From Methylobacterium organophilum (GTDB lineage: Bacteria; Pseudomonadota; Alphaproteobacteria; Rhizobiales; Beijerinckiaceae): DNA of 64,000 nucleotides. Shown here piece after piece: positions 1 through 64,000 of this stretch. The notes under the pieces were generated by a model. The model saw only the letters and a program-made list of their open reading frames with translations, did no database searches and was not told where the DNA came from. Positions within the stretch are counted from its first letter, which is position 1. Each line of letters starts with the position of its first letter. Where the stretch lies: positions 124,001 through 188,000 of the forward strand of contig NZ_BPQV01000003.1 of the NCBI RefSeq assembly GCF_022179465.1, in the 5' to 3' direction. The position numbers and the translations under genes were made by a program.

Positions 1-1241
1 TTGCGGTCCAGCGCCGAGGTGTCGTCGAGGCTGACGCCCGTGCTCGCGGGGGCGGATGTCCCGGGCACGGCCGCGACCGGCGCGGCCTGCTCCGGCGTTA
101 GCGTGCCGTTGGCGCCCATGATCCGCTTCAGTTCCACATCGGCGAAATGCGCCACCTTGCGCGCGCCGGCACTGGTGAAGTGAACGCCGTCCGAGGTCCG
201 CAGGCGCGCCTCCTGTCCGTCGACGTCGGGACCGCTGGCGACATAGCGGTTCCGTTCGTCGACGAAGCCCTGCCAGATCTCGACGAAGCTCTGCCCGGCC
301 TTCTGCACGCGCTCGCGCACGAGGTCGTTGATCGCGGTGAAATCGGTGGTGAGCGACTCGCTGCGCACCGGCGGCAGGCCGACCCAGATGAGAGGCACCT
401 TGCGGTCGGTGAAGGCCTTGATCAGCGCATCGACCCGGGCGCCGTAGATCTCCCGCCACTTGTCCGAGAGGGGATCGTAGCTCTGATCCCCCTCGCGGAT
501 CGGCTGCCGGTCGTTCACGCCGACCATGACCAGGGCGTAGCTGCTTCCGGAATTGGCCTTGAGCCAGTCCTCGGCGGCTTTCGGCCAGTCGACGACGTCC
601 TTGCGCACGAGCCCGCTATCGCCGCGGGAGCGATCGACGATGGCGACATTGGGATTGTCGGAAAAGGCCTCGTCGAGGCCGCGCCGCAGGTAGGAGGCCA
701 GCGAGTCTCCGAAGACGGCGACCTGCGTCGTCGGTGCGGTCTTGGGCTCCGCCGGCTTCGGGGCGGCGACGGACGGCGCGGGCGGCACGGAGCGCTTGCG
801 GCTGGTCCGCGCGCTGGGGGGCGACGGGCGCGGCCGAGAGGCCCGACCCGGCTCCGCGGAACTCGGCGGCCGCGCGGCGGGGGGCTGAGCCTGTTGCGGG
901 CGGTCCTCCCAGGGCCAGTAGAATTGCCGGGGCGCCTCCTGGGGAGGCGGAGCGTAGCGGCGGGCGGTCGCGCGTCCGCCATAGCCGTAGCCATCGTCCT
1001 GATAACGGTCGCGCAGGCGGCGCCGGGGCGGGGCGTAGTAGGGGTCGCCCCTCGGCGCGTCGTAGGCGTCGCCCCATTGCGCCCGAGCCGGCCCGGCGGG
1101 ACTCACCAGCAGCATGAGGGCCGCAACCAGGATGCTGGCGAGAGCGGAGCCGAGCAGGCTCACAGCCAAGGTCCAGCGAGAAAACGGCTTGATGCGCATA
1201 CCGTTGGGCTTGCCCGGTCGCGGTTGGCGGAGGGCTGTCAT
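1..1241 (-). CDS. SGNH/GDSL hydrolase-like protein (DUF459 type), C-terminus cut by window edge
   Basis: The minus-strand frame is open from an ATG at 1241 to the window edge, so the stop is missing. After a short basic start there is one membrane segment (or uncleaved signal) rich in Leu/Ala/Val, then a long Pro/Arg/Tyr-rich linker. The hydrolase domain opens with the block VAVFGDSLASYLRRGLDEAF, whose GDS carries the nucleophile. Later come VGVNDRQPIREGDQSYDP and a DGVHFTSAG block that fits the catalytic Asp-His pair. This order matches DUF459/SGNH proteins, periplasmic or membrane-anchored esterase-like enzymes often thought to act on cell-envelope glycans. The substrate cannot be read from sequence. 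An in-frame ATG at 1199 is an alternative start directly before the hydrophobic stretch. The gene precedes a transglycosylase and galE on the same strand, so an envelope role is plausible. Confidence 0.8.
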   Translation of the reverse strand, partial: MTALRQPRPGKPNGMRIKPFSRWTLAVSLLGSALASILVAALMLLVSPAGPARAQWGDAYDAPRGDPYYAPPRRRLRDRYQDDGYGYGGRATARRYAPPPQEAPRQFYWPWEDRPQQAQPPAARPPSSAEPGRASRPRPSPPSARTSRKRSVPPAPSVAAPKPAEPKTAPTTQVAVFGDSLASYLRRGLDEAFSDNPNVAIVDRSRGDSGLVRKDVVDWPKAAEDWLKANSGSSYALVMVGVNDRQPIREGDQSYDPLSDKWREIYGARVDALIKAFTDRKVPLIWVGLPPVRSESLTTDFTAINDLVRERVQKAGQSFVEIWQGFVDERNRYVASGPDVDGQEARLRTSDGVHFTSAGARKVAHFADVELKRIMGANGTLTPEQAAPVAAVPGTSAPASTGVSLDDTSALDR

Positions 1242-1306
1242 CTTAGCCGACCATTTCCGATCCGTCTAAAGTCGGCCGGCCGCCCGTGCCCCGCCCTTCT
1301 GCCGGG

Positions 1307-2485
1307 TCACGGCCTTGCCTGGAGACGAGCGAGGAGCGCCGGGCTGGCATAGCCGTCGGCCGGGAGCCCTTCGCGGATCTGATATTGCCGCACCGCCTCG
1401 CGCAGGCGCGGCCCCGCGCGGCCATCCTGCTCGCCTGCAGAGAGCCCTTGCCCGGCAAGCGCCGCCTGGAGCTGGCGCAGCCCCGCCGTCTCGAGACGGG
1501 CCTCGCCCTTCGGCCAGGGGGCGGCGAGGACGGGGGCGCCGGCCAGCCGGTCCGCGAGATGGCCGACCGCGAGCGCATAGGCGTCGCTCGTGTTGTAGCC
1601 GCGGACGACCTCGAAATTGTCGGTGATCAGGAAGACCGGGCCGCCGAGCCCCCCGGGCAGGAACAGGCTCCCCTCCCCCGCCTTCGGCATGGGCTTGCCA
1701 TCGGTCCGGGTGACGCCGCGCTGCGCGAAATCAGTCAGCGCCCCCCGGTAGCGCGCCAGGTCGAAGCCGGCCGGAAGCCGCACTTCGTAGCCCCAGGACA
1801 GAGCCGGGTTCCAGCCGAGAGACTGGAGATAATGCGCGATGGAGGCGAGCGCGTCGGCGTCGGAGCGCCAGATGTCGCGATGCCCGTCGCCGTCGAAATC
1901 GACCGCCTCCTTGAGGAAGACGGAGGGCAGGAACTGCACCTGCCCCATGGCGCCCGCCCAGGAACCGACCATCCGTTCCGGCTCGATATCGCCCTGCTGG
2001 AGGATGGCGAGCGCGGCGAGCAATTCCCCCCGGAACAGGCTGCCGCGGTGACGGGCATAGGCGAGGCTCGACAGCGCGCGGAGGGTCGGGACGCGGCCGG
2101 CGCTGGCGCCGAAGTCGGATTCGATGCCCCAGAAGGCGAGCACCATCCAGCGCGGCACCCCCGTCTTCGCCTCGATCGCCTGAAGCGTGGAGGCGAGACG
2201 GGCGGCCTGCGCCCACCCCTTCGCGATCCGGCCCGGGGAAACCGCGCCGACGAGATACTCCCAGACCGGGCGGCTGAACTCGCCCTGTTTCTTCGTGCGG
2301 GCGAGGATGTCCGGATCGGGCGCGGTGATGCCCCGGAAGGCCGCCTCGAACGTCGCGTCCGAGATGCCACGATCGCGGGCCTCGCTGCGCAGGCCCGCGA
2401 CGAAGGTGGAAAAGCTTTCCGCCTCGGCCAGGGAGCCGCTCGCGAGGAACAGCAGGGCAACCAGAGCCCGCGACAACAGCCTCAA
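1307..2485 (-). CDS. Lytic murein transglycosylase, MltB type, with peptidoglycan-binding tail
   Basis: A 392-residue protein with an N-terminal signal peptide (residues 1 to about 22) followed by the MltB fold. The catalytic glutamate is E122 in the block WGIESDFG; further family blocks are GSWAGAMGQVQFLPS and the WGYEVRLP segment. The last 60 residues look like a PG_binding_1 repeat (LRQLQAALAGQGL, then VRQYQIREGLPADG). It should cleave the glycan strand of peptidoglycan in the periplasm, forming 1,6-anhydro-MurNAc ends. I chose a TTG start because it yields a clean signal peptide and overlaps the galE stop codon (TTGA), which suggests translational coupling; the frame stays open further upstream inside galE without a signal sequence. 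A paralogue with its glutamate at the same residue number lies at 30446-31636. Confidence 0.9.
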   Translation of the reverse strand: MRLLSRALVALLFLASGSLAEAESFSTFVAGLRSEARDRGISDATFEAAFRGITAPDPDILARTKKQGEFSRPVWEYLVGAVSPGRIAKGWAQAARLASTLQAIEAKTGVPRWMVLAFWGIESDFGASAGRVPTLRALSSLAYARHRGSLFRGELLAALAILQQGDIEPERMVGSWAGAMGQVQFLPSVFLKEAVDFDGDGHRDIWRSDADALASIAHYLQSLGWNPALSWGYEVRLPAGFDLARYRGALTDFAQRGVTRTDGKPMPKAGEGSLFLPGGLGGPVFLITDNFEVVRGYNTSDAYALAVGHLADRLAGAPVLAAPWPKGEARLETAGLRQLQAALAGQGLSAGEQDGRAGPRLREAVRQYQIREGLPADGYASPALLARLQARP

Positions 2486-3474
2486 CGGAGATTTCGCTTG
2501 GCGAGCGCGTCTTCCCAGGCGAGCGCCTGCTCGACGATCCGATCGAGATCGTCGTGCTGCGGGTTCCAGCCGAGGTCGTTCCGGATCCGGTCGGCCTGCG
2601 CGACGATCTGAGCCGGGTCGCCGGGGCGACGCGGAGACAGCCGCACCTCGAAATCGCGCCCCGAGACGCGCTTGACCACCTCGATCACTTCGAGAACCGA
2701 ATAGCCGCGCCCGTAGCCGCAATTCAGGGTCAGGCTCTCGCCGCCCTGGCGCAGGTGGTTCAGCGCCACGAGATGCGCATCGGCGAGGTCAGAGACCTGG
2801 ATGTAGTCCCGCAGGCAGGAGCCGTCCCGGGTCGGATAATCGGTTCCGTAGACATCGAGATGCGTACGCCGGCCGAGGGCGGCCTGCGTCGCGACCTTGA
2901 TGAGATGCGTCGCGTTCGGGGTGGATTGGCCGCTGCGCCCCCGCGGATCCGCGCCCGCCACGTTGAAGTAGCGCAGCACCACGTAGCTGAAGCCGTGGGC
3001 TTTGGCCGCGTCGGCCAGCATCCACTCGCTCATCAGCTTCGAACGGCCATAAGGATTGATCGGGTTCGTCGTCAGGTTCTCGGGCACCGGCACCACTTCG
3101 GGTTCGCCATAGACGGCCGCCGTGGACGAGAAGATGAAGTGCTTCACCCCGGTGCGCACCGCGGTCTCGATCAGCGCGCGGGTCTTCACCGTGTTGGCGA
3201 GATAGTAGCCGAGGGGATCCGACACGGAATCCGGCACCACGATCTTGGCCGCGAAATGCGCGATCGCATCCACGCGATGCTGGAGGATCGTCTCCGTCAC
3301 GAGGGCCTGGTCGGCCACGTCGCCGACGACGAGCTTCACCTCAGGCGGGAGCGCCCAGTCGAATCCGGTCGAGAGATCGTCGATCACCACGACCTCGTCG
3401 TGGCCTGCGTCGATCAGCGCCAGCACCATGTGGCTGCCGATATAGCCGGCTCCGCCCGTCACCAGAACAGCCAT
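2482..3474 (-). CDS. galE: UDP-glucose 4-epimerase
   Basis: 330 residues, the usual length for GalE. The NAD-binding Rossmann motif GGAGYIGSHM is at residues 7-16. The SDR catalytic residues are visible as S116/S117-T118 in the IFSSTAAVYG block and Y142-x3-K146 in NPYGRSK. It interconverts UDP-glucose and UDP-galactose in the cytoplasm for polysaccharide and LPS synthesis. Its stop overlaps the TTG start of the downstream transglycosylase, so the two are probably co-translated. The UDP-glucose producer galU is divergent, 376 bp away, so the two nucleotide-sugar steps flank one intergenic control region. Confidence 0.95.
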   Translation of the reverse strand: MAVLVTGGAGYIGSHMVLALIDAGHDEVVVIDDLSTGFDWALPPEVKLVVGDVADQALVTETILQHRVDAIAHFAAKIVVPDSVSDPLGYYLANTVKTRALIETAVRTGVKHFIFSSTAAVYGEPEVVPVPENLTTNPINPYGRSKLMSEWMLADAAKAHGFSYVVLRYFNVAGADPRGRSGQSTPNATHLIKVATQAALGRRTHLDVYGTDYPTRDGSCLRDYIQVSDLADAHLVALNHLRQGGESLTLNCGYGRGYSVLEVIEVVKRVSGRDFEVRLSPRRPGDPAQIVAQADRIRNDLGWNPQHDDLDRIVEQALAWEDALAKRNLR

Positions 3475-3850
3475 CGCCCCTGCCCTTCTTATGGAACCGC
3501 GAACGCGGGTCTTTAGCGGTGCCGGTCGCGTCAGCCCAGCTCACCTGAGATCTCGTTTCGCCCACCCGCCTCCGCTGGTCCAGTCTTCATTCGCGAGACG
3601 GGCTTCCGCGCGTGCGACGCGGCAGGAGAGACCGGTTCGAAGGGCGAGAGGGCGACGGGGCGACGCCTTGAAGTCCCGGTCGATTGCAACCGGAGCAGGA
3701 CCAGCCCCGACCCGACAGGCTTCAGGTCCGATTAAGCTGCGGAATGGCCAAGTTTCACCACTTCGGGCGCTGCATGCACCGGAGCGTCGCGCTATGTAAC
3801 GCACTCGTTACGGGCTCTTCCCGCCGAACGCCACATACGGGTCTCGATTC
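3475..3850. other. Divergent galE/galU intergenic region
   Basis: 376 bp between the two start codons. I see no convincing coding frame. The only clear structure is a short inverted repeat close to galU (listed separately). Promoters for both genes must lie here, but no -35/-10 pair stands out. Confidence 0.6.
3796..3811. promoter_or_regulatory. Inverted repeat 40 bp upstream of galU
   Basis: GTAACG-CACT-CGTTAC, a perfect 6-bp inverted repeat with a 4-base spacer, ends 39 bp before the galU ATG. It could be an operator half-site pair or a small hairpin in the leader. No regulator can be named. Confidence 0.35.
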
Positions 3851-4717
3851 ATGAAACCGATTCGCAAGGCCGTCCTTCCCGTTGCGGGCCTGGGCACACG
3901 CTTCCTGCCCGCCACCAAGGCCGTACCGAAGGAGATGTTGACGGTCGTCGACAGGCCCGTCGTCCAGCATGTCGTGGACGAGGCGCGGGAAGCCGGCATC
4001 GAGCACTTCATTTTCGTCACCGGCCGCGGCAAGGCGGTGATCGAGGACCATTTCGACATTGCGTTCGAGCTCGACCACACGCTTCGGGAGCGCGGCAAGA
4101 CCGCAGCCTACGAAGAGCTGAAGAAGGATCTTCCCAAGGCCGGCCAGACCAGCTTCACCCGCCAGCAGGCACCGCTGGGACTCGGCCATGCCGTCTGGTG
4201 CGCCCGCGAGATCGTCGGCGATGAGCCCTTCGCGGTCCTGCTGCCCGACATGCTCAGCCGCGGCTGCATGGGCCAGATGCTCGCGGCCTACGAGAAGCAC
4301 GGCGGCAACATCATCGCCGTCGAGGAGGTGAAGCCGGAGGAAACCCACCAATACGGCATCGTCAGCGTCGGCGAGACCTTCGGCCAGACCTTCGAGATCA
4401 CCGGCATGGTGGAGAAGCCGAAGCAGGGCACCGCCCCTTCGAACTTCATCATCTCCGGCCGCTACATCCTCCAGCCCGAGGTCTTCTCGATCCTGGAGAA
4501 GGGCGAGAAGGGCGCCGGCGGCGAGATCCAGCTGACCGATGCGATGAAGCGGCTCGCGGAGACCCAGAAGTTCTACGGCATGCGCTACGACGGCCGCACC
4601 TACGACACCGGCTCGAAGATCGGCTTCCTCACCGCCAACATCGCTTACGGCCTGCAGCGGGAGGAGCTGTCCGACGCCCTCCGTCAGGAGATCCGGCAGC
4701 TTCTCGGAGAGGGCTGA
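3851..4717 (+). CDS. galU: UTP-glucose-1-phosphate uridylyltransferase
   Basis: 288 residues, typical of bacterial GalU. The N-terminus carries the nucleotidyltransferase signature [22 protein letters not shown] (residues 7-28), followed by the [25 protein letters not shown] block. The central [15 protein letters not shown] and C-terminal [10 protein letters not shown] and [11 protein letters not shown] segments match the family. It makes UDP-glucose from UTP and glucose-1-phosphate, supplying GalE and exopolysaccharide, LPS and glucan synthesis. The start is the only ATG giving a complete N-terminal signature; no strong Shine-Dalgarno sequence precedes it. Confidence 0.96.
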
Positions 4718-4748
4718 GCCAAGTCCGACCCGAATCCCCGCTCGCGCT

Positions 4749-4781
4749 GCATGGCTTGCGACCCGCGCGCGCAAGCCATGC
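4749..4781. other. 12-bp perfect hairpin downstream of galU
   Basis: Arms at 4749-4760 and 4770-4781 (GCATGGCTTGCG and its exact complement) flank a 9-base loop. It lies 31 bp after the galU stop. No T-run follows, so it is a stable RNA hairpin (3' end protection or Rho-type site) rather than a classic intrinsic terminator. Confidence 0.5.
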
Positions 4782-4812
4782 GGCCGCCTCATGACAAGAC
4801 GCTCTTCTCGCT

Positions 4813-4841
4813 CTTGCTTTTTGTGCGGTGCACTGTATCTT
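4813..4841 (+). promoter_or_regulatory. Predicted promoter of the 4.85-kb small RNA
   Basis: A -35 element CTTGCT (4813-4818) and a -10 element TATCTT (4836-4841) are separated by 17 bases, a good fit to the alphaproteobacterial housekeeping sigma consensus. Transcription would start near 4847-4849, just ahead of the RNA described next. Confidence 0.5.
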
Positions 4842-4846
4842 GTGCA

Positions 4847-4936
4847 TTGCAAGGTCGCGATGGCGTCGCGGCCCTGCAGCCCTTCTTGGGCGTTTCCTCC
4901 CTAGACTTCGGGCCGTCCTTCGGGACGGCCTTTTTT
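4847..4936 (+). ncRNA. Candidate small RNA, suhB/MmgR-like
   Basis: About 90 nt bounded by a good promoter and a perfect intrinsic terminator, with no reading frame of note. The 3' half has an unpaired pyrimidine stretch GCGTTTCCTCCCTAGACTT directly before the terminator stem. The start region reads TGCATTGCAAGG. As I remember them, the small trans-acting RNAs of Rhizobiales collected in Rfam as suhB (and MmgR-like relatives) have this same build: TTGCATTGCA near the 5' end and GTTTCCTCCC before a GC-rich terminator. The CCTCCC loop could pair with Shine-Dalgarno sequences. The family name is from memory; the promoter, loop and terminator are seen directly. Confidence 0.6.
4911..4936 (+). terminator. 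Intrinsic terminator of the small RNA
   Basis: GGCCGTCC (4911-4918), loop TTCG, GGACGGCC (4923-4930), then TTTTTT (4931-4936). A perfect 8-bp stem closed by a stable UUCG tetraloop. Confidence 0.92.
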
Positions 4937-4977
4937 ATTGCCCACAGGCCCGGACCGCCCTCACGGTCGTGGAGGCT

Positions 4978-5868
4978 TCATTCCGCCGCGATGCGATGGG
5001 GCGGCGCATCGACGACCTCGGCCGCAACGGCGGCCACGACATCCGTGAGCGTCTGCCGCAACGTGTCGAAACCGCAAGTCATCGCAAGACTACTCTCGTT
5101 CATATACAGAGCGCGATTGATTTCGATCTGAAGAGTGTGGCGGTTTAGGTTGGGTTCGCCGTAGTGCTCGGTGATGAAGCCTCCGGCGTAGGGCTTGTTT
5201 CTCACGACCTTATACCCTCGGGCCCTGAGCTGGGCCTCGAAGCCCTGGGTGAGGGCTTCGGAGCAGGCCGTGCCGAAACGGTCGCCGAGGACGAAGTCGG
5301 CATTGGCGCTCTCGTCCCGCCCGAGGCTCGAGGAGGGCATCGAGTGGCAATCGATCAGGATCGCCCGGCCGAACTGGCGGACCGTGCGCTGGATCAGCCC
5401 GCGCAGGGTGCGGTGATACGGCTTGTAGAGTTGCTCGATGCGCTGCACCGCCTCCTCCACCGGCAACCGCTCCCGGTAGATCTCCTGCCCGTCGGCGACG
5501 ATGCGCGGCACCGTGCCGAGCCCGCCCGCGACGCGCATCGAGCGGGTGTTGGCGAAGGGCGGCAGCCGCCCGTGGAACATGCGCGGGTCGAGCTCGTAGG
5601 GCTCCCGGTTCACGTCGAGATAGGCCCGGGGGAAGTTCGCCCGCATCAGCGGCGCGCCGAGGGCGACCACGGGGGCGAAGAGCCGGTCGACATGGGCGTC
5701 CTCGGAGCGGCGCAGGGCCAGCGCGTCGAGCCGCGAGGCGGCGAGGAAGTCCGGGGGGTAGACCGCGCCCGAATGCGGCGTGTTGAACACGAACGGCAGC
5801 GTATGCGCCTCAGGCTCGTCGATGGCGAAGGGCGGGTCGAAGGCGTCGGCAGGCTGCGTGTCGATCAT
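4978..5868 (-). CDS. N-formylglutamate amidohydrolase family protein
   Basis: 296 residues. Family blocks are FVFNTPHSGAVYPPDFL near the N-terminus, SEDAHVDRLF, ANFPRAYLDVNREPYELDP and ILIDCHSMPSSS; the His and Asp/Glu residues in these blocks are those expected to bind metal in this fold. Members hydrolyse N-formyl-L-glutamate to formate and glutamate in histidine breakdown, and related proteins act on other N-formyl amino acids. No hut gene is nearby, so a role in histidine degradation cannot be assumed; formate release would fit a methylotroph. It is convergent with the small RNA at 4847-4936. Confidence 0.88.
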   Translation of the reverse strand: MIDTQPADAFDPPFAIDEPEAHTLPFVFNTPHSGAVYPPDFLAASRLDALALRRSEDAHVDRLFAPVVALGAPLMRANFPRAYLDVNREPYELDPRMFHGRLPPFANTRSMRVAGGLGTVPRIVADGQEIYRERLPVEEAVQRIEQLYKPYHRTLRGLIQRTVRQFGRAILIDCHSMPSSSLGRDESANADFVLGDRFGTACSEALTQGFEAQLRARGYKVVRNKPYAGGFITEHYGEPNLNRHTLQIEINRALYMNESSLAMTCGFDTLRQTLTDVVAAVAAEVVDAPPHRIAAE

Positions 5869-5977
5869 CGGCGCGCGTTACCGCGGGAAGCGGGCGACAG
5901 GAAACATCCCCCCACTGTGGGGTGCCGGCAACGCTCTGTCCACCGTGCCAGTGCGCACGTGGCGGCACGGGCGCGAT

Positions 5978-5994
5978 TTAAGACCTTGTTTACC
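5978..5994 (+). promoter_or_regulatory. CtrA-like box upstream of cpdR
   Basis: TTAA-N7-TTTACC, one mismatch from the gapped CtrA consensus TTAA-N7-TTAAC, lies 56 bp before the cpdR start. CpdR works in the CtrA/ClpXP cell-cycle circuit, so the context fits, but a single near-match site is weak evidence. Confidence 0.4.
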
Positions 5995-6049
5995 ATACGA
6001 ACGCTTTATGGAATGAACGAAGCAGGTTCCTGGCCTAGGAAGCCGACCG

Positions 6050-6406
6050 ATGAAGATCCTCCTCGCCGAAGACGACAACGACATGCGGCGCTTCCTCGCG
6101 AAGGCGCTGCAGAATGCCGGCTACGATGTCCTGTCCTTCGACAACGGACTCTCGGCCTATAACCGCCTGCGCGAGGAGCCCTTCGAGCTGCTCCTGACGG
6201 ACATCGTGATGCCGGAGATGGACGGCATCGAGCTGGCCCGCCGGGCCACCGAGCTCGATCCCGACATCAAGGTGATGTTCATCACCGGCTTCGCCGCCGT
6301 GGCGCTGAACCCGGATTCGAAGGCTCCGAAGGACGCCAAGGTCCTCTCCAAGCCGTTCCATCTGCGCGAGCTCGTCAACGAGGTCGAGAAACTGCTCGCC
6401 GCCTGA
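6050..6406 (+). CDS. cpdR: Cell-cycle response regulator CpdR
   Basis: 118 residues, a lone receiver domain. Acidic pocket residues lie in LLAEDDNDMRRFL, the phospho-acceptor is D51 in LLLTDIVMPEMDG, the beta-4 Thr is in MFITGFAAVAL and the conserved Lys in LSKPFHLRELV. The sequence is close to the CpdR proteins of Caulobacter and the rhizobia, which in the unphosphorylated state prime the ClpXP protease for CtrA and other substrates and are phosphorylated through the CckA-ChpT relay. It is a stand-alone gene with its own terminator. It is controlled mainly by phosphorylation; a CtrA-like site upstream hints at feedback. Confidence 0.93.
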   Translation: MKILLAEDDNDMRRFLAKALQNAGYDVLSFDNGLSAYNRLREEPFELLLTDIVMPEMDGIELARRATELDPDIKVMFITGFAAVALNPDSKAPKDAKVLSKPFHLRELVNEVEKLLAA

Positions 6407-6452
6407 GCAGCCGGGATGGCGGCCGTGCGATGGCCGCAGTAGGAAGGAACGA

Positions 6453-6482
6453 GGCTCTTCCCTATATCGGAAGGGCCTTTTC
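6453..6482 (+). terminator. Intrinsic terminator after cpdR
   Basis: GGCTCTTCC (6453-6461), 7-base loop, GGAAGGGCC (6469-6477), then TTTTCT. Nine pairs with one G-U. Confidence 0.75.
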
Positions 6483-6505
6483 TCATTCCTGCCAAAGCGC
6501 GGACG

Positions 6506-6763
6506 ATGCAGCCGGTCACGATCTACACGACGGCCTGGTGCCCCTATTGCTCGGCGGCCAAGAGCCTGCTGCGCGAGAAGAACGTCGCCTTCACGGAGAT
6601 CGACGTCGAGAAGACCGTCGGCGCCCGGGCGGCCATGGTCCAGCGGGCCGGCGGTCGCACCAGCGTGCCGCAGATCTTCGTCGGCGACACCCATGTCGGC
6701 GGCTGCGACGATCTCTACGCCCTCGACCGCGCGGGCCGGCTCGACCCGCTGCTCGCCGCCTGA
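6506..6763 (+). CDS. grxC: Glutaredoxin 3
   Basis: 85 residues, the usual size of GrxC. The dithiol active site is C12-P-Y-C15 in TTAWCPYCSAAKSLL; the cis-Pro block TSVPQIFVGDTHVGG and the GG-C/DDL glutathione-binding end are present. It is a cytoplasmic glutathione-dependent disulfide reductase. Its stop codon overlaps the ATG of the next gene (TGATG), so the two are translationally coupled. Confidence 0.95.
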   Translation: MQPVTIYTTAWCPYCSAAKSLLREKNVAFTEIDVEKTVGARAAMVQRAGGRTSVPQIFVGDTHVGGCDDLYALDRAGRLDPLLAA

Positions 6764-7605
6764 TGGCCGCCCCTGCCCCCACCCGCTTCGTCGCCGCCTG
6801 CGCCCAGATGCAGGCGGGCCGCGATCCGGCCGCCAACCGCGAGGCGGCCATCGCCGCCGTGCGCGAGGCGGCGCGGCGCGGCGCGCATTACGTGCAGACG
6901 CCGGAGACCACCTCGCTGGTCGAGCGGGACCGGGAGCGCCTGTTCTCCCACGTACGCACGCAGGACGAGGACGAGACCCTGGCCGCCCTGCGGGCGGTCG
7001 CGCGGGAGGCGGGCATTGTCGTCCATGTCGGCTCGCTGGCGATCCGCAACGGCGAGCGCATCGCCAACCGCGCCTTCCTGATCGACGGGACCGGGGCGAT
7101 CCGCGCCTCCTACGACAAGCTCCACCTCTACGACGTCGACCTGCCCAACGGCGAGAGCTGGCGGGAATCGGCGACCTATACCGGCGGCGATTGCGCGGTG
7201 GTGGTGGAACTCCCCTTCGCCACCCTCGGCCTCAGCATCTGCTACGACATCCGCTTTCCGGCGCTCTATCGCGGGCTGGCCGAAGCGGGGGCGCAGGTGC
7301 TCACCGCCCCGGCCGCCTTCACGAAGCAGACCGGCGAGGCGCATTGGCACGTGCTGCAGCGGGCGCGGGCGATCGAGACCGGCTCCTTCATGATCTCCGC
7401 CGCCCAGGCCGGCCGGCACGAGGATGGCCGCGACACCTTCGGCCATTCGCTGATCGTCGATCCCTGGGGCCGCATCCTCGCCGAGGCGGAGACGCCGGCC
7501 CCGGCGCTCATCCTGGCCGAGATCGACCTCGCGCTCGTCGAGGAGGCCCGGCGCCGCATTCCCACGCTCGTTCACGCCAAGCCCTTCCGGATCCGGAAGG
7601 CCTGA
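6763..7605 (+). CDS. Carbon-nitrogen hydrolase (nitrilase superfamily, Nit1/amidase type)
   Basis: 280 residues. The nitrilase-superfamily triad is visible: E48 in VQTPETTSL, K119 in YDKLHLYDVD, and the nucleophile C160 in LSICYDIRFP. The KLHLYDVDLP segment and the short length point to the Nit1/deaminated-glutathione amidase branch. Coupling to glutaredoxin by an overlapping stop/start agrees with a glutathione repair role, removing deaminated glutathione, but this is inference. The start is fixed by the overlap with grxC; the frame is open further upstream but that part lacks family similarity. Confidence 0.9.
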   Translation: MAAPAPTRFVAACAQMQAGRDPAANREAAIAAVREAARRGAHYVQTPETTSLVERDRERLFSHVRTQDEDETLAALRAVAREAGIVVHVGSLAIRNGERIANRAFLIDGTGAIRASYDKLHLYDVDLPNGESWRESATYTGGDCAVVVELPFATLGLSICYDIRFPALYRGLAEAGAQVLTAPAAFTKQTGEAHWHVLQRARAIETGSFMISAAQAGRHEDGRDTFGHSLIVDPWGRILAEAETPAPALILAEIDLALVEEARRRIPTLVHAKPFRIRKA

Positions 7606-7623
7606 TCGCAAACCTGCTGTCCG

Positions 7624-8097
7624 ATGATCCGTTACACGCTCGCCTGCGATGCGGGCCATGATTTCGAGAGCTGGTTCCCGTCGAGCGCCTCCTACGACGA
7701 GCAATCCGCGCGCGGACTCGTCACCTGCCCGGTCTGCGCCTCGGCCAAGGTCGGCAAGGCGCTGATGGCGCCCGCCGTGGCCCGCACCGATCGCGAGCGC
7801 TCCCGGCACCCCGCCACCCCGGCCGTTCCGGCTCCGCCCGCGGAGAGCCCGGCCGTGCCCATGATCGCCGAGCCTGAGCGGCAGATGCGGGCGATGCTGC
7901 GGGCCTTCCGCGAGCAGGTGACCCGCGACGCGGACGATGTCGGCGGCCGCTTCCCCGACGAGGCGCGGGCCATGCATTACGGCGAGGCGCCCGTGCGCGC
8001 GATCTACGGCGAGGCGACGCCCCAGGAGGCCAAGGCGCTGATCGAGGAAGGCATCGAGGTGATCCCCCTGCCGCCGGCCCCCGACGACCGGAACTGA
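7624..8097 (+). CDS. DUF1178 family protein
   Basis: 157 residues. The N-terminus MIRYTLACDAGHDFESWF followed by a CPVC pair (residues 38-41) is the DUF1178 signature and looks like a small zinc-ribbon; the middle is Pro/Ala-rich and the end is charged (GEATPQEAKALIEEGIEVIPLP). Function is unknown. In many alphaproteobacteria it follows grxC and the nitrilase-family gene, as here, with only 18 bp to the preceding stop, so the three probably form one operon related to thiol homeostasis. Confidence 0.88.
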   Translation: MIRYTLACDAGHDFESWFPSSASYDEQSARGLVTCPVCASAKVGKALMAPAVARTDRERSRHPATPAVPAPPAESPAVPMIAEPERQMRAMLRAFREQVTRDADDVGGRFPDEARAMHYGEAPVRAIYGEATPQEAKALIEEGIEVIPLPPAPDDRN

Positions 8098-8168
8098 TCG
8101 GGGTTCGAGGGGTCGCCTCGTCCCCGCGAACGGCTCTCGGCTTTACAGAGCCGCGCGTGCCGATGGAG

Positions 8169-8284
8169 CCCCTCTCCTCGCCCCCGGGGCGAGGGGGACC
8201 GCGCGAAGCGCGGTGGAGGGGGCGTCATGCGAGGCCGGGAATGACCGTGCTGCCCTCTCCGTCCGCTTCGCGGCCACCTGAGAG
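8169..8284. repeat. Dispersed palindromic repeat, family B, copy 1
   Basis: About 115 bp of short hairpins between DUF1178 and trpF. The same element occurs inverted at 46554-46680. A 28-bp block at 8252-8279 is the exact reverse complement of 46570-46597. The CTCGCCC/GGGCGAG and ACCGCGC/GCGCGGT stems are shared, while their loops differ between copies. It is non-coding and resembles the mosaic intergenic elements known from Rhizobiales. Confidence 0.8.
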
Positions 8285-8373
8285 GAAAGACCGCTACGGG
8301 GCGAGGGGATACGCCCCTGACCGAGGCGCCCTCCCAACATGGGGAGACACTCCGCAGCCCCCAAAACCCCGCA

Positions 8374-9015
8374 TCACCCCCCGCGGGCGGCGCGGATGAA
8401 GGCGGCGATACGGTCGGGGCATTTGATGCCCGGGCTCGTCTCCACGCCGGAGGAGACGTCCACGGCCCGCAGGCGGGTGCGGGCGAGCGCCTCGGCGACG
8501 CTCTCCGGCGTGAGGCCGCCCGAGAGCATGGTGCCCGGTGCCAGTTCGGCCCGCTCGATCAGAGACCAGTCGAAGGCGAGGCCGTTGCCCCCGGGCCGAT
8601 CCGCGTCGGCGGGCGGCTTGGCGTCGAGGAGCAGGCGGTCCGCCACCGCCGCATAGGCGGGAAGCCCGGCGAGATCCGCCGCCGTGGCGATGCCGAGGGC
8701 CTTCATCACCGGCCGGCCGAAGCGCGCCCGGATCGCGGCGACGCGCGCCGGCGTCTCGTGGCCATGGAGCTGGATCACGTCCGGCGCGACCCGCTCCACG
8801 ACGGCGGCGAGCAGGGCGTCGTCGGGATCGACCAGAAGGACGACCCGCTCGGCCCGCCCCCGGGCCCGCTCGGCGAGCGCCCGGGCCCGGTCCAGGTCGA
8901 CATGGCGCGGGCTCTTCGGGAAATGGACGAGGCCGACGAGATCCGCCCCCGCCGCGAGGGCGGCATCGAGCGTCGCCTCGGTGCTCAGACCACAGATCTT
9001 GACGAGGACGGACAC
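8374..9015 (-). CDS. trpF: Phosphoribosylanthranilate isomerase
   Basis: 213 residues, single-domain TrpF. The catalytic Cys lies in VKICGLST (residues 6-13), the general acid Asp in LLLDAKPP, and the phosphate-binding end is AVDVSSGVETSPGIK. It carries out the Amadori rearrangement in tryptophan synthesis. It is the last gene of a minus-strand run sppA-ihfB-lapA-trpF. In many relatives trpB and trpA follow trpF; here the run ends at a repeat and a gene on the other strand. Confidence 0.95.
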   Translation of the reverse strand: MSVLVKICGLSTEATLDAALAAGADLVGLVHFPKSPRHVDLDRARALAERARGRAERVVLLVDPDDALLAAVVERVAPDVIQLHGHETPARVAAIRARFGRPVMKALGIATAADLAGLPAYAAVADRLLLDAKPPADADRPGGNGLAFDWSLIERAELAPGTMLSGGLTPESVAEALARTRLRAVDVSSGVETSPGIKCPDRIAAFIRAARGG

Positions 9016-9019
9016 GGGA

Positions 9020-9382
9020 TCAGCGCGGGGCGGGCAGCGCCACGCGGTTGGGAACCCGCAGGTTCTCGCCGGTCTGGCCGTTCACCGCCGCGACGTTGCG
9101 CAGATGCGCGGCCTCGCGCTCCAGCCGGTCGGCCTCGCGGCGATGGTACCGGGCGCGCCGGCGGGTCGTGCCCTGGCCGAACCAGCTCCCGATGCCGCCG
9201 ACCAGGATGCCGAGGGCGACCGCGGCGAAGAGCACGGCATAGAGCGGCACCGCCAGGGCGAAGACCGGCTCCGGCGAGAACGGATCGGCCGAGATCGTGA
9301 CGATCTGCCGGTTGGCCACCGCGAGCAGCACCACGACGATGGCGATGGGCAGCAGAATCAGGCTTTTCAGGAAACGAATCAT
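9020..9382 (-). CDS. LapA-domain (DUF1049) membrane protein
   Basis: 120 residues with two transmembrane segments (about 7-25 and 40-65) separated by a short loop, then a basic, coiled-coil-like tail (RRRARYHRREADRLEREAAHL). This matches the LapA/YciS domain, an inner-membrane protein that in E. coli helps LPS assembly. Its stop lies 4 bp before the trpF start, so they are co-transcribed. Confidence 0.85.
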   Translation of the reverse strand: MIRFLKSLILLPIAIVVVLLAVANRQIVTISADPFSPEPVFALAVPLYAVLFAAVALGILVGGIGSWFGQGTTRRRARYHRREADRLEREAAHLRNVAAVNGQTGENLRVPNRVALPAPR

Positions 9383-9524
9383 CTCAAATCTCCGAAGGCT
9401 CGCGCCCCTCGCGTCCAGGGACCCCGCCCGGACGAACGCATCGCCTCGTCGCGAAACATGATGCGGAACGGCCGAGTCTCAAGCGCTTGCGCGCGAGGGC
9501 AGGGGCGGCCTTGCCGGCATGCCT

Positions 9525-9836
9525 TCAGCCATCCACCGCCTCGGCCGCGCCGATGCCGGCCTTGTTGAGGCGCAGGCGCATCTCCTTGCCGGTCTTGAAC
9601 ACGGGGATCGCCTTCTCGGAGACGGCGACCGCCTCGCCGGTGCGGGGGTTGCGCCCGCGCCGGGCATCCCGGCGCTTCACCGAGAAGGCACCAAAGCCGC
9701 GCAGCTCGACCCGGTCGCCCCGGGCCAGCGCATCGGCGATCGTGTCGAGGATCGCGTTCACCAGGGTCTCGACGTCCCGCTGATAGAGATGCGGGTTCTG
9801 CTCGGCGATCCGGAGCACGAGTTCCGACTTGATCAT
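9525..9836 (-). CDS. ihfB: Integration host factor subunit beta
   Basis: 103 residues of the HU/IHF fold. The DNA-intercalating arm [12 protein letters not shown] with its Pro and the body [14 protein letters not shown] are intact. IhfB pairs with IhfA to bend DNA. It lies between sppA and lapA. The final residues after LRLNKAG form a short tail common in alphaproteobacterial members. Confidence 0.94.
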
Positions 9837-9894
9837 AGGCAGGTCTTCCGAAGGCGATGGTCGGGGCGGGCGCGCAGGGCCGGGCGGCGAGGGA

Positions 9895-10887
9895 TCAGCG
9901 GGCCTCGCCCGCGGCGGGCCGCCAGAGGGCGAGCATGCCGCCGGCGCTCAGGCCGCGGCTCTCCTCGCTCCACGCCCTCAGATGGTCGGCGAGTCCGTCG
10001 AAGCCGAGCAGGCCCGCAACGCCGGCCGCCGACCACAGCTTGAAGCCGCCTTCCGATTTCGGCTTCCAGTCCTTCACGGGCAGATCCTGGGCGACGCCCT
10101 TCTCCCGCTCGAGCCAGGCGATGGCCTGGCGCTCGCCGCCGAGCTCGTCGACGAGCTTCAGGGGGATGCTCTGCCGGCCGCTGAAGACGCGGCCATCGGC
10201 GACCGTGGCGAGTTCCTTCTCGTTCAGGCCCCGGCGCTCGGCCACGAGCCCCTTGAACCAGGCATAGGTATCGGAGACCACGGCGGCCAGCGCCGCCCGG
10301 GCTTCGGGGGAAGTCGGCGTGAAGCCCGAGGGCTCGGCCTTGAGGGGCGAGGACTTCACGGCCTCGACCTTGACGCCGACCTTGTCGAGGAGCGCCGACA
10401 CGTCCGGATACTGGAACAGCACGCCGATGGAGCCGACCAGGGCGGTCTCGCGGGCGACGATGTGGTCGGCGGCGATCGCCGTGATGTAGGCGCCCGAGGC
10501 CGCGGTGCCGTCCACGAAGGCGACGATCGGCTTCTTGGCCGCCAGCGCCCGCAGGTTGCGGTAGAGCTCCTCCGAGCCCGTGGTGGTGCCCCCGGGAGAG
10601 GAGATCGAGACCACGACGCCCTTGACCGCGCTGGCCTCGCCGACGCGCTTGATCAGCTTGGTGGTGTCCTCGCTGCCGGCGATGAAGCCGCCGATCGAGA
10701 TCCGGGCGATCTGATTCTCGACGGCGCCGAAGCCGATGGGCTGCGTGCCGCTGCGCACCCGCAGACCGACCGCCGCCACCGCGACGATGAGGCCGCCGAT
10801 GCCGAGCACGCGCCAGAGGGACAGCTTACGGCGCAGACGGCGCCGGTCGATCAGGAATTCGGCATCCGCGGCCATCCGACGATCCAC
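9895..10887 (-). CDS. sppA: Signal peptide peptidase SppA, short form
   Basis: 330 residues, the 36K-type (single-repeat) SppA. A basic N-terminus is followed by one membrane anchor (about residues 26-44). The nucleophile Ser lies in [18 protein letters not shown] and the general-base Lys in [28 protein letters not shown] is a further family block. It degrades cleaved signal peptides in the inner membrane. The N-terminus [11 protein letters not shown] offers a second in-frame Met four codons downstream. It is the first gene of the run ending in trpF. Confidence 0.93.
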
Positions 10888-11210
10888 TCCCTGCGGTCCG
10901 GCCTTCGCCGGCCGGCTCTCGTTCGACCCAACCGATCGCGGCGCGCCCGGTCAACGAAGCGACACCGATCATTTCACATCCTCAGGTTGCGCGCATCGCA
11001 CCTTTCGGACAGGACCAGCCGTCGCGGCGGCGGGCTGAACCCGGCCCGCGGAAGGGAACACCGCCAGCTGAACCCGGGGAGTTCTAGCCCCAGCTCCCAC
11101 GGCCGGGCAAGGCCTCGAAGGCCCGCGCGGGCGTACCGGGCGGGCCTTCGCGCCTCCACGAAGTCACGACAGCCAAAACAGAATTTTCGTGCGCTGCGAC
11201 TCGGGCCGGC
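10888..11210. other. Intergenic region upstream of sppA
   Basis: 323 bp with no credible gene. A hairpin-forming stretch near 11115-11150 (AAGGCCCG and CGGGCCTT as arms) could end the minus-strand transcript from the upstream gene. The sppA promoter should lie nearer 10900-11000, but no clear element is visible. Confidence 0.5.
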
Positions 11211-11585
11211 TCAGGCGGGCTCGCCGCCCCGGACCTTGAGCTGGTCGATGGCCCAGAGCCAGGCCCCGTCCTCCTGGCGCCGGGCCAGCTCCACGGAGAG
11301 GGCGCCCTTGGGCAGGCGCGCGAAGGTGAGGGCGACGGCGCCGTTGCGGAGCGGCGCCAGGGTCTCCGGGGCGGGAAAGTCGGATTTCCGCGCCAGGAGA
11401 TCGGCATAGAATCGGTGGATCTCCGCGTGGCCCGTGGCCACCACCTCGCCCGCGGCCAGCACAGCCTCCGGCTCGTAGAGAGCGACCAGCCCGTCCACGT
11501 CGCCGGCATTAGCGCGCTCGTTGAAGAGGCGGGCCAGATCCTCCGGCGCCCGGGCGACGGCGCGCTGCGTCTCATTGTGGCTCAT
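11211..11585 (-). CDS. SnoaL/NTF2-like protein (YybH type)
   Basis: 124 residues. The pattern LARLFNERANAGDVDGLVALYEPEAVLA...GHAEIHRFYADLLA is typical of cone-shaped NTF2/SnoaL_3 proteins that bind small ligands; the end WLWAIDQLKVRGG is the last beta-strand. The substrate is unknown. The start is chosen at the ATG preceded by GGGAGG. It follows an OsmC-like gene by 37 bp on the same strand, so they may form a two-gene unit. Confidence 0.75.
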   Translation of the reverse strand: MSHNETQRAVARAPEDLARLFNERANAGDVDGLVALYEPEAVLAAGEVVATGHAEIHRFYADLLARKSDFPAPETLAPLRNGAVALTFARLPKGALSVELARRQEDGAWLWAIDQLKVRGGEPA

Positions 11586-11622
11586 CGGGTGTCCTCCCTT
11601 TCGGTTGTCGTTCGCGCGCGGC

Positions 11623-12066
11623 CTATCGCAGACGCGTGCCCTCGCCGTCGCGCACACTGACCGAGACCGGGATCCCGGCCTTCACGCTCTCCGAGACCGT
11701 GCAGAAGCGCTCGAAGCGGGCGAGCACGTCGGCGATGCGGTCCATGCTGGCGGCGGGCGCCCCGAGGGCGATGGCCACCTCGATGCCCTGGAGCCGGAGC
11801 CGCCCCTCGTCGTTGCGGCCGACATGGCCGATCGCCTCCGCTTCCACGCCCTTGCCGTCCTGCCCGTAGCGGCCGAGCGCGAAGGCGAGGCTGGCGCAGA
11901 GGCAGTTGCTCACCCCGGCGATCAGCAATTGCTCCGGCGAGGGCCCTTCCCCGCCGCCGATCGGCACCGGCTCGTCGGTGAGGAGTTCGGGGAAGCCGTC
12001 GCCGAACTCCACGCGGAAGGCGAAGCGCTCGATCTGGCGGATCCTGATTCTGGCCTCGGCACCCAT
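11623..12066 (-). CDS. OsmC family protein
   Basis: 147 residues. The block GPSPEQLLIAGVSNCLCASLAFAL carries the first redox Cys in OsmC style, and the second Cys lies in LARFERFCTVSESV. OsmC/Ohr proteins reduce organic hydroperoxides with a Cys pair; this one is closer to the general OsmC group than to Ohr. A strong Shine-Dalgarno (GGGGAGGAA) precedes the ATG. Confidence 0.85.
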   Translation of the reverse strand: MGAEARIRIRQIERFAFRVEFGDGFPELLTDEPVPIGGGEGPSPEQLLIAGVSNCLCASLAFALGRYGQDGKGVEAEAIGHVGRNDEGRLRLQGIEVAIALGAPAASMDRIADVLARFERFCTVSESVKAGIPVSVSVRDGEGTRLR

Positions 12067-12403
12067 CGCTTTCCGTTCCTCCCCGAGCGCGCCCGCGGGC
12101 CCGCTCCTTCAGCGAACCGCCGACCGCGCCGATCGATCCAGACCGATCTTGACCTGAATTTCGTATCTGGTATACCAGATGCCAACACGACGTCGCGATG
12201 CAAGTCGCCGACAGTCGATATCAGGGAGGCGCCGAACGCCATGAACGATCGCGGCATCCTCGACGATCTTGCCGTCAGGTCACGGCCAGTATCCGTGCCA
12301 AGAATCGCGCAGGAGAACTGCGCCTCATCTTGAGTTCCCTTCAGAACGGAGCAGCCGCAGGCAGGTCTCTGCCTGAAACCGATTGAACAGCGTGGGTATC
12401 CCC
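12067..12403. other. Intergenic region before the PAS gene
   Basis: 337 bp between divergent genes (OsmC on the minus strand, PAS protein on the plus strand). It contains the operator-like palindrome at 12165-12185. No gene is visible. Confidence 0.6.
12165..12185. promoter_or_regulatory. Operator-like palindrome, site 1 of the oxalate region
   Basis: A perfect 16-bp palindrome ATCTGGTATACCAGAT (12165-12180). The wider reading CTGGTAT-N5-ATGCCAA (12167-12185) matches the CTGGTAT-N5-ATACCAG site at oxc with two changes in the right arm. It lies between OsmC and the PAS/frc side. TGGTATACCA-type cores are typical of GntR-family (FCD) regulators as I know them; no such regulator is encoded in this window. 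Confidence 0.6.
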
Positions 12404-12862
12404 ATGTCCCAGACAATCGACGCGAACCAACCCGATCTCGCCCAGCTCGTGGCCGCGGCCGGGGATGCGGTGGTGGTCTCGGATGCGGAGGGATTGATCA
12501 CCCTCTGGAATCCGGCCGCCGAGCGGATCTTCGGGTTCTCGCAGGACGAGGCGCTCGGCCGGAACCTCGACCTGATCACGCCGGAGCGTCACCGCCAGCG
12601 GCATTGGCACGGCTACGCCAAGACCATGCAGACCGGCGTGACCCGCTACGGCACGCAGCTCCTGAAGGTCCCGGCGCTCCACAAGGACGGGCGGTCGCTC
12701 TCGATCGCCTTCACCGTCGCGCTGCTGAAGGCGCCCGACGGCACGGTCACCGGCATCGCCGCGATCATCCGCGACGAGACCGAGCGCTGGGAGGAGGAAC
12801 GCCGGCTTCGCCGCCGGGTCGCCGACCTCGAAGCCGAACGTTCGAAGCTCGCCATTGCGTAA
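12404..12862 (+). CDS. Stand-alone PAS-domain protein
   Basis: 152 residues, almost entirely one PAS domain: LAQLVAAAGDAVVVSDAEGLITLWNPAAERIFGF, then the PAC-like IAAIIRDETERWEEERRLRRR and a short coiled-coil tail. There is no kinase, cyclase or HTH output domain, so it must act through a partner. It lies 88 bp before frc on the same strand in the oxalate region, which suggests sensing linked to oxalate or redox state; this is inference. A TTG seven codons upstream (12383) is an alternative start. Confidence 0.8.
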   Translation: MSQTIDANQPDLAQLVAAAGDAVVVSDAEGLITLWNPAAERIFGFSQDEALGRNLDLITPERHRQRHWHGYAKTMQTGVTRYGTQLLKVPALHKDGRSLSIAFTVALLKAPDGTVTGIAAIIRDETERWEEERRLRRRVADLEAERSKLAIA

Positions 12863-12950
12863 CGGCGAATATTGTTAATTTATTTCAAAAATAACACAAT
12901 CACATTAACAAACGATCCGAAACCACAGTTCACTTAGGGAGAAAGCCAAG

Positions 12951-14201
12951 ATGAGCAAGCCTCTCGACGGCATCAAGATCATCGACTTCACGCACGTCCA
13001 GGCCGGCCCCGCCTGCACGCAGCTCCTCGCCTGGTTCGGCGCGGACGTCATCAAGGTCGAGCGCCCCGGCGCCGGCGACGTCACCCGCAACCAGCTGCGC
13101 CACATCGAGGATGCGGACGCCCTCTACTTCACGATGCTGAACTCGAACAAGCGTTCGCTGACGCTGGACACCAAGACCCCCCAGGGCAAGGAAGTCCTCG
13201 AGAAGCTGATCCGCGATTCGGACGTGATGGTCGAGAATTTCGGCCCCGGCGCCCTCGACCGCATGGGCTTCACCTGGGCCCGCATCCAGGAGCTCAACCC
13301 GGGCATGATCCTGGCTTCGGTGAAGGGCTTCTCGGACGGCCACCACTACGAGGACCTGAAGGTCTACGAGAACGTGGCCCAGTGCGCCGGCGGCGCCGCT
13401 TCCACCACCGGCTTCTGGGACGGCCCGCCCACCGTGTCGGCCGCGGCCCTCGGCGACTCGAACACCGGCATGCATCTGGCCATCGGCATCCTCACGGCCC
13501 TGCACGCCAAGAACAAGTCGGGCAAGGGCCAGAAGGTCGCCGTCTCGATGCAGGACTCGGTGATCAACCTCTGCCGCGTGAAGCTGCGCGACCAGCAGCG
13601 CCTCGACGCCGTCGGCTATCTCGAGGAGTACCCGCAGTACCCGCACGGGACCTTCTCGGACGTGGTGCCGCGCGGCGGCAACGCGGGCGGCGGCGGCCAG
13701 CCGGGCTGGGTGCTCAAGTGCAAGGGCTGGCAGACCGACCCGAACGCCTACATCTACTTCACGATCCAGGGCCATGCCTGGGCCCCGATCTGCAAGGCGC
13801 TGAACAAGCCCGAGTGGATCGACGACCCGGCCTACAACACCGCCCGTGCCCGCCAGGACAAGATCTTCGAGATCTTCGCCTTCATCGAGGACTGGCTGGC
13901 CGACAAGACCAAGTTCGAGGCGGTCGACATCCTGCGCAAGTTCGACATCCCCTGCTCGCCGGTCCTCTCCATGAAGGAGATCGCCGCCGATCCGTCGCTG
14001 CGCGCCAGCGGCACCATCGTCGAGGTGCCCCATCCGAAGCTCGGCTCGTACCTGACCGTCGGCAGCCCGATCAAGTTCTCGGACATGCAGGTCGACATCA
14101 AGGCTTCGCCGCTGCTCGGCGAGCACACCGACGAGGTGCTCAAGGACCTCGGCTACACCCCCGAGCAGATCGCCGCGATGCACGAGGCCCGCGCGGTCTG
14201 A
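12951..14201 (+). CDS. frc: Formyl-CoA:oxalate CoA-transferase
   Basis: 416 residues, class III CoA-transferase. The catalytic Asp is D169 in [12 protein letters not shown], the same number as in the Oxalobacter enzyme. The mobile glycine loop [11 protein letters not shown] has GGGG at 246-249, and the N-terminus [24 protein letters not shown] is characteristic. It transfers CoA from formyl-CoA to oxalate, giving oxalyl-CoA and formate. The promoter region (12863-12950) is strikingly AT-rich for this genome, and an AGGGAG Shine-Dalgarno precedes the ATG. Its partner oxc lies 4.5 kb away on the other strand. Confidence 0.96.
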
Positions 14202-14221
14202 CGACCGGACCTCACGAGACG

Positions 14222-14248
14222 GGGATGGGGCGGCCTTCGCCCCATCCC
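14222..14248. other. Hairpin just after frc
   Basis: GGGATGGGG (14222-14230) and CCCCATCCC (14240-14248) form a perfect 9-bp stem. There is no T-run; it probably protects the frc message or causes pausing. Confidence 0.55.
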
Positions 14249-14334
14249 GGACCAGTCCATTCCGTTCCTTTCCTCCGCTCTCCCCCGGGAGGTCGTTTCG
14301 GCGGTACGCCGCCGACGCGGTCTCGCGTGTCACT

Positions 14335-14366
14335 CCGGGCCGATTCGTTCGGCCCGGTTTCTTTTT
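14335..14366 (+). terminator. Intrinsic terminator of frc
   Basis: CCGGGCCGA (14335-14343), loop TTCGT, TCGGCCCGG (14349-14357), followed by TTTCTTTTT. A strong terminator 134 bp after the frc stop. Confidence 0.9.
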
Positions 14367-14445
14367 GGGGCCTCGAGCCGTAGGGACCGAACGACGGGAA
14401 GCGCGGCCGCTCCGCCGCCTCATCCAGCCCCGAGGGAGTTCGCCG

Positions 14446-15666
14446 GTGCCGTCATCGCGCCTGAGCCGCCTCCTGCCCCAGCAGGCCCCGGTCAGCCTGC
14501 GCGAGCGCGTCCGCGCCGCCTGCGGCGCCCTGCTCGGCCTGCTCGTCACGGGGCTCGTCTCCCGCGCCGCCCTCGGTTCCGGCGCCGAATTCCCCGTCAT
14601 GGTCGCGCCGATGGGCGCCTCGGCCGTGCTGCTCTTCGCCGTTCCGGCAAGCCCGCTGGCCCAGCCCTGGTCGATCCTCGGCGGAAACCTCATCGCCGCC
14701 CTGGTCGGCGTGACGGTCGCCGCCCATGTCCCCGACCCGCTGGCCGCCGCCGCGATCGCCGGCGGGGGCGCGATCGGCCTGATGCTCGCGCTGCGCTGCC
14801 TGCATCCGCCGAGCGGCGCGGTGGCGCTCACCGCCGTGCTCGGCGGCCCGGCGATCCACGATCTCGGCTACGGCTTCGTGTTCTGGCCCCTGGGCGTGAA
14901 CACGCTGCTGCTGCTCGCCTCGGCGGTCCTGTTCAACACCCTCACCGGCCGGACCTATCCGCACGGGGCGAGCATCGCGCCGGCCGCGCCCCAGCCCCCC
15001 GGCCGCGCGGGCCTCGCCGCGAGCGACATCGACGCGGCGCTGAAGGATTTCGACCAGGTCCTCGACATCGACCGCGGCGACCTCGAGGCGATCCTGCAGC
15101 GCGCCCAGCTCAGGGCCCTGCTGCGCCGCTCCGGGCCGGCGACCTGCGCCTCCCTGCTGACGCGGGACGTCGTCGCCATCGCCCCCGACACGCCCCTGCG
15201 GGAGGCGCTCCAGCTCCTGCGCCGCCACCACATCAAGATGCTGCCGGTGACGGACGAGAGCGCGCGGGTGCTCGGCGTGCTCACCCAGACCGACCTCATG
15301 GACAAGGCGGAGTGGCACCGGAAGGGGCCCCGGCTCGGGCTGGCCCGCCGCCTCCGGCTCACCGTCGGGCGGGGCCGCGCCCCCCATGGCTGCGCGGCCG
15401 ACGTGATGACCACCTCGGTCGAGTCCCTGAAGCCGGAGATGGCCCTCGCCGAGGTCGCCGTGCGGATGGCGCAGGGGCCGCACCATCACCTGCCCGTGGT
15501 CGGGCCGGAGGGCCGCCTCCTCGGGGTGGTCTCCCAGACCGACCTGATCGCCACGCTGGTCGCCGAGGCGGCCACCCGCGGCACCTCCCCCCTGGCCGAG
15601 GCCGCGCCGAACCGCGCAAGGGGGGCGGAGGGCGGCCTCCTCGATCTCGCCGCCGGGGCGGGGTAG
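14446..15666 (+). CDS. HPP-family membrane protein with tandem CBS domains
   Basis: 406 residues. The N-terminal half has about four transmembrane segments of the HPP family, including the name-giving motif in LRCLHPPSGAVALTAVLGG. The C-terminal half carries two CBS motifs (LTRDVVAIAPDTPLREAL and MTTSVESLKPEMALAEVAV), which usually bind adenine nucleotides. HPP proteins are integral membrane proteins, some linked to nitrite or anion transport. A GTG start is chosen because GAGGGAG lies 7 bases upstream; the frame is open further upstream but runs into the frc terminator. It is enclosed by oxalate genes, but no direct link is shown. Confidence 0.85.
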   Translation: MPSSRLSRLLPQQAPVSLRERVRAACGALLGLLVTGLVSRAALGSGAEFPVMVAPMGASAVLLFAVPASPLAQPWSILGGNLIAALVGVTVAAHVPDPLAAAAIAGGGAIGLMLALRCLHPPSGAVALTAVLGGPAIHDLGYGFVFWPLGVNTLLLLASAVLFNTLTGRTYPHGASIAPAAPQPPGRAGLAASDIDAALKDFDQVLDIDRGDLEAILQRAQLRALLRRSGPATCASLLTRDVVAIAPDTPLREALQLLRRHHIKMLPVTDESARVLGVLTQTDLMDKAEWHRKGPRLGLARRLRLTVGRGRAPHGCAADVMTTSVESLKPEMALAEVAVRMAQGPHHHLPVVGPEGRLLGVVSQTDLIATLVAEAATRGTSPLAEAAPNRARGAEGGLLDLAAGAG

Positions 15667-15759
15667 CCGGCCTGCCCGGACCGGGCCGGCGCGCAAGAGG
15701 GCCGCTTACGAAGCGTTAACCATGCGCGCCGACAATCCCGCGACACCAGCAGGGATGCC

Positions 15760-17916
15760 ATGGCGCGCGGTTCGAAGCTCAGCAGGATGGCGTCCGGGAA
15801 GGCGCCCTCCCTCGGCAGGCTTCTCAGATCGGCCACCGAGCACCTCGCCGCCGATCGCGTGTCGGAGGCGGAACAGGACTATGCGCGCATTCTCGCGCAG
15901 GAGCCGGCGAACGCCGCCGCCCGTTACGGCCTCGGCCTGGCGGCGATGCGGCGCGGCGACCCCACGCAGGCCGTGCCCCTCTTCGTGGAGGCGCTCCGCC
16001 TCCAGCCGCAGCAGGCGGTGCATTGGACGGCGCTCGCGACGGCGCTGCTCGCCTCCGACCGGCTGACCGAAGCGCGGGCAATCCTCGACAAGTTCCGGAG
16101 CTGGGGCTTCGACGCCGCCACCATCCGACAACAGATCGCGCCCCTCGCCCGGACGCTGCTCGACCACGCCGCAACCCTGGTGCAACAGGGCCGACCGGCC
16201 GAGGCGGAGACGCGGGTCGATCTCGTCATCGCCCTCGACGACAAGAACGCGGCCGCCATCCATCTGGCCGGCGTGATCGCGTCCCGGACGGAGCGGCCGG
16301 ACCAGGCCTGCACCCTGTTCGAGCTCGCGGCGACGCTCGAGACGGACAACGCCACCTACCAGAGGGACCTCGGGGAGGCGCTCCTCGACTGCGGCCGGAA
16401 GGGGGCCGCCCTGCGCGCCTTCGAGCGTGTCGTCGAGCTCGACCCGTCCCAGGCCGATGCCTATGCCCGGCTGGCCGATCTCAACCGCCAGAGGGGGCAC
16501 CTGCAAGCGGCCCTGCGGGCGAATACGGCGCTCCTCGGGCTCCAGCCCGACGCGCCCTACGCCCGGAACAACCACGGCGTCCTCCTGCAGCAGCTCGGCC
16601 GCCCGGCCGAAGCCCTCGCTCTGCTCGAAGAGGCGGTGGCGCGCGATCCCGGCGATGCCATCAGCTACAGCAACCTGGTCCAGGCCGCGCTCTTCACCAG
16701 CCCGGCCCGCGCCCTGCAGATCGCCGCCGAATTCGGCCTCCGCTACGCCGGGCTTTCGGAGGCCGCGCGGCACTTCGCCAACGATCCCACGCCGGACCGC
16801 CCCCTGAAGGTCGGCTTCGTTTCGGGCGACCTGCGCGAGCACCCCGTGTCGCGCTTCATCGAACCCTTCCTGCAGCACCACGACCGCGGGCGGATCGAGG
16901 CCTTCGCCTACTTCACCGGGGAGGCGGACGCGACCACCGGGCGCCTGAAGCCGCTCTTCGAGGGCTGGCGCGAGATCGCCACCCTCGACGACGATCTCGC
17001 CGCGAGCCTCATCCAGGCGGACGGCATCGACATCCTGGTCGACCTCGCCAGCCACAGCGCGGATCACCGCCTGCTCCTGTTCGCGCGCAAGCCGGCGCCG
17101 GTGCAGGTGACCTGGATCGGGCTTCCCCTCACGACGGGGCTCGCCGCGATCGACTACCGGCTGACCGACCCCCTCTACGACCCGGAGGGCAGCGAGGATC
17201 CGCTCTATGCGGAGACGCTCTGGCGGCTGCCGGGCGTGTCCTATTGCTACTGGCCGGACCGGACCGCCCCGGAGCCCGCCGAACAGGCCCCCTTCCAGGC
17301 GAACGGGTTCATCACCTTCGGCTGCCTGAACCGCTTCGAGAAGGTGAGCCCGGAGACGCTGGCGGTCTGGTCGGACCTGCTCCGCGCGGTCCCGGATTCG
17401 CGGCTGCTCCTCATCGTCACGGACCCGGAGGATCCGGACACGCAGACGGAGATCGGGCGCCGGCTGACGGAAGCCGGGATCGATCCGCAGCGGGTCGCCT
17501 GCGTGCCCCGCTCGGGCACGGAGAAATACGCCCTGCATGGGCAGGTCGACATCGCGCTCGACCCCTTCCCCTTCAACGGCGGCACCACGAGCTACGACAC
17601 GCTCCATATGGGCGTGCCCTATGTCGCCCTCAGAGGCGGCCAGACCCTCTCGCGGATGGGCGCGGCGGTGCTCGCCGGGGCCGGCCTGCACGCGCTCGTC
17701 GCCGAGACGACCGCGGACTACGTCGCCATCGCCGCCGGCCTGGCCGGCGATCCCGCCCGTCTGCTCGACCTCCGCCGCGGCCTGCGCGACAGGCTGCGCG
17801 CGAGCCCGCACATGGACCATGTCCGTCATGCGCGGGAGGTCGAAGCGGCCTTCGCGGGGATGTGGCGCCGCTGGTGCGCGGCCCAGGCCGGAGAGGCCGC
17901 CGCGGCCACCGCCTGA
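15760..17916 (+). CDS. TPR protein with O-GlcNAc-transferase-like (GT41) domain
   Basis: 718 residues. Residues 20-330 are TPR repeats (for example AAARYGLGLAAMRRGD and PYARNNHGVLLQQLGRP). From about 350 the GT41/SPINDLY catalytic region follows: LKVGFVSGDLREHPVSRFIEP, VTWIGLPLTTGLAAIDYRLTDP, FGCLNRFEKVSPETLAVW and DIALDPFPFNGGTTSYDTLHMG. These are the UDP-sugar-binding blocks of protein O-GlcNAc transferases. In bacteria such proteins glycosylate cytosolic or adhesin proteins or flagellin. There is no adhesin or flagellar gene beside it, so the acceptor is unknown. An ATG at 15787 is an alternative start. Confidence 0.9.
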   Translation: MARGSKLSRMASGKAPSLGRLLRSATEHLAADRVSEAEQDYARILAQEPANAAARYGLGLAAMRRGDPTQAVPLFVEALRLQPQQAVHWTALATALLASDRLTEARAILDKFRSWGFDAATIRQQIAPLARTLLDHAATLVQQGRPAEAETRVDLVIALDDKNAAAIHLAGVIASRTERPDQACTLFELAATLETDNATYQRDLGEALLDCGRKGAALRAFERVVELDPSQADAYARLADLNRQRGHLQAALRANTALLGLQPDAPYARNNHGVLLQQLGRPAEALALLEEAVARDPGDAISYSNLVQAALFTSPARALQIAAEFGLRYAGLSEAARHFANDPTPDRPLKVGFVSGDLREHPVSRFIEPFLQHHDRGRIEAFAYFTGEADATTGRLKPLFEGWREIATLDDDLAASLIQADGIDILVDLASHSADHRLLLFARKPAPVQVTWIGLPLTTGLAAIDYRLTDPLYDPEGSEDPLYAETLWRLPGVSYCYWPDRTAPEPAEQAPFQANGFITFGCLNRFEKVSPETLAVWSDLLRAVPDSRLLLIVTDPEDPDTQTEIGRRLTEAGIDPQRVACVPRSGTEKYALHGQVDIALDPFPFNGGTTSYDTLHMGVPYVALRGGQTLSRMGAAVLAGAGLHALVAETTADYVAIAAGLAGDPARLLDLRRGLRDRLRASPHMDHVRHAREVEAAFAGMWRRWCAAQAGEAAAATA

Positions 17917-17944
17917 GGGACGGCGCGCCGCGCGGGGATCGGGC

Positions 17945-18661
17945 CTACGCGTCGAACAGGAACGCGACCGCCCGTTCCACCACCGCCGGATCGTAGGCGT
18001 GCGGGCCGTCATACTCGACATATGTCAGGTCGTAGCCCGCCGCCTCCAGCAGGCGGGCATGGCGCCGGCCGCTGCGGTCGATCGGGATCTGCTCGTCGCG
18101 GGTGCCGTGCGAGAGGAAGATGCGCGGGGCGCCCGCCTGCACCTGGACGGTGAGGAAGCCCGCCGACGAGACGATCATGTGCGAGACCCGGTCGCCATTG
18201 GCGAGCCCGAGAGAGAGGGTGTAGCTGCCCCCGTCCGAATGCCCGGCGAAGGCGAAGCGGGCGGGATCGAGCAGGAAGCGGTCGGCGACCGCGGCGAGCG
18301 CCGTGTCGAGACGCTCCCGGTCCGGCCCGTTGCCGGCGATCACGAGGTCCCAGGTCGGGAACAGCGATTGCGGGGCGAGCAGCAGGAAGCCGCGCGCCTC
18401 GGCGTGCCGCTCCAGCATCGGCAGGATCTTCTGCGCGCTGCCGCCGCCGCCATGGAACAGCGTCACCAGGGGCGTGGGCCGGCGCGGATCGATGCCGGCG
18501 GGGACGACCAGCACGGCGTCGCGCTCGGGGAACAGGCCGAGGTCGTGGCGCCCGGGGGGCAGGGGCGGCTGCGAAGGCAGCCGGTGCCGGAAATCCAGGC
18601 GCCCGGCGAGATGGGGATCGATCGGAGAGGCGGCCGGCGGCGCGGCCTGAGTCGCGGTCAT
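17945..18661 (-). CDS. Alpha/beta hydrolase, PHB-depolymerase/esterase-like
   Basis: 238 residues. An HGGGG oxyanion-hole block lies in VTLFHGGGGSAQKIL. The nucleophile elbow is GHSDGGS, the acid region is SHGTRDEQIPID, and the His lies in YDGPHAYDPAVV. This places it among phospholipase/carboxylesterase or depolymerase-like hydrolases. There is no signal peptide, so it is cytoplasmic. The start is the ATG preceded by GAGG; further upstream the frame enters the oxc terminator. Confidence 0.82.
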   Translation of the reverse strand: MTATQAAPPAASPIDPHLAGRLDFRHRLPSQPPLPPGRHDLGLFPERDAVLVVPAGIDPRRPTPLVTLFHGGGGSAQKILPMLERHAEARGFLLLAPQSLFPTWDLVIAGNGPDRERLDTALAAVADRFLLDPARFAFAGHSDGGSYTLSLGLANGDRVSHMIVSSAGFLTVQVQAGAPRIFLSHGTRDEQIPIDRSGRRHARLLEAAGYDLTYVEYDGPHAYDPAVVERAVAFLFDA

Positions 18662-18685
18662 GAGAGCCTCGTCGCGAAGGGGAAC

Positions 18686-18723
18686 AACGAAAGGACCGCG
18701 ATGCGGCTGGCGCATCGCGGTCC
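18686..18723 (-). terminator. Terminator of oxc
   Basis: A perfect 13-bp stem (arms 18693-18705 and 18711-18723) with a 5-base loop. Read on the minus strand it is followed by TTTCGTT, fitting termination of oxc. Confidence 0.8.
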
Positions 18724-18758
18724 CTCGGCGTTTCAGTGCGGGGGACGCAGCCGCCCGA

Positions 18759-20510
18759 TCACTTCTTCTTCAGGGTGCTCTGCGGGTTGAGGCTGCCGAT
18801 ATTGCCGCTCTCGCTGCCCGCAGCCGGATCGATCACCGCGTTGATGAGGGTCGGCTTGCCGGAATCCATCGCCGCGTCGACGGCGCGCTTCAGCTCGTCC
18901 GGCGTGGTGACGTTCACGCCGACGCCGCCGAAGGCCTCCATCATCTTGTCGTAGCGGGAATCCTTCACGAACACCGTGGTGCCCGGGTCGCGCCCGGTCG
19001 GGTCGATGTCGGTGCCGCGATAGATGCCGTTGTTGTTGAAGATCACGATGCAGACCGGCAGGTCGTAGCGGCAGATCGTCTCCACCTCCATGCCGGAGAA
19101 GCCGAAGGCCGAGTCGCCCTCGACCGCCAGCACCGGCTTGCCGGTCTCGACGGCGGCGGCGACGGCGAAGCCCATGCCGATGCCCATCACGCCCCAGGTG
19201 CCGACATCCAGGCGCTTGCGCGGCTGGTACATGTCGATGATGCCGCGGGCGAGGTCGAGGGTGTTGGCGCCCTCGTTGACGAGGATCGCGTCCGGCCGCT
19301 CCTTGATGACGGTGCGCAGCGCGCCGAGGGCCGAGTGGAAGCACATCGGCGACGTGTTCTTCATCAGCTTCGGCGCCATCTTGGCGATGTTGGCCTCCTT
19401 CTTGGAGCGGATCGTCTCGATCCAGTCCGCGGGCGGGGCCTTCCAGTCCTTGCGCAGGCCGTCGAGCAGCGCCTCGACGCAGGAGCCGATATCGCCGACG
19501 AGCGGGGCGGCGATCTCGACGTTCGAGTCCATCTCACGGGGCTCGATGTCGATCTGGATGAAGCGCTTGGAGCCCGGCTCGCCCCAGGTCTTGCCCTTGC
19601 CGTGCGAGAGCAGCCAGTTGAGGCGGGCGCCGACCAGCACCACCACGTCGGAATCCTTGAGCGCGGTCGAGCGGGCGGCGCCGGCCGAGAGCGGGTGGGT
19701 GTCGGGCAGCAGGCCCTTGGCCATGCTCATCGGCACGTAGGGGATGCCGCTCTCCTCGACGAGGGCGCGAACGGCCTCGTCGGCCTGGGCATAGGCCGCG
19801 CCCTTGCCGAGCACGATGAGCGGACGCTTGGCCGACTTCAGCAGATCGAGGGCGCGGGCGACGGAGGCCGGGGCCGGGATCTGGGCCGGGGCCGGGTCGA
19901 TCACCTTGACCAGGGACTTCGCGCCGAGATGGCCGTCGATGACCTGCGAGAACAGCTTGGCGGGCAGATCCAGGTAGACGCCGCCGGGCCGGCCGGACAC
20001 CGCGGCGCGGATCGCGCGGGCGACGCCGATCCCGATATCCTCGGCGTGCAGCACGCGGAAGGCAGCCTTGCAGAGCGGCTTGGCGATGGCGAGCTGGTCC
20101 ATCTCCTCGTAGTCGCCCTGCTGCAGGTCGACGATCTCACGCTCCGAGGAGCCGGAGATCAGGATCATCGGGAAGCAGTTGGTGGTGGCGTTGGCGAGCG
20201 CGGTGAGGCCGTTGAGGAAGCCCGGCGCCGAGACGGTGAGGCAGATGCCCGGCTTCTTGGTGAGGAAGCCGGCGATCGCCGCCGCGTTGCCCGCGTTCTG
20301 CTCGTGGCGGAAGGAGATGACCCGCAGACCCTCGGCCTGGGCCAGACGGCCGAGATCGGTGATCGGGATGCCGGGCACGTTGTAGATCGTCTCGATGCCG
20401 TTGAGCTTCAGCGCGTCGATGACGAGGTGGAAGCCGTCGGTGAGCTCGGTCTCCTGGTGCGGCACGGCCCCGGCCGTGATCGCATCGATGTTTTGGGCGA
20501 TGGCGGTCAT
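18759..20510 (-). CDS. oxc: Oxalyl-CoA decarboxylase
   Basis: 583 residues, a thiamine-diphosphate enzyme. The N-terminal domain holds the catalytic Glu in [14 protein letters not shown]. The middle domain follows, and the C-terminal ThDP motif begins at [11 protein letters not shown] and ends in FNNNGIYRG (GDS-N27-N type). It decarboxylates oxalyl-CoA to formyl-CoA, which Frc reuses, making a catalytic cycle that turns oxalate into formate and CO2. The start is the ATG preceded by GGGAGGAC; upstream the frame reads through the promoter and operator region. The gene has its own operator-like site 183 bp upstream and a strong terminator. Confidence 0.96.
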
Positions 20511-20692
20511 GTCTGCTGTCCTCCCAGGATATCGTTCGCGAATGGCCTTCGCGAGTTCGGGTCTTCGTCGGAGCCCGGCCCGGTGGCGTTCGGCCTCGGG
20601 TCCCGTTCGTCTCGGTTCCCGCGGCGCCCTCGGCGTTCGTTGAGGCGGGATGCCCGGCGGCGACCGGCGCGTCGGCCGATCGATTTGCATGT

Positions 20693-20711
20693 CTGGTATA
20701 CCAAATACCAG
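20693..20711. promoter_or_regulatory. Operator-like inverted repeat, site 2 (oxc)
   Basis: CTGGTAT-ACCAA-ATACCAG: perfect 7-bp arms with a 5-base spacer, 183 bp upstream of the oxc ATG. The core TGGTATACCA is shared with site 1 and the GGTAT-N5-ATACC arms with site 3. Confidence 0.65.
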
Positions 20712-20818
20712 AGAGAGGGTCAACGCGCGAGACGACGGCGAAGCTCGAAAGACGCCTTCACGTTCACGCGTGCGCCTCGCCCACGATTCGTCCTCCCGGA
20801 CGCCTCCGCAAGGACGTT

Positions 20819-20849
20819 GACGCGCCGCGGGTCGGGCCCGCGGCGCGTC
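20819..20849. other. 13-bp hairpin downstream of oxlT
   Basis: GACGCGCCGCGGG (20819-20831), 5-base loop, and its exact complement (20837-20849), 35 bp after the oxlT stop. There is no T-run on either side, so it is a stabilising or attenuating 3' hairpin. Confidence 0.6.
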
Positions 20850-20884
20850 GAGGATGGCCCGTCAGAGGGGCCTCGGGACGGCGC

Positions 20885-22174
20885 TCAATGCGCCGTGACG
20901 GGGGTCGGGCTCAGGGCCACGGGCGGCTTGGTGTAGGCGGCCCGCATCGGCTTGAGGACGAAGATCGCCATGAACGCGGCGATGATGTTGAGCGCCGCCG
21001 CCGCCAGGAACACGGCGTGCCAGCTGCCGGTCATGACCGTCAGCACGCTGGTATAGGGGACGATGAGCGCCGCGGTGCCCTTGGCGGTGTAGAGCAGGCC
21101 CGCATTCGTGGCGGCGTACTTCGAGCCGAAGGTGTCGCCGCAGGTCGCCGGGAAGAGGGAGTAGATCTCGCCCCAGGCGAAGAACACGAGGCCGGTCAGG
21201 ATCACGAAGGCGAAGGGATCCTGGCCGAACTGGCTCAGCAGATAGATGCCCACGCCCTCGATGGCGAAGGAGAGGAACATCGTGTTCTCGCGGCCGATAT
21301 GGTCGGAGACCCAGCCGAAGAAGGGCCGCGTGACGCCGTTGAGAACCCGGTCGATCGTCGCCGCGAAGGTCAGCGCCGGCAGGGTGATGCCGAGCAGGCT
21401 CACCGGGGTGTCGGCGATGTGGAAGTCCTTCGCGATCGGGCCGAGCTGCGCGGTCGCCATCAGGCCGCCGGCGGCCATCATCACGAACATCGCGTACATC
21501 ACCCAGAAGATCGGGGTGCGCACCATCTCGCCGGGGGTGTAGTCGCGCTTGCTCTGGCTGACCTTGGCGACGTCCGGAACCTGGCCCTTCTTCGGGGCGA
21601 CGAGGAACAGGGCGAGCAGCATCACGATGAGGCCCTGGCCGATGCCGAAGTAGAAGAAGGCCGACTCGTAGCCGTAGTTCTTGATCATCGCCTGGATCGG
21701 CACGACGGTGAGCGCCGAGCCCGCGCCGAAGCCCATGGCCGTGATGCCGGCGGCGAGGCCACGGCGATCCGGGAACCACTTCAGCGAGTTGCCGACGCAG
21801 GTGCCGTAGACCGCGCCCGCGCCCGTCCCGCCGATCGCGGCGGCGACGTAGAGCAGGAAGAGCGAGTCGGCATAGGAGTTCATCACCCAGGCGATGCCGC
21901 AGAGGGCGCCGCCGATCAGGGTGACGATGCGCGGGCCGTACTTGTCGACGAACCAGCCCTCGATCGGCACGAGCCAGGTCTCGGTGACGACGAACATCGT
22001 GAAGGCGATCTGGATGGCGGCACGGTCCCAGCCGTGACGCTCCTGCATCGGGTTCACGAAGAAGGTCCAGCCGTATTGCATGTTGGCGATCATGCACATG
22101 CAGATCACGCCGAATACCAATTGCAGCCAGCGGTTCGTCGGCGCTGGGCTTCCTGCTGTGACAGAGCTTGTCAT
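20885..22174 (-). CDS. oxlT: Oxalate/formate antiporter (MFS)
   Basis: 429 residues with twelve predicted transmembrane segments of the major facilitator superfamily. Two charged residues that make the substrate site in Oxalobacter OxlT (Arg272, Lys355) have counterparts by context: R283 in NGVTRPFFGWVSDHIGRE and K365 in LLYTAKGTAALIV. Loop motifs WFVDKYGPR and LKWFPDRRGLAAG fit the family. It would import oxalate against formate. A good Shine-Dalgarno (AGGAG) precedes the ATG. It lies immediately upstream of oxc on the same strand, but separate hairpins and an operator suggest separate transcripts. Confidence 0.92.
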   Translation of the reverse strand: MTSSVTAGSPAPTNRWLQLVFGVICMCMIANMQYGWTFFVNPMQERHGWDRAAIQIAFTMFVVTETWLVPIEGWFVDKYGPRIVTLIGGALCGIAWVMNSYADSLFLLYVAAAIGGTGAGAVYGTCVGNSLKWFPDRRGLAAGITAMGFGAGSALTVVPIQAMIKNYGYESAFFYFGIGQGLIVMLLALFLVAPKKGQVPDVAKVSQSKRDYTPGEMVRTPIFWVMYAMFVMMAAGGLMATAQLGPIAKDFHIADTPVSLLGITLPALTFAATIDRVLNGVTRPFFGWVSDHIGRENTMFLSFAIEGVGIYLLSQFGQDPFAFVILTGLVFFAWGEIYSLFPATCGDTFGSKYAATNAGLLYTAKGTAALIVPYTSVLTVMTGSWHAVFLAAAALNIIAAFMAIFVLKPMRAAYTKPPVALSPTPVTAH

Positions 22175-22590
22175 GAGCGTTTCTCCTGAGGATTTGGATC
22201 GACTGTTTGATTTTTTGTTTTGTGATTTTTGTTGAGCGAAACCGCCCGCGCTTTTCTGGAATTATCCTTCAAAGAATTCACATGGCTGAAATAATCGGCC
22301 GGCGCATGACGCCTGTCCGATGGGTAATATCCGGAAAAGGGTCGTCAAGTTGTCGGAAGCCGGTTCAACAACCGGTCCGATGAGGAAGACGGGCGAACAT
22401 CCGTCGCCATGTGCCCTGCGCCGGCACGGAACCTCCTCTCCACCCGCAATTGGCCGATGGACGAATCGTGCAAACCACTTGCCCGACACCGGCACCATAA
22501 TTCATAATGCAGAATTGACAATAGGTATTTTGTATACCACCGTGGACAACAAGAAAGCTTCCCTCGACGGAGGCAGAACGGAGGAACGCC
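22175..22590. other. Divergent oxlT/CBS intergenic region
   Basis: 416 bp, unusually AT-rich at both ends. Visible structures are a CCGGTT-CAAC-AACCGG hairpin at 22360-22375 and the third operator-like site at 22524-22538. No gene is visible. Confidence 0.6.
22524..22538. promoter_or_regulatory. Operator-like inverted repeat, site 3 (oxlT/CBS)
   Basis: GGTAT-TTTGT-ATACC, 5-bp arms with the same 5-base spacing as site 2, 52 bp before the CBS gene and on the oxlT side of the divergent region. Confidence 0.55.
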
Positions 22591-23004
22591 ATGGAGACGA
22601 TGCGAGGCGCCACGGGCGAGATGCGGGCGGTGCCGCGGATCCAGGCCGATCGCTCCGTGGAGGAGGCGGCCCAGCTCCTCACGCGCAGCGGCAGCAGCGC
22701 CGTCGTGGTGGTCGAAGGCAGCGGCGACGACGCCGCGATCCTCGGTCTCCTGACCGAGCGCGACATCTTCCGCGCCGTCGCGGCCGAGGGCCCCGACATC
22801 TACAACGGCTGCGTCTGGCGCATCACCCGGCACGATTATGCATCGCTCGATATCCGCTCCTCCGACGAGGACCGGGTGCGGATGTTCTGCGAGCGCCAGG
22901 TCGACCACATCGCCCTGGTCGACGGCCTGCGCCTCGACTCGGTGCTGAGCCTCTGGGACTGCGCCCGCGACGTATGCGCGGCCTCCCACGGGGCGGGGCG
23001 GTGA
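22591..23004 (+). CDS. CBS-domain protein
   Basis: 137 residues. One CBS motif is clear: PRIQADRSVEEAAQLLTRSGSSAVVVVEG then ILGLLTERDIFRAV. The second half (DEDRVRMFCERQVDHIALVDGLRLDSVLSLWD) looks like a degenerate second CBS. It is probably a small nucleotide-sensing regulator. Divergent from oxlT and sharing an operator-like site with it, it is a candidate accessory of oxalate metabolism; this is inference. Confidence 0.75.
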   Translation: METMRGATGEMRAVPRIQADRSVEEAAQLLTRSGSSAVVVVEGSGDDAAILGLLTERDIFRAVAAEGPDIYNGCVWRITRHDYASLDIRSSDEDRVRMFCERQVDHIALVDGLRLDSVLSLWDCARDVCAASHGAGR

Positions 23005-23114
23005 CGTTTCCGGCGAGAGCGGCGCGGAACCCGAAGCGCCCTTTCGCTCTCTTCATCTCAGAACCGGCGGGAAGGCTCCCGCCCTCACGTGGCCTGAACG
23101 AGCGTAGTTGCACC

Positions 23115-23411
23115 ATGAGCGCCGTCGAAGTGAAATATCTGACCGTCGTCGAATGCCCGGTGATCTTCCCGGGCGAGAACGAATACGCCATGTCGAGCTT
23201 CGACATGCTGCCCCGCCTCGGTATCACCCGCGGCCTTGAGAGCCGTCACGTGAAGGTTCTCGACAACCGCATCGTGATGGTCTGCATCTGGAAGAGCTCG
23301 TTCTGCGCGCGGCTCTTCTTCGATGCGGCCTGGACCGAGAAGGCGGCCGTGCTCTGGCCCGACACCTACCAGTTCCGTCTGGAGCCGATCGAGAACGCCT
23401 CGGCGGCCTGA
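23115..23411 (+). CDS. Unrecognised 98-residue protein
   Basis: 98 residues starting MSAVEVKYLTVVECPVIFPG and ending DTYQFRLEPIENASAA. Alternating beta-strand/helix patterns (VKYLTVVEC, RIVMVCIWKSS, QFRLEPIE) resemble a small ferredoxin-like alpha/beta fold, but I do not recognise a family. It has three Cys, no signal and no membrane segment. It follows the CBS gene by 110 bp and precedes the P-loop gene by 25 bp on the same strand, so the three may form one unit. Confidence 0.65.
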   Translation: MSAVEVKYLTVVECPVIFPGENEYAMSSFDMLPRLGITRGLESRHVKVLDNRIVMVCIWKSSFCARLFFDAAWTEKAAVLWPDTYQFRLEPIENASAA

Positions 23412-23436
23412 GGCGAGACGAGGGGCGGCAGACGGC

Positions 23437-25248
23437 ATGAGCAGCGGCCCCGCCCTCGCCGCCCCGAAGGCGGCCGTGCCCGATGCCTGGAATCCCGGGC
23501 TGGTCCCCGGGATCCCCCGCGCCTTCCTGCCGCTGGCGACGGTGTTCCGGCCGGAAAACGTCGAGACCACCCTGAGCGAGACCTTCGAGCTCAGCGATGC
23601 CTGCGGGCTGCCGGCGACGCAGCTCGCCCTGTTTCGTCCCGAGCGCCTCGTCGTGCACGAGGTGCTGATCCGGGTGATGGCCGATCTCTCGGTTCCGGTG
23701 GGCGAGGTCTATGCGGATCTCGGCCTGAACTTCCGGCGCATGGTCGCGACGATCCTGAGCGAGGGCATCGCGGCGCAGATGCCCGCCCTCCTCAAGCTCC
23801 TCGCCGCGATCCGGGACGAGGCGGCAGCCCTCCTCGAACGCGAGCTCGCCGAGCTCCTCGACGCGCCGGCCGAGCCGGAAGCCGCCGAGGCGCCGGAGCC
23901 CGAGGCGCTGCCCTGGTACCGCCGGCTCGGGAAGCGGCGGCCTCCGGTCGAGCCGTCCCCGCCGCCGGCCCGGCGGGAGCCGGGGGATCTCCTGCGCCGC
24001 CTCGAAGCCCGGCGCGCGGAGGCGGCTCCGGGGAGCCTGGAGGAGGCCGCCCGCGACGCGCTCCACCGCGTCCTGTCGAGCGTGCTCGCCCGCCACGGCT
24101 GCCTGATCCACGACCGGGCGCTCCTCTGCCGGATCGCCGGGATCCTGGTCTCGAACGACCATGGCAGCCGGCGGATCGGCCTCGCGCTGGAGCCCGCCTT
24201 CGATGCGGCCGCATCCCGCGCCGGCTACCGGCGGCTCGCGGCCCAGAAGCATCCCGTGGTGATGACGGTGAAGGGCGCCTCCGCCTCGGGCAAGAGCACG
24301 ATCCGCCCCTATCAGCGCGACCTCGTCGAGCGCGGCGGCCAGAGCTGGTGCGACTTCGCGGTGATCACCCCCGACGTCTGGCGGAAATACCTGCTCGACT
24401 ACATGAGCCTGGGCGCGGCGCGGCTCTATGCCGGGCCGCTGACTGGCCACGAGGTCGAGATCGTCGATGCCAAGCTCGACCGGCACGTGGCGCGCAAGGC
24501 CGCGGAGGGCCGGATCTCGCATCTGCTGATCGACCGTTTCCGCTTCGACAGCTTCTCCGCCGATCCGGCCGCGGAGGGCGGCGGCCAGCTGCTCAGCCGG
24601 TTCGGCCAGCAGGTCTATCTGCAATTTATGGTGACGCCGCCGGAGGCGACGGTGGAGCGCGCCTGGAAGCGCGGCCAGGAATTCGGCCGCTACAAGGCCG
24701 TCGAAGACCTGCTCGCGCACAATGTCGAAGCCTATACCGGCATGCCGCGCCTGTTCTTCAACTGGGCCCTGCGGCGCGACAAGGCGGTGTTCTTCGAGTT
24801 CCTCGACAACGGCGTGCCGAAGGGGACCCGGCCGCGCACCATCGCCTTCGGCACCAACAACGCGATGGTGATCCTCGACGCGGCGGGGCTGATCGACATC
24901 GAGCGCTTCCGCAAGATCGACATCCACGCCCGCTGCCCGGGCGACGTCTACGGGAACGTCGATTCGGCGCCGGAGCGGAATGCCGGCTTCCTGAGGGATT
25001 GCCTGCGCCGGCTGCCGCGCGTCTGCTTCGCCGAGGCCGCCACGGGTCAGGTCTTCGCCCGCTACGAGCGGGGCCGCCTCGCCGGCATCGACCGCGAGAC
25101 CCTGGCGCGGGTCTGCACCGATCCGGCCACCTGCGCCGCCCTCGCGGCAGCCGGGCTCCCGGCGGCGGCGGAACGGGCCGCCCCGATTCGCGAGGCGCTG
25201 CCCCGGCCCGATCCCGCGACTCTGGGAGCCTGGAGCCTACGCGTCTGA
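23437..25248 (+). CDS. Large P-loop protein of unknown function
   Basis: 603 residues. The N-terminal 140 residues are helical, followed by a Pro/Glu-rich linker (about 142-185) and a second helical part. A Walker A motif GASASGKST lies at 280-288 within [18 protein letters not shown], and a hydrophobic-Asp strand [13 protein letters not shown] (361-373) may act as the second nucleotide-site element. The layout recalls zeta-toxin/AAA_33-type kinases, but I cannot name a family. The start is the ATG after a GAGG-rich stretch; further upstream the frame overlaps the preceding gene. The last 12 bp overlap the end of rlmE on the opposite strand. Confidence 0.8.
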
Positions 25249-25959
25249 CACCGCGTCCTCGGGCGCCCCCGCCGTCGCGCCGCGATAGCCCATGGCCAGC
25301 ACGTAGAGCTCGCTCGAATCCGCCCGGCTCGCCGCCGGCTTCACGTGGCGCACGCTGGCGAAGTCGCGCTTCAGGTCGGCGAGGAGCGTGCCCTCGGTGC
25401 CGCCCTGGAACACCTTGGCGAGGTAGCTGCCCCCCGGCGCCAGGATCTCCCGGGCGAAGGCCGCCGCCGTCTCGGCGAGGCCGATGATGCGCAGGTGGTC
25501 GGTCTTCTTGTGGCCCGTGGTGTTGGCGGCCATGTCGGACAGGACGAGATCGGCCGGGCCGCCGAGCAGCGTGGTCAGGCGCTCGGGCGCGGAGGGGTCC
25601 AGGAAGTCGAGGGTGATGAATTCGACGCCGGTCATCGGGTCGATCTCCAGGAGATCGATGCCGACCACCCGCCCCTGCGAGCCGACCACCTTGGCGGCGA
25701 CCTGCGACCAGCCGCCGGGCGCGGCCCCGAGATCCACCACCCGCTGGCCCGGCTTGAGCAGGTGGAAACGCTCGTCGATCTCCAGGAGCTTGAAGGCCGC
25801 GCGGGAGCGGTAGCCCTCGCGCTTGGCCCGGGCGACATAGGGGTCGTTGAGCTGCCGCTCCAGCCAGCGCTTCTGGGAGACGGTGCGCCCCCGCGCCGTC
25901 TTCACCCGCTGCTTGAGATCGCCTCGCAGGCCGCCCTGCCCGCCGCGCCGGTCGCTCAT
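25237..25959 (-). CDS. rlmE: 23S rRNA 2'-O-methyltransferase
   Basis: 240 residues. The AdoMet site is [16 protein letters not shown], the acidic strand is [20 protein letters not shown], and the K-D-K-E type catalytic set includes the Lys in [10 protein letters not shown] and the Glu in [11 protein letters not shown]. It methylates U2552 of 23S rRNA late in large-subunit assembly. The start ATG gives the basic N-terminus [20 protein letters not shown]. It is convergent with the P-loop gene, with overlapping stop regions. The usual partner ppx lies beyond an inserted opposite-strand gene. Confidence 0.94.
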
Positions 25960-26066
25960 GATACCAAACCCTTCACGGGATCGTCCTATCGCGCCGCAGC
26001 GGGCACGGGAAGATGCAGTCCGTGAACCCGCTCCGCCAAAGCCCGGCGGGATGAATTCACAAAATG

Positions 26067-26082
26067 CAACGTTATAACGTTG
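26067..26082. promoter_or_regulatory. Perfect 16-bp palindrome, Zur-box-like
   Basis: CAACGTTATAACGTTG lies 65 bp before the plus-strand gene at 26147 and 108 bp before rlmE on the minus strand. The GTTATAAC core resembles alphaproteobacterial zinc-uptake-regulator boxes as I remember them. Its position is right for control of the 26147 gene. Confidence 0.5.
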
Positions 26083-26146
26083 TGTATTGCCCCCGACCGA
26101 GGGATGGTCCCGGCTGGCTGCGCGACCCAACCGTGAGAGGAGTGCC

Positions 26147-26602
26147 ATGACGATCGACCCGAGCGCCGCGATTCCCGCCGACGCGGAGACAGCGGGGAAT
26201 CGCAGTGCCGCCTCCTGCCTGACCGAGGCCGGCAAGGTGCTTCTGCAATGGGCGGAGACCATCGCCACGCGCGATGTCGCGGCGGTGCTGTCGCTCTACG
26301 CCCCGGACGCGATCCTCGTCCCGACCCTGTCGGACGACATCCGCGGGCGGGAGGAGGACCGGCGCCGCTACTTCGAGTCGTTCCTGTCGAACGACGGCAT
26401 CAGCTGCGGCATCACCGTGCAGAAGAAGCGGGTCAGCCGGAAGCTCGGAACGGTGGTGATCGGCGGGCTCTATACCTTCACGATCCGGCGCGATGGCGCG
26501 GAGGAAGAGGTGCCGGCCCGCTTCCTGTTCACCTTCGAGGAGATCGGCGGCCGCTGGCTCATCACGGGGCACCATTCCTCGCGCACCGCCGAATCCGTCT
26601 GA
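26147..26602 (+). CDS. SgcJ/EcaC-type NTF2-like protein
   Basis: 151 residues. [36 protein letters not shown] and the end [21 protein letters not shown] are characteristic of the DUF4440/CaMKII-association (SgcJ/EcaC) group of the NTF2 fold. The pocket-binding function is unknown. The ATG is preceded by GAGAGGAG. The gene is alone on the plus strand between ppx and rlmE, and a perfect palindrome marks its promoter. Confidence 0.8.
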
Positions 26603-26624
26603 GCGGCAGCGGCGCGGGAACGGG

Positions 26625-27818
26625 TCAGCGATAGCCCCGCCGGCGCCAGACCCCGTCCTCGCGCATCATGTTCATGAGCAGGCCCTCGCGCAGGCCCCGG
26701 TCGGCGATGCGGAGGCGGTCGGCCGGGAAGACCCGGCGGATCGCCTCCAGGATCGCGCAGCCGGCGAGGACGAGATCGGCCCGGTCGCGGCCGATGCAGG
26801 GATTGTCGGCGCGCTGGTCCAGGCGGGTGCCGAGCAGGTCGTCGATCGCGTCCGAGACCTCGGCGTCGCTCATCCAGAGGCCGTCGACCCGGCGCCGCTC
26901 GTAGCGGACGAGGCGCAGATGCATGGCGGCGAGCGTCGTCACCGTGCCGGAGGTGCCGAGCAGGTGGAAGAACGGCGCGGTGGCCGCGGCGGCGGCGCGG
27001 ATCGCGAAGGGGGAGAGCAGGTCGCCCACCTCCTCCACCATGCCCTCGAAGGTCAGCCGCGTGACCTCGGAGCCGCCATGCCGCTCGGCCAGGGTGACGA
27101 CGCCCACGGGCAGGGAATCCCAGGCGCGGATGCGTAGGGTGGGATCGGTGGAGGGGTTGGTCGCCGCCCCGTCGAGCCAGGCGATCTCGGTGGAGCCACC
27201 GCCGATGTCGAAGATCACGACCGATTCCGCCCGCGGATCGGCGAGCGCGGCGCAGCCGGTGACGGCGAGATAGGCCTCGGTCTGGCGGTCCACGATCTCG
27301 AGATCGAGGCCGACCTCGGCCCGGACGCGCTCGACGAAATCGGCGCCGTTGACGGCGAGCCGGCAGGCCTCGGTGGCGATCACCTTGGAGCGCACCACGC
27401 CGCGGGACTCCATCTTGGCCCGGCAGATCTTCAGGGCTTCCACCGTGCGCGCCACCGCGGCCTCGCTCAGGCGGTCGGAATTCCCCAGCCCCTCGCCCAG
27501 GCGGACGATGCGGGAGAAGGCGTCGATCACCCGGAAGCCGTGGGAGGCGGGCTCGGCGATGAGCAGACGGCAATTGTTGGTGCCGAGATCGAGGGCGGCA
27601 TAGGCGTTGCGCCGGCCCGGCCGCATCGGCGGATAGGGCGCGGCATAGGCGCCCGAAGACGCGACCGGCCGTCCCCCGACAGGCGGCATCGTGCCTTCCC
27701 GCTGCAGCGACACGCTGGGTGCGGGGCGGACCGTCACGGCGGCACTGTCATCCCTCATCGGACGCGCCGGGTCCTCGCGGATCGTGGTGCGGCGACGCGC
27801 CGGACCATCCTGATCCAT
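26625..27818 (-). CDS. ppx: Exopolyphosphatase / GppA-family phosphatase
   Basis: 397 residues. The ASKHA ATP-binding-like motifs are AALDLGTNNCRLLIAEP, VIFDIGGGSTEIAWL and LLGTSGTVTTLAAM, and the catalytic Glu lies in RQTEAYLAV. It hydrolyses terminal phosphate from polyphosphate and/or pppGpp. It carries about 70 extra N-terminal residues that are Arg/Pro-rich and probably unstructured. The start shown is the ATG at 27818; a downstream Met (MRDDSAAVT) is also possible. In relatives rlmE often follows directly; here a small gene intervenes. Confidence 0.9.
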   Translation of the reverse strand: MDQDGPARRRTTIREDPARPMRDDSAAVTVRPAPSVSLQREGTMPPVGGRPVASSGAYAAPYPPMRPGRRNAYAALDLGTNNCRLLIAEPASHGFRVIDAFSRIVRLGEGLGNSDRLSEAAVARTVEALKICRAKMESRGVVRSKVIATEACRLAVNGADFVERVRAEVGLDLEIVDRQTEAYLAVTGCAALADPRAESVVIFDIGGGSTEIAWLDGAATNPSTDPTLRIRAWDSLPVGVVTLAERHGGSEVTRLTFEGMVEEVGDLLSPFAIRAAAAATAPFFHLLGTSGTVTTLAAMHLRLVRYERRRVDGLWMSDAEVSDAIDDLLGTRLDQRADNPCIGRDRADLVLAGCAILEAIRRVFPADRLRIADRGLREGLLMNMMREDGVWRRRGYR

Positions 27819-27914
27819 CACGCTACAATCAGTGCGGAAGTTCTGCAAAGGCCCGTTGTGACGAAGTCGCACTTTCATCACCGGCGCCCGCCGCGGCGGC
27901 ACCGGCCGCGGCGG

Positions 27915-28388
27915 TCACATCAGGGTCTTGCTGGCGCTGTTGGCGCGGGGAATCGGGCGCAGCAGGCTCTTGACCTGCGAGAAGGGCCGCGGCCGGCTGA
28001 TCACCTCGTCGAGGCGCGACCACAGCGTCTTGGGCGAGAACGGCTTGGCGATGATCTCGTTGACGCCGAGGGCGATGGCCCGGTCCACCACGTTTCGGCG
28101 CGGCTGGGCCAGCATCAGGATGATCGGCACGGTCGGCGAGGGCGAGGTGGCCGGCGTGCGGGCGAGGCGGATGAACTCCTCGCCGGACAGGATCGCGAGG
28201 TCCCAGTCGAGAATCGTCAGGTCCGGCTTGCTCTCGGCCAGCACGCCCAGGGCCTCGGCCCCGTCCGGCGCCTCGAGGACGCGCTTGATGCCGACGCGCA
28301 TCAGCATGTCGCGCACGATGCGGCGGATATAGAGGCTCTCGTCCACGACGAGGGCGGAGAGATCGGGGAAGGTCGGAGTCGCGATCAT
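27915..28388 (-). CDS. Receiver-domain protein with atypical active site
   Basis: 157 residues, a single receiver domain plus a basic C-terminal tail. The phospho-acceptor Asp is D61 in DLTILDWDLAILSG, the acidic pair is reduced to D16-E17 (VVDESLYIRR), and the Lys is K115 in IIAKPFSP. The beta-4 Thr/Ser that normally follows the strand is missing (PIILMLAQPRR). It may still bind a partner but may signal differently from CheY. There is no output domain. It is upstream of ppx on the same strand with 96 bp between. Confidence 0.82.
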   Translation of the reverse strand: MIATPTFPDLSALVVDESLYIRRIVRDMLMRVGIKRVLEAPDGAEALGVLAESKPDLTILDWDLAILSGEEFIRLARTPATSPSPTVPIILMLAQPRRNVVDRAIALGVNEIIAKPFSPKTLWSRLDEVISRPRPFSQVKSLLRPIPRANSASKTLM

Positions 28389-28751
28389 GTCGGCGGTGGC
28401 GGGACCCTCGGGCCTCAAGGCCGGATGCGACGGGCAGGCTAGGCCCGGAGGATTGCATTTCCCTGAATCTCAAAGCGAAACTTTCACCGTGCCGGCAGGC
28501 CGCGCCCGGGGCCCTTTGCCGGGAAAGGGGGACAAAGCACGGAATCTCCGCATTTCACCCCCGAAAAAGCCGTTGCCGGCCGCCCCTGCCCTCGAAAGGT
28601 CCTTGCGGTGCGGGCGGGATTGCGTCAGGACTGACACGTTATTCTTGGTGACCGCTCCAGGGATGATGAGTGTGCGGAGCGTGGGCTGTCTCGCATAACG
28701 CGCACGCGATATTCGGGACGTTGGCGGGCGGACGGTTTTTGCGAGCTTTCT
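28389..28751. other. Intergenic region upstream of the cold-shock gene
   Basis: 363 bp. Cold-shock genes often have long structured leaders, and this stretch could hold one, but I see no strong promoter or conserved hairpin. No gene is visible. Confidence 0.5.
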
Positions 28752-29549
28752 ATGGGACGTGGGCGTGATTTTCGCGGGGGGTCGCAGAAGCGCGGCTTCG
28801 ATGAAGGTGGTTCCGAGCCGCGTTGGCCCGACCAGCTTCCCCCCGAAGGTGGCTATGGCGGCGGCGGATACGGCGGCGGCAATTACGGTGGCGGCGGTGG
28901 CGGCAACCGGTTCGGTGGCGGCGGCGGCGGTTTCGACCGCGGACCGTCTCGGTCTGCCGCGCCGGCTCCGACCGGCCCCGAGCGCGATGCCACGGTGAAG
29001 TGGTTCAACAAGGAGAAGGGCTTCGGCTTCGTCGAGCTGGGTGACGGCTCGGGCGATGCCTTCCTCCACATCCGCGCGGTCGAGGCCGCCGGCCACGACG
29101 ACCTGATGCCCGGCACGCGCCTCACGGTGCAGACCGCGCAGGGTCAGAAGGGTCCGCAGGTCACCGCCGTGACCAGCGTCGACACCTCGACGGCCGAGGC
29201 CGCGCCCCCGCGCGCGCCGCGCCCCCGCTTCGGCGGCGGCGATCGCTTCGGCGGCGGCGGTGACCGCTTCGGCGGTGGCGACCGCTTCGGCGGCGGCGGC
29301 GGCGGTGGCGGCGGTGGTCGCTTCGCCAGCGGCCCGTCGGTCGAGATGACCGGCACCGTGAAGTGGTACGATCCGGCCAAGGGCTTCGGCTTCGTCTCCG
29401 TCAACGACGGCGGCAAGGACGTGTTCGTGCACCGCTCCGCCCTGTCGCGGGCCGGTCTCGACTCGCTCGCCGAGGGCCAGCAGGTCACGCTCGGCGTGGT
29501 CGAGGGCCAGAAGGGCCGCGAAGCCCAGAGCATCAGCGTCGATTACTGA
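28752..29549 (+). CDS. Double cold-shock-domain protein with glycine-rich segments
   Basis: 265 residues. Residues 1-77 are low-complexity Gly/Tyr/Arg. CSD 1 begins at DATVKWFNKEKGFGFVELGDG (RNP1-type GFGFV), then a linker with four RFGGG/DRFGGG repeats and a run of glycines, then CSD 2 at GTVKWYDPAKGFGFVSVNDGG with DVFVHRSAL. Each CSD binds single-stranded RNA or DNA. The Gly-Arg-Phe linkers resemble disordered RNA-chaperone tails and might favour condensates. It is a monocistronic gene ended by a strong terminator. Confidence 0.93.
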   Translation: MGRGRDFRGGSQKRGFDEGGSEPRWPDQLPPEGGYGGGGYGGGNYGGGGGGNRFGGGGGGFDRGPSRSAAPAPTGPERDATVKWFNKEKGFGFVELGDGSGDAFLHIRAVEAAGHDDLMPGTRLTVQTAQGQKGPQVTAVTSVDTSTAEAAPPRAPRPRFGGGDRFGGGGDRFGGGDRFGGGGGGGGGGRFASGPSVEMTGTVKWYDPAKGFGFVSVNDGGKDVFVHRSALSRAGLDSLAEGQQVTLGVVEGQKGREAQSISVDY

Positions 29550-29571
29550 TCGACCCTGACGGCATTTCGGG

Positions 29572-29605
29572 AAGGCGGCGGCCGCAAAGCCGCCGCCTTT
29601 CTTTT
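29572..29605 (+). terminator. Terminator of the cold-shock gene
   Basis: AAGGCGGCGG (29572-29581) pairs with CCGCCGCCTT (29590-29599), followed by TTTCTTTT. Confidence 0.9.
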
Positions 29606-29655
29606 GCGACATCCCCGGAAGTCCGGCGCCTGCCGCGCCGCCCCGGAGTCGCCCC

Positions 29656-29931
29656 GTGTCCTTTCCCCGCGCTGCCCTGAGCCTTCTGCCCGCCGCCGCG
29701 CTGCTGCTGCCGGGCCTTGCCCGGGCCGAGGATTTCACCGGCTTCTATGCCGGCGTGAATGCGGGCTACGCCTTCGACCGGGACGGCGACCGCAACCCCG
29801 CCTCTTCCTTCCCTGGTCCGGCCGGCGCGGCCCCGCAGGACCGCAATGGCCTGCCGCCGAGCGCCGAGGGCGCCGCGCGCCTCATGCAGCGCAACGCGCC
29901 CGGACGCGGCGCCGCCGCTCCGGGGCGCTGA
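29656..29931 (+). CDS. Short secreted protein with Omp25/31-like N-terminus
   Basis: 91 residues from a GTG start. A clear signal peptide (SLLPAAALLLPGLARA) is followed by EDFTGFYAGVNAGYAFDRD, which is the first strand of alphaproteobacterial Omp25/Omp31-like beta-barrels. The rest is Pro/Gly/Arg-rich and too short to make a barrel. It is either a relic of an outer-membrane protein or a small secreted protein that kept the first strand. There are 97 bp to the next gene. Confidence 0.6.
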   Translation: MSFPRAALSLLPAAALLLPGLARAEDFTGFYAGVNAGYAFDRDGDRNPASSFPGPAGAAPQDRNGLPPSAEGAARLMQRNAPGRGAAAPGR

Positions 29932-30028
29932 CGGGTTCGTTCCTGACAGGACGCTGACGGCGACCGTCAGCCTCGCGGGTCCGCGCGCTGCCATGACGGC
30001 GGCGCCACCGAACGAGGAGGACGACCCC

Positions 30029-30316
30029 ATGCCGATGACATCGTTGACGAAGCCCCTGCTCGCCGCCGCCCTCACCCTCGGCGCGCTCGCCGGCCCCGCC
30101 CTGGCGGACGTCCCGGGCAAGGACTGGATGCCGATCGACCAGGCCCTCCGAAAGCTCACCGAGGCCGGCTACACCGACATCCGCAGCCTCGAAGCCGATG
30201 ATGGCGTCTGGGAGGGCAAGGCCCTGAAGGACGGGAAGGCCGTCAAGGTCATGGTCGATCCCCATGACGGCACCGTCGCCGAAAAAACCCGCAAGCGGGA
30301 CCGCCGCGCGGACTGA
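30029..30316 (+). CDS. PepSY-domain periplasmic protein
   Basis: 95 residues. Signal peptide to about residue 26 (LLAAALTLGALAGPALA), then one PepSY-like unit: WMPIDQALRKLTEAGYTDIRSLEADDGVWEGKALKDGKAVKVMVDPHDG. Such small PepSY proteins are periplasmic and may modulate proteases or bind envelope ligands. The ATG follows GAGGAGG; the frame continues upstream without a signal sequence. Confidence 0.85.
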   Translation: MPMTSLTKPLLAAALTLGALAGPALADVPGKDWMPIDQALRKLTEAGYTDIRSLEADDGVWEGKALKDGKAVKVMVDPHDGTVAEKTRKRDRRAD

Positions 30317-30320
30317 ACGG

Positions 30321-30355
30321 CAAGAAGCCGGGGCGATGCACGCCCCGGCTTCTTG
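30321..30355. terminator. 15-bp hairpin between convergent genes
   Basis: CAAGAAGCCGGGGCG (30321-30335), loop ATGCA, exact complement at 30341-30355. It lies between the PepSY gene and the converging transglycosylase. The T-run is poor, but the stem is long and perfect and probably works in both directions. Confidence 0.65.
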
Positions 30356-30445
30356 TCGAACAGGGTCGCCGAACACCTGGGGGTCGTGCGCTTTCGAAGC
30401 CGATCCGACGCGTTCCACGTGGAACCCTCCGATCGAAGCCCGCCC

Positions 30446-31636
30446 TCACCCCCGCCGCAACGCCTCCAGCACCTTGCCGCCGGCGCGGCCGGTCTGAGGC
30501 ATGCCGAGCTGGCGCTCGATCTCCTTGATGGCATCGCGGGTCTTCTGGCCGACCTTGCCGTCCGGCTCGCCGACATCGTAGCCGCGGGCGGTGAGGCGGG
30601 TCTGGAGGTCGCGGCGCTCGGCGCGGGAGAGCGGCGGATCGTCCGTCGGCCACTCGGCCTGGACGCCGGGCCGGCCGCGCAGGCGGTCCGAGAGCACGGC
30701 GATGGCGAGGCCGTAGGATTCGGCGGCGTTGTAGGAATAGATCGCGTCGAAATTCTTCGTGACCAGGAAGGCCGGCCCGTCGATGCCGGCGGGCGCCAGG
30801 ATGCCGACCGGCCCCTCCCCCGTCAGCGGGCGGCCATCGACTTTGGTGACGCCGAGCGAGGCCCAGTGGCTCACCGGCTTCTTGTTCTTCCGCCCGGCCG
30901 CAGCGACGTTGAAGCCTCGGGGCAGCCGCACCTCGTAGCCCCAGCCCTGCGCGTTCGACCACTTGGCCACGCGCAGGAAATTCGCCGTGGAGCCGACGGC
31001 GTCGGCCACGGAATCGACCACGTCGCGGCGCCCGTCCCCGTCGAGATCGACGGCGAGACGCTGATAGGTCGTCGGCATGAACTGGGTCTGGCCGAAGGCG
31101 CCCGCCCAGGAGCCGGTCAGGCGCTCGGGGGCGATGTCGCCATGGGCGATGATCTTCAGGGTAGCGAGCAGCTCGCCGCGGAAGAAGTCGCGCCGGCGGT
31201 TGTTCGAGCAGGCCAGCGTCGCGAGCGACTGCACCAGCGGCATCTTGCCGAGGTTCTTGCCGAAATTCGACTCGACGCCCCAGACCGCGGCGATGGTGTA
31301 GCGGTCGACACCGTAGCGCGCCTCCGCCGCGGCCAGGGACTGGGCGTGCTGGCGCATGGCGGCGCGCCCGTCCTCGACCCGCTCGTCGTCGACGAGGGCG
31401 GCCATGTAGTCCCAGATCGGCGTCTTGAACTCGGGCTGGGCCTGGGAGAGCTCGATGACCTTGTCGTCGAAGCCGATGCCGCGGGTCGCGGCCCGGAAGG
31501 CCTCGGCCGAGACGCCCTGCGCCGCGGCCTGGCTCTGGATCCCGGCGAGGCAGGACTCGAAGTCGGCGCGGGCCGCTCCGGGGAGCACGAGGCCCGTGCA
31601 ACAGAGGAGGGCGAGGATCGTCGCGCGCGGCGTCAT
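30446..31636 (-). CDS. Lytic murein transglycosylase, MltB type (second copy)
   Basis: 396 residues. Signal peptide, then the MltB domain with catalytic E122 in VWGVESNFGKNLG, the GSWAGAFGQTQFMPTTY block and a C-terminal peptidoglycan-binding repeat (RRDLQTRLTARGYDVGEPDGKVG). It acts on peptidoglycan glycan strands in the periplasm. It shares architecture with the copy at 1307-2485, but only parts of the sequence are alike, so the two are old paralogues. Confidence 0.92.
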   Translation of the reverse strand: MTPRATILALLCCTGLVLPGAARADFESCLAGIQSQAAAQGVSAEAFRAATRGIGFDDKVIELSQAQPEFKTPIWDYMAALVDDERVEDGRAAMRQHAQSLAAAEARYGVDRYTIAAVWGVESNFGKNLGKMPLVQSLATLACSNNRRRDFFRGELLATLKIIAHGDIAPERLTGSWAGAFGQTQFMPTTYQRLAVDLDGDGRRDVVDSVADAVGSTANFLRVAKWSNAQGWGYEVRLPRGFNVAAAGRKNKKPVSHWASLGVTKVDGRPLTGEGPVGILAPAGIDGPAFLVTKNFDAIYSYNAAESYGLAIAVLSDRLRGRPGVQAEWPTDDPPLSRAERRDLQTRLTARGYDVGEPDGKVGQKTRDAIKEIERQLGMPQTGRAGGKVLEALRRG

Positions 31637-31717
31637 CGGCAGGGCTCCTTCCGGCTGAAGCTGTGGCCTCAGTTTAAGGCGCCCTCAAGGTAAACGAAGC
31701 GTGACGATCCGGCCCGG

Positions 31718-32323
31718 TCACGCCCATTCGCGGGCGGCGAGCTTCTTCTCGTAGGCGTCGATCGCCGCGGCCTGCTGGTCGAGGGTCAGGCCGATCTCGT
31801 CGAGGCCGTTGAGCAGGTTGTGCTTGCGGCCCTCGTCGATGTCGAAATGCAGCGTGCCGCCATCCGGGCCCTGGATGGTCTGGGCGGCGAGGTCGATCGT
31901 CAGGGTCGCGTTGGCGCCGCGCTCGGCATCCTCGAACAGCTTCTCCAGGTCCTCCGGGGAGACCACGATCGCCAGAATGCCGTTCTTGGCGCAGTTGTTG
32001 AAGAAGATGTCCGCGAAGCTCGTCGAGATCAGGCAGCGGATGCCGAAATCGGCCAGCGCCCAGGGGGCGTGCTCGCGGGACGAGCCGCAGCCGAAATTGT
32101 CGCCGACGACGAGGATCTTGGCGTTGCGGTAGGCCGGCTGGTTCAGGACGAAGTCCGGGTTCTCCGAGCCGTCGTCGTTGTAGCGCATCTCGGAGAACAG
32201 GCCCTGGCCGAGCCCGGTGCGCTTGATGGTCTTGAGATACTGCTTGGGGATGATGCGGTCGGTGTCGACGTTGATGATCCGCATGGGCGCCGCGACGCCC
32301 TCCAAAGTCGTGAATTTTTCCAT
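31718..32323 (-). CDS. leuD: 3-isopropylmalate dehydratase small subunit
   Basis: 201 residues. The swivelling aconitase-like domain shows [32 protein letters not shown] and [15 protein letters not shown]. With LeuC it isomerises 2- and 3-isopropylmalate in leucine synthesis. leuC is not within the window. The start is [16 protein letters not shown], the form common in relatives; a Met 11 codons upstream is possible. Confidence 0.95.
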
Positions 32324-32498
32324 CGTCGTCTCGCGCGCGTCGTCTGTCTCGGGCATCCTCGTGCCCGCCCGTTGGCCGGGCTTCTAGCAAGGGCCGTCCG
32401 GCACCGGAAGGCATGCGACGCCGGGAGGCCGCGCCAACGGCATCGGCCTTGCCTATGCTCGGCCGAATTCTGCCGGAAACCGGGGGCTCCTGCGAGAC

Positions 32499-32675
32499 AT
32501 GGCCGAGACGTCCGACACCTTCAAGAAGGCGCCCAAGCGCAAGCCCGCCAAGGGCAAGAACATCGCCGTGTCGCCGGAGATGCGGCAGGCCTACGCGGAC
32601 ATGATCAAGCAGCACCAGGACAAGCAGGAGACCTACGGGCGCCACCTGCCCCAGGATCCGCCCCGCGGCCGCTGA
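32499..32675 (+). CDS. Small basic hypothetical protein, 58 residues
   Basis: A 58-residue frame starting MAETSDTFKKAPKRKPAKGK, followed by NIAVSPEMRQAYADMIKQHQ and the end DPPRGR. The N-terminal third is Lys-rich and the middle is a predicted helix. It has no known family. It lies alone on the plus strand between leuD and the PhnA-like gene, facing the latter; the composition (Lys and acidic codons, no frame interruption) favours a real gene. Confidence 0.6.
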   Translation: MAETSDTFKKAPKRKPAKGKNIAVSPEMRQAYADMIKQHQDKQETYGRHLPQDPPRGR

Positions 32676-32696
32676 GCCGGCCGCGCCCCGGGCCCC

Positions 32697-33005
32697 TCAG
32701 CGCTTGCGCACGAATTCCGTGCGCAGGACGAGACCCTTGATGGTGTCGTGGCGGCAATCGATCTCCTCCGGGTCGTCCGTGAGGCGGATCGAGCGGATCA
32801 CCGTCCCCTGCTTCAGGGTCTGGTTCGCGCCCTTGACCTTGAGGTCCTTGATCAGGGTGACGGAATCGCCATCCGCTAGGAGGTTGCCGGAGGCATCGCG
32901 CACCTCGGGCTTGCCCGCCGCGGCCGTGGCCGCCGCCATCTCGGACGCCGGGCGCCACTCGCCGGTGGCCTCGTCATACACGTAGGAATCGTCGTCGTCG
33001 GACAA
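32697..33005 (-). CDS. PhnA-domain protein lacking the zinc-ribbon
   Basis: 102 residues. The C-terminal 70 residues (DASGNLLADGDSVTLIKDLK through VLRTEFVRKR) are the PhnA/YjdM domain. Full-length family members start with a Cys4 zinc-ribbon; here it is replaced by an acidic stretch (SDDDDSYVYDEATGEWRPAS). It is therefore a domain-only version of unknown function and not evidence for phosphonate use. A TTG start is chosen, preceded by a GAGG; upstream the frame enters the repeat region. Confidence 0.75.
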   Translation of the reverse strand: MSDDDDSYVYDEATGEWRPASEMAAATAAAGKPEVRDASGNLLADGDSVTLIKDLKVKGANQTLKQGTVIRSIRLTDDPEEIDCRHDTIKGLVLRTEFVRKR

Positions 33006-33168
33006 GGAACGGCCTCGGCTGGGAAGGGAGGCCCCTTCTCCCCGCTCGCCCCCAATGCGGCAAGAGGTCGCGCGAGCAGGGCAGGCCACCGCCCGATGCA
33101 GGCGGCGGGCGCGCTCCCCCGGCCTGTTCCCCGCCACCCGCAGTAGGGCCTCGGAAGGATCCAGGCGG
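33006..33168. other. Spacer before the tandem repeat
   Basis: A non-coding spacer between the PhnA-like gene and the first 244-bp unit. I see nothing distinctive in it. Confidence 0.5.
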
Positions 33169-33412
33169 GCCGAGCCCCCTCTCCCCGCACGCGGGGAGAG
33201 GCCCGCATGGACCTCGTCGTCCATGCGGGAAGCGCAGGCGCAGCCGGAGCGGCGGTGAAGGGGAGTCGACGGACGAGACTCTTCCGGAACCGCTCCCTCA
33301 CCCTCGGCTGCCGCCTCGCTTCGGCGACGACGAGGTCGCCGAAGCCCTCTCCCCGCAAGCGAGGCGAGGGGATGCGCGTCGATCTTGCGCCCGGATGATC
33401 GGAGAGGGTCGA
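33169..33412. repeat. 244-bp tandem repeat, unit 1
   Basis: Starts GCCGAGCCCCCTCTCCCCGC. It contains a CTCCCCGC/GCGGGGAG stem, an 11-bp stem at 33202-33212/33219-33229 with loop CTCGTC, and a GCTTCGGCGAC/GTCGCCGAAGC stem. It is non-coding. Unit 2 starts exactly 244 bp later. Confidence 0.85.
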
Positions 33413-33656
33413 GCCGAGCCCCCCTCTCCCCGCACGCGGGGAGAGGCCGGGCTGCACCTCGTCGTGCAGCCCGGGAGCGGAGGCGTAGCCGGAGCGGCGG
33501 TGAGGGGGAGTCGACGGACGAGACTCTTCCGAAACCGCCCCCTCACCCTCGGCTGCCGCCTCGCTTCGGCGACGACAAGGTCGCCGAAGCCCTCTCCCCG
33601 CAAGCGGGGCGAGGAGATGCGCGTCGATCTCGCGCCCGGATGATCGGAGCGGGTGA
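33413..33656. repeat. 244-bp tandem repeat, unit 2
   Basis: Same layout as unit 1. The CTCGTC loop stem (33447-33457/33464-33474) is again 11 perfect pairs although four positions in each arm differ from unit 1, so the stem is conserved rather than the sequence. Confidence 0.85.
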
Positions 33657-33691
33657 GCCGAGCCCCCTCTCCCCGCACGCGGGGCGAGGGG
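33657..33691. repeat. 244-bp tandem repeat, partial unit 3
   Basis: The first about 35 bp of the unit, ending in GCGAGGGG, which looks like the end of a unit joined to its beginning. The rest is missing, so the array stops at 2.1 copies. Confidence 0.75.
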
Positions 33692-33816
33692 ATGCAGCTC
33701 GGCCGACGCGCTCGAACAGCCGGCCCGAAAACAAAAAGGAGCCACGCCCGCCCGGGCATGGCTTCTCGTCTCTCCCGCGGCGCCCGCCCTCAAGGCGCGC
33801 GCCGCAAGCATGAGGC
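33692..33816. other. Spacer between the repeat array and ccr
   Basis: 125 bp downstream of ccr. A hairpin may be formed by GCCACGCCCG-type segments around 33742-33762. No gene is visible. Confidence 0.4.
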
Positions 33817-35115
33817 TCACATCGCCTTGAGCGGGCCCGCCTCGATGACGTCCTCGACTGTGCGCAGGCCGGCGCGGGTCGAATTGACGAGCACCGCCAT
33901 GTTGCCCGGCGGGTGCTGGTTCTTCCACATCTTGGTGTGGGCCGCCGGGATCTTGTCCCAGGGGAACACCTCGCTCATGCAGGGATCGACCCGCCGGTCC
34001 ATGACGAACTGGTTGGCGGCCGAGGCCTGCTTGAGGTGGGCGAAGTGCGAGCCCTGGATGCGCTTCTGCCGCATCCAGACGTAGCGGGCGTCGAAGGTGA
34101 TGTTGAAGCCGGTCGTGCCGGCGCAGAACACCACCATGCCGCCGCGCTTCACCACCAGCGACGAGACCGGGAAGGTCGCCTCGCCCGGGTGCTCGAACAC
34201 GATGTCGACGTCGTTGCCCTTGCCGGTGATGTCCCAGATCGCCTTGCCGAACCGCCGGGCTTCCTTGAGCCAGGTGTTGTATTCGGGGCTGTTCACCTTC
34301 GGCAGCTGGCCCCAGCAATCGAAGTCCTTGCGGTTGATGACGCCCTTGGCGCCGAGGCTCATCACGTAGTCGCGCTTCGACTCGTCCGAGATCACGGCGA
34401 TGGCGTTGGCGCCCGAGGCCGCGCAGAGCTGCACACCGAACACGCCGAGGCCGCCGGAGGCGCCCCAGATCAGCACGTTCTGGCCGGGCCGCACGGTGTG
34501 CGGGGCGTGGCCGAACAGCATGCGGTAGGCGGTGGCGAGCGTCAGCGTGTAGCAGGCCGCCTCTTCCCAGGTCAGGTGCTTCGGCCGCGCCATGAGCTGG
34601 CGGGACTGCACCCGGCAGAACTGGGCGAAGGAGCCGTCGCCGGTCTCGTAGCCCCAGATGCGCTGGGTCGGCGAGAACATCGGGTCGCCGCCGTTGCACT
34701 CCTCGTCGTCGCCGTCGTCCTGGTTGCAGTGGACGATGACCTCGTCGCCGACCTTCCAGCGCTTCACCTTGGCGCCGACCTTCCAGACGATGCCGGAGGC
34801 GTCGGAACCGGCGATGTGGTACTCGCCCTTGTGCACGTCGAAGGGGGAGATCGGCTCGCCGAGGCCGGCCCAGACGCCGTTGTAGTTCACGCCGGCGGCC
34901 ATGACGTAGACGAGCACTTCGTCGTCGCCGATGTCCCAGACCGGCAGCACTTCGAGCTGATGGGACTGCTCCGGCGGCCCGTGGCGCTCGCGGCGGATCG
35001 CCCAGGCATACATCTTGGCAGGCACGTGGCCGAGCGGCGGGATCTCGCCGAGCTCGTAAAGGTCCTTGGCTTCCGCCGTCTGGCCGGTCCAGGCCGGTGC
35101 TGCGCTCGCAGCCAT
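33817..35115 (-). CDS. ccr: Crotonyl-CoA carboxylase/reductase
   Basis: 432 residues, a medium-chain dehydrogenase/reductase. The NADPH-binding motif is VLIWGASGGLGVFGVQL, the substrate and CO2-site region includes GVNYNGVWAGLGEP near residues 76-88, and the acidic insert CNQDDGDDEECNGGDP is typical of Ccr. It reductively carboxylates crotonyl-CoA to ethylmalonyl-CoA, the key step of the ethylmalonyl-CoA pathway that regenerates glyoxylate for the serine cycle. It is downstream of katA on the same strand, with a katA terminator between. Confidence 0.95.
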   Translation of the reverse strand: MAASAAPAWTGQTAEAKDLYELGEIPPLGHVPAKMYAWAIRRERHGPPEQSHQLEVLPVWDIGDDEVLVYVMAAGVNYNGVWAGLGEPISPFDVHKGEYHIAGSDASGIVWKVGAKVKRWKVGDEVIVHCNQDDGDDEECNGGDPMFSPTQRIWGYETGDGSFAQFCRVQSRQLMARPKHLTWEEAACYTLTLATAYRMLFGHAPHTVRPGQNVLIWGASGGLGVFGVQLCAASGANAIAVISDESKRDYVMSLGAKGVINRKDFDCWGQLPKVNSPEYNTWLKEARRFGKAIWDITGKGNDVDIVFEHPGEATFPVSSLVVKRGGMVVFCAGTTGFNITFDARYVWMRQKRIQGSHFAHLKQASAANQFVMDRRVDPCMSEVFPWDKIPAAHTKMWKNQHPPGNMAVLVNSTRAGLRTVEDVIEAGPLKAM

Positions 35116-35233
35116 CGTGGCTCTCCCTTATACGCTCGTTGTTGCCCGGGCCTCCGGGCTTAGCGACGCTATAAGCACGATGTTTCCGCCCTTCCAAGTG
35201 GGCCGAAAGGCGGAGACCGGCTCCAGATCCTGG

Positions 35234-35262
35234 AAAAAGGGCACCGGCCACAGCCGATGCCC
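35234..35262 (-). terminator. Terminator of katA
   Basis: On the minus strand GGGCATCGGC-TGTG-GCCGGTGCCC followed by TTTTT: ten pairs with one G-U. It lies between the katA stop and ccr, so ccr needs its own promoter in 35116-35233. Confidence 0.88.
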
Positions 35263-35300
35263 TCCTGAATGCAATATACCGGGATTTCTCGGGTTTTCGG

Positions 35301-36773
35301 CTACTCGGCCGCGGCCCGGCTCCCGCCGATGCCGAGCCCCTCGGCGACCCCGCGCCCGAAATCCTCGTGCACCTTGTACCAATGGGCGATCATCCGCTCC
35401 TGGATGGCGCGGGGGCTGTCGCCCATGGAGGTGACGATGTTCTCCACGAGCCGCTTGCGCCCGCCCTCGTCGAGCACTTTGGTCCAGAAGATTTTCGGCT
35501 GGCCGTAGAGATCCTCGTCGTCCCCCGGCCAGCCGTAGCGGCCGGCCTCGCCCTTGAGGCGCAGGGGCGGCTCCGCGAAGGACGGATCCTGCACCGGGCC
35601 GCCGAAGGAATTCGGCTCGTAATCGACCTGCGCGCCGTGATTGCCGTCGGTGCGCATGGCGCCGTCGCGGTGATAGGTCTGGACGGGGGCGTTCTTGGCC
35701 TGGTTCACCGGGATCTGCTGGTAATTGACCCCGAGCCGGTAGCGATGGGCGTCCGCGTAGGAGAGCACGCGGTTCTGCAGCATCTTGTCCGGGGAGAAGC
35801 CGATGCCGGGCACCACGTTCGAGGGCTCGAAGGCCGATTGCTCGATCTCGGCGAAGTAGTTGTCCGGGTTCCGGTTCAGCTCCATCTCGCCGATCTCGAT
35901 CAGCGGGTAGTCGGCATGCGGCCAGACCTTGGTGAGGTCGAAGGGGTTGATGCGGTAGCTGTCGGCCTCGAGCTCCGGCATGAGCTGCACCGAGACCCGC
36001 CATTTCGGGAAGTCGCCTGTCTCGATGGCGTGGGAGAGGTCGGCGGAGGAGTAGTCGGGGTCCTTGCCAGCAATCTCGTCAGCCTCATCGGCGGAGAAGT
36101 TCTGGATGCCCTGCTTGGTGTGGAAGTGGAACTTCACCCAGTGGCGCTCGCCCTTGTCGTTCCAGAGCGAGAAGGTGTGCGAGCCGTAGCCGTTCATGAA
36201 GCGCGCGGATTTCGGGGTGCCGCGGTCGGAATAGAGGAACATCACCTGGTGGATCGCCTCGGGCGAGAGGCTCCAGAAGTCCCAGCGGCGCCAATGCGGC
36301 TTCAGATGGGTGCGCGGGTCGCGCTTCTGGGTGCGGATGAAGTCGGAGAACTTGATCGCGTCGCGCACGAAGAAGATCGGCGTGTTGTTGCCGACGAGAT
36401 CCCAGTTGCCCTCCTCCGTGTAGAACTTGAGGGCGAAGCCGCGGGGGTCGCGGGCGGTGTCGGCCGAGCCGGATTCGCCGCCCACCGTCGAGAAGCGGGC
36501 GACCATCGGCACGTCCTTGCCGACCTCGGTCAGCACCTTGGCCCGGGTGTATTCCGCCAGTGATCGGGTGAGGCGGAAGGTGCCGTAGGCGCCGTAGCCC
36601 TTGGCATGCACCACCCGCTCCGGGATCCGCTCCCGGTTGAAATGGGCCATCTTCTCGATGAGGTGGTAGTCCTGCATCAGCACCGGGCCGCGCGGGCCGG
36701 CGGTGAGGGAATTCTGGTTGTCGGAAACCGGGTTTCCAAAGGCTGTGGTCAGCCGCGGGCTCTGGTCTGCCAT
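35301..36773 (-). CDS. katA: Monofunctional heme catalase
   Basis: 490 residues, clade-3 length. The distal His lies in [16 protein letters not shown], the Asn in [13 protein letters not shown], and the proximal Tyr in [17 protein letters not shown] (R-x3-Y). It breaks down hydrogen peroxide in the cytoplasm. The ATG is preceded by AAGGAGG. It sits between ccr and meaA, an order I recall from M. extorquens, although the enzyme has no direct role in the pathway; oxidative stress during C1 growth is a possible reason. Confidence 0.95.
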
Positions 36774-37090
36774 CGCGGGTTCCTCCTTGGCTGTCGGCAC
36801 GATCGTCCTCGCCGGCTCAACGCGCGAAGCGGAGGTTGGAGCCCTTCGAAACTGCGGCGTGGCGCCGCCTTCTTGCGCGGACGACCGACCGGGCCCGGGA
36901 CCAGCCTCGGGAGGCAGAACCGCGCCCACGTCGGCGCGGGCGCCATCATCCCGGCAAAATTTCGAGAAGACGAAGGATTAAATCGGCAAAACACCTTCGT
37001 GTGCCGCAGCACATATTACCGGTATTTGCCCATTATCTTGCTCATATGCCTCATCGTTGGGCAGAGCCTGACAAATACTGGAGCAAGATC
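36774..37090. other. Divergent katA/secreted-protein intergenic region
   Basis: 317 bp. The stretch 37000-37080 is AT-rich and probably holds the promoter of the plus-strand gene. An ATG at 37046 in that frame has no Shine-Dalgarno. Confidence 0.5.
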
Positions 37091-37516
37091 TTGCGGCGCT
37101 TTCTCTCCTGCCTCTCGCTTGCGCTCGCGGTGCTCGCCACCGCGGCCGTCCCCGCAACATCGCGGCCAGGTGCCGGGAACGAGCGGCCGCGGGCCGCCAA
37201 GGCGGCCAAGGTGACCAAGCCGGTGCTGCCGAGGAACGCGGCCCCGCATTGGTCGAGCATCGCGCCCGACCTCGACCGCCTGCCCGCGCCGGGCTCGCCC
37301 CGCTCTATCCTCGTCCCCCGCGGCGGGCGGCTGGACGTGGTCCAGGTCCCGGCGGCGCCGAGCTGGCCCGCCGCGTCGCGGAGCACCTGCGAGATCGTCG
37401 TGAAGCGCCCGGGCGGCAACCCGACCCAGGACATGACGGGCTCGATCGGCCACGCCAAGAGCCACCAGAGCAATGGAGGCCCGGCCCGCATGCGGGTGTG
37501 CTCGAACGGTTACTGA
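37091..37516 (+). CDS. Secreted hypothetical protein
   Basis: 141 residues from a TTG start preceded by GGAG (ATG at 37046 is the alternative). A signal peptide RRFLSCLSLALAVLATAAVPA is followed by a Lys/Pro-rich stretch. The C-terminal part holds two Cys (STCEIVVKRPGGN and MRVCSNGY) that could form a disulfide. There is no recognised family. It precedes meaA by 262 bp. Confidence 0.6.
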   Translation: MRRFLSCLSLALAVLATAAVPATSRPGAGNERPRAAKAAKVTKPVLPRNAAPHWSSIAPDLDRLPAPGSPRSILVPRGGRLDVVQVPAAPSWPAASRSTCEIVVKRPGGNPTQDMTGSIGHAKSHQSNGGPARMRVCSNGY

Positions 37517-37756
37517 GCCCGCACATCCTCTGAAACAGCCGCGAGCCGGCGCTCTCACGCACGGGCGAGTCCCCCTCGCCCGTGCCGTGCATGGCGCAAT
37601 GCGGGACCTTCACCCGAAAAAATCCGCTTCACGCGGCATCAAGTTTTTCCAGTCGCCGGACCGACCGACCCCGACCTTTCTCCCAGATGACGAGCCGCGG
37701 CCGCTTCGCTACGGTGCCGCCGACATCGCGCGGCACGCGCGGGATTAAGACGAATT

Positions 37757-37766
37757 CTGGTATACG
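37757..37766. promoter_or_regulatory. Half operator near meaA
   Basis: CTGGTATACG matches the left half of the oxalate-region operator (CTGGTATAC) but has no right arm. It lies 12 bp before the meaA start and may be coincidental. Confidence 0.25.
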
Positions 37767-37778
37767 GAGTCGAGCGGG

Positions 37779-39845
37779 ATGAGCGCCAGCGCGAGCGTCG
37801 CGGAGGTCAAGCGCGACAAACCTTGGATCATCCGCACCTATGCCGGTCACTCGACGGCGGCGGAATCCAACAAGCTGTATCGCGGCAACCTCGCCAAGGG
37901 CCAGACCGGTCTCTCGGTCGCCTTCGACCTGCCGACCCAGACCGGCTACGACCCCGACCACGAGCTCGCCCGCGGCGAGGTCGGCAAGGTCGGCGTCTCG
38001 ATCGCCCATCTCGGCGACATGCGGAGCCTGTTCGACCAGATCCCGCTCGCCCAGATGAACACCTCGATGACGATCAACGCCACGGCGCCGTGGCTGCTGT
38101 CGCTCTATCTCGCGGTGGCCGAGGAGCAGGGCGCGCCGATCTCGGCCCTGCAGGGCACCACGCAGAACGACATCATCAAGGAGTACCTGTCGCGCGGCAC
38201 CTACGTGTTCCCGCCCGCGCCCTCGCTCCGGCTCACCAAGGACGTGATCCTGTTCACGACCAAGAACGTGCCGAAGTGGAACCCGATGAACGTCTGCTCC
38301 TACCATCTGCAGGAGGCGGGGGCGACGCCGGTCCAAGAGCTGTCCTACGCGCTGGCCATCGCCATCGCCGTGCTCGACACCGTGCGGGCCGACCCCGATT
38401 TCGACGAGGCGAGCTTCCCCGACGTCTTCAGCCGGATCTCGTTCTTCGTGAACGCGGGCATGCGGTTCATCACCGAGATCTGCAAGATGCGCGCGTTCAG
38501 CGAGCTCTGGGACGAGATCGCCCAGGAGCGCTACGGCATCACCGACCCGAAGAAGCGCATCTTCCGCTACGGCGTGCAGGTGAACTCCCTCGGCCTCACC
38601 GAGCAGCAACCCGAGAACAACGTCCACCGCATCCTCATCGAGATGCTGGCGGTGACGCTGTCCAAGCGCGCCCGCGCCCGGGCGGTGCAGCTGCCCGCCT
38701 GGAACGAGGCCCTCGGCCTGCCGCGCCCCTGGGACCAGCAATGGTCCATGCGCATGCAGCAGATCCTCGCCTTCGAGACGGACCTGCTCGAATACGACGA
38801 CATCTTCGACGGCTCGACGGTGATCGAGGCCAAGGTCGAGGCCCTGAAGGAGCAGACCCGGGCCGAGCTGAAACGCATCGCCGAGATCGGCGGCGCGGTG
38901 ACGGCCGTCGAGGCGGGCGAGCTGAAGCGGGCGCTGGTGGAATCCAACGCCAAGCGCATCTCGGCCATCGAGAAGGGCGATCAGATCGTCGTCGGCGTCA
39001 ACAAGTGGCAGCAGGGCGAGCCCTCGCCCCTCACCGCCGGCGAGGGCGCGATCTTCACGGTCTCCGAGACGGTGGAGATGGAGGCCGAGGCCCGCATCCG
39101 CGAATGGCGCTCGAAGCGCGACGACCGGGCGGTGGGCAAGGCCCTGGACGACCTGGAACAGGCCGCCCGCTCCGGCGCCAACATCATGCCGGTCTCGATC
39201 GCCGCGGCGAAGGCGGGCGTCACCACGGGCGAATGGGGCCAGCGCCTGCGCGAGGTCTTCGGCGAGTACCGCGCGCCGACCGGCGTGACCCTGGAGACGG
39301 TCACCTCCGGCGCCGCCGAGGAGGCCAAGCTCCTCATCGCCGATCTTGGCGAGCGCCTCGGCGAGACGCCGAAGCTCGTGGTCGGCAAGCCCGGCCTCGA
39401 CGGCCACTCGAACGGCGCCGAGCAGATCGCCCTGCGCGCCCGCGACGTCGGCTTCGACGTGACCTATGACGGCATCCGCCAGACCCCGGCGGAGATCGTC
39501 GCCAAGGCGAAGGAGCGGGGCGCCCACGTGATCGGCCTGTCGATCCTCTCGGGCTCGCATGTGCCCCTGGTGCGCGACGTGAAGGCCAAGCTGCGCGAGG
39601 CCGGCCTCGACCACATCCCCGTGGTCGTCGGCGGCATCATCTCGACGGACGACGAGCTGGTGCTCAAGAACATGGGCGTCACCGCCGTCTACACCCCGAA
39701 GGACTACGAGCTCGACCAGATCATGGTCGGCCTCGCCAAGGTGGTGGAGCGCGCCCTCGACAAGCGCGCCGCCGACAAGGCGGATGCGGAGGCCGGCGTC
39801 CCCGGCGCGCCCAAGCGCAACGAGGGCGCCGGGCAGGTGTTCTGA
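37779..39845 (+). CDS. meaA: Ethylmalonyl-CoA mutase
   Basis: 688 residues. The N-terminal two thirds are the methylmalonyl-CoA-mutase TIM barrel (LSVAFDLPTQTGYDPDH, SMTINATAPWLLSLYLAV). The C-terminal third is the cobalamin-binding domain with GLDGHSNG (about 538-545, the D-x-H-x2-G motif that supplies the lower ligand His). This is the B12-dependent mutase that converts ethylmalonyl-CoA to methylsuccinyl-CoA, the step after Ccr, known as MeaA or Ecm. The intact long barrel and genome context separate it from ordinary MCM. Confidence 0.94.
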   Translation: MSASASVAEVKRDKPWIIRTYAGHSTAAESNKLYRGNLAKGQTGLSVAFDLPTQTGYDPDHELARGEVGKVGVSIAHLGDMRSLFDQIPLAQMNTSMTINATAPWLLSLYLAVAEEQGAPISALQGTTQNDIIKEYLSRGTYVFPPAPSLRLTKDVILFTTKNVPKWNPMNVCSYHLQEAGATPVQELSYALAIAIAVLDTVRADPDFDEASFPDVFSRISFFVNAGMRFITEICKMRAFSELWDEIAQERYGITDPKKRIFRYGVQVNSLGLTEQQPENNVHRILIEMLAVTLSKRARARAVQLPAWNEALGLPRPWDQQWSMRMQQILAFETDLLEYDDIFDGSTVIEAKVEALKEQTRAELKRIAEIGGAVTAVEAGELKRALVESNAKRISAIEKGDQIVVGVNKWQQGEPSPLTAGEGAIFTVSETVEMEAEARIREWRSKRDDRAVGKALDDLEQAARSGANIMPVSIAAAKAGVTTGEWGQRLREVFGEYRAPTGVTLETVTSGAAEEAKLLIADLGERLGETPKLVVGKPGLDGHSNGAEQIALRARDVGFDVTYDGIRQTPAEIVAKAKERGAHVIGLSILSGSHVPLVRDVKAKLREAGLDHIPVVVGGIISTDDELVLKNMGVTAVYTPKDYELDQIMVGLAKVVERALDKRAADKADAEAGVPGAPKRNEGAGQVF

Positions 39846-40072
39846 TGCGCCTGCCGTCGCGGTGGCTGCCGCCGCCGCGACCCGCCCCCGGAGGCTGACG
39901 CCGCGAAGGCCGGCCGCCGGGACGCTCCCGATCCGGCGCGCGACGCCGGATCGCCCTCCGCCACGGGGCGGGATGTCGCTTGTCTTGCCGTCTCTCCCGG
40001 CGCGGCCGGCTCCGCCCCTCGGGGCGCGCCGGCGCGCGGCTGGGCCGAACGGCACGGTCAGTCGGGCAGCAG

Positions 40073-41389
40073 ATGGCGATCGACCTCGGATCCGTTTTCT
40101 GGCGCTACACCCACACGCACGACGCCACGGGACGGGTCATCAAGCTCGCCCCCGACGGGCGGATCGTCGGCCAGGAGCACCCGAACGAGTATTTCTGGGC
40201 GATCGAAGACGCGACCCTCGTCTTTATGCATCTCGACGGCCGCAGAAGCGTCGAATTCGACCTCCCGGCCGGGACGGAACGTCCGGACACCCTGGCGGGC
40301 CGCCTGGTTCTCTGGCCGGATTCCGGCATCGAGACGCGCCTGTCCCGGGAGCCGGGCCTCACCACCCTCACCGTCGAATCCGGCCGCAGACTCGCCGACC
40401 GGATCGACCTCATCGCCCCGGCGGTCGAGGTCGCAGCGCCGAAGGCCGCCGGCGAAGGGGCGCGGGACAGCTACGTCGCCAGCGGGATCGATCTGCTGAC
40501 CTTCCACGACGCGATCGTGCTCAACAAGTACGGCGCCATCGAGAAGGACGGCGCCGTCGTCCGCGAATCCCTGTTCCATTTCCCCTTCTTCATGGACAGG
40601 AACCTGCTCAAATTCTCGGAGGCGGAACTCGGCCGCTTCGACGTGGTGCCCACCTTGCGCGCGCGCCGGGCGCTCCACGCCCTGGCCGGGGTGTCCGGCA
40701 ACCACTTCCACTGGCTTCTCTTCTTCGTCTGCAAGATCGCCCTCTACGGCGAGCTGCCGTCGCGCCGGAAGGACCTCGTCGTCCTGCTGCCCGACTATCT
40801 CTGGGAGGCGCAGCGGCAATCCGCCGAGCTGGTGGCGGAGCATTACGGGCTGCCGATCGTGCGGCTCCAGGATGCCGGGGCCGTCTTCGTGGAGGAATTG
40901 CTGGCGCCCTTCCAGCAAACCCCGCACGGGATCGACATCCATCCCGCCGCGATGACGGCCTTCGCGATCATCAAGCGGGGCATGGCGGGCCAGGCACCCC
41001 CGGGGCCGGAGCGCATCTACGTCACGCGCTCAGATTCCAAGTTTCGGCGCCTGGAGAACGAGGCGGAGATCGAAGGGCTCCTCGCCCGTTTCGGCTTCAC
41101 GGTGGTCCTGCTCACCGGGCTGTCGCTGGCGCAGCAGGTCGCCCTCTTCGCCCATGCGCGCATCGTGATCGGGCCGCACGGCGCCGGCCTGACCAATCTC
41201 GCCTTCTGCGAGGCCGGCACGCGGGTGCTGGAATTCCAGCACCCGGACCATGTCAGCTGGTGCATGAAGCACCTGGCCTACCTCGCTGGGCTCGATTACC
41301 GCTTCCTCATGGGCCACGCCTCGATCGAGGACCGCTACCGGATCGACACCGAGGCCCTGTTCGCGATCCTGCGTGATCTCGTCGCCTGA
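40073..41389 (+). CDS. GT61-family glycosyltransferase
   Basis: 438 residues. The C-terminal DUF563/GT61 signature is RIVIGPHGAGLTNLAFCEAGTRVLEF, preceded by ERIYVTRSDSKFRRLENEAEI (sugar-nucleotide-binding block). The N-terminal half is variable. It probably acts in surface polysaccharide synthesis. The start is the first Met (MAIDLGSVF) with a family-like beginning; the frame is open upstream without similarity. Confidence 0.8.
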   Translation: MAIDLGSVFWRYTHTHDATGRVIKLAPDGRIVGQEHPNEYFWAIEDATLVFMHLDGRRSVEFDLPAGTERPDTLAGRLVLWPDSGIETRLSREPGLTTLTVESGRRLADRIDLIAPAVEVAAPKAAGEGARDSYVASGIDLLTFHDAIVLNKYGAIEKDGAVVRESLFHFPFFMDRNLLKFSEAELGRFDVVPTLRARRALHALAGVSGNHFHWLLFFVCKIALYGELPSRRKDLVVLLPDYLWEAQRQSAELVAEHYGLPIVRLQDAGAVFVEELLAPFQQTPHGIDIHPAAMTAFAIIKRGMAGQAPPGPERIYVTRSDSKFRRLENEAEIEGLLARFGFTVVLLTGLSLAQQVALFAHARIVIGPHGAGLTNLAFCEAGTRVLEFQHPDHVSWCMKHLAYLAGLDYRFLMGHASIEDRYRIDTEALFAILRDLVA

Positions 41390-41407
41390 AGCCGGCGGGG
41401 CGCGGCC

Positions 41408-42394
41408 TCAATCGCGTGGGCCCGTCCGCTCCAGCACGTGCACGGAGAACAGCCCCTCCGCGTCGGTCCAGACCTCCGCGGCCGACCAGCCGGCCTCGGC
41501 GGCGAGCGCCTGGAAGCCGGCGATCGTGTACTTGTAGCTGTTCTCGGTATGGATCGTCTCGCCCCGCTCGAAGCCGAAGCGGCGGCCGGCGATCTCGACC
41601 TGCTGCCGCGTGCGGCTGACGAGATGCATCTCGATGCGCGAGGCCTCGGGGTTGAACAGGGCGCGATGGGCGAACTGCGCCGCGTCGAAGCTTCCGGCGA
41701 GCTCCCGGTTGATGCGGGCGAGCAGGTTCAGGTTGAAGGCCGCGGTGACGCCGGCCGCATCGTCATAGGCCGCCTCGAGCACCGCCCGGTCCTTGACGAG
41801 ATCGACGCCCACGACGAGCCGGGCGCCCTGGCCGAGGATGCGGCCGAAGGTGTCGAGCAGCGCCACTGCCTCCTCCGGCCGGAAATTGCCGATGGTGGAG
41901 CCGGGGAAGAAGCCGGCCCGGGGCGCGTCGCCCAGGGAGGCCGGCAGGGCGAAGGGCCGGGTGAAATCGGCCACGACGGGGGCGATCGCGAGCTGGGGGA
42001 AATCCCCGCGCAGGGTCTCGGCCTGCTCGCGCAGGAACTCGCCGGAGACATCCACCGGCACATAGGCCGTCAGGTCCTTCATGTGGCGGAGCAGGCGGCG
42101 CAGCTTCACCGTCGAGCCGGCGCCGAACTCGACCAGCGCCGCGCCTTTCGGCAGGGCCGCCGCGATCTCGGGGCCGCGCTCGTCGAGGATCTTCAGCTCG
42201 GTGCGGGTGGGATAGTATTCCGGCAGCACCGTGATCTTCTCGAACAGGGCCGAGCCGGCGGCGTCGTAGAAGTACTTCGCCGGCAGCTCCTTGCGCGCGG
42301 CGCCGAGCCCGTTCCAGACATCGTCCCGGAACAGCCGGTCCTCGGGGGTCTGGGCGAGGGGCTTGGCGTCGTCGAAGCGGGGATGGACGGTCAA
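41408..42394 (-). CDS. egtD: Histidine N-alpha-trimethyltransferase (ergothioneine)
   Basis: 328 residues, EgtD length. Blocks: KYFYDAAGSALFEKITVLPEYYPTRTE, the AdoMet site LVEFGAGSTVKLRRLL, FFPGSTIGNF and a C-terminal IHTENSYKYT. It makes hercynine from histidine. A TTG start is chosen because GGAGGATC lies just upstream. It follows egtB by 92 bp on the same strand, so the two form an operon. Confidence 0.93.
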   Translation of the reverse strand: MTVHPRFDDAKPLAQTPEDRLFRDDVWNGLGAARKELPAKYFYDAAGSALFEKITVLPEYYPTRTELKILDERGPEIAAALPKGAALVEFGAGSTVKLRRLLRHMKDLTAYVPVDVSGEFLREQAETLRGDFPQLAIAPVVADFTRPFALPASLGDAPRAGFFPGSTIGNFRPEEAVALLDTFGRILGQGARLVVGVDLVKDRAVLEAAYDDAAGVTAAFNLNLLARINRELAGSFDAAQFAHRALFNPEASRIEMHLVSRTRQQVEIAGRRFGFERGETIHTENSYKYTIAGFQALAAEAGWSAAEVWTDAEGLFSVHVLERTGPRD

Positions 42395-42486
42395 GGAAGA
42401 TCCTCCGGCGGCGAGCGTTCGGGACCCCGGCAGGGCGCCGGGCAGGAAGAAACGTGCGATCTTGGGCAGGTGTTCACGCTCGGTCT

Positions 42487-43764
42487 TCACGCTCCGGTGG
42501 AGCGTGCATCCGAGAGGCGCAGGCCGGTGAACTGCCAGCGCTGGTGCGGGTAGAAGAAGTTGCGGTAGCCGATCCGCGCATGCCCCTCCGGGGTCGCGAC
42601 CGAGGAGCCGCGCAGCACGTACTGGTTCGACATGAACTTGCCGTTGTACTCGCCGAGCGCGCCGGGAAGCGGGCGATAGCCGGGATAGGGGCCGTAGGCG
42701 CTGCGGGTCCATTGCCAGACGCGGCCGAAGGCATCGCCCAGAAGCCCCTCGCGGGCGGCGACCTCCCATTCGGCCTCCGTCGGCAGGTCGCGCCCCGCCC
42801 AGCGGGCATAGGCGTCGGCCTCGTAGTAGCTGACATGGGTGACCGGCAGGCCCGGATCGATGGGCCGGAGACCGGCGAGCGTCATGCTCGCCCAGCCGCC
42901 CTCGGCCCGGCGCCAGTAGCCCGGCGCCTCCCAGCCCTCGGCCTGGACCTTGAGCCAGCCGTCCGAGAGCCAGAGCTCGGCCCGCGCGTAGCCGCCATCC
43001 TCCATGAAGGCGAACCACTGGGCGCTGGTGACGAGGGCCCGGTCGATCGTACCCGGCAGCATCAGGACGTCGTGGCGGGGGGATTCGTTGTCGAAGGCGA
43101 AGCCTTCGCCCGCATGCCCGATCTGGGTGATGCCGCAGGGGAGCTCCGCCGTGCCGGGGCGCGCCTCCGCGGCGGGGAAGCGCCAAGCCGCGTCGTAGAC
43201 GGGGCTCAGCGGGTTCTGGGCGAAGGCGTGCAGGATGTCGGTCAGCAGCAGCTCCTGGTGCTGCTGCTCGTGGTAGAGGCCGATCTCCAGAACGGGGAGG
43301 ATCGCGTCGAGGGCGGCGGCGGAGGCCTCGCGCAGCAGGGCGTCGACGGCGCGGTCGACATGGGCGCGGTAGGCCGCCACCTCCTCCATCCGCGGACGGG
43401 TGATCATGCCCCGCAGGAAGCGCGGCTGCCGCGGCCCGGCCTGCACGTAGTACGAGTTGAACAGGTAATGCAGGCGCTCATCGTAGATGGCGTAGCCGGG
43501 CAGGTGCTCCCGCAGCAGGAACTGCTCGAAGAACCAGGTGACATGGGCGCGGTGCCACTTGGTCGGGCTCGCATCCTCCATGGACTGGACCTGCTGGTCC
43601 TCGGCCGAGAGCGGCGCCGCCCGCCGCTCGGTCTCCGCCCGCACCGCGTGGAAGGCGGCGATCCAGGCGTCCCGGTCGACGGGCCGGGCCGAGACCTCCG
43701 GCGGCGGGAAGGCCCGGGCCCCGGAGGCGGGACGGGAGGAGAAGACCGCTGCGCTCGCTGCCAT
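42487..43764 (-). CDS. egtB: Ergothioneine sulfoxide synthase EgtB
   Basis: 425 residues. The N-terminal DinB-like part carries the iron ligands: H71 or H74 in KWHRAHVTWFFE and H165/H169 in LYHEQQHQELLL. The C-terminal FGE-sulfatase part includes THVSYYEADAYARWAGRDLPTEAEWE and RGSSVATPEGHARIGYRNFF. It is a non-heme iron enzyme joining hercynine with a thiol. With egtD it supplies the main steps; egtA, C and E are not seen, which agrees with the cysteine-using EgtB types in proteobacteria. Confidence 0.93.
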   Translation of the reverse strand: MAASAAVFSSRPASGARAFPPPEVSARPVDRDAWIAAFHAVRAETERRAAPLSAEDQQVQSMEDASPTKWHRAHVTWFFEQFLLREHLPGYAIYDERLHYLFNSYYVQAGPRQPRFLRGMITRPRMEEVAAYRAHVDRAVDALLREASAAALDAILPVLEIGLYHEQQHQELLLTDILHAFAQNPLSPVYDAAWRFPAAEARPGTAELPCGITQIGHAGEGFAFDNESPRHDVLMLPGTIDRALVTSAQWFAFMEDGGYARAELWLSDGWLKVQAEGWEAPGYWRRAEGGWASMTLAGLRPIDPGLPVTHVSYYEADAYARWAGRDLPTEAEWEVAAREGLLGDAFGRVWQWTRSAYGPYPGYRPLPGALGEYNGKFMSNQYVLRGSSVATPEGHARIGYRNFFYPHQRWQFTGLRLSDARSTGA

Positions 43765-43987
43765 CGGGAGGACCTCGTTCTCTGAACTTACGGCGCAGGT
43801 AGTCCGCGATTTCGCCGCGACAACGCGGAGGGAGCGGCACCGTTCGTCGCGCCCCCCGCGCGCCGGGCCGGCATCCACAGGGTTTGCACGCGGCGAACCG
43901 GCGCCGCGGCCTTGATGCGGCCACGGTGAGCCGGCCTTAACCATCGCCCCCCGACACTTCGCCCCGAGGCAGAGACGGGTTACTCGC

Positions 43988-44860
43988 ATGCGGATCGATC
44001 TGATGGCCGGAGCGACCTTCGCCGCCGCGTCGCCGGCTTCCCTTCGCGAACCGACGATTCTCGTCTTCGATTCCGGCCTCGGCGGCCTGACCGTGCTGGA
44101 GCAGGTGCGGGCGGCCCGGCCGGATGCGCGCACGCTCTATTGCGCGGACGACGCGGCCTTCCCCTACGGCGCCCTCAGCGAGCCGGTGCTGGTGGAGCGC
44201 GTCCTCGCGGTGATGGAGCGGCTGCTCGCCCTGCACGCGCCCGATCTCGTGGTGATCGCCTGCAACACCGCCTCGACGGTGGTGCTCCCGGCCCTGCGCC
44301 AGCGCTTCGTCACGCCCTTCGTCGGCGTGGTGCCGCCGATCAAGCCCGCCGCCGCCCTCTCGCGCTCGAAGGTGGTGACGCTGCTCGCGACCCCGGGCAC
44401 CGTGGCCCGCAGCTACACCCGCGACCTCGTCGCCACCTATGCCGGCGATTGCGCCGTCACCCTGGTCGGCGCGCCGAACCTCGCCCGCTACGCGGAGGCC
44501 GAGATGGCGGGCGAGCCGGTGGCGGATGCGGCGCTCGCCGCGGAGATCGCCCCCTGCTTCCGCACCCTGGAGGATGGCCGGCGCACGGACGTGATCTGCC
44601 TGTCCTGCACCCATTACCCGCTGCTGCTGCCCCGCTTCGAGGCCCTGGCCCCCTGGCTCGTCGGCTGGATCGACCCGGCCCCGGCCATCGCCCGGCGGGT
44701 GGTGCAGCTGCTCGGGCCGGGCGAGGCGCGGGACCGGCCGCAGCCGGTCCAGGGTATCTTCACCGGCGGCGCGGGCCTGAACCCGGCCCTCGAACGCAGC
44801 CTGGCCCGGCGCGGCCTTGCGGAGATCGGCGTCGAGGTGCTGCCCCTGCGGCGCGCGTGA
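43988..44860 (+). CDS. murI: Glutamate racemase
   Basis: 290 residues. The two catalytic Cys lie in VVIACNTAS and CLSCTHYPLLLP, and the start FDSGLGGLTVLEQV is the family opening. It supplies D-glutamate for peptidoglycan. The N-terminus has about 23 extra residues (MRIDLMAGATFAAASPASL); Met6 is an alternative start. Divergent from egtB. Confidence 0.94.
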   Translation: MRIDLMAGATFAAASPASLREPTILVFDSGLGGLTVLEQVRAARPDARTLYCADDAAFPYGALSEPVLVERVLAVMERLLALHAPDLVVIACNTASTVVLPALRQRFVTPFVGVVPPIKPAAALSRSKVVTLLATPGTVARSYTRDLVATYAGDCAVTLVGAPNLARYAEAEMAGEPVADAALAAEIAPCFRTLEDGRRTDVICLSCTHYPLLLPRFEALAPWLVGWIDPAPAIARRVVQLLGPGEARDRPQPVQGIFTGGAGLNPALERSLARRGLAEIGVEVLPLRRA

Positions 44861-44960
44861 GGGTCCCTGGCCGGCCTCTGACGCGGCCGGGACCCTCGCC
44901 GGTGCAGCCATGCATCGGATCCGGTGGGTCGCCGCACCCCTGCATGGCATTATCCTGCAC

Positions 44961-45161
44961 ATGCATCTCCAGACCCATCATCCCTACACCCTCACCGTCG
45001 AGCCCTCCCCCAGCCAGGCGCAGCGGTTTCGATGGGAGATCCGGCAGGGGCTGCGGGTGGTCGATTCCTCCAAGGATGTCTGGCCGACGCAGCGCCGGGC
45101 CGCGCAGGCGGGCCACGCCGCGCTCTGCGACCTAATCGCCGAGTGGCGGGCACAGCATTAG
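44961..45161 (+). CDS. Small hypothetical protein, 66 residues
   Basis: 66 residues, HPYTLTVEPSPSQAQRFRWE then RQGLRVVDSS, ending DLIAEWRAQH. The pattern (beta-strand, WEI-RQG, KDVWPTQRRAAQAGH helix) resembles small DUF-type proteins that are common in Methylobacterium, but I cannot name one. An ATG at 44910 would give 17 more residues. A 20-bp palindrome follows the stop. Confidence 0.55.
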   Translation: MHLQTHHPYTLTVEPSPSQAQRFRWEIRQGLRVVDSSKDVWPTQRRAAQAGHAALCDLIAEWRAQH

Positions 45162-45170
45162 CCGTCCGCA

Positions 45171-45190
45171 ACCGGCACGATCGTGCCGGT
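45171..45190. other. 20-bp perfect palindrome
   Basis: ACCGGCACGATCGTGCCGGT, 9 bp after the stop of the small gene. As RNA it is a tight 8-bp hairpin with a GATC loop. It is likely a 3' end element of that gene. Confidence 0.6.
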
Positions 45191-45203
45191 GCGCGGAGGC
45201 GAA

Positions 45204-45219
45204 CAATCAACATTGATTG
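45204..45219. promoter_or_regulatory. AT-rich inverted repeat upstream of rpsD
   Basis: CAATCAA-CA-TTGATTG, perfect 7-bp arms with a 2-base spacer, 172 bp before rpsD. A TTGACG/TAGGAG pair with 17 bases between follows (45217-45245) and could be the rpsD promoter, putting the repeat over its -35 box. Confidence 0.4.
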
Positions 45220-45391
45220 ACGCCGCCGCTCTTCTCGTCTAGGAGCGGCCGGTTCGCGGGGCTCCGATCAGGGGCCCCGTGGCATTTTCATACGCACCCG
45301 CGAGCGGCCCGAAACCCGCTCTGTCGTCCTTCCGGCGCGAGCCGCGAGGAAAAGGAGGGCGCGTTCCTCAACTCGTTCCAGAGGAACAGCG

Positions 45392-46009
45392 ATGTCCAAA
45401 CGCGTCCAGGCGAAGCACAAGCTCGATCGCCGCATGGGCCAGAACATCTGGGGCCGCCCGAAGAGCCCCGTCAACCGCCGTGAATACGGCCCCGGCCAGC
45501 ACGGCCAGCGCCGCAAGGGCAAGATGAGCGACTTCGGCACGCAGCTGCGCGCCAAGCAGAAGCTCAAGGGCTACTACGGCAACATCACCGAGAAGCAGTT
45601 CCGCCGTTACTACGCCGAGGCGATCCGCCTGCGCGGCGATTCCGGCGAGAACCTGATCGGCCTGCTCGAGCGCCGGCTCGACGCCGTCGTGTACCGTTCG
45701 AAGTTCGTTCCGACCCCGTTCGCGGCGCGTCAGTTCGTCAACCACGGCCACGTCAAGGTGAACGGTCGCCGGGTCAACATCCCGAGCTACCAGGTGAAGG
45801 CCGGCGACCTCATCGAGGTCAAGGAAGCCTCCCGCCAGCTCGAGATCGTCGTGGTGGCGAGCCAGCTCGCCGAGCGCGACGTGCCCGACTACATCGAGGT
45901 CGATCATTCCAAGATGACCGCCCGCGTCACCCGGATCCCGGGCCTCTCCGAGGTGCCCTATCCGGTGCAGATGGAACCGAACCTGGTCATCGAGTTCTAC
46001 TCGCGCTGA
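45392..46009 (+). CDS. rpsD: 30S ribosomal protein S4
   Basis: 205 residues. The N-terminal [22 protein letters not shown] block and the S4 RNA-binding domain ([40 protein letters not shown]) are complete. It is a primary 16S-binding assembly protein. The gene stands alone, as is common in alphaproteobacteria, with its own terminator. Confidence 0.98.
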
Positions 46010-46038
46010 TCCGAAGCTTCCCGCTTCGCCCTCAACGG

Positions 46039-46070
46039 AAAGGCCGCCCCTCGGGCGGCCTTTCTGCTTT
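46039..46070 (+). terminator. Terminator of rpsD
   Basis: AAAGGCCGCCC (46039-46049), loop CTC, GGGCGGCCTTT (46053-46063), then CTGCTTT. Eleven pairs. Confidence 0.9.
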
Positions 46071-46254
46071 GGGGCACCGGCCTTCGTCCGGCACGAGACG
46101 GCCCCGCGCCCGGGCTTAATAAAATCCAGATTCTGTATCTTTGTGAACTATCAATCGCACCGGCAAACCATCACAGTATAACAATCACCGGCTGTAAGAT
46201 CCTAGGCGCCGGTGCCGGAGAGACTTGTCCTCCCGCCGACAACCGGGCGACCTG

Positions 46255-46491
46255 ATGCCGAGCACGGCCACCACGACCGACAGCCCCGCCCCGGGTCTCC
46301 CGACCTACCGGGCCTATTATCTCGACCCGACGGGTTCGATCCGCTCCGTCGTGGTGATCGAGGCGGAGGACGACGAGGTCGCCAAAGTGAAGGCCCAGTC
46401 CCTGGTGAACGGCCACGGCGTCGACCTCTGGGAGCGCGCCCGCTTCCTCGCCAGCTTCCCGCCCCTGCTCACCGCCCCGAAGGACGTTTGA
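46255..46491 (+). CDS. Small hypothetical protein, 78 residues
   Basis: 78 residues. A disordered start (MPSTATTTDSPAPGLP) leads into YRAYYLDPTGSIRSVVVIEA and then a helix EVAKVKAQSLV; the end WERARFLASFPPL is hydrophobic. Small proteins of this type occur in several copies in Methylobacterium, but the function is unknown. The start region before it (46110-46200) is AT-rich and likely holds the promoter. Confidence 0.6.
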   Translation: MPSTATTTDSPAPGLPTYRAYYLDPTGSIRSVVVIEAEDDEVAKVKAQSLVNGHGVDLWERARFLASFPPLLTAPKDV

Positions 46492-46553
46492 GCACCGGAT
46501 CGGCGGGGGAGCGCAGCCGTTCCGCATGCTCGGCCCGGTCCGCGACGGCCTTT

Positions 46554-46680
46554 CCTCTCCCCCCGGGAGAGGTGGCCGCGAAGCGGACGGAGAGGGCGGC
46601 GCGCTTTCCGGATCGCGCTCAGGTCCCACTCCACCGCGCTGTGCGCGGTCCTCCTCGCCCAGAGGGCGAGGAGAGAGGCC
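46554..46680. repeat. Dispersed palindromic repeat, family B, copy 2 (inverted)
   Basis: The inverted counterpart of 8169-8284. The 28-bp core is exact, the flanking stems are conserved and the loops differ. It lies between the 78-residue gene and rplS. Confidence 0.8.
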
Positions 46681-46803
46681 CCGGCTCACCCCCATCGGAT
46701 CATCCGGACGCGAGGCCAACGCGCAACGAAAAACCCGCCCCGAGGCGATCGGAGCGGGTCGAAGGGAGATCCGGGCCCACGCCGTGGCGCGGGTCGAAAA
46801 ACC

Positions 46804-47202
46804 TTACTCGGCGGCGGCGACCTTGGCCGCCTTGGCGGCCTTCTCGGCGCGGTCGGAGCGCTCGACGATACGGGCCGACTTACCGCGGCGGTCGCGCAGG
46901 TAGTAGAGCTTGGCGCGGCGGACCTTGCCGCGGCGGGCCACCTTGATCGAATCGATCATCGGCGAATGGACCGGGAAGACGCGCTCGACGCCCTCGCCGT
47001 AGGAGATCTTGCGGACGGTGAAGCTCTCGTTGAGGCCGCCGCCGGAACGGGCGATGCAGACGCCCTCATAGGCCTGCACGCGGGTGCGATCGCCTTCCTT
47101 GACGCGGACGTTGACGACGACCGTGTCGCCCGGCTCGAAATCCGGAATGGTCTTGTTGAGACGGGCGATCTCTTCCCGCTCGAGCTGCTCGATGATGTTC
47201 AT
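46804..47202 (-). CDS. rplS: 50S ribosomal protein L19
   Basis: 132 residues. The SH3-like body [35 protein letters not shown] and the [20 protein letters not shown] block are standard. The C-terminal tail is Ala/Lys-rich, longer than in E. coli. It is placed without trmD beside it. A GC hairpin (about 47221-47244, arms CGCCCG/CGGGCG) lies in its leader. Confidence 0.97.
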
Positions 47203-47589
47203 GGAAAATCTCCGCCGTTGCGCCCGTCCGGCAAAGGCCGGGCGTCAGGATTTCGGCATCCTGTTGTGAGTTGGCCGGCTCTCTACAGGAACGGGAGCGG
47301 CTTGTCGATATGTCCGATCGTCCGTTTCGGACGGGGCGACCCGCCGGGGCGCGCAGGTGTCCCCATCCCGGAACAGGTGTTGGAAACCGCGCACGTCCGC
47401 CGCAGGGATCCGACTCTTGCGCGAAGGGCATGGCCGGGTTTCTGAATGAGCGGTGCCATGCGCCGCCGGCACCCTTCCGAAACCGCCGCCCAGCCTTTAC
47501 CTCTGGGAGACATTCTCCTCCCAAGGAAATGGATCGAAACTTTTCAGGCGCACCGGGTTACCGGGGCGCCTTTTTCTTTGGCCCCGGCG
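47203..47589. other. Region between zwf and rplS
   Basis: 387 bp. On the minus strand it holds the rplS leader with a hairpin at about 47221-47244. On the plus strand it ends in an intrinsic terminator (47547-47579) although no plus-strand gene is known here, which suggests an unannotated RNA between about 47420 and 47579. Confidence 0.5.
47547..47579 (+). terminator. Orphan plus-strand terminator
   Basis: GGCGC-A-CCGG (47547-47556), loop GTTA, CCGG-G-GCGCC (47561-47570), then TTTTTCTTT. One internal mismatch. The T-run shows plus-strand direction; both neighbouring genes are on the minus strand. Confidence 0.7.
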
Positions 47590-49071
47590 CTACTTCAGCT
47601 CCTCGTGCCAGGTGCGGCCGTCGCGCTCGATCAGGGCGATGGAGGCGGTCGGCCCCCAGCTGCCGGCGGAATAGGGGCGCGGCGGCTCGGGCCGGTCGGC
47701 CCAGGCCTTGAGCAGCTTGTCCGCCCATTCCCAAGCGGCCTCCACCTCGTCCCGGCGCATGAACAGGGTGGCGTTGCCGCGCACCACGTCCATCAGCAGC
47801 CGCTCGTAGGCGTCGGGATAGCGCTGCTTGAAGGTCTCCTCGAAGGAGATGTCGAGATCGGTCGGGCGCAGGCGCATGCCGCCCGGCCCGGGATCCTTGG
47901 TCATCACCTCGAGCTTCATGCCCTCCTCCGGCTGGAGGCGGATGACCAGGCGGTTCGGCTCGCGGCCGAAGGATTCGGAAGGGAAGATCGAGAAGGGCGA
48001 GGCGCGGAACTGCACCACGATCTCGGAATGCTTCTTGGGCAGGCGCTTGCCGGTGCGCACGTAGAAGGGCACGCCGGCCCAGCGCCAGGAGCGCACCTCG
48101 AGCTTGAGGGCGACGAAGGTCTCGGTGCGGCTGGTGGCGGCCTCCGGCCCCAGATCGTCCTGGTAGCCGGCCACCGCCTTCCCGCCCACGGCGCCGGAGA
48201 CGTATTGCCCACGCACCGTCACCGTCTGCACGTCGGCGGCGGTGATGGGCTTCAGGGCGCGCAGCACCTTCAGCTTCTCATCGCGCACCGAATTGGCGTC
48301 GAGGGAGAGCGGGCTCTCCATCGCTGTGAGGCAGAGCAGCTGCAGGATGTGGTTCTGCACCATGTCCCGCAGGGCGCCCGAGGTGTCGTAATAGCCGCCG
48401 CGCCCCTCGACGCCCACGGTCTCGGCCACGGTGATCTGGACGTGGTCGATCACGTCGGCGTTCCAGAGCCGGTCGAAGATCGTGTTGGCGAAGCGCAGGG
48501 CCAGCAGGTTCTGCACCGTCTCCTTGCCGAGATAGTGGTCGATGCGGAAGATCTGGCTCTCGGGAAAGACGGCGCCGACGGCGTCGTTGATGGCGCGGGC
48601 CGATTTCAGGTCCTTGCCGATCGGCTTCTCCAGCACGACGCGGCTCTTCTCGCCGATCAGCCCGAACCGGTCGAGATTCCGGCAGATCGGGCCGTAGAGA
48701 TCGGGGGAGGTCGCGAGGTAATAGGGCCGGATCCGGTCCGGCTGCTCGTCGAGCAGCGCCTTGAGGTCCGGCCAGCCGTCCTCGCCCAGCGCGTCGATAT
48801 GGACGTAGCTGAGATGGGCCAGGAAGCCGTCGAGCTTGTCCTCGTCGAGATCGAAGGGCGCGATGAAGCTCTTGAGCGCATCCCGGGCCTTCTCGCGGAA
48901 GGCCTCCTCCGTGAGCTCCGTGCGCGAGGCGCCGATGATGCGGCTCGTCTCCGGGATCTGCCCGTCGCGATAGCGGTGATAGAGCGCCGGCAGGAGCTTG
49001 CGCTGGGTCAGGTCGCCGGTGGCGCCGAACACCACGTAGTCGAAGGGTGCGACGGGGATGATGGTGGCCAA
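47590..49071 (-). CDS. zwf: Glucose-6-phosphate 1-dehydrogenase
   Basis: 493 residues. NADP-binding start DYVVFGATGDLTQRKLLPALY, the active-site block RIDHYLGKETVQNLLALRFAN (Asp-His pair with the catalytic His) and the middle GKRLPKKHSEIVVQF are complete. It opens the oxidative pentose-phosphate / Entner-Doudoroff route and supplies NADPH. pgl and edd are not adjacent. The start is MATIIPVAPFD, preceded by GAGAAGAG. Confidence 0.96.
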   Translation of the reverse strand: MATIIPVAPFDYVVFGATGDLTQRKLLPALYHRYRDGQIPETSRIIGASRTELTEEAFREKARDALKSFIAPFDLDEDKLDGFLAHLSYVHIDALGEDGWPDLKALLDEQPDRIRPYYLATSPDLYGPICRNLDRFGLIGEKSRVVLEKPIGKDLKSARAINDAVGAVFPESQIFRIDHYLGKETVQNLLALRFANTIFDRLWNADVIDHVQITVAETVGVEGRGGYYDTSGALRDMVQNHILQLLCLTAMESPLSLDANSVRDEKLKVLRALKPITAADVQTVTVRGQYVSGAVGGKAVAGYQDDLGPEAATSRTETFVALKLEVRSWRWAGVPFYVRTGKRLPKKHSEIVVQFRASPFSIFPSESFGREPNRLVIRLQPEEGMKLEVMTKDPGPGGMRLRPTDLDISFEETFKQRYPDAYERLLMDVVRGNATLFMRRDEVEAAWEWADKLLKAWADRPEPPRPYSAGSWGPTASIALIERDGRTWHEELK

Positions 49072-49346
49072 GGGCTCTTCTCCCGCTTCGTAAGTGCCGA
49101 ACTTCTATCCCGAACCGATGCGCCGATCCACGCGGCCTGACGCAAGCAAGCCCTCCGCCAGAGCGGGGCCGGGCCGTGTGTTTCCGGCCCCGGCGGGCTT
49201 GATGACATGGCCTCCGCCTCGATCGAGCGGCCCCGGTCTCATGGGGGGCGCAACCGTCACGCTCGGGGACGGCCGGGACAGCTCGCGGGAGGGGAAAAGT
49301 AACCATCCCGGCGCAACCTGCCGGCACGACCCCTCAGAGGCCGGCG

Positions 49347-50927
49347 ATGTTGCTGCGTCACCACATCCTTCGTCCGGCGCTCCTCGCGCCGCTTCTCCTC
49401 GCCGCCGCCGCCGCGGGGGCCGAATCCGCCCGCGAGGGCGCATCGGCGCCGCTGCCGCTCTCCGTGCAGCCCTCCTCGCAGGAGGCGGGCCCGGTCACGC
49501 CCCCGGCGGCGCCGCAAGCCGCGCCGGTTCCGGCGGCCGACTCGGCCGCCGCGCCCGCCCGGAAGAGCCGCGAGCTGCCGGCCACGATCTATGCCAAGAT
49601 CGCCGAGGACCCGCAGCCGAGCTTCACCCCGGCCACCTTCCTCGACACGGTGCGGATGGCCGAGCAGTACCGGGCGCTGGCGGAGGCCGGCGGCTGGAGC
49701 AGCCTGCCCGCCGGGCTCGCCCTCAAGCCCGGGGACCGCAACCCGGCCGTGGCGGCCCTGCGCGGCCATCTCGTGATGACCGGCGACCTCGCCGCCGACG
49801 CCGTCCATTCGGACCTCTACGACGCGCCGCTGGTGGCCGCGGTGAAATCCTTCCAGACCCGGCACGGGCTGCCCGATTCCGGCATCGTGGCGCGGCTCAC
49901 GGTCAATGCCCTCAACGTGCCGGCCAGCGTGCGCCACCGGCAGCTCGCCGCCTCCGCCGAGCGGCTGATGGGCTCCACCTTCGCCTTCGGCGAGCGCTAC
50001 GTGGTGGTCAACATCCCCTCGGCCGCGGTGGAGGCGGTGGAGAAGGGCACGGTGGCCCGCCGCTACGTCGCCGTGGTCGGCTCGCCGGACAAGGCGACCC
50101 CGGTCGTGGCAACCCGCATCACCGACATCAATCTCAACCCGAACTGGACCCTGCCCGTCTCGGTGATCAAGAACGAGATCATCCCGACTATGCGCAAGAA
50201 CCCGGGCTATCTCGCCAAGAACCACATCCGCATCTACGGCCCCGGCGGCGCGGAGGTGGACCCGACCGCGATCGACTGGTCGAGCGAGAAGGCGATCAAC
50301 TACACGCTGCGCCAGGATCCGGGCTTCGACAATTCGCTCGGCCAGGTCCGCATCGACATGCCGAACAAATACGCGGTCTACATGCACGACACCCCGGCGA
50401 AGTCGCTGTTCGCCGGCAATGTCCGCTTCCACTCCCATGGCTGCGTCCGCGTCGGGCAGGTCAAGGAATTCGCGGCCTGGCTGCTCCAGGGCACCGAGGG
50501 GCCGAACGGGCCGGGCTCGACCTGGGGGCCGATCGAGATCGAGACCGGCATCGCCACCGGCGAGCGCCGGGACATCAAGCTCACCAAGCCGGTGCCGGTC
50601 GCCTTCGTCTACCTGACCGGCTACGCCACCGCGGATGGCCGCGCGCATTTCCGCGACGACATCTACGGGCTCGACAACCCGGCCACCGCCGCCCCCGCCG
50701 CCGCGGTTCCGGACGTCGCGACCACCGGCGCGATCGTGCCAAAGCCGGCTCCGAAGCCGGCGCGCCCGGCCTCGGAGCCGGCCTCGAAGCCGCCGGCGCC
50801 CAAACCGGCCGTCGAGGCGCGCATGCCGGCCCCGAAACCCGCCGCGAAGCCGCAACCCCTGGAGGCCTCCGCTCCCCCGCGCGAGCAGCCCCCGATCCCG
50901 CCGGGCCTCGTCGGCCCCCGGGGCTGA
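49347..50927 (+). CDS. L,D-transpeptidase (YkuD type) with Pro-rich tail
   Basis: 526 residues. Signal peptide, an Ala/Pro-rich linker, a peptidoglycan-binding-like repeat (AAVKSFQTRHGLPDSGIVAR), the YkuD domain with the Cys motif HSHGCVRV (about 362-369), then an Ala/Pro/Lys-rich disordered tail from about 445. It makes 3-3 cross-links in peptidoglycan or attaches proteins to it. It is large like YcbB/LdtD. Monocistronic with a bidirectional terminator. Confidence 0.92.
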   Translation: MLLRHHILRPALLAPLLLAAAAAGAESAREGASAPLPLSVQPSSQEAGPVTPPAAPQAAPVPAADSAAAPARKSRELPATIYAKIAEDPQPSFTPATFLDTVRMAEQYRALAEAGGWSSLPAGLALKPGDRNPAVAALRGHLVMTGDLAADAVHSDLYDAPLVAAVKSFQTRHGLPDSGIVARLTVNALNVPASVRHRQLAASAERLMGSTFAFGERYVVVNIPSAAVEAVEKGTVARRYVAVVGSPDKATPVVATRITDINLNPNWTLPVSVIKNEIIPTMRKNPGYLAKNHIRIYGPGGAEVDPTAIDWSSEKAINYTLRQDPGFDNSLGQVRIDMPNKYAVYMHDTPAKSLFAGNVRFHSHGCVRVGQVKEFAAWLLQGTEGPNGPGSTWGPIEIETGIATGERRDIKLTKPVPVAFVYLTGYATADGRAHFRDDIYGLDNPATAAPAAAVPDVATTGAIVPKPAPKPARPASEPASKPPAPKPAVEARMPAPKPAAKPQPLEASAPPREQPPIPPGLVGPRG

Positions 50928-50932
50928 CGCAC

Positions 50933-50972
50933 GAAAAAGCCCCGGCGGCGCCTGGCGCCCCGGGGCTGTTTT
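50933..50972. terminator. Bidirectional terminator
   Basis: AGCCCCGG (50938-50945) pairs with CCGGGGCT (50960-50967); the interior GCGCC/GGCGC extends the stem. An A-run on the left and TTTT on the right fit termination of both the transpeptidase and the converging ppa. Confidence 0.85.
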
Positions 50973-50987
50973 CAAGGAGATCCGGCC

Positions 50988-51524
50988 TCAGGCCTTGGAC
51001 TTCTTGAAGCGCTCGACCCCTTCCAGGATCAGGCGATGGGCCTCGGCCTTGTCGCCCCAGCGCACCACCTTCACCCACTTGCCGGGCTCCAGGTCCTTGT
51101 AGTGCTCGAAGAAGTGCTGGATCTGCTGCAGGGTGATGTCCGGCAAGTCCGCATAGTTCTCGATGCGGTCGTAGCGCATGGTCAGGTGGCGCGAGGGCAC
51201 GGCGATGATCTTCTCGTCCTCGCCGGCATTGTCCTCCATCACCAGCACGCCGACGGGGCGCACGCTGATGATGGCGCCCGGGGCGATCGCCCGTGTATTG
51301 GCGACCAGCACGTCGCAGGGATCGCCGTCACCCGACAGGGTGTGCGGGATGAAACCGTAATTCCCCGGATAATGCATCGCCGTATAGAGGAAGCGGTCGA
51401 CGACCAGGGCGCCGGCATCCTTGTCCATCTCGTACTTGATCGGCTCTCCGCCCAGCGGGACCTCGACGATGATGTTGACGTCCTGCGGCGGATTCTTGCC
51501 GATCGAGATGGCATCGATGTTCAT
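50988..51524 (-). CDS. ppa: Inorganic pyrophosphatase
   Basis: 178 residues, soluble family I. The metal-site block [13 protein letters not shown] (D-x-D-P-x-D-V) and [18 protein letters not shown] are present. It hydrolyses pyrophosphate in the cytoplasm. It is an isolated gene with the shared terminator. Confidence 0.96.
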
Positions 51525-51674
51525 GGCTTATCCTGATCTGTCCGGCAGGAGGCCGTCTTTCCGGTCGCGGCTGCCTGCACGGCCCTTCTAGCCGCGCCGT
51601 ACCGCCAAGGAAATCCGACATTCGACAGGCGGAGCGGCCTGTTACGCCCATGTCCGCACTCTGAACCGTGGGTT

Positions 51675-52181
51675 CTAAACGAAGATAAAGCCGATCTTCG
51701 GCAGGCAGGCGCCAGAGAGGCGCTCGACGGCCTCGGCGCTGCGCAGGCCGCCGAGCCCCTCGTAGAAGGCGATCGCCCGCGGATTGGCGGCGAGGGACCA
51801 GACGCCCACCCGCGCGAGCCCGTGATCGATCAGGTCGTTGCGCACCGCACGGAACAGGCGGGTGCCGAGGCCGATCCCCTGATATTCCGGCGTGATGTAG
51901 AGTTCGTCGATCTCGCCCTCGGCCCGCAGGGAGCGCTCCCGCGCCCGGCCATAGGCGGCGTAGCCCACGATCGTCTCCCCGAACTCCACCGCCGCGAGCC
52001 CGCGGCCGCGCCCGATCATGCCCTTCCAGGCCGTCGGGCCGCGCTTGGCGATGTAGCGCTCCAGAGCCAGGCCGGGGATGACGCCCTGATAGGCCTCCCG
52101 CCAGGCTGCATCGAACACGGCCGACAGCATCGCCGCGTCCCCTAGCCGTGCGCGGCGGATGCTGACCGTGGTCGTGCTCAT
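51675..52181 (-). CDS. GNAT acetyltransferase
   Basis: 168 residues. The acetyl-CoA site is LYITPEYQGIGLGTRLFRAV (Q/R-x2-G-x-G/A), followed by WSLAANPRAIAFYEGLGG. The acceptor is unknown. The start is the ATG before STTTVSIRRA; the frame continues upstream without similarity. Confidence 0.88.
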   Translation of the reverse strand: MSTTTVSIRRARLGDAAMLSAVFDAAWREAYQGVIPGLALERYIAKRGPTAWKGMIGRGRGLAAVEFGETIVGYAAYGRARERSLRAEGEIDELYITPEYQGIGLGTRLFRAVRNDLIDHGLARVGVWSLAANPRAIAFYEGLGGLRSAEAVERLSGACLPKIGFIFV

Positions 52182-52398
52182 GGAGACGTCCGCTCCCCAA
52201 TGCGTCGGATGGCGCCATGATGCGCGCAAATCCGGGCGCGGGGCAACGGGGGATCGGCGGCGCCGAAGCGTCTCCCGCGTCGCAGCAGAAGAGGCTCGCC
52301 TCTGGCGCCCGTGGCGCCGCGTTGTCGCCCATCCGAACGGCTGCTAGAGCGGCGCGGGGCAGCATCCGGCCCCGGAGCGGCGATCGAGCCGGAGCATC

Positions 52399-53124
52399 GT
52401 GTTCAACCGTTTCCTCAAGCCCGAGACCCGCTACGCGCGCCGCATGGCCCGCATCGCCCGGTTCGAGCAGCCCATCGAAGGCCCGCTTGCCCGCGCCCGG
52501 GCCTGGGCGAACATGCTGCTCGTCGATCACGGCGTGTTCCGCCTAGCCTATCTCAACCGGCATCTCGTCGGCACCGGCCTCGTCTGGCGCTCGGCCCAGC
52601 CCTCGCCGCACCAGCTCGCCTGGTTCAAGCGCAAGGGCGTGCGCACGATCATCTCCCTGCGCGGGGGCCGCGAGCATGGCTCCTGGCCGCTGCAGCGCGA
52701 GGCCTGCGAGCGTCAGGGCCTGAAGCTCGTCGAGTTCGTCCTGCGCTCCCGGGAGGCGCCCTCCCGCGAGACGGTGCTCGCCGCCAAGGCCTTCTTCGAA
52801 GGCATCGAGTACCCGGCGGTGATGCATTGCAAGTCCGGCGCGGACCGGGCCGGTCTCGCCGCCGCCCTGTTCCTGATCCTGCACGAGGGCCGACCCGTGC
52901 GGGAAGCCGCGCGCCAGCTCTCCCCCCGCTACGGCCACTGGCGTTTCGCCAAGACCGGGATCCTCGACGCCTTCTTCGCCCGCTACCTTGCCGAGGGCGA
53001 GCCCGCCGGCCGCAGCTTCCTGGAATGGGTGGAGCACGATTACGATCCCGAAGCCCTCAAGCGCGAGTTCCGCTGGGGCTTCTGGTCGGACCTCGTCGTC
53101 GACCGCCTGATCCGGCGGGAATAG
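52399..53124 (+). CDS. Tyrosine/dual-specificity phosphatase-like protein
   Basis: 241 residues. The phosphatase loop is H-C144-K-S-G-A-D-R150 in AVMHCKSGADRAGLAA, the C-x5-R motif; VRTIISLRGG earlier is typical of the atypical DSP group. It starts at a GTG preceded by GGAG. It is followed after 4 bp by the WcbI-like gene, a likely operon; a role in surface polysaccharide control is possible. Confidence 0.88.
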   Translation: MFNRFLKPETRYARRMARIARFEQPIEGPLARARAWANMLLVDHGVFRLAYLNRHLVGTGLVWRSAQPSPHQLAWFKRKGVRTIISLRGGREHGSWPLQREACERQGLKLVEFVLRSREAPSRETVLAAKAFFEGIEYPAVMHCKSGADRAGLAAALFLILHEGRPVREAARQLSPRYGHWRFAKTGILDAFFARYLAEGEPAGRSFLEWVEHDYDPEALKREFRWGFWSDLVVDRLIRRE

Positions 53125-53128
53125 CCGG

Positions 53129-54112
53129 ATGAGCACGGGCTTGATCAGGGGCGCCGTGGCCTGGCTGCTGCCCGGGCGCCGGCCCGCGGAGGCGCTGTCC
53201 GGCCCAGGGCCGCGCATCGCGGTGATCGGCAATTGCCAGGCGGAGGGCGTGGCCTTGTCCGTGGCGACGCTGCTGCCGGGGGCCCAGGTCCGCCTGTTCG
53301 GCCTTGCCGGCCTGCGGGCGCGGCGGGGCGGCCTGGAGACGCTGGTCGGGGAGCTGCGGGCCTTCGATCATGTCTTCGTGCAGGCCCTCGAACCGGGCAG
53401 CCTGCCCGGCAGCGGCCCGCAGGCCCTATGTGAGGCCCTGCCGGCGGCCCGGCTCTATCCCTCGATCGTGTTCTCCGCCTTCCATCCCGACGCGATCTAT
53501 GTCGGGGCCGCGGGAGGCCGGCTGGTCCCCTCCCCGCTCCACACCTACCATTCGGCGATCGTGCTGTTCGGCTTCCTGCGCGGGCTCACGCCCGGGCGGG
53601 TCGCCGCCCTGTTCCGGCGCGACGTGATGGTGCGGCTCGGCTATTTCGCCGCCTGGGACTCCTGCGCCTCCGACCTCGTCCGGGCGAGCCGCGCGGTCGG
53701 CTTCGATCTCTCCGGGGAGATCGCCCGCTGGGCCCGGCGTGGCGTGTTCATGCGCAACATCAACCATCCGAGCATCGGCGTGCTCGGCGAGGTGGCGGCG
53801 CGGCTGCTGCGGGAGGCGGGCTTCCAGCCGGCCGACATCGATGTGGGCGACTACGTGCCCGATCCGCTCCTCGACGGAGTCGTCTGGCCGGTCTATCCGC
53901 CCATCGCCGAATTCTATGGGGTCGCAGGCTCCACCCTGTTCAAGGGACGCCGCCCGTCGGGCGGCATGGCCCCCAGCTACGACCTCGACCGCCTCATCGC
54001 GGAGAGTTTCGCGCTCTACGAGACGACGGCCCGCGCGCAGCTGCGCTGCCACCGCACCGACTTGTGGGACGGCATCCCGGAGATCCGGGCCCTCTTCGAC
54101 GGGGGCGCCTGA
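53129..54112 (+). CDS. WcbI-like polysaccharide modification protein
   Basis: 327 residues. The WcbI signature RIAVIGNCQAEGVAL has GNCQ at 34-37; later blocks FSAFHPDAIYVG and NINHPSIGVLGEVA fit. WcbI-type proteins bind CoA and may acetylate capsule sugars. There is no capsule cluster around it, only the phosphatase upstream, to which it is joined. Confidence 0.85.
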   Translation: MSTGLIRGAVAWLLPGRRPAEALSGPGPRIAVIGNCQAEGVALSVATLLPGAQVRLFGLAGLRARRGGLETLVGELRAFDHVFVQALEPGSLPGSGPQALCEALPAARLYPSIVFSAFHPDAIYVGAAGGRLVPSPLHTYHSAIVLFGFLRGLTPGRVAALFRRDVMVRLGYFAAWDSCASDLVRASRAVGFDLSGEIARWARRGVFMRNINHPSIGVLGEVAARLLREAGFQPADIDVGDYVPDPLLDGVVWPVYPPIAEFYGVAGSTLFKGRRPSGGMAPSYDLDRLIAESFALYETTARAQLRCHRTDLWDGIPEIRALFDGGA

Positions 54113-54123
54113 GCGAAAGCCGC

Positions 54124-55215
54124 TCAGGCCTCGTCGGCGGCGGCGCGCTTGCCGGGACGGGAAGCGGGAGCGTCCTCACCGCCGGAGCGGCGGGCGAGTT
54201 GGGCGAGCGCCGTCATCTCGCGGAACCAGGTCCGCACGGGCCGGGCCGGAGTGCCCCCCCAGCGCGCCCCCGGAGGCACGTCGCGGTTCACGTTCGAGGA
54301 GCCGGCGATCTGGGCACCCATGCCGATGCGCAGATGGCCGACCACGCCGACCTGGCCTCCGAGCACGACGTAATCCTCCAGCGTGGTCGAGCCGGAGATG
54401 CCGACGCCGGAGACGATCACGCAATGGCGACCGATCACCACGTTGTGGGCGATCTGGACGAGGTTGTCGATCTTGGTGCCCTCACCGATCACCGTGTCGC
54501 GGCTGGCGCCCCGGTCGATCGTGGTGTTGGCGCCGATCTCGACATCGTCCTGGATGATGACGCGGCCGACCTGTGGCACCTTGAGATGGCCGCCGGCACC
54601 CATGGCGAAGCCGAACCCGTCCTGGCCGACGCGCACGCCCGGATGCAGGATGACCCGGTTGCCGACGAGCGCGTGGGAGAGGGTGACGCCAGCGCCGATC
54701 GAGGAATCCCGCCCGACCCGGACATTGGGGCCGATCACGGCATTGGCCGCGACCACGCTGCCGGAACCGATCTCCGCGCCCGGTCCGATCACCGCCCCTG
54801 GATCGACGCGCACGCCGTCCTCGAGCCGCGCCTCGGGATGCACATGAGCTCCCGGAGAGATGCCGGCGGCGGCAAACAGCGAACCCGGCCGCATCGCATC
54901 GGGATGCAGGCGGGCGAGCAGCTTGGCGTAGTGGCGATAGGGATCGGCCGCGACAAGAGCGATCGTCGTCTCGGGCACCCGGGCGGCGAAGCGCGGCGAG
55001 ACTAGGCAGACACCGGCACGCGTCCGGGCGAGAGCCTCGGCGTAGCGCGCGTTGTCCATATAGGCGAGGTCTTCGGGGCCAGCGCTCTCGAGGGGCGCAC
55101 AAGCGACGAAGGCGCGGGACGGATCCGCGCCTTCGGGAAGGGTGAGACCCGTGACGGCGGACACCTCTGCGAGGGTCAGGCCGGGTTCGGGCGCGAAGAA
55201 GACGGGATCGGTCAT
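54124..55215 (-). CDS. lpxD: UDP-3-O-acyl-glucosamine N-acyltransferase
   Basis: 363 residues. The left-handed beta-helix of hexapeptide repeats is obvious ([20 protein letters not shown]...), with the catalytic His in [11 protein letters not shown]. It adds the second acyl chain in lipid A. It ends the envelope cluster: the expected fabZ-lpxA-lpxB do not follow, and the next gene is on the other strand. The start [18 protein letters not shown] is the first with the family N-terminus. Confidence 0.95.
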
Positions 55216-55261
55216 GAAGCCATAACGCGCCGCCCGGGGATCGGGCGGCGCGTCGTTTCCG

Positions 55262-57829
55262 TCAGAAGCGCGAGCCGCCGGAGAAGCGGAAGGCCTGGAT
55301 CTGATCCTTGCCCACGCGCCCGAAGGTCGTCTGGATGCCTTCGTCCTTGGTGAGGGCGTAGGCGTAGTCGAAGCGGATCGGGCCGAGGGGCGAGTTCCAC
55401 AGGATGGAGGCACCGACCGAGGAACGGATGGTCGGCTTGTCGTGCACGTTCACGCACTCGGGCTCGACCTTGATCGCGTTCGAACCGAAGCTCGTGTAGT
55501 TGCAGAGGCCACCCGGGGCGATGCCGTTGATGAAGCCGTCGCCATTCACGTCGAAGGAGCGGCTGCCGGAGTACCCGAACAGCGTACCCGCATCGGCGAA
55601 GACCGCGCCCTTCAGGCCGAGATCCTTCGGGATGCCCCAGATCGGGAACTGAATCTCGAGGGTGCCGCCGAAGTAGGTCGTGCCGCCGATGGCGTTGGAG
55701 CGGGCATCGGCGATGCCGACGTCGCGCGGGCCGAGGCCGTTCGGGGCGAAGCCGCGCACCAGCGACGGGCCCATGAAGAACTGGTCGGTGATCCGCAGCG
55801 GGTTGCCGTCGAGCGCGGTGATGTGACCGCCCTGGATGCGGACGAAGCCGACCACGTCCTCCCAGAGTTCCTTGTAGTAGCGGGCATCGCCCGTCACCCG
55901 GAAGAACTTGGAGTCGCCGCCGAGGCCGGCGATATCGGGCTTCAACTCGCCGTAGAAGCCGTTGGTCGGCCGCTGCAGGTTGTCGAGGGTCGAGTAGGCG
56001 AGCGTCACGCCGGCGAGCGAGGTCAGGGTCGAGCCCTGCGAGCCCTTGAGCGCGATCGAGGCCTCGCCGTCGAAGGCGCAGTTCGGATAGGCGGGCAGGC
56101 CGCCGACGTTGCGACCCGAGACCGGATCGATCGTGCCCGCCGGGTTCAGCTGGGTGTAGCCGGGGATCGGGATCGAGCAGTCGTTGAAGGGCCGCTTGAT
56201 CGTGTTCGGGACCTTCAGCTCGGTGTTGTACAGCGAGTAGCGGAAGGTGACGCCGAATTCCTGGGTGATCGGCAGGCCGACGCGGAGCTGGCCGCCATAG
56301 ACCGTGGTCTCGTAGCGCGAGTACCGGGTCAGGTCCGAGTACTTGTAGAAGGCGTCGAAGCCGGCCGCGAGACGGTAGCCGAGGAAGTACGGCTCGGTGA
56401 AGGAGAAGTCGAAGCCCTTGGCGTACTGGCCGCCCTGGGCGGCGACACGCACGTACTGCCCGCGTCCGAGGAAGTTGGATTCGGAGACGGAGACTTCGCC
56501 GATGATGCCGTCCTGGGTGGAGTAGCCGCCGGCCACCGAGAACGAGCCCGTGGGCTGATCCTCGACGTCGATGTTGACCACCACCCGGTCCGGCGCCGAG
56601 CCCGGCTCGTTGGAGAAGCGCACCTTCTTGAAGAAGCCCAGACCGTTCAGGCGGCGCTCGGCCCGGTCGACCAGAACGCGGTTGTAGGCGTCGCCCTCGC
56701 CCAGATCGAGCTCGCGCCGGATCACGTAGTCCCGGGTCCGGGTGTTGCCGCGGATGTTGATCCGCTCGATGTAGACCCGCGGGCCGTCCTCGACCACGAA
56801 GCCCAGCGACACCTTGTGGGTGGCCCGGTCGCGCTGGCCCGTCGGCCGCACCTGGGCGAAGGGGTAGCCCTGGCGGTTGACCTCGTTGGTCACCCCCACC
56901 AGCGTCTTCTCCACGTCCTCGGCGTTGTAGACGTCGCCGACCTGGGCGCGCACCTCGCCGTCCAGCGCGCCGGTATCGACCCCCGGAACCCGGGCATCCA
57001 CCGCGACCGCGCCGACCGTGTACTGCTCGCCCTCGTCCACCGTGACGGTGATGACCCAGCCGGCATCCTCCGGCGTCTCGACGTAGCGCGCATCGGCGTT
57101 GACGATGCGGAAGTCGGCATAGCCGTTCTTGAGGTAGTAGCGCCGGATGATGTCCAGGTCGTTGGCGATGCGGTCGGGATCGTAGACGTCCGAGGTCTTG
57201 ATGAACGACAGGAAGTTCATCTCGGAGGAGGTCATCATCCCGCGCAGGGTCGACTCCGAGTAGGCGTTGTTGCCCACGAAGTGGATCTCGCGGATGCCGG
57301 TCTTGTCGCCTTCCTCGATCTGGTAGACCACGTCGGTCCGCCCGTTCGGAAGGTCCACCAGACGGTAGCTCACCCGCGCCGTCCCACGACCCGAACGCTT
57401 GTAAACGTCACGGATCCGATCAACGTCGGCGGCGATCACGGCCTGGCTCAGCGGGCCACGATCCTTGGCCTCGACCACACCCTCGAGCGTCGCCTTCTCG
57501 ATCTTCTTGTTGCCCTCGAAGACCACGCGGCCGATCACGCTGTTCTCACGCACCCGCACGACCGTGGTGCCGCCGCGGGCCGAGACCTGCACGTCCGAGA
57601 AGAGGCCGGTGGAGAGAAGGTTGCGGCGCGCCTCCTCGGGCGAGCCCGAGGCAGTTCCCGTCACGTAAGAACGAATGGTGTCGGAGTCGACGCGGCGATT
57701 GCCCTCGACGACGATCTGCTGCGCCTGAGCGGCGACGCCGCCGAGAATCACGCCAGCGGCGGCGGTGGCGACCAAGACGATGGTCCGCTCCGCCGACTTG
57801 CGCCGGCGCTTCCCCGTCATCGACATCAT
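55262..57829 (-). CDS. bamA: Outer-membrane assembly factor BamA
   Basis: 855 residues. A signal-like segment ([22 protein letters not shown]), five POTRA domains (from [20 protein letters not shown] to about 430) and the C-terminal beta-barrel with the conserved [14 protein letters not shown] (the RGF motif of loop 6) and a final Phe. It inserts beta-barrel proteins into the outer membrane. The start is the ATG at 57829 (tandem Met codons). It lies between rseP and lpxD, with lpxD 46 bp downstream. Confidence 0.97.
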
Positions 57830-58154
57830 GTATTCGCCCGTCTCTTTTATTATCAGCACGGGTTCGCACCCGCAGACGAGCGTCCATCGGACGCCCACCC
57901 TCTGGTCCCAGCCACGCTTCTATCGAGTTTCCCCTCGTTAGCAAACGTGAACGGGGGATCGACCTGTCGGGATTTTGGGGGTCGTGGCCTTCGCGCCACT
58001 TAACGGACGATGGCAGACTCGAAGCATCGTCGATTAAGGTGAATAGGGCGTAAATACGGCTACGCCCACGGCTTTTTCGAATAGCCGCGGGCGCGCGCAA
58101 CGCTTTGTTCACCCTCGATCCAGGCGGAGCCGCGACCCCGCCCGCCGGGTCGGC
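57830..58154. other. Region between rseP and bamA
   Basis: 325 bp with a hairpin near 58063-58092 (GCCC-CGGCT type arms with one mismatch) that may end part of the rseP transcript or act as a bamA leader. No gene is visible. A bamA promoter here is likely. Confidence 0.45.
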
Positions 58155-59315
58155 TCAGGTGCCGCGGCCGCTCCAGGAAGCCCCCAGATTGAGGATGTCG
58201 TTCCAGGCCGCGAACAGCATCAGCATGATGACGAAGGCCAGCCCGATGCGGAAACCGATCTCCTGCGCGCGCTCGCTCAAGGGTTTCCCGCGCACGGCCT
58301 CGAAGGCGTAGAACAGGAGGTGGCCGCCATCGAGCAGCGGGATCGGGAAGAGGTTGAGCAGGCCGATCGAGACGGAGAGCAGCGCGGTGAGGCCGATCAG
58401 GCCACCGACGCCGCCGACCCGGGCGACCTCGCCCGAGACCCGGGCGATGCCGATCGGACCGGAGAGCTGATCGGCGGATTCCCGCCCGGTGACCAGCTTG
58501 CCGATGTAGCTGAAGGTGCGGTCCACCACGAAGACGGTCTCGTGGACGCCGAACGTCACGGATTCGAGCGCGCCGTAATGGACGAGCTTGGCCGCGCCGG
58601 CATTGGGGCCGTTGATGCCCAGGCGACCGATGCGGTGGCGGCCGAAGGGCGTGCGCTCCTCGAAGGTGTCGGGCACGGCGGTCAGCGTCTCACGGCCGCC
58701 GTCGCGCTCCACCACCACGGACAGGCTCGACCCGGCGCTGCTCGCCACGATGCGCTGCATCTGCGCGAAGCTGCCGATCGCCTCGCCGTCGATGGCGCGG
58801 ATCACGTCGCCGCCCTTGAAGCCGGCCCGCTCGGCGGCGCTGCCCGGCTGCACGGCCTCGACCCGGGCCGGCGTCTCGTAGCGGCCATTCACGTAGATCG
58901 CGCCGGAGAACAGCACGATGGCGAGGATGAAATTGGCGATCGGCCCGGCGGCGACGATGGCGGCCCGCTTGTGCACGGGCTGGGTCGGGAAGCTGATCCT
59001 GCGCTCGTGGTCGCTCATGCGGGCCACGGCCTCGGCATCGGGCACGCTGGCGCCGTTGGCATCGCCCACGAACTTCACGTAGCCGCCCAGGGGGATCGCG
59101 GAGAGCTTCCAGCGGGTGCCGCGGCGATCGTTGAAGCCGGCGATCTCGGGACCGAAGCCGATGGAGAAGGCGTTGACGCCGACGCCACACCAGCGCCCGA
59201 CCAGGAAATGCCCCATCTCGTGCACGAACACGACGACGGTGAGCACGATCAGGAAAGGGATGACCGAGCCGAAGAAGCTCTCGGCCGTGCCGCCCATGGC
59301 GGAAAGGAAGTCCAT
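58155..59315 (-). CDS. rseP: Site-2 protease RseP
   Basis: 386 residues. Zinc site HEMGH in VVFVHEMGHFLVGRW, the second motif NLFPIPLLDGGHLL, and one PDZ domain (VEAVQPGSAAERAGFKGGDVIRAIDGEAI). It is an inner-membrane protease that cuts anti-sigma factors and leftover signal peptides. It belongs to the dxr-rseP-bamA run. Confidence 0.95.
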   Translation of the reverse strand: MDFLSAMGGTAESFFGSVIPFLIVLTVVVFVHEMGHFLVGRWCGVGVNAFSIGFGPEIAGFNDRRGTRWKLSAIPLGGYVKFVGDANGASVPDAEAVARMSDHERRISFPTQPVHKRAAIVAAGPIANFILAIVLFSGAIYVNGRYETPARVEAVQPGSAAERAGFKGGDVIRAIDGEAIGSFAQMQRIVASSAGSSLSVVVERDGGRETLTAVPDTFEERTPFGRHRIGRLGINGPNAGAAKLVHYGALESVTFGVHETVFVVDRTFSYIGKLVTGRESADQLSGPIGIARVSGEVARVGGVGGLIGLTALLSVSIGLLNLFPIPLLDGGHLLFYAFEAVRGKPLSERAQEIGFRIGLAFVIMLMLFAAWNDILNLGASWSGRGT

Positions 59316-59526
59316 CTGAGTCTCCCGAGGCCCTTCGGCCCCCGTTCTTCTCGACCGCTCCGCGCTGAGATCGGCGTCCCCCTCCACGAGGGCAAGCACG
59401 TCGCGTCCCGCGGATGGTCGCACGGCCCGTCGCGCGAGGCGAGCCTTTAATCCCGACCGTCTTGCCCCGGAAACCGAAGCCGGAGCGAGGCGGCAGGGGC
59501 TTGTTGCGCCGAACGCCGGCGGGGTC

Positions 59527-60714
59527 TCACTCCGCCGCCGCGGCGGCGGGGAGGGCCTGGGACGCCCAGGCGCGCACATGCGCATCGATGGCGAGCGCGG
59601 CCTCCACGTCGGCGGGGGCCGCGCGGTATTCGGCCGCGAAATGCGTGCAGGCCCGCTCCACCAGTTCGGCGATGCCGTAGAAGGGAATCGCGCCGCGGAT
59701 GAAGGCCGCGACCGCGATCTCGTTGGCCGCGTTCATCACGGTCGGCGCGCCGCCCCCCTCGGCCAGCGCGGCCCGGGCGATGCGCAGGCAGGGGAAACGG
59801 GCCTCGTCCGCCGGCTCGAAGGTGAGGCTGCCGGTCGCGGCGAGATCGAGATTGCGCCCCCGCTCGATGGTCAGGCGGTCGCCGAGGCCGAGGCAATGGG
59901 CGATCGGCACGCGCATGTCGGGCATGGCGAGCCCGGCGGTCACCGCGCCGTCGCGCCAGTAGACCAAGCCGTGCACGATCGATTGCGGATGCACGATCAC
60001 GTCGAGGCGGTCGGCGGAGAGCGCGAACAGGTGATGCGCCTCGATCAGCTCCAGCCCCTTGTTCATCAGGGAGGCGGAATCGATGTTGATCTTCATGCCC
60101 ATCGACCAGGTCGGATGGGCAGCGGCCTGATCCGGCGTCGCCGCGGCGATGCGCTCCCGCGTCCAGGTGCGGAACGGGCCGCCCGAGGCGGTGATCGTCA
60201 TCTTGGCCACGTCGTCGATGCGGCCGTCGCCCAGGGCCTGGGCCAGGGCGTTGTGCTCGGAATCCACCGGCAGCAGGGTCGCGCCGTAGCGCTTGGCGTC
60301 GCGCATGAAGGCGTCGCCGGCGCAGACCAGGCTCTCCTTGTTGGCGAGCGCCACCGTGCGGCCGAGCTTCAGCGCCGCGCAGGTCGGCTTGAGGCCGGCC
60401 GCGCCGCTCACTGCGGCGACGACGATATCCGCGTCGCGGGCCACCGCTTCCAGCACCGCCCCCTCGCCCGCCCCGTGGGGGATGCCCGAGCCCGCCAGGG
60501 CCTCGGCCAGGGCCGGGCCGGCGGATTCGTCGGCGAGGGCGGCGAAATCGGCCTTCAGCTCCCGGGCGAGCGCGCCGAGGGCGGCGGCGTCGCGACCGCC
60601 GACCAGGGCGCCGACGCGGAAGCGCCCGGCATGCTGGCGCAGGAGATCGGTGGTGGAACGACCGATGGAGCCGGTGGCGCCGAGGACGGTGACGGTGAGG
60701 CTCACGGGAGACAT
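59527..60714 (-). CDS. dxr: 1-deoxy-D-xylulose-5-phosphate reductoisomerase
   Basis: 395 residues. NADPH motif VTVLGATGSIGRSTTDLLRQ, the metal site VDSEHNAL and the loop SGGPFRTW are complete. It makes MEP in isoprenoid synthesis. The start is MSPVSLTVTVLGATG. Confidence 0.96.
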   Translation of the reverse strand: MSPVSLTVTVLGATGSIGRSTTDLLRQHAGRFRVGALVGGRDAAALGALARELKADFAALADESAGPALAEALAGSGIPHGAGEGAVLEAVARDADIVVAAVSGAAGLKPTCAALKLGRTVALANKESLVCAGDAFMRDAKRYGATLLPVDSEHNALAQALGDGRIDDVAKMTITASGGPFRTWTRERIAAATPDQAAAHPTWSMGMKINIDSASLMNKGLELIEAHHLFALSADRLDVIVHPQSIVHGLVYWRDGAVTAGLAMPDMRVPIAHCLGLGDRLTIERGRNLDLAATGSLTFEPADEARFPCLRIARAALAEGGGAPTVMNAANEIAVAAFIRGAIPFYGIAELVERACTHFAAEYRAAPADVEAALAIDAHVRAWASQALPAAAAAE

Positions 60715-60753
60715 CCTGAAGTTTCGTCGGCGGGCATCATCAAGCACCCGAAA

Positions 60754-61626
60754 TCAGACGGCAGCGAGGCGCCGCGCCAGGAGCGCGAGGCCGGCGAGGA
60801 GGGCGACCGCGAAGAAGCCGTCCAGGCGGTCCATGATGCCGCCATGGCCGGGGATGGTGTGCCCGGAATCCTTGACCCCGTAGCGACGCTTCAGGGCGGA
60901 TTCGAACAGGTCGCCTCCCTGGCTGAGGACGGAGGCGAGGGCGCTGACGAGCGCCACGGCGAGAAGCGGGAGGCGCCCGAACAGATCCGGGCTGCCCTCG
61001 CGGGCCGCGAGAACGACGCCGAGCCCGGCGAGAGTGCCCGCCAGAAGCCCGCCGACCGCCCCCGACCAGGTCTTGTTGGGGCTCACCCGCGGCATCAGCT
61101 TGGGGCCGCCCAGGAGGCGGCCGGCGAAATAGGCGGCGATGTCCGTCGACCAGACCACGGCGAAGATCCAGGCCGGCCCGACGAGGCCGATGGCCGGGTC
61201 CTCGCGCAGGGCCGTCGGCACGAGCACGACGACCGAGGCCGCGGCGAAGCCGAGCACGGCATGGAGCCGGCCGGTCGCCCCCCGCGCGGCGACCGCCAGG
61301 ATCGCGACCGCCAGGGCCGCGATGGCGGCCGCTACGGGCAGCGGCAGACGGGCGAGGAGCGCCACGCAGAGACCGACGAGGCCGGCGGCGGTGACGATCC
61401 CGAGAAGCCGCGTCGGCGCCGTACGGCTCATGACGAGCCATTCGCCCGCGCCGAGGATGCCCGCGGCGAGCCAGATCGCCGCGAAGGGCCAGCCACCGAC
61501 GAGGAGCGCCGCCAGCACCAGAGCCGCGAGCACCACGCCGGAGACGGCCCGCAACGCGAACTCACGGGTGGCGAAAGGCATGCGCCGCGCGCCCGCGGGC
61601 GTCGGCGCAGAGCCGCGACCGCTCAT
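60754..61626 (-). CDS. cdsA: Phosphatidate cytidylyltransferase
   Basis: 290 residues with about eight membrane segments. The family signature near the C-terminus is GDLFESALKRRYGVKDSGHTIPGHGGIMDRLDG. It makes CDP-diacylglycerol. Its ATG overlaps the uppS stop by 4 bp (ATGA), so it is translationally coupled. Confidence 0.95.
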   Translation of the reverse strand: MSGRGSAPTPAGARRMPFATREFALRAVSGVVLAALVLAALLVGGWPFAAIWLAAGILGAGEWLVMSRTAPTRLLGIVTAAGLVGLCVALLARLPLPVAAAIAALAVAILAVAARGATGRLHAVLGFAAASVVVLVPTALREDPAIGLVGPAWIFAVVWSTDIAAYFAGRLLGGPKLMPRVSPNKTWSGAVGGLLAGTLAGLGVVLAAREGSPDLFGRLPLLAVALVSALASVLSQGGDLFESALKRRYGVKDSGHTIPGHGGIMDRLDGFFAVALLAGLALLARRLAAV

Positions 61627-62441
61627 CCCTGGGCCTTGCTGCTGAGGCCGCCGAAGCGGCGGTCGCGGCGATGATACTCGGCGACCGCTTCCAGGAAGGC
61701 GCCGTGATCGAAATCGGGCCAGAAGGCCGGCGAGACCACGTATTCGGCATAGGCCGTCTGCCAGGTCAGGAAGTTCGAGAGACGCTGCTCGCCCGAGGTG
61801 CGGATGACGAGATCCGGGTCGGGGATCCCGGCCGTATCGAGCGTGCCCGTGATCGTGTCGAGCCCGATCGCGTCCGGCTGCAGACGGCCGGCGGCGACCT
61901 CGGCCGCGATGCGCTGCATCGCCCGCAGGATCTCCTGCCGGCCGCCATAATTGAAGGCCACGACCAGGGTCAGGCCCTTGTTGTCGCGGGTGCGCTCCTC
62001 GGCTTCGGCGAGCAGGGCAGCGATGTCGGACGTGAGATCGCTGCGCTCGCCGATCACGCGGATGCGCACGTCGTTGGCGTGGAGCTCGGCGAGGTCCCGG
62101 CGCACGAAGAGCTTGAGGAGCCCCATCAGCTCGGCCACCTCGGTCGGAGGCCGGCGCCAGTTCTCCGACGAGAAGCTGTAGATGGTCAGGTAGCGCACGC
62201 CGAGCAGGATGGCCGAGCGCACGGCGCGACGCACCGCCTCGACGCCCCGACGATGCCCCTCGAAGCGCGGCAAGCCGCGGCTCGAAGCCCAGCGGCCGTT
62301 GCCGTCCATGATGATCGCGACGTGCTGCGGGGGAGGCAGCGCGGGCTTGATCTCATGGCTCGTGGGCTCGGACTCGCCGGACAGCGCACCGCCCCCGCCA
62401 TCGACCGCCGCCACCTGACGCGCGCCTTCCGATCGAATCAA
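61623..62441 (-). CDS. uppS: Undecaprenyl diphosphate synthase
   Basis: 272 residues. The start of the catalytic domain is VAIIMDGNGRWASSRGLPRFEGHRRG, with IYSFSSENWRRP and the C-terminal DLVIRTSGEQRLSNFL. It makes the C55 carrier lipid for peptidoglycan and polysaccharides. I chose a TTG start because GGGGGAGAGG lies just upstream; an ATG at 62474 would add 11 residues but has no Shine-Dalgarno. It overlaps cdsA by 4 bp. Confidence 0.93.
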   Translation of the reverse strand: MIRSEGARQVAAVDGGGGALSGESEPTSHEIKPALPPPQHVAIIMDGNGRWASSRGLPRFEGHRRGVEAVRRAVRSAILLGVRYLTIYSFSSENWRRPPTEVAELMGLLKLFVRRDLAELHANDVRIRVIGERSDLTSDIAALLAEAEERTRDNKGLTLVVAFNYGGRQEILRAMQRIAAEVAAGRLQPDAIGLDTITGTLDTAGIPDPDLVIRTSGEQRLSNFLTWQTAYAEYVVSPAFWPDFDHGAFLEAVAEYHRRDRRFGGLSSKAQG

Positions 62442-62524
62442 CGCGCCTCTCCCCCGATCCAGACCATGCAACACGGGGCGGCAACGCGCCGCCCCGCCTG
62501 AAATTACAACGGCGACCGCCGGGA

Positions 62525-63088
62525 TCAGACCTGCATGATCTCCTTCTCCTTGGCGGAGAGTACGGTGTCGATCTCGGAAATATGGTCGTCGGTCGCCTTC
62601 TGCACGTCGCCCGCCTGACGCTTCTCGTCGTCCTGGCTGATGGCGCCGTCCTTCTCGAGCTTCTTGAGGATGTCGAGCCCGTCGCGGCGGACATGGCGCA
62701 CGGCGACGCGGGCCTCCTCGGCGTATTTGTGGGCGACCTTGACCATCTCCTTGCGGCGCTGCTCGTTCATCTCGGGGATGCGCAGGCGGATGGTCTGGCC
62801 CTCGGTCATCGGGTTGAGGCCGAGATCGGATTCGCGGATCGCCTTCTCGACATGCGTCACCATCGAGCGGTCCCAGACCGAGATGGACAGGAGGCGCGGC
62901 TCCGGCACGCTCACGGTGGCGACCTGCGCCATCGGCATCAGCGCGCCGTAGGCCTCGACCTGGATCGGATCGAGCAGGCTCGGCGTCGCCCGGCCTGTGC
63001 GCAGGGAGCCGAGATCCTTGCTCAGGGAGGCGACGGCGCCCTGCATGCGGCGCTTGATGTCGTTGAGGTCGAAGTCCGGTGTGGCCAT
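62525..63088 (-). CDS. frr: Ribosome recycling factor
   Basis: 187 residues. [41 protein letters not shown] and the long helix with [16 protein letters not shown] are standard. With EF-G it splits post-termination ribosomes. In most relatives it directly follows pyrH; here an inserted gene separates them. Confidence 0.97.
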
Positions 63089-63390
63089 GTCGAAAGAAGG
63101 TCCCGACGCTTGGGCTGTGGAAGCGGCGCAGCCGGGCGAGCGGCTGCCTGCACGCGTTGCGGCTTCAATGAACGAAAACGCGTGCACCCGCAAATAGGAA
63201 GCGGCTGCCGAACGCCATCGGGCGGGTGCCGGCGCACCGCCTTTGAAAGCGTGGCGCGGCCCCGTCGCGCGGACGGATCGGGTCCCGCACCGATCGATCG
63301 GCCCGGAGGGGCAACGCGCGATCAGCGGAGAAGGGCATGAGGCTGGCCAAATGCGGTATGCGCTCCAACAATGGCGCCCCCGGAGGAACC
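63089..63390. other. Divergent frr/SRPBCC intergenic region
   Basis: 302 bp. Both promoters should be here because frr is cut off from pyrH by an opposite-strand gene. No clear -35/-10 pair and no gene are visible. Confidence 0.5.
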
Positions 63391-63798
63391 ATGCTGGAAG
63401 CGAAGGTGATCACCTGCTCGGTCCGGCGGGAAGCGCGGGACCTCTATGAAAGGCTCTGGCGACCCGAGAGCTTCCCGCAATGGGCCTCCGGCCTCAGCAA
63501 CGGGCCCCTCGAACGCGACGGCGAAGGCTGGACCGCCCAGGGACCGGAGGGTCCCGTGAGGATCACCTTCACGCCGCACAACCTCTTCGGCGTGATGGAT
63601 CACCGGGTCGATCTCGGCGACGGCCGAAGCGTCTTCGTGCCCCTGCGGATCGTGCCGAACGGGGAAGGCAGCGAGGTCATGCTGACGCTGTTCCGGCAGC
63701 CCGGCACGAGCGACGCGCAATTCGCCGAGGACGAGGCCTGGATCCGGCGCGACCTGGCGGCGCTCGTCGCCCTGGCGGAGGGGCCTCCCGGCCCCTGA
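63391..63798 (+). CDS. SRPBCC-superfamily protein
   Basis: 135 residues. [28 protein letters not shown] and the end [20 protein letters not shown] follow the START/SRPBCC (Polyketide_cyc-like) pattern, a hydrophobic pocket fold. The ligand is unknown. A strong Shine-Dalgarno (GGAGGAAC) precedes the ATG. It is on the opposite strand between frr and pyrH. Confidence 0.82.
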
Positions 63799-63821
63799 CG
63801 CCTTCCGGAGCGGGGACGCCC

Positions 63822-64000
63822 CTACGGCGCCACCAGGGTGGAGGGCGCGTCGCCGGTCAGGATCGCGGTGACGGAGCTCGGCGGATGGAGCGAGCCGACC
63901 ACGATGGAGAGCCTGCTCTCCCGCGCCAGGGCGAAAGCGGCCGTGTCCATGATCTTGAGGTCGCGGGCGATGGCCTCGTCGTGGCTCAGCCGGTCGTAGC
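63822..64000 (-). CDS. pyrH: UMP kinase, C-terminal part (cut by window edge)
   Basis: Only the last 58 codons are in the window: YDRLSHDEAIARDLKIMDTA then the SIVVGSLHPPSSVTAILTGD end. The KIMDTAAFALARESRL block is the UMP-kinase pattern. It starts the pyrH-frr-uppS-cdsA-dxr-rseP-bamA-lpxD set. Confidence 0.85.
   Translation of the reverse strand, partial: YDRLSHDEAIARDLKIMDTAAFALARESRLSIVVGSLHPPSSVTAILTGDAPSTLVAP

Follow-up and report, generated by a model that had tools for sequence, protein, structure and literature searches.

A predicted operator shared by scattered oxalate genes of Methylobacterium organophilum and its candidate FCD-type GntR regulator

The window, i.e. the whole stretch of 64,000 nucleotides of Methylobacterium organophilum DNA analysed here, holds frc, oxc and oxlT together with genes for a PAS-domain and a CBS-domain protein, and near their starts lie three similar inverted repeats that we predict to be operators:

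12149..12154, + strand: TTGACC, -35-like hexamer directed towards PAS/frc, read directly, 15 bp before site A
12167..12185, no strand assigned: operator site A, CTGGTATACCAGATGCCAA, read directly as CTGGTAT-ACCAG-ATGCCAA; matrix score 28.2, rank 4 in the scanned bases
12404..12862, + strand: PAS-domain protein (Pfam PAS), first sizeable gene after site A
12951..14201, + strand: frc, formyl-CoA transferase (TIGR03253, 723.2 bits, cut-off 504.2)
18759..20510, - strand: oxc, oxalyl-CoA decarboxylase (TIGR03254, 1021.7 bits, cut-off 739.4), its start position being a choice made by reading the sequence
20693..20711, no strand assigned: operator site B, CTGGTATACCAAATACCAG, CTGGTAT-ACCAA-ATACCAG, ~185 bp before the oxc start; score 32.6, the top of the scanned bases
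20885..22174, - strand: oxlT, oxalate/formate antiporter (TIGR04259, 704.7 bits, cut-off 335)
22515..22520, + strand: TTGACA, -35-like hexamer directed towards the CBS gene, 3 bp before site C
22524..22538, no strand assigned: operator site C, GGTATTTTGTATACC, GGTAT-TTTGT-ATACC, upstream of the CBS gene by 52 bp and of oxlT by 349 bp; score 23.8
22591..23004, + strand: small CBS-domain protein (Pfam CBS)

Leaf-dwelling methylotrophs live with oxalate, an acid common in plants and soil, and the enzymes of its degradation are already known; among the matches listed in searches of open-licence PMC no paper naming a regulator of these oxalate genes was seen. The original prediction had placed a shared GGTAT-N5-AT(A/G)CC motif at three oxalate-region promoters, and an exact pattern search bears this out to the base, returning cores at 12169-12183, 20695-20709 and 22524-22538 and at no other place in the window. 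These places account for 5 oriented matches against 0.04 expected, none of 100 shuffles reached 5, and TGGTATACCA occurs twice in the window against 0 expected. Site A can also be read as a longer palindrome, ATCTGGTATACCAGAT, with an extra half-site CGTAT to its left.

On comparison with relatives the predicted operator takes the form of an inverted repeat of 15 bp, GGYAT-N5-ATRCC, one half of which usually belongs to an overlapping palindrome of 10 bp, TGGTATRCCA, as well. We considered TGGTATACCA alone as the operator and found it too narrow, as 9 of 71 exact 15-mers before gntR lack the inner TGGYATRCCA, and the 7 inner palindromes that stand outside any exact 15-mer in the gntR upstream regions all keep an outer half ending in ACC. 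Across the genome (5.06 Mb) there are 4 copies of TGGTATACCA, 3 of them at oxalate genes; the copy at C8:127126 falls below the matrix listing threshold of 5 (L038 stretch scanned) and is taken as chance. A family-wide search for TGGYATACCA was uninformative, giving a match in 118/149 genomes, with a reversed control about equally frequent in many, and among the 20 of 30 literature matches listed for the 10-mer no link was visible.

Searched exactly over the whole genome, TGGYATN5ATRCCA is found at 5 places, 4 of which are oxalate genes, and at 15 more with one mismatch (all 20 scored except C5:219739 and C11:100955). The looser GGYATN5ATRCC is not specific on its own, since it occurs at 43 places. 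For the 42 of these that were inspected (all except C19:34606) a mechanical measure of the longest frame failed to tell oxalate from other places, because long overlapping frames also cover the oxalate sites. A weight matrix trained on a set of 85 distinct sites, all from other species, did separate them; its training set consisted solely of exact pattern matches upstream of the tested genes, which biases its scores towards sites of this kind and partly builds in the enrichment upstream of those genes. While pattern searches covered the whole genome, the matrix was run on 267,634 bases around pattern or FCD-gene matches plus four further stretches. Within the 267,634 bases the six top-scoring distinct places all adjoin oxalate genes, with scores from 32.6 to 23.8; local shuffling of the window, done 20 times, gave 17.8 at most. 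These places are the three window sites (site C being the seventh row and sixth distinct place), a C9 site ahead of a second oxlT (TIGR04259, 645.3 bits), one between a second frc (frc2) and a GntR/FCD gene, and one just past frc2.

Frequent occurrence at unrelated places would have spoken against a dedicated operator, and in the bases scanned strong sites away from oxalate genes proved few but not nil (C7:273024 at 22.8, C5:221845 at 22.7, C2:554264 at 21.3 and C5:349070 at 19.4). A site scoring 22.7 stands ~160 bp before an NAD-FDH gamma gene, and formate dehydrogenase was tried as a regulon member and rejected, as the site is conserved in 0/29 relatives' loci and 0/8 nearer relatives' loci; used as a negative control, the relatives' fdh loci gave 0/29 above a matrix score of 3. 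The 3.95-kb stretch holding a panE2-like homologue of the same genome (C15, 50% identical) has no site, the best score being -2.1.

The gene beside frc2, at G000:C1:114050-114730 on another contig than the window, encodes an FCD-GntR protein; the two high-scoring sites lie around frc2, and a degenerate, conserved element stands further along. Its FCD domain is recognised by PF07729 at 90.2 bits (cut-off 24.3), and the structural model of the M. thiocyanatum orthologue has an N-terminal GntR-type winged helix-turn-helix (H15-28, H43-50, H54-66, E70-73, E77-80). The FCD domain has six helices in the VanR group and seven in FadR; those of the model run over 85-109, 112-116, 118-121, 130-151, 155-176, 181-197 and 201-222, a count that depends on taking 112-121 as one helix. 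Among the 82 sequences compared the recognition helix SRTPxREA is conserved, and, judged by sequence letters, so are the putative metal-site residues, the Asn/Asp and three His of a metal-binding subgroup (N141 in 81/82, H145, H189 and H211 in 82/82). We take the protein to be an FCD-type GntR regulator, probably of the VanR group. The best NCBIfam match, PhnR_burk (TIGR03338), reaches 119.4 bits and lies under its curated cut-off of 271.5.

Of 80 oxc loci, 58 have a homologue of this protein immediately ahead of oxc in the same orientation, and 7 others have one that is divergent from oxc. A site with spacing 5 lies upstream of 45/81 gntR homologues, while 15 other spacings together give 1; of the 36 upstream regions lacking an exact site 12 keep GTATRCCA/TGGYATAC against 0.5 expected. 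In 16/80 loci neither the 15-mer nor TGGYATRCCA is present anywhere in the stretch examined, and siteless loci include L115, L119, L135, L176 and L177 (Xanthobacter, Aquabacter and one Rhizobiales MAG), in which the recognition helix is identical. Counting the window copies, a site is found within 350 bp upstream of 11/18 PAS and 8/10 CBS homologues, and the CBS-domain gene is a probable regulon member. The expected conservation at relatives' oxalate genes held as far as it was checked: a matrix score of at least 22 was obtained in 30/30 gntR and 29/30 oxc loci of the genus (best 30 listed of each, own genome included), where the scored genomes may include species that supplied training sites. 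The regulator is present in 92/92 oxc+ genomes vs 2/20 oxc- genomes (112 of the genus); since those without oxc may stem from a small number of lineages, these do not amount to 112 independent events. From these comparisons we take site, regulator and oxalate genes to be conserved together in many Hyphomicrobiales.

Such conservation also bears on whether the sites are chance or mere promoter sequence, part of a -35/-10 pattern read by no regulator. They do lie in promoter regions and adjoin TTGAC, yet they form a twofold-symmetric repeat with a single spacing, are conserved before different genes while their inner bases vary, and are absent beside the regulator in the two oxc- genomes that carry it (best scores 6.5 and 8.6), so that we regard this explanation as very improbable indeed. 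The genome encodes seven FCD proteins, and it is also quite improbable that one other than the frc2-linked protein binds the sites. Some loci do have two homologues, one with a site upstream and one without (e.g. Ancylobacter L117, L127, L134 and L168), yet the C1 protein, the one of the seven analysed for sites and co-occurrence, has adjoining sites and oxc-linked homologues with a site, and it co-occurs with oxc. We consider it very probable that a single GntR regulator of the FCD type, probably of the VanR group and encoded next to frc2, has its operators at the three window sites. The earlier proposal of a single GntR/FCD-like regulator, encoded elsewhere and uniting scattered oxalate genes, gains support from the C1 gene, its sites and the oxc linkage, all read from sequence.

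The position of the sites suggests how such a regulator would act. The 80 loci contain 57 cases of TTGACA standing 2-4 bp ahead of the site, against 0.09 expected, and the window contains one; the site therefore probably fills the promoter spacer. The arrangement TTGACA-N3-site recurs ahead of the CBS gene in L102, L104 and L105 and of a CBS gene in Bradyrhizobium L145, whereas at the PAS sites of relatives TTGAC is mostly 7 or 14-15 bp ahead. Neither site A nor site B yielded a promoter in a strict sigma-70 scan. We consider the regulator most likely to be a repressor lifted by an oxalate-pathway metabolite. A dimer, or a dimer of dimers, would bind just after the -35 and block RNA polymerase, and a carboxylate of the pathway (oxalate, or a product, e.g. 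oxalyl-CoA or glyoxylate) occupying the FCD metal site would cause release of the DNA. Members of the regulon would be frc1 and the PAS gene, oxc, the CBS gene with oxlT, the second oxlT, frc2, the gene of the regulator itself and one or two small ORFs.

That the same regulator acts at the same sites as an activator, or as a repressor at some and an activator at others, appears unlikely. Site C also abuts, and lies just upstream of, a -35-like TTGTCA in the opposite orientation facing oxlT, a position that could suit activation. At the 57 sites noted above, however, the operator is downstream of a same-strand -35, where activators are rarely positioned. Atu1419, the operators of which are comparably placed, overlapping the -10 or falling between -10 and -35, is a repressor (PMC7797058), and so is NanR, which is reported to bind downstream of the polymerase site. 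On the other side, GlcC, a GntR protein of the FadR subfamily, is described as an activator in PMC11323563.

Core TGGTATACCA is also that of the E. coli UxuR/ExuR operators, which control sugar-acid genes, whereas the C1 regulator scores 27.8 and 27.6 bits on the UxuR/ExuR profiles (cut-offs 442 and 396). PmiR of Pseudomonas aeruginosa (7xp0/7xp1) is the best match both by sequence (E 1.7e-16, 27% identity) and by Foldseek, in which the fold also resembles the VanR-type repressor Atu1419 of Agrobacterium fabrum, the PDB matches spanning nearly the full length. Atu1419 shares the FCD fold and the metal site of three His plus Asn/Asp, and its short operator ATGTATACAT has GTATAC in common with TGGTATACCA; two operators in one promoter region are a further shared feature. 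In contrast, it serves hydroxycinnamate/vanillate genes and is 23-25% identical to the C1 regulator, and in the present operator a third half-site, 7 bp away, makes a 15-bp inverted repeat. NanR, the E. coli sialic-acid repressor, is an FCD-type GntR protein with a GGTATA half-site, but it is reported to bind three direct repeats cooperatively by means of an N-terminal extension, while the present operator is inverted with spacing 5; its sequence match to the C1 regulator is weak (E 3e-5).

A candidate protein and its operator offer a testable regulon. They join genes dispersed along the chromosome, point to unannotated members (the CBS protein, small ORFs and the second antiporter) and might yield an oxalate-inducible switch for Methylobacterium genetics. 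A more far-reaching and distinctly tentative idea is that of an undescribed Hyphomicrobiales oxalate regulon in which the FCD regulator would sense oxalate by its chelation of the bound metal, and in which the operator, having two overlapping registers (10-bp even palindrome and 15-bp odd inverted repeat with a shared half-site), would let two dimers or a tetramer lock one promoter or loop two. In Bradyrhizobium, paired sites stand ~80 bp apart.

As the original prediction had claimed, a shared operator-like motif stands at three oxalate promoters in the window: at 12167-12185 upstream of PAS/frc (site A), at 20693-20711 upstream of oxc (site B) and at 22524-22538 between oxlT and the CBS gene (site C). 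The exact pattern GGTATN5ATRCC gives 5 oriented matches in the window versus 0.04 expected, confined to these sites. The window frc (frc1, TIGR03253), oxc (TIGR03254) and oxlT (TIGR04259) all exceed their profile cut-offs, and the genes after sites A and C carry PAS and CBS domains, respectively. We searched the whole genome by pattern (5.06 Mb, 113 contigs; the window is G000:C3:124001-188000), and GGTATN5ATACC occurs exactly at five places, namely oxc, oxlT/CBS, C1:112342, C9:104713 and a place on contig C11 that is rich in G+C; TGGTATACCA occurs at four. TGGYATN5ATRCCA is likewise matched exactly at five places (C1:112341, C1:113834, PAS/frc, oxc and C7:273023); allowing one mismatch adds 15, including site C and the C9 site.

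The regulator had been expected to be GntR/FCD-like and encoded elsewhere, and among the seven FCD proteins of this genome a candidate with putative sites around it was indeed located on contig C1: P0001 (gntR, C1:114050-114730, 227 aa), divergent from a second frc (frc2; TIGR03253, 697.6 bits). CTGGCATACCAGATGCCAG lies in the frc2-gntR gap and TTTGGTATCTGGTATACCAAT on the far side of frc2. For the M. thiocyanatum orthologue an AlphaFold model (pLDDT 86, pTM 0.79) was compared with the PDB, and its top fold matches include PmiR, a Brucella GntR protein, Atu1419, TM0439 and AlkR. PMC7797058 describes the FCD metal site as three His plus Asn or Asp, and the alignment letters N-x3-H...H...H are retained in 81-82 of 82 regulator homologues; we infer that an oxalate-pathway carboxylate would occupy this putative metal site.

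To rank sites we used a symmetric weight matrix trained on 85 distinct sites taken from other species, scanning 267,634 own-genome bases.

Matrix scores of operator-like sites in the own genome
oxc (site B): 32.6
C1:112342: 31.2
frc2/gntR: 28.8
PAS/frc (site A): 28.2
C9, second oxlT: 26.8
PAS site, shifted left half: 24.2
oxlT/CBS (site C): 23.8
C7:273024: 22.8
C5:221845: 22.7
C5:349070: 19.4

The remaining matches in the scanned bases score at most 14.2, the top values from 20 local shuffles of the window are 17.8 and 16.4, and C2:554264, in a stretch scanned later, scores 21.3. The C9 site precedes the second oxlT (TIGR04259, 645.3 bits). The strong site TCTGGTGTATGGCATACCAGA at C5:221845 (L014:1501) stands before the gene for the gamma subunit of an NAD-dependent formate dehydrogenase. 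This enzyme would oxidise the formate derived from oxalate; such a site is absent from the 37 relatives' loci examined (29 + 8).

Conservation in related genomes, set beforehand as a check, holds in the genus loci examined: among the top 30 listed for gntR and for oxc, counting the own genome, sites scoring at least 22 stand at 30/30 and 29/30 loci, respectively, the lone exception being oxc locus L193 (9.0). The regulator is found in 94/112 Methylobacterium genomes (E <= 1e-40) and oxc in 92/112 (90 above cut-off plus the fragmented G181 and G251). All 92 oxc-positive genomes carry the regulator versus 2/20 oxc-negative ones (Fisher p 7e-19, a statistic that ignores shared ancestry). These two are G220 (85% complete) and G227, with no site near the regulator (best scores 8.6, on a contig that extends only some 550 bp beyond the gene on its upstream side, and 6.5, respectively).

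A further comparison took in the 80 best of 594 confirmed oxc stretches, which come mostly from Hyphomicrobiales. Of these, 58/80 have a gntR homologue immediately upstream of oxc and co-oriented with it, 7/80 have one divergent from oxc and 7/80 have one elsewhere in the stretch; in 8/80 none was seen within the stretch examined. For the 81 homologues with readable upstream sequence (72 loci), GGYAT-Nk-ATRCC was counted over 300 bp upstream plus 30 bp of gene: k=5 occurs in 45 (71 sites), k=0-4 and 6-15 give 1 altogether, and reversed halves 2 in all.

Genes with a site within 350 bp upstream (window and C1 stretch L016 included; separate tblastn pieces counted individually)
gntR: 50/82
CBS: 8/10
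PAS: 11/18
oxlT: 23/56
oxc: 10/92
frc2: 6/73
frc1: 0/22

Low oxc, frc2 and frc1 counts are expected wherever these genes come after a co-oriented gntR, oxc or PAS gene. In M. thiocyanatum (L102) a region of about 16 kb contains gntR, frc2, CBS/oxlT, a second oxlT, oxc and PAS/frc, each accompanied by a nearby site. Counting against conservation, 16/80 loci contain neither the 15-mer GGYAT-N5-ATRCC nor the inner palindrome TGGYATRCCA in the stretch examined; several of them show close variants, such as TGGAATAATGTATACCAG. In L115, L119, L135, L176 and L177 (Xanthobacter, Aquabacter and one Rhizobiales MAG) the regulator precedes oxc without an exact site, and a common element near its gene start, ACAGTATTTCAC, may be a diverged operator. 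Over all 80 loci, matrix matches of at least 20 fall 157/213 times within regions upstream of the searched genes, which make up 8.6% of the bases, an enrichment partly built in since the training sites came from those regions. By position, most of the other 56 are located past frc or oxlT. One of them, in Bradyrhizobium (L145), stands before a CBS gene (Pfam CBS) that has an ApbA/PanE-type reductase gene after it; the 15-mer of this match is identical to that of site C, with TTGACAAT preceding both.

The 80 loci contain 57 cases of TTGACA with the site 2-4 bp after it, against an expectation of 0.09; the window has one. The usual -35 to -10 gap is 16-18 bp, so the putative operator would fill the promoter spacer; TTGACA would then be the -35, and the bound regulator would block polymerase. 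A strict promoter scan gave nothing at sites A and B, and at site C a TTGTCA-TATGGT pair towards oxlT immediately beside the site, which makes the direction of control at oxlT the least certain. Many Bradyrhizobium loci have two sites about 80 bp apart before gntR, the first followed by a -35-like TTGTCAA facing away; from this arrangement, the pair perhaps marks two divergent promoters, each with its own operator. For Atu1419, a tetrameric relative, looping of the DNA from one site to another has been reported (PMC7797058).

Judged by sequence comparison, the support for an oxalate regulon is strong, and the candidate regulator is of a known kind, with a predicted operator typical of its family. 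We found no regulator of these oxalate genes in these bacteria named in the available portions of the open-licence PMC literature (including PMC8012715, PMC7486775, PMC11323563, PMC5996035 and PMC7797058), and the regulon is apparently undescribed so far.

Several neighbouring genes were also observed. Directly beyond the putative operator C1:112342 lies a 62-aa ORF (L016:5102-5287, minus strand) with no match in a Pfam search; short proteins with DALADLVEAFG..SEAELQ occupy its position in L102 (2884) and L104 (about 2700), with weak tblastn similarity (E 0.22). ATCTGGTATTTTGTACTTCATATYCC at L016:4730, kept in L102, L104 and L105, precedes a 53-aa hydrophobic ORF (from about 4811, plus strand); its score is 8.9, and it is perhaps a degenerate operator. 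After frc, window 14365-15663 encodes an HPP-family membrane protein with two CBS domains, a similar protein sitting between oxc and frc in L102. The open frame at window 23323-25245 has a weak Zeta_toxin match below cut-off, which is shared by L102:3464-5353, adjoining the CBS gene there. In L145, tripartite tricarboxylate transporter genes (TctC, TctA; 13936-17050) follow frc, and operator-like sites lie near 13.2 and 13.6 kb; the genes possibly represent a further oxalate uptake system.
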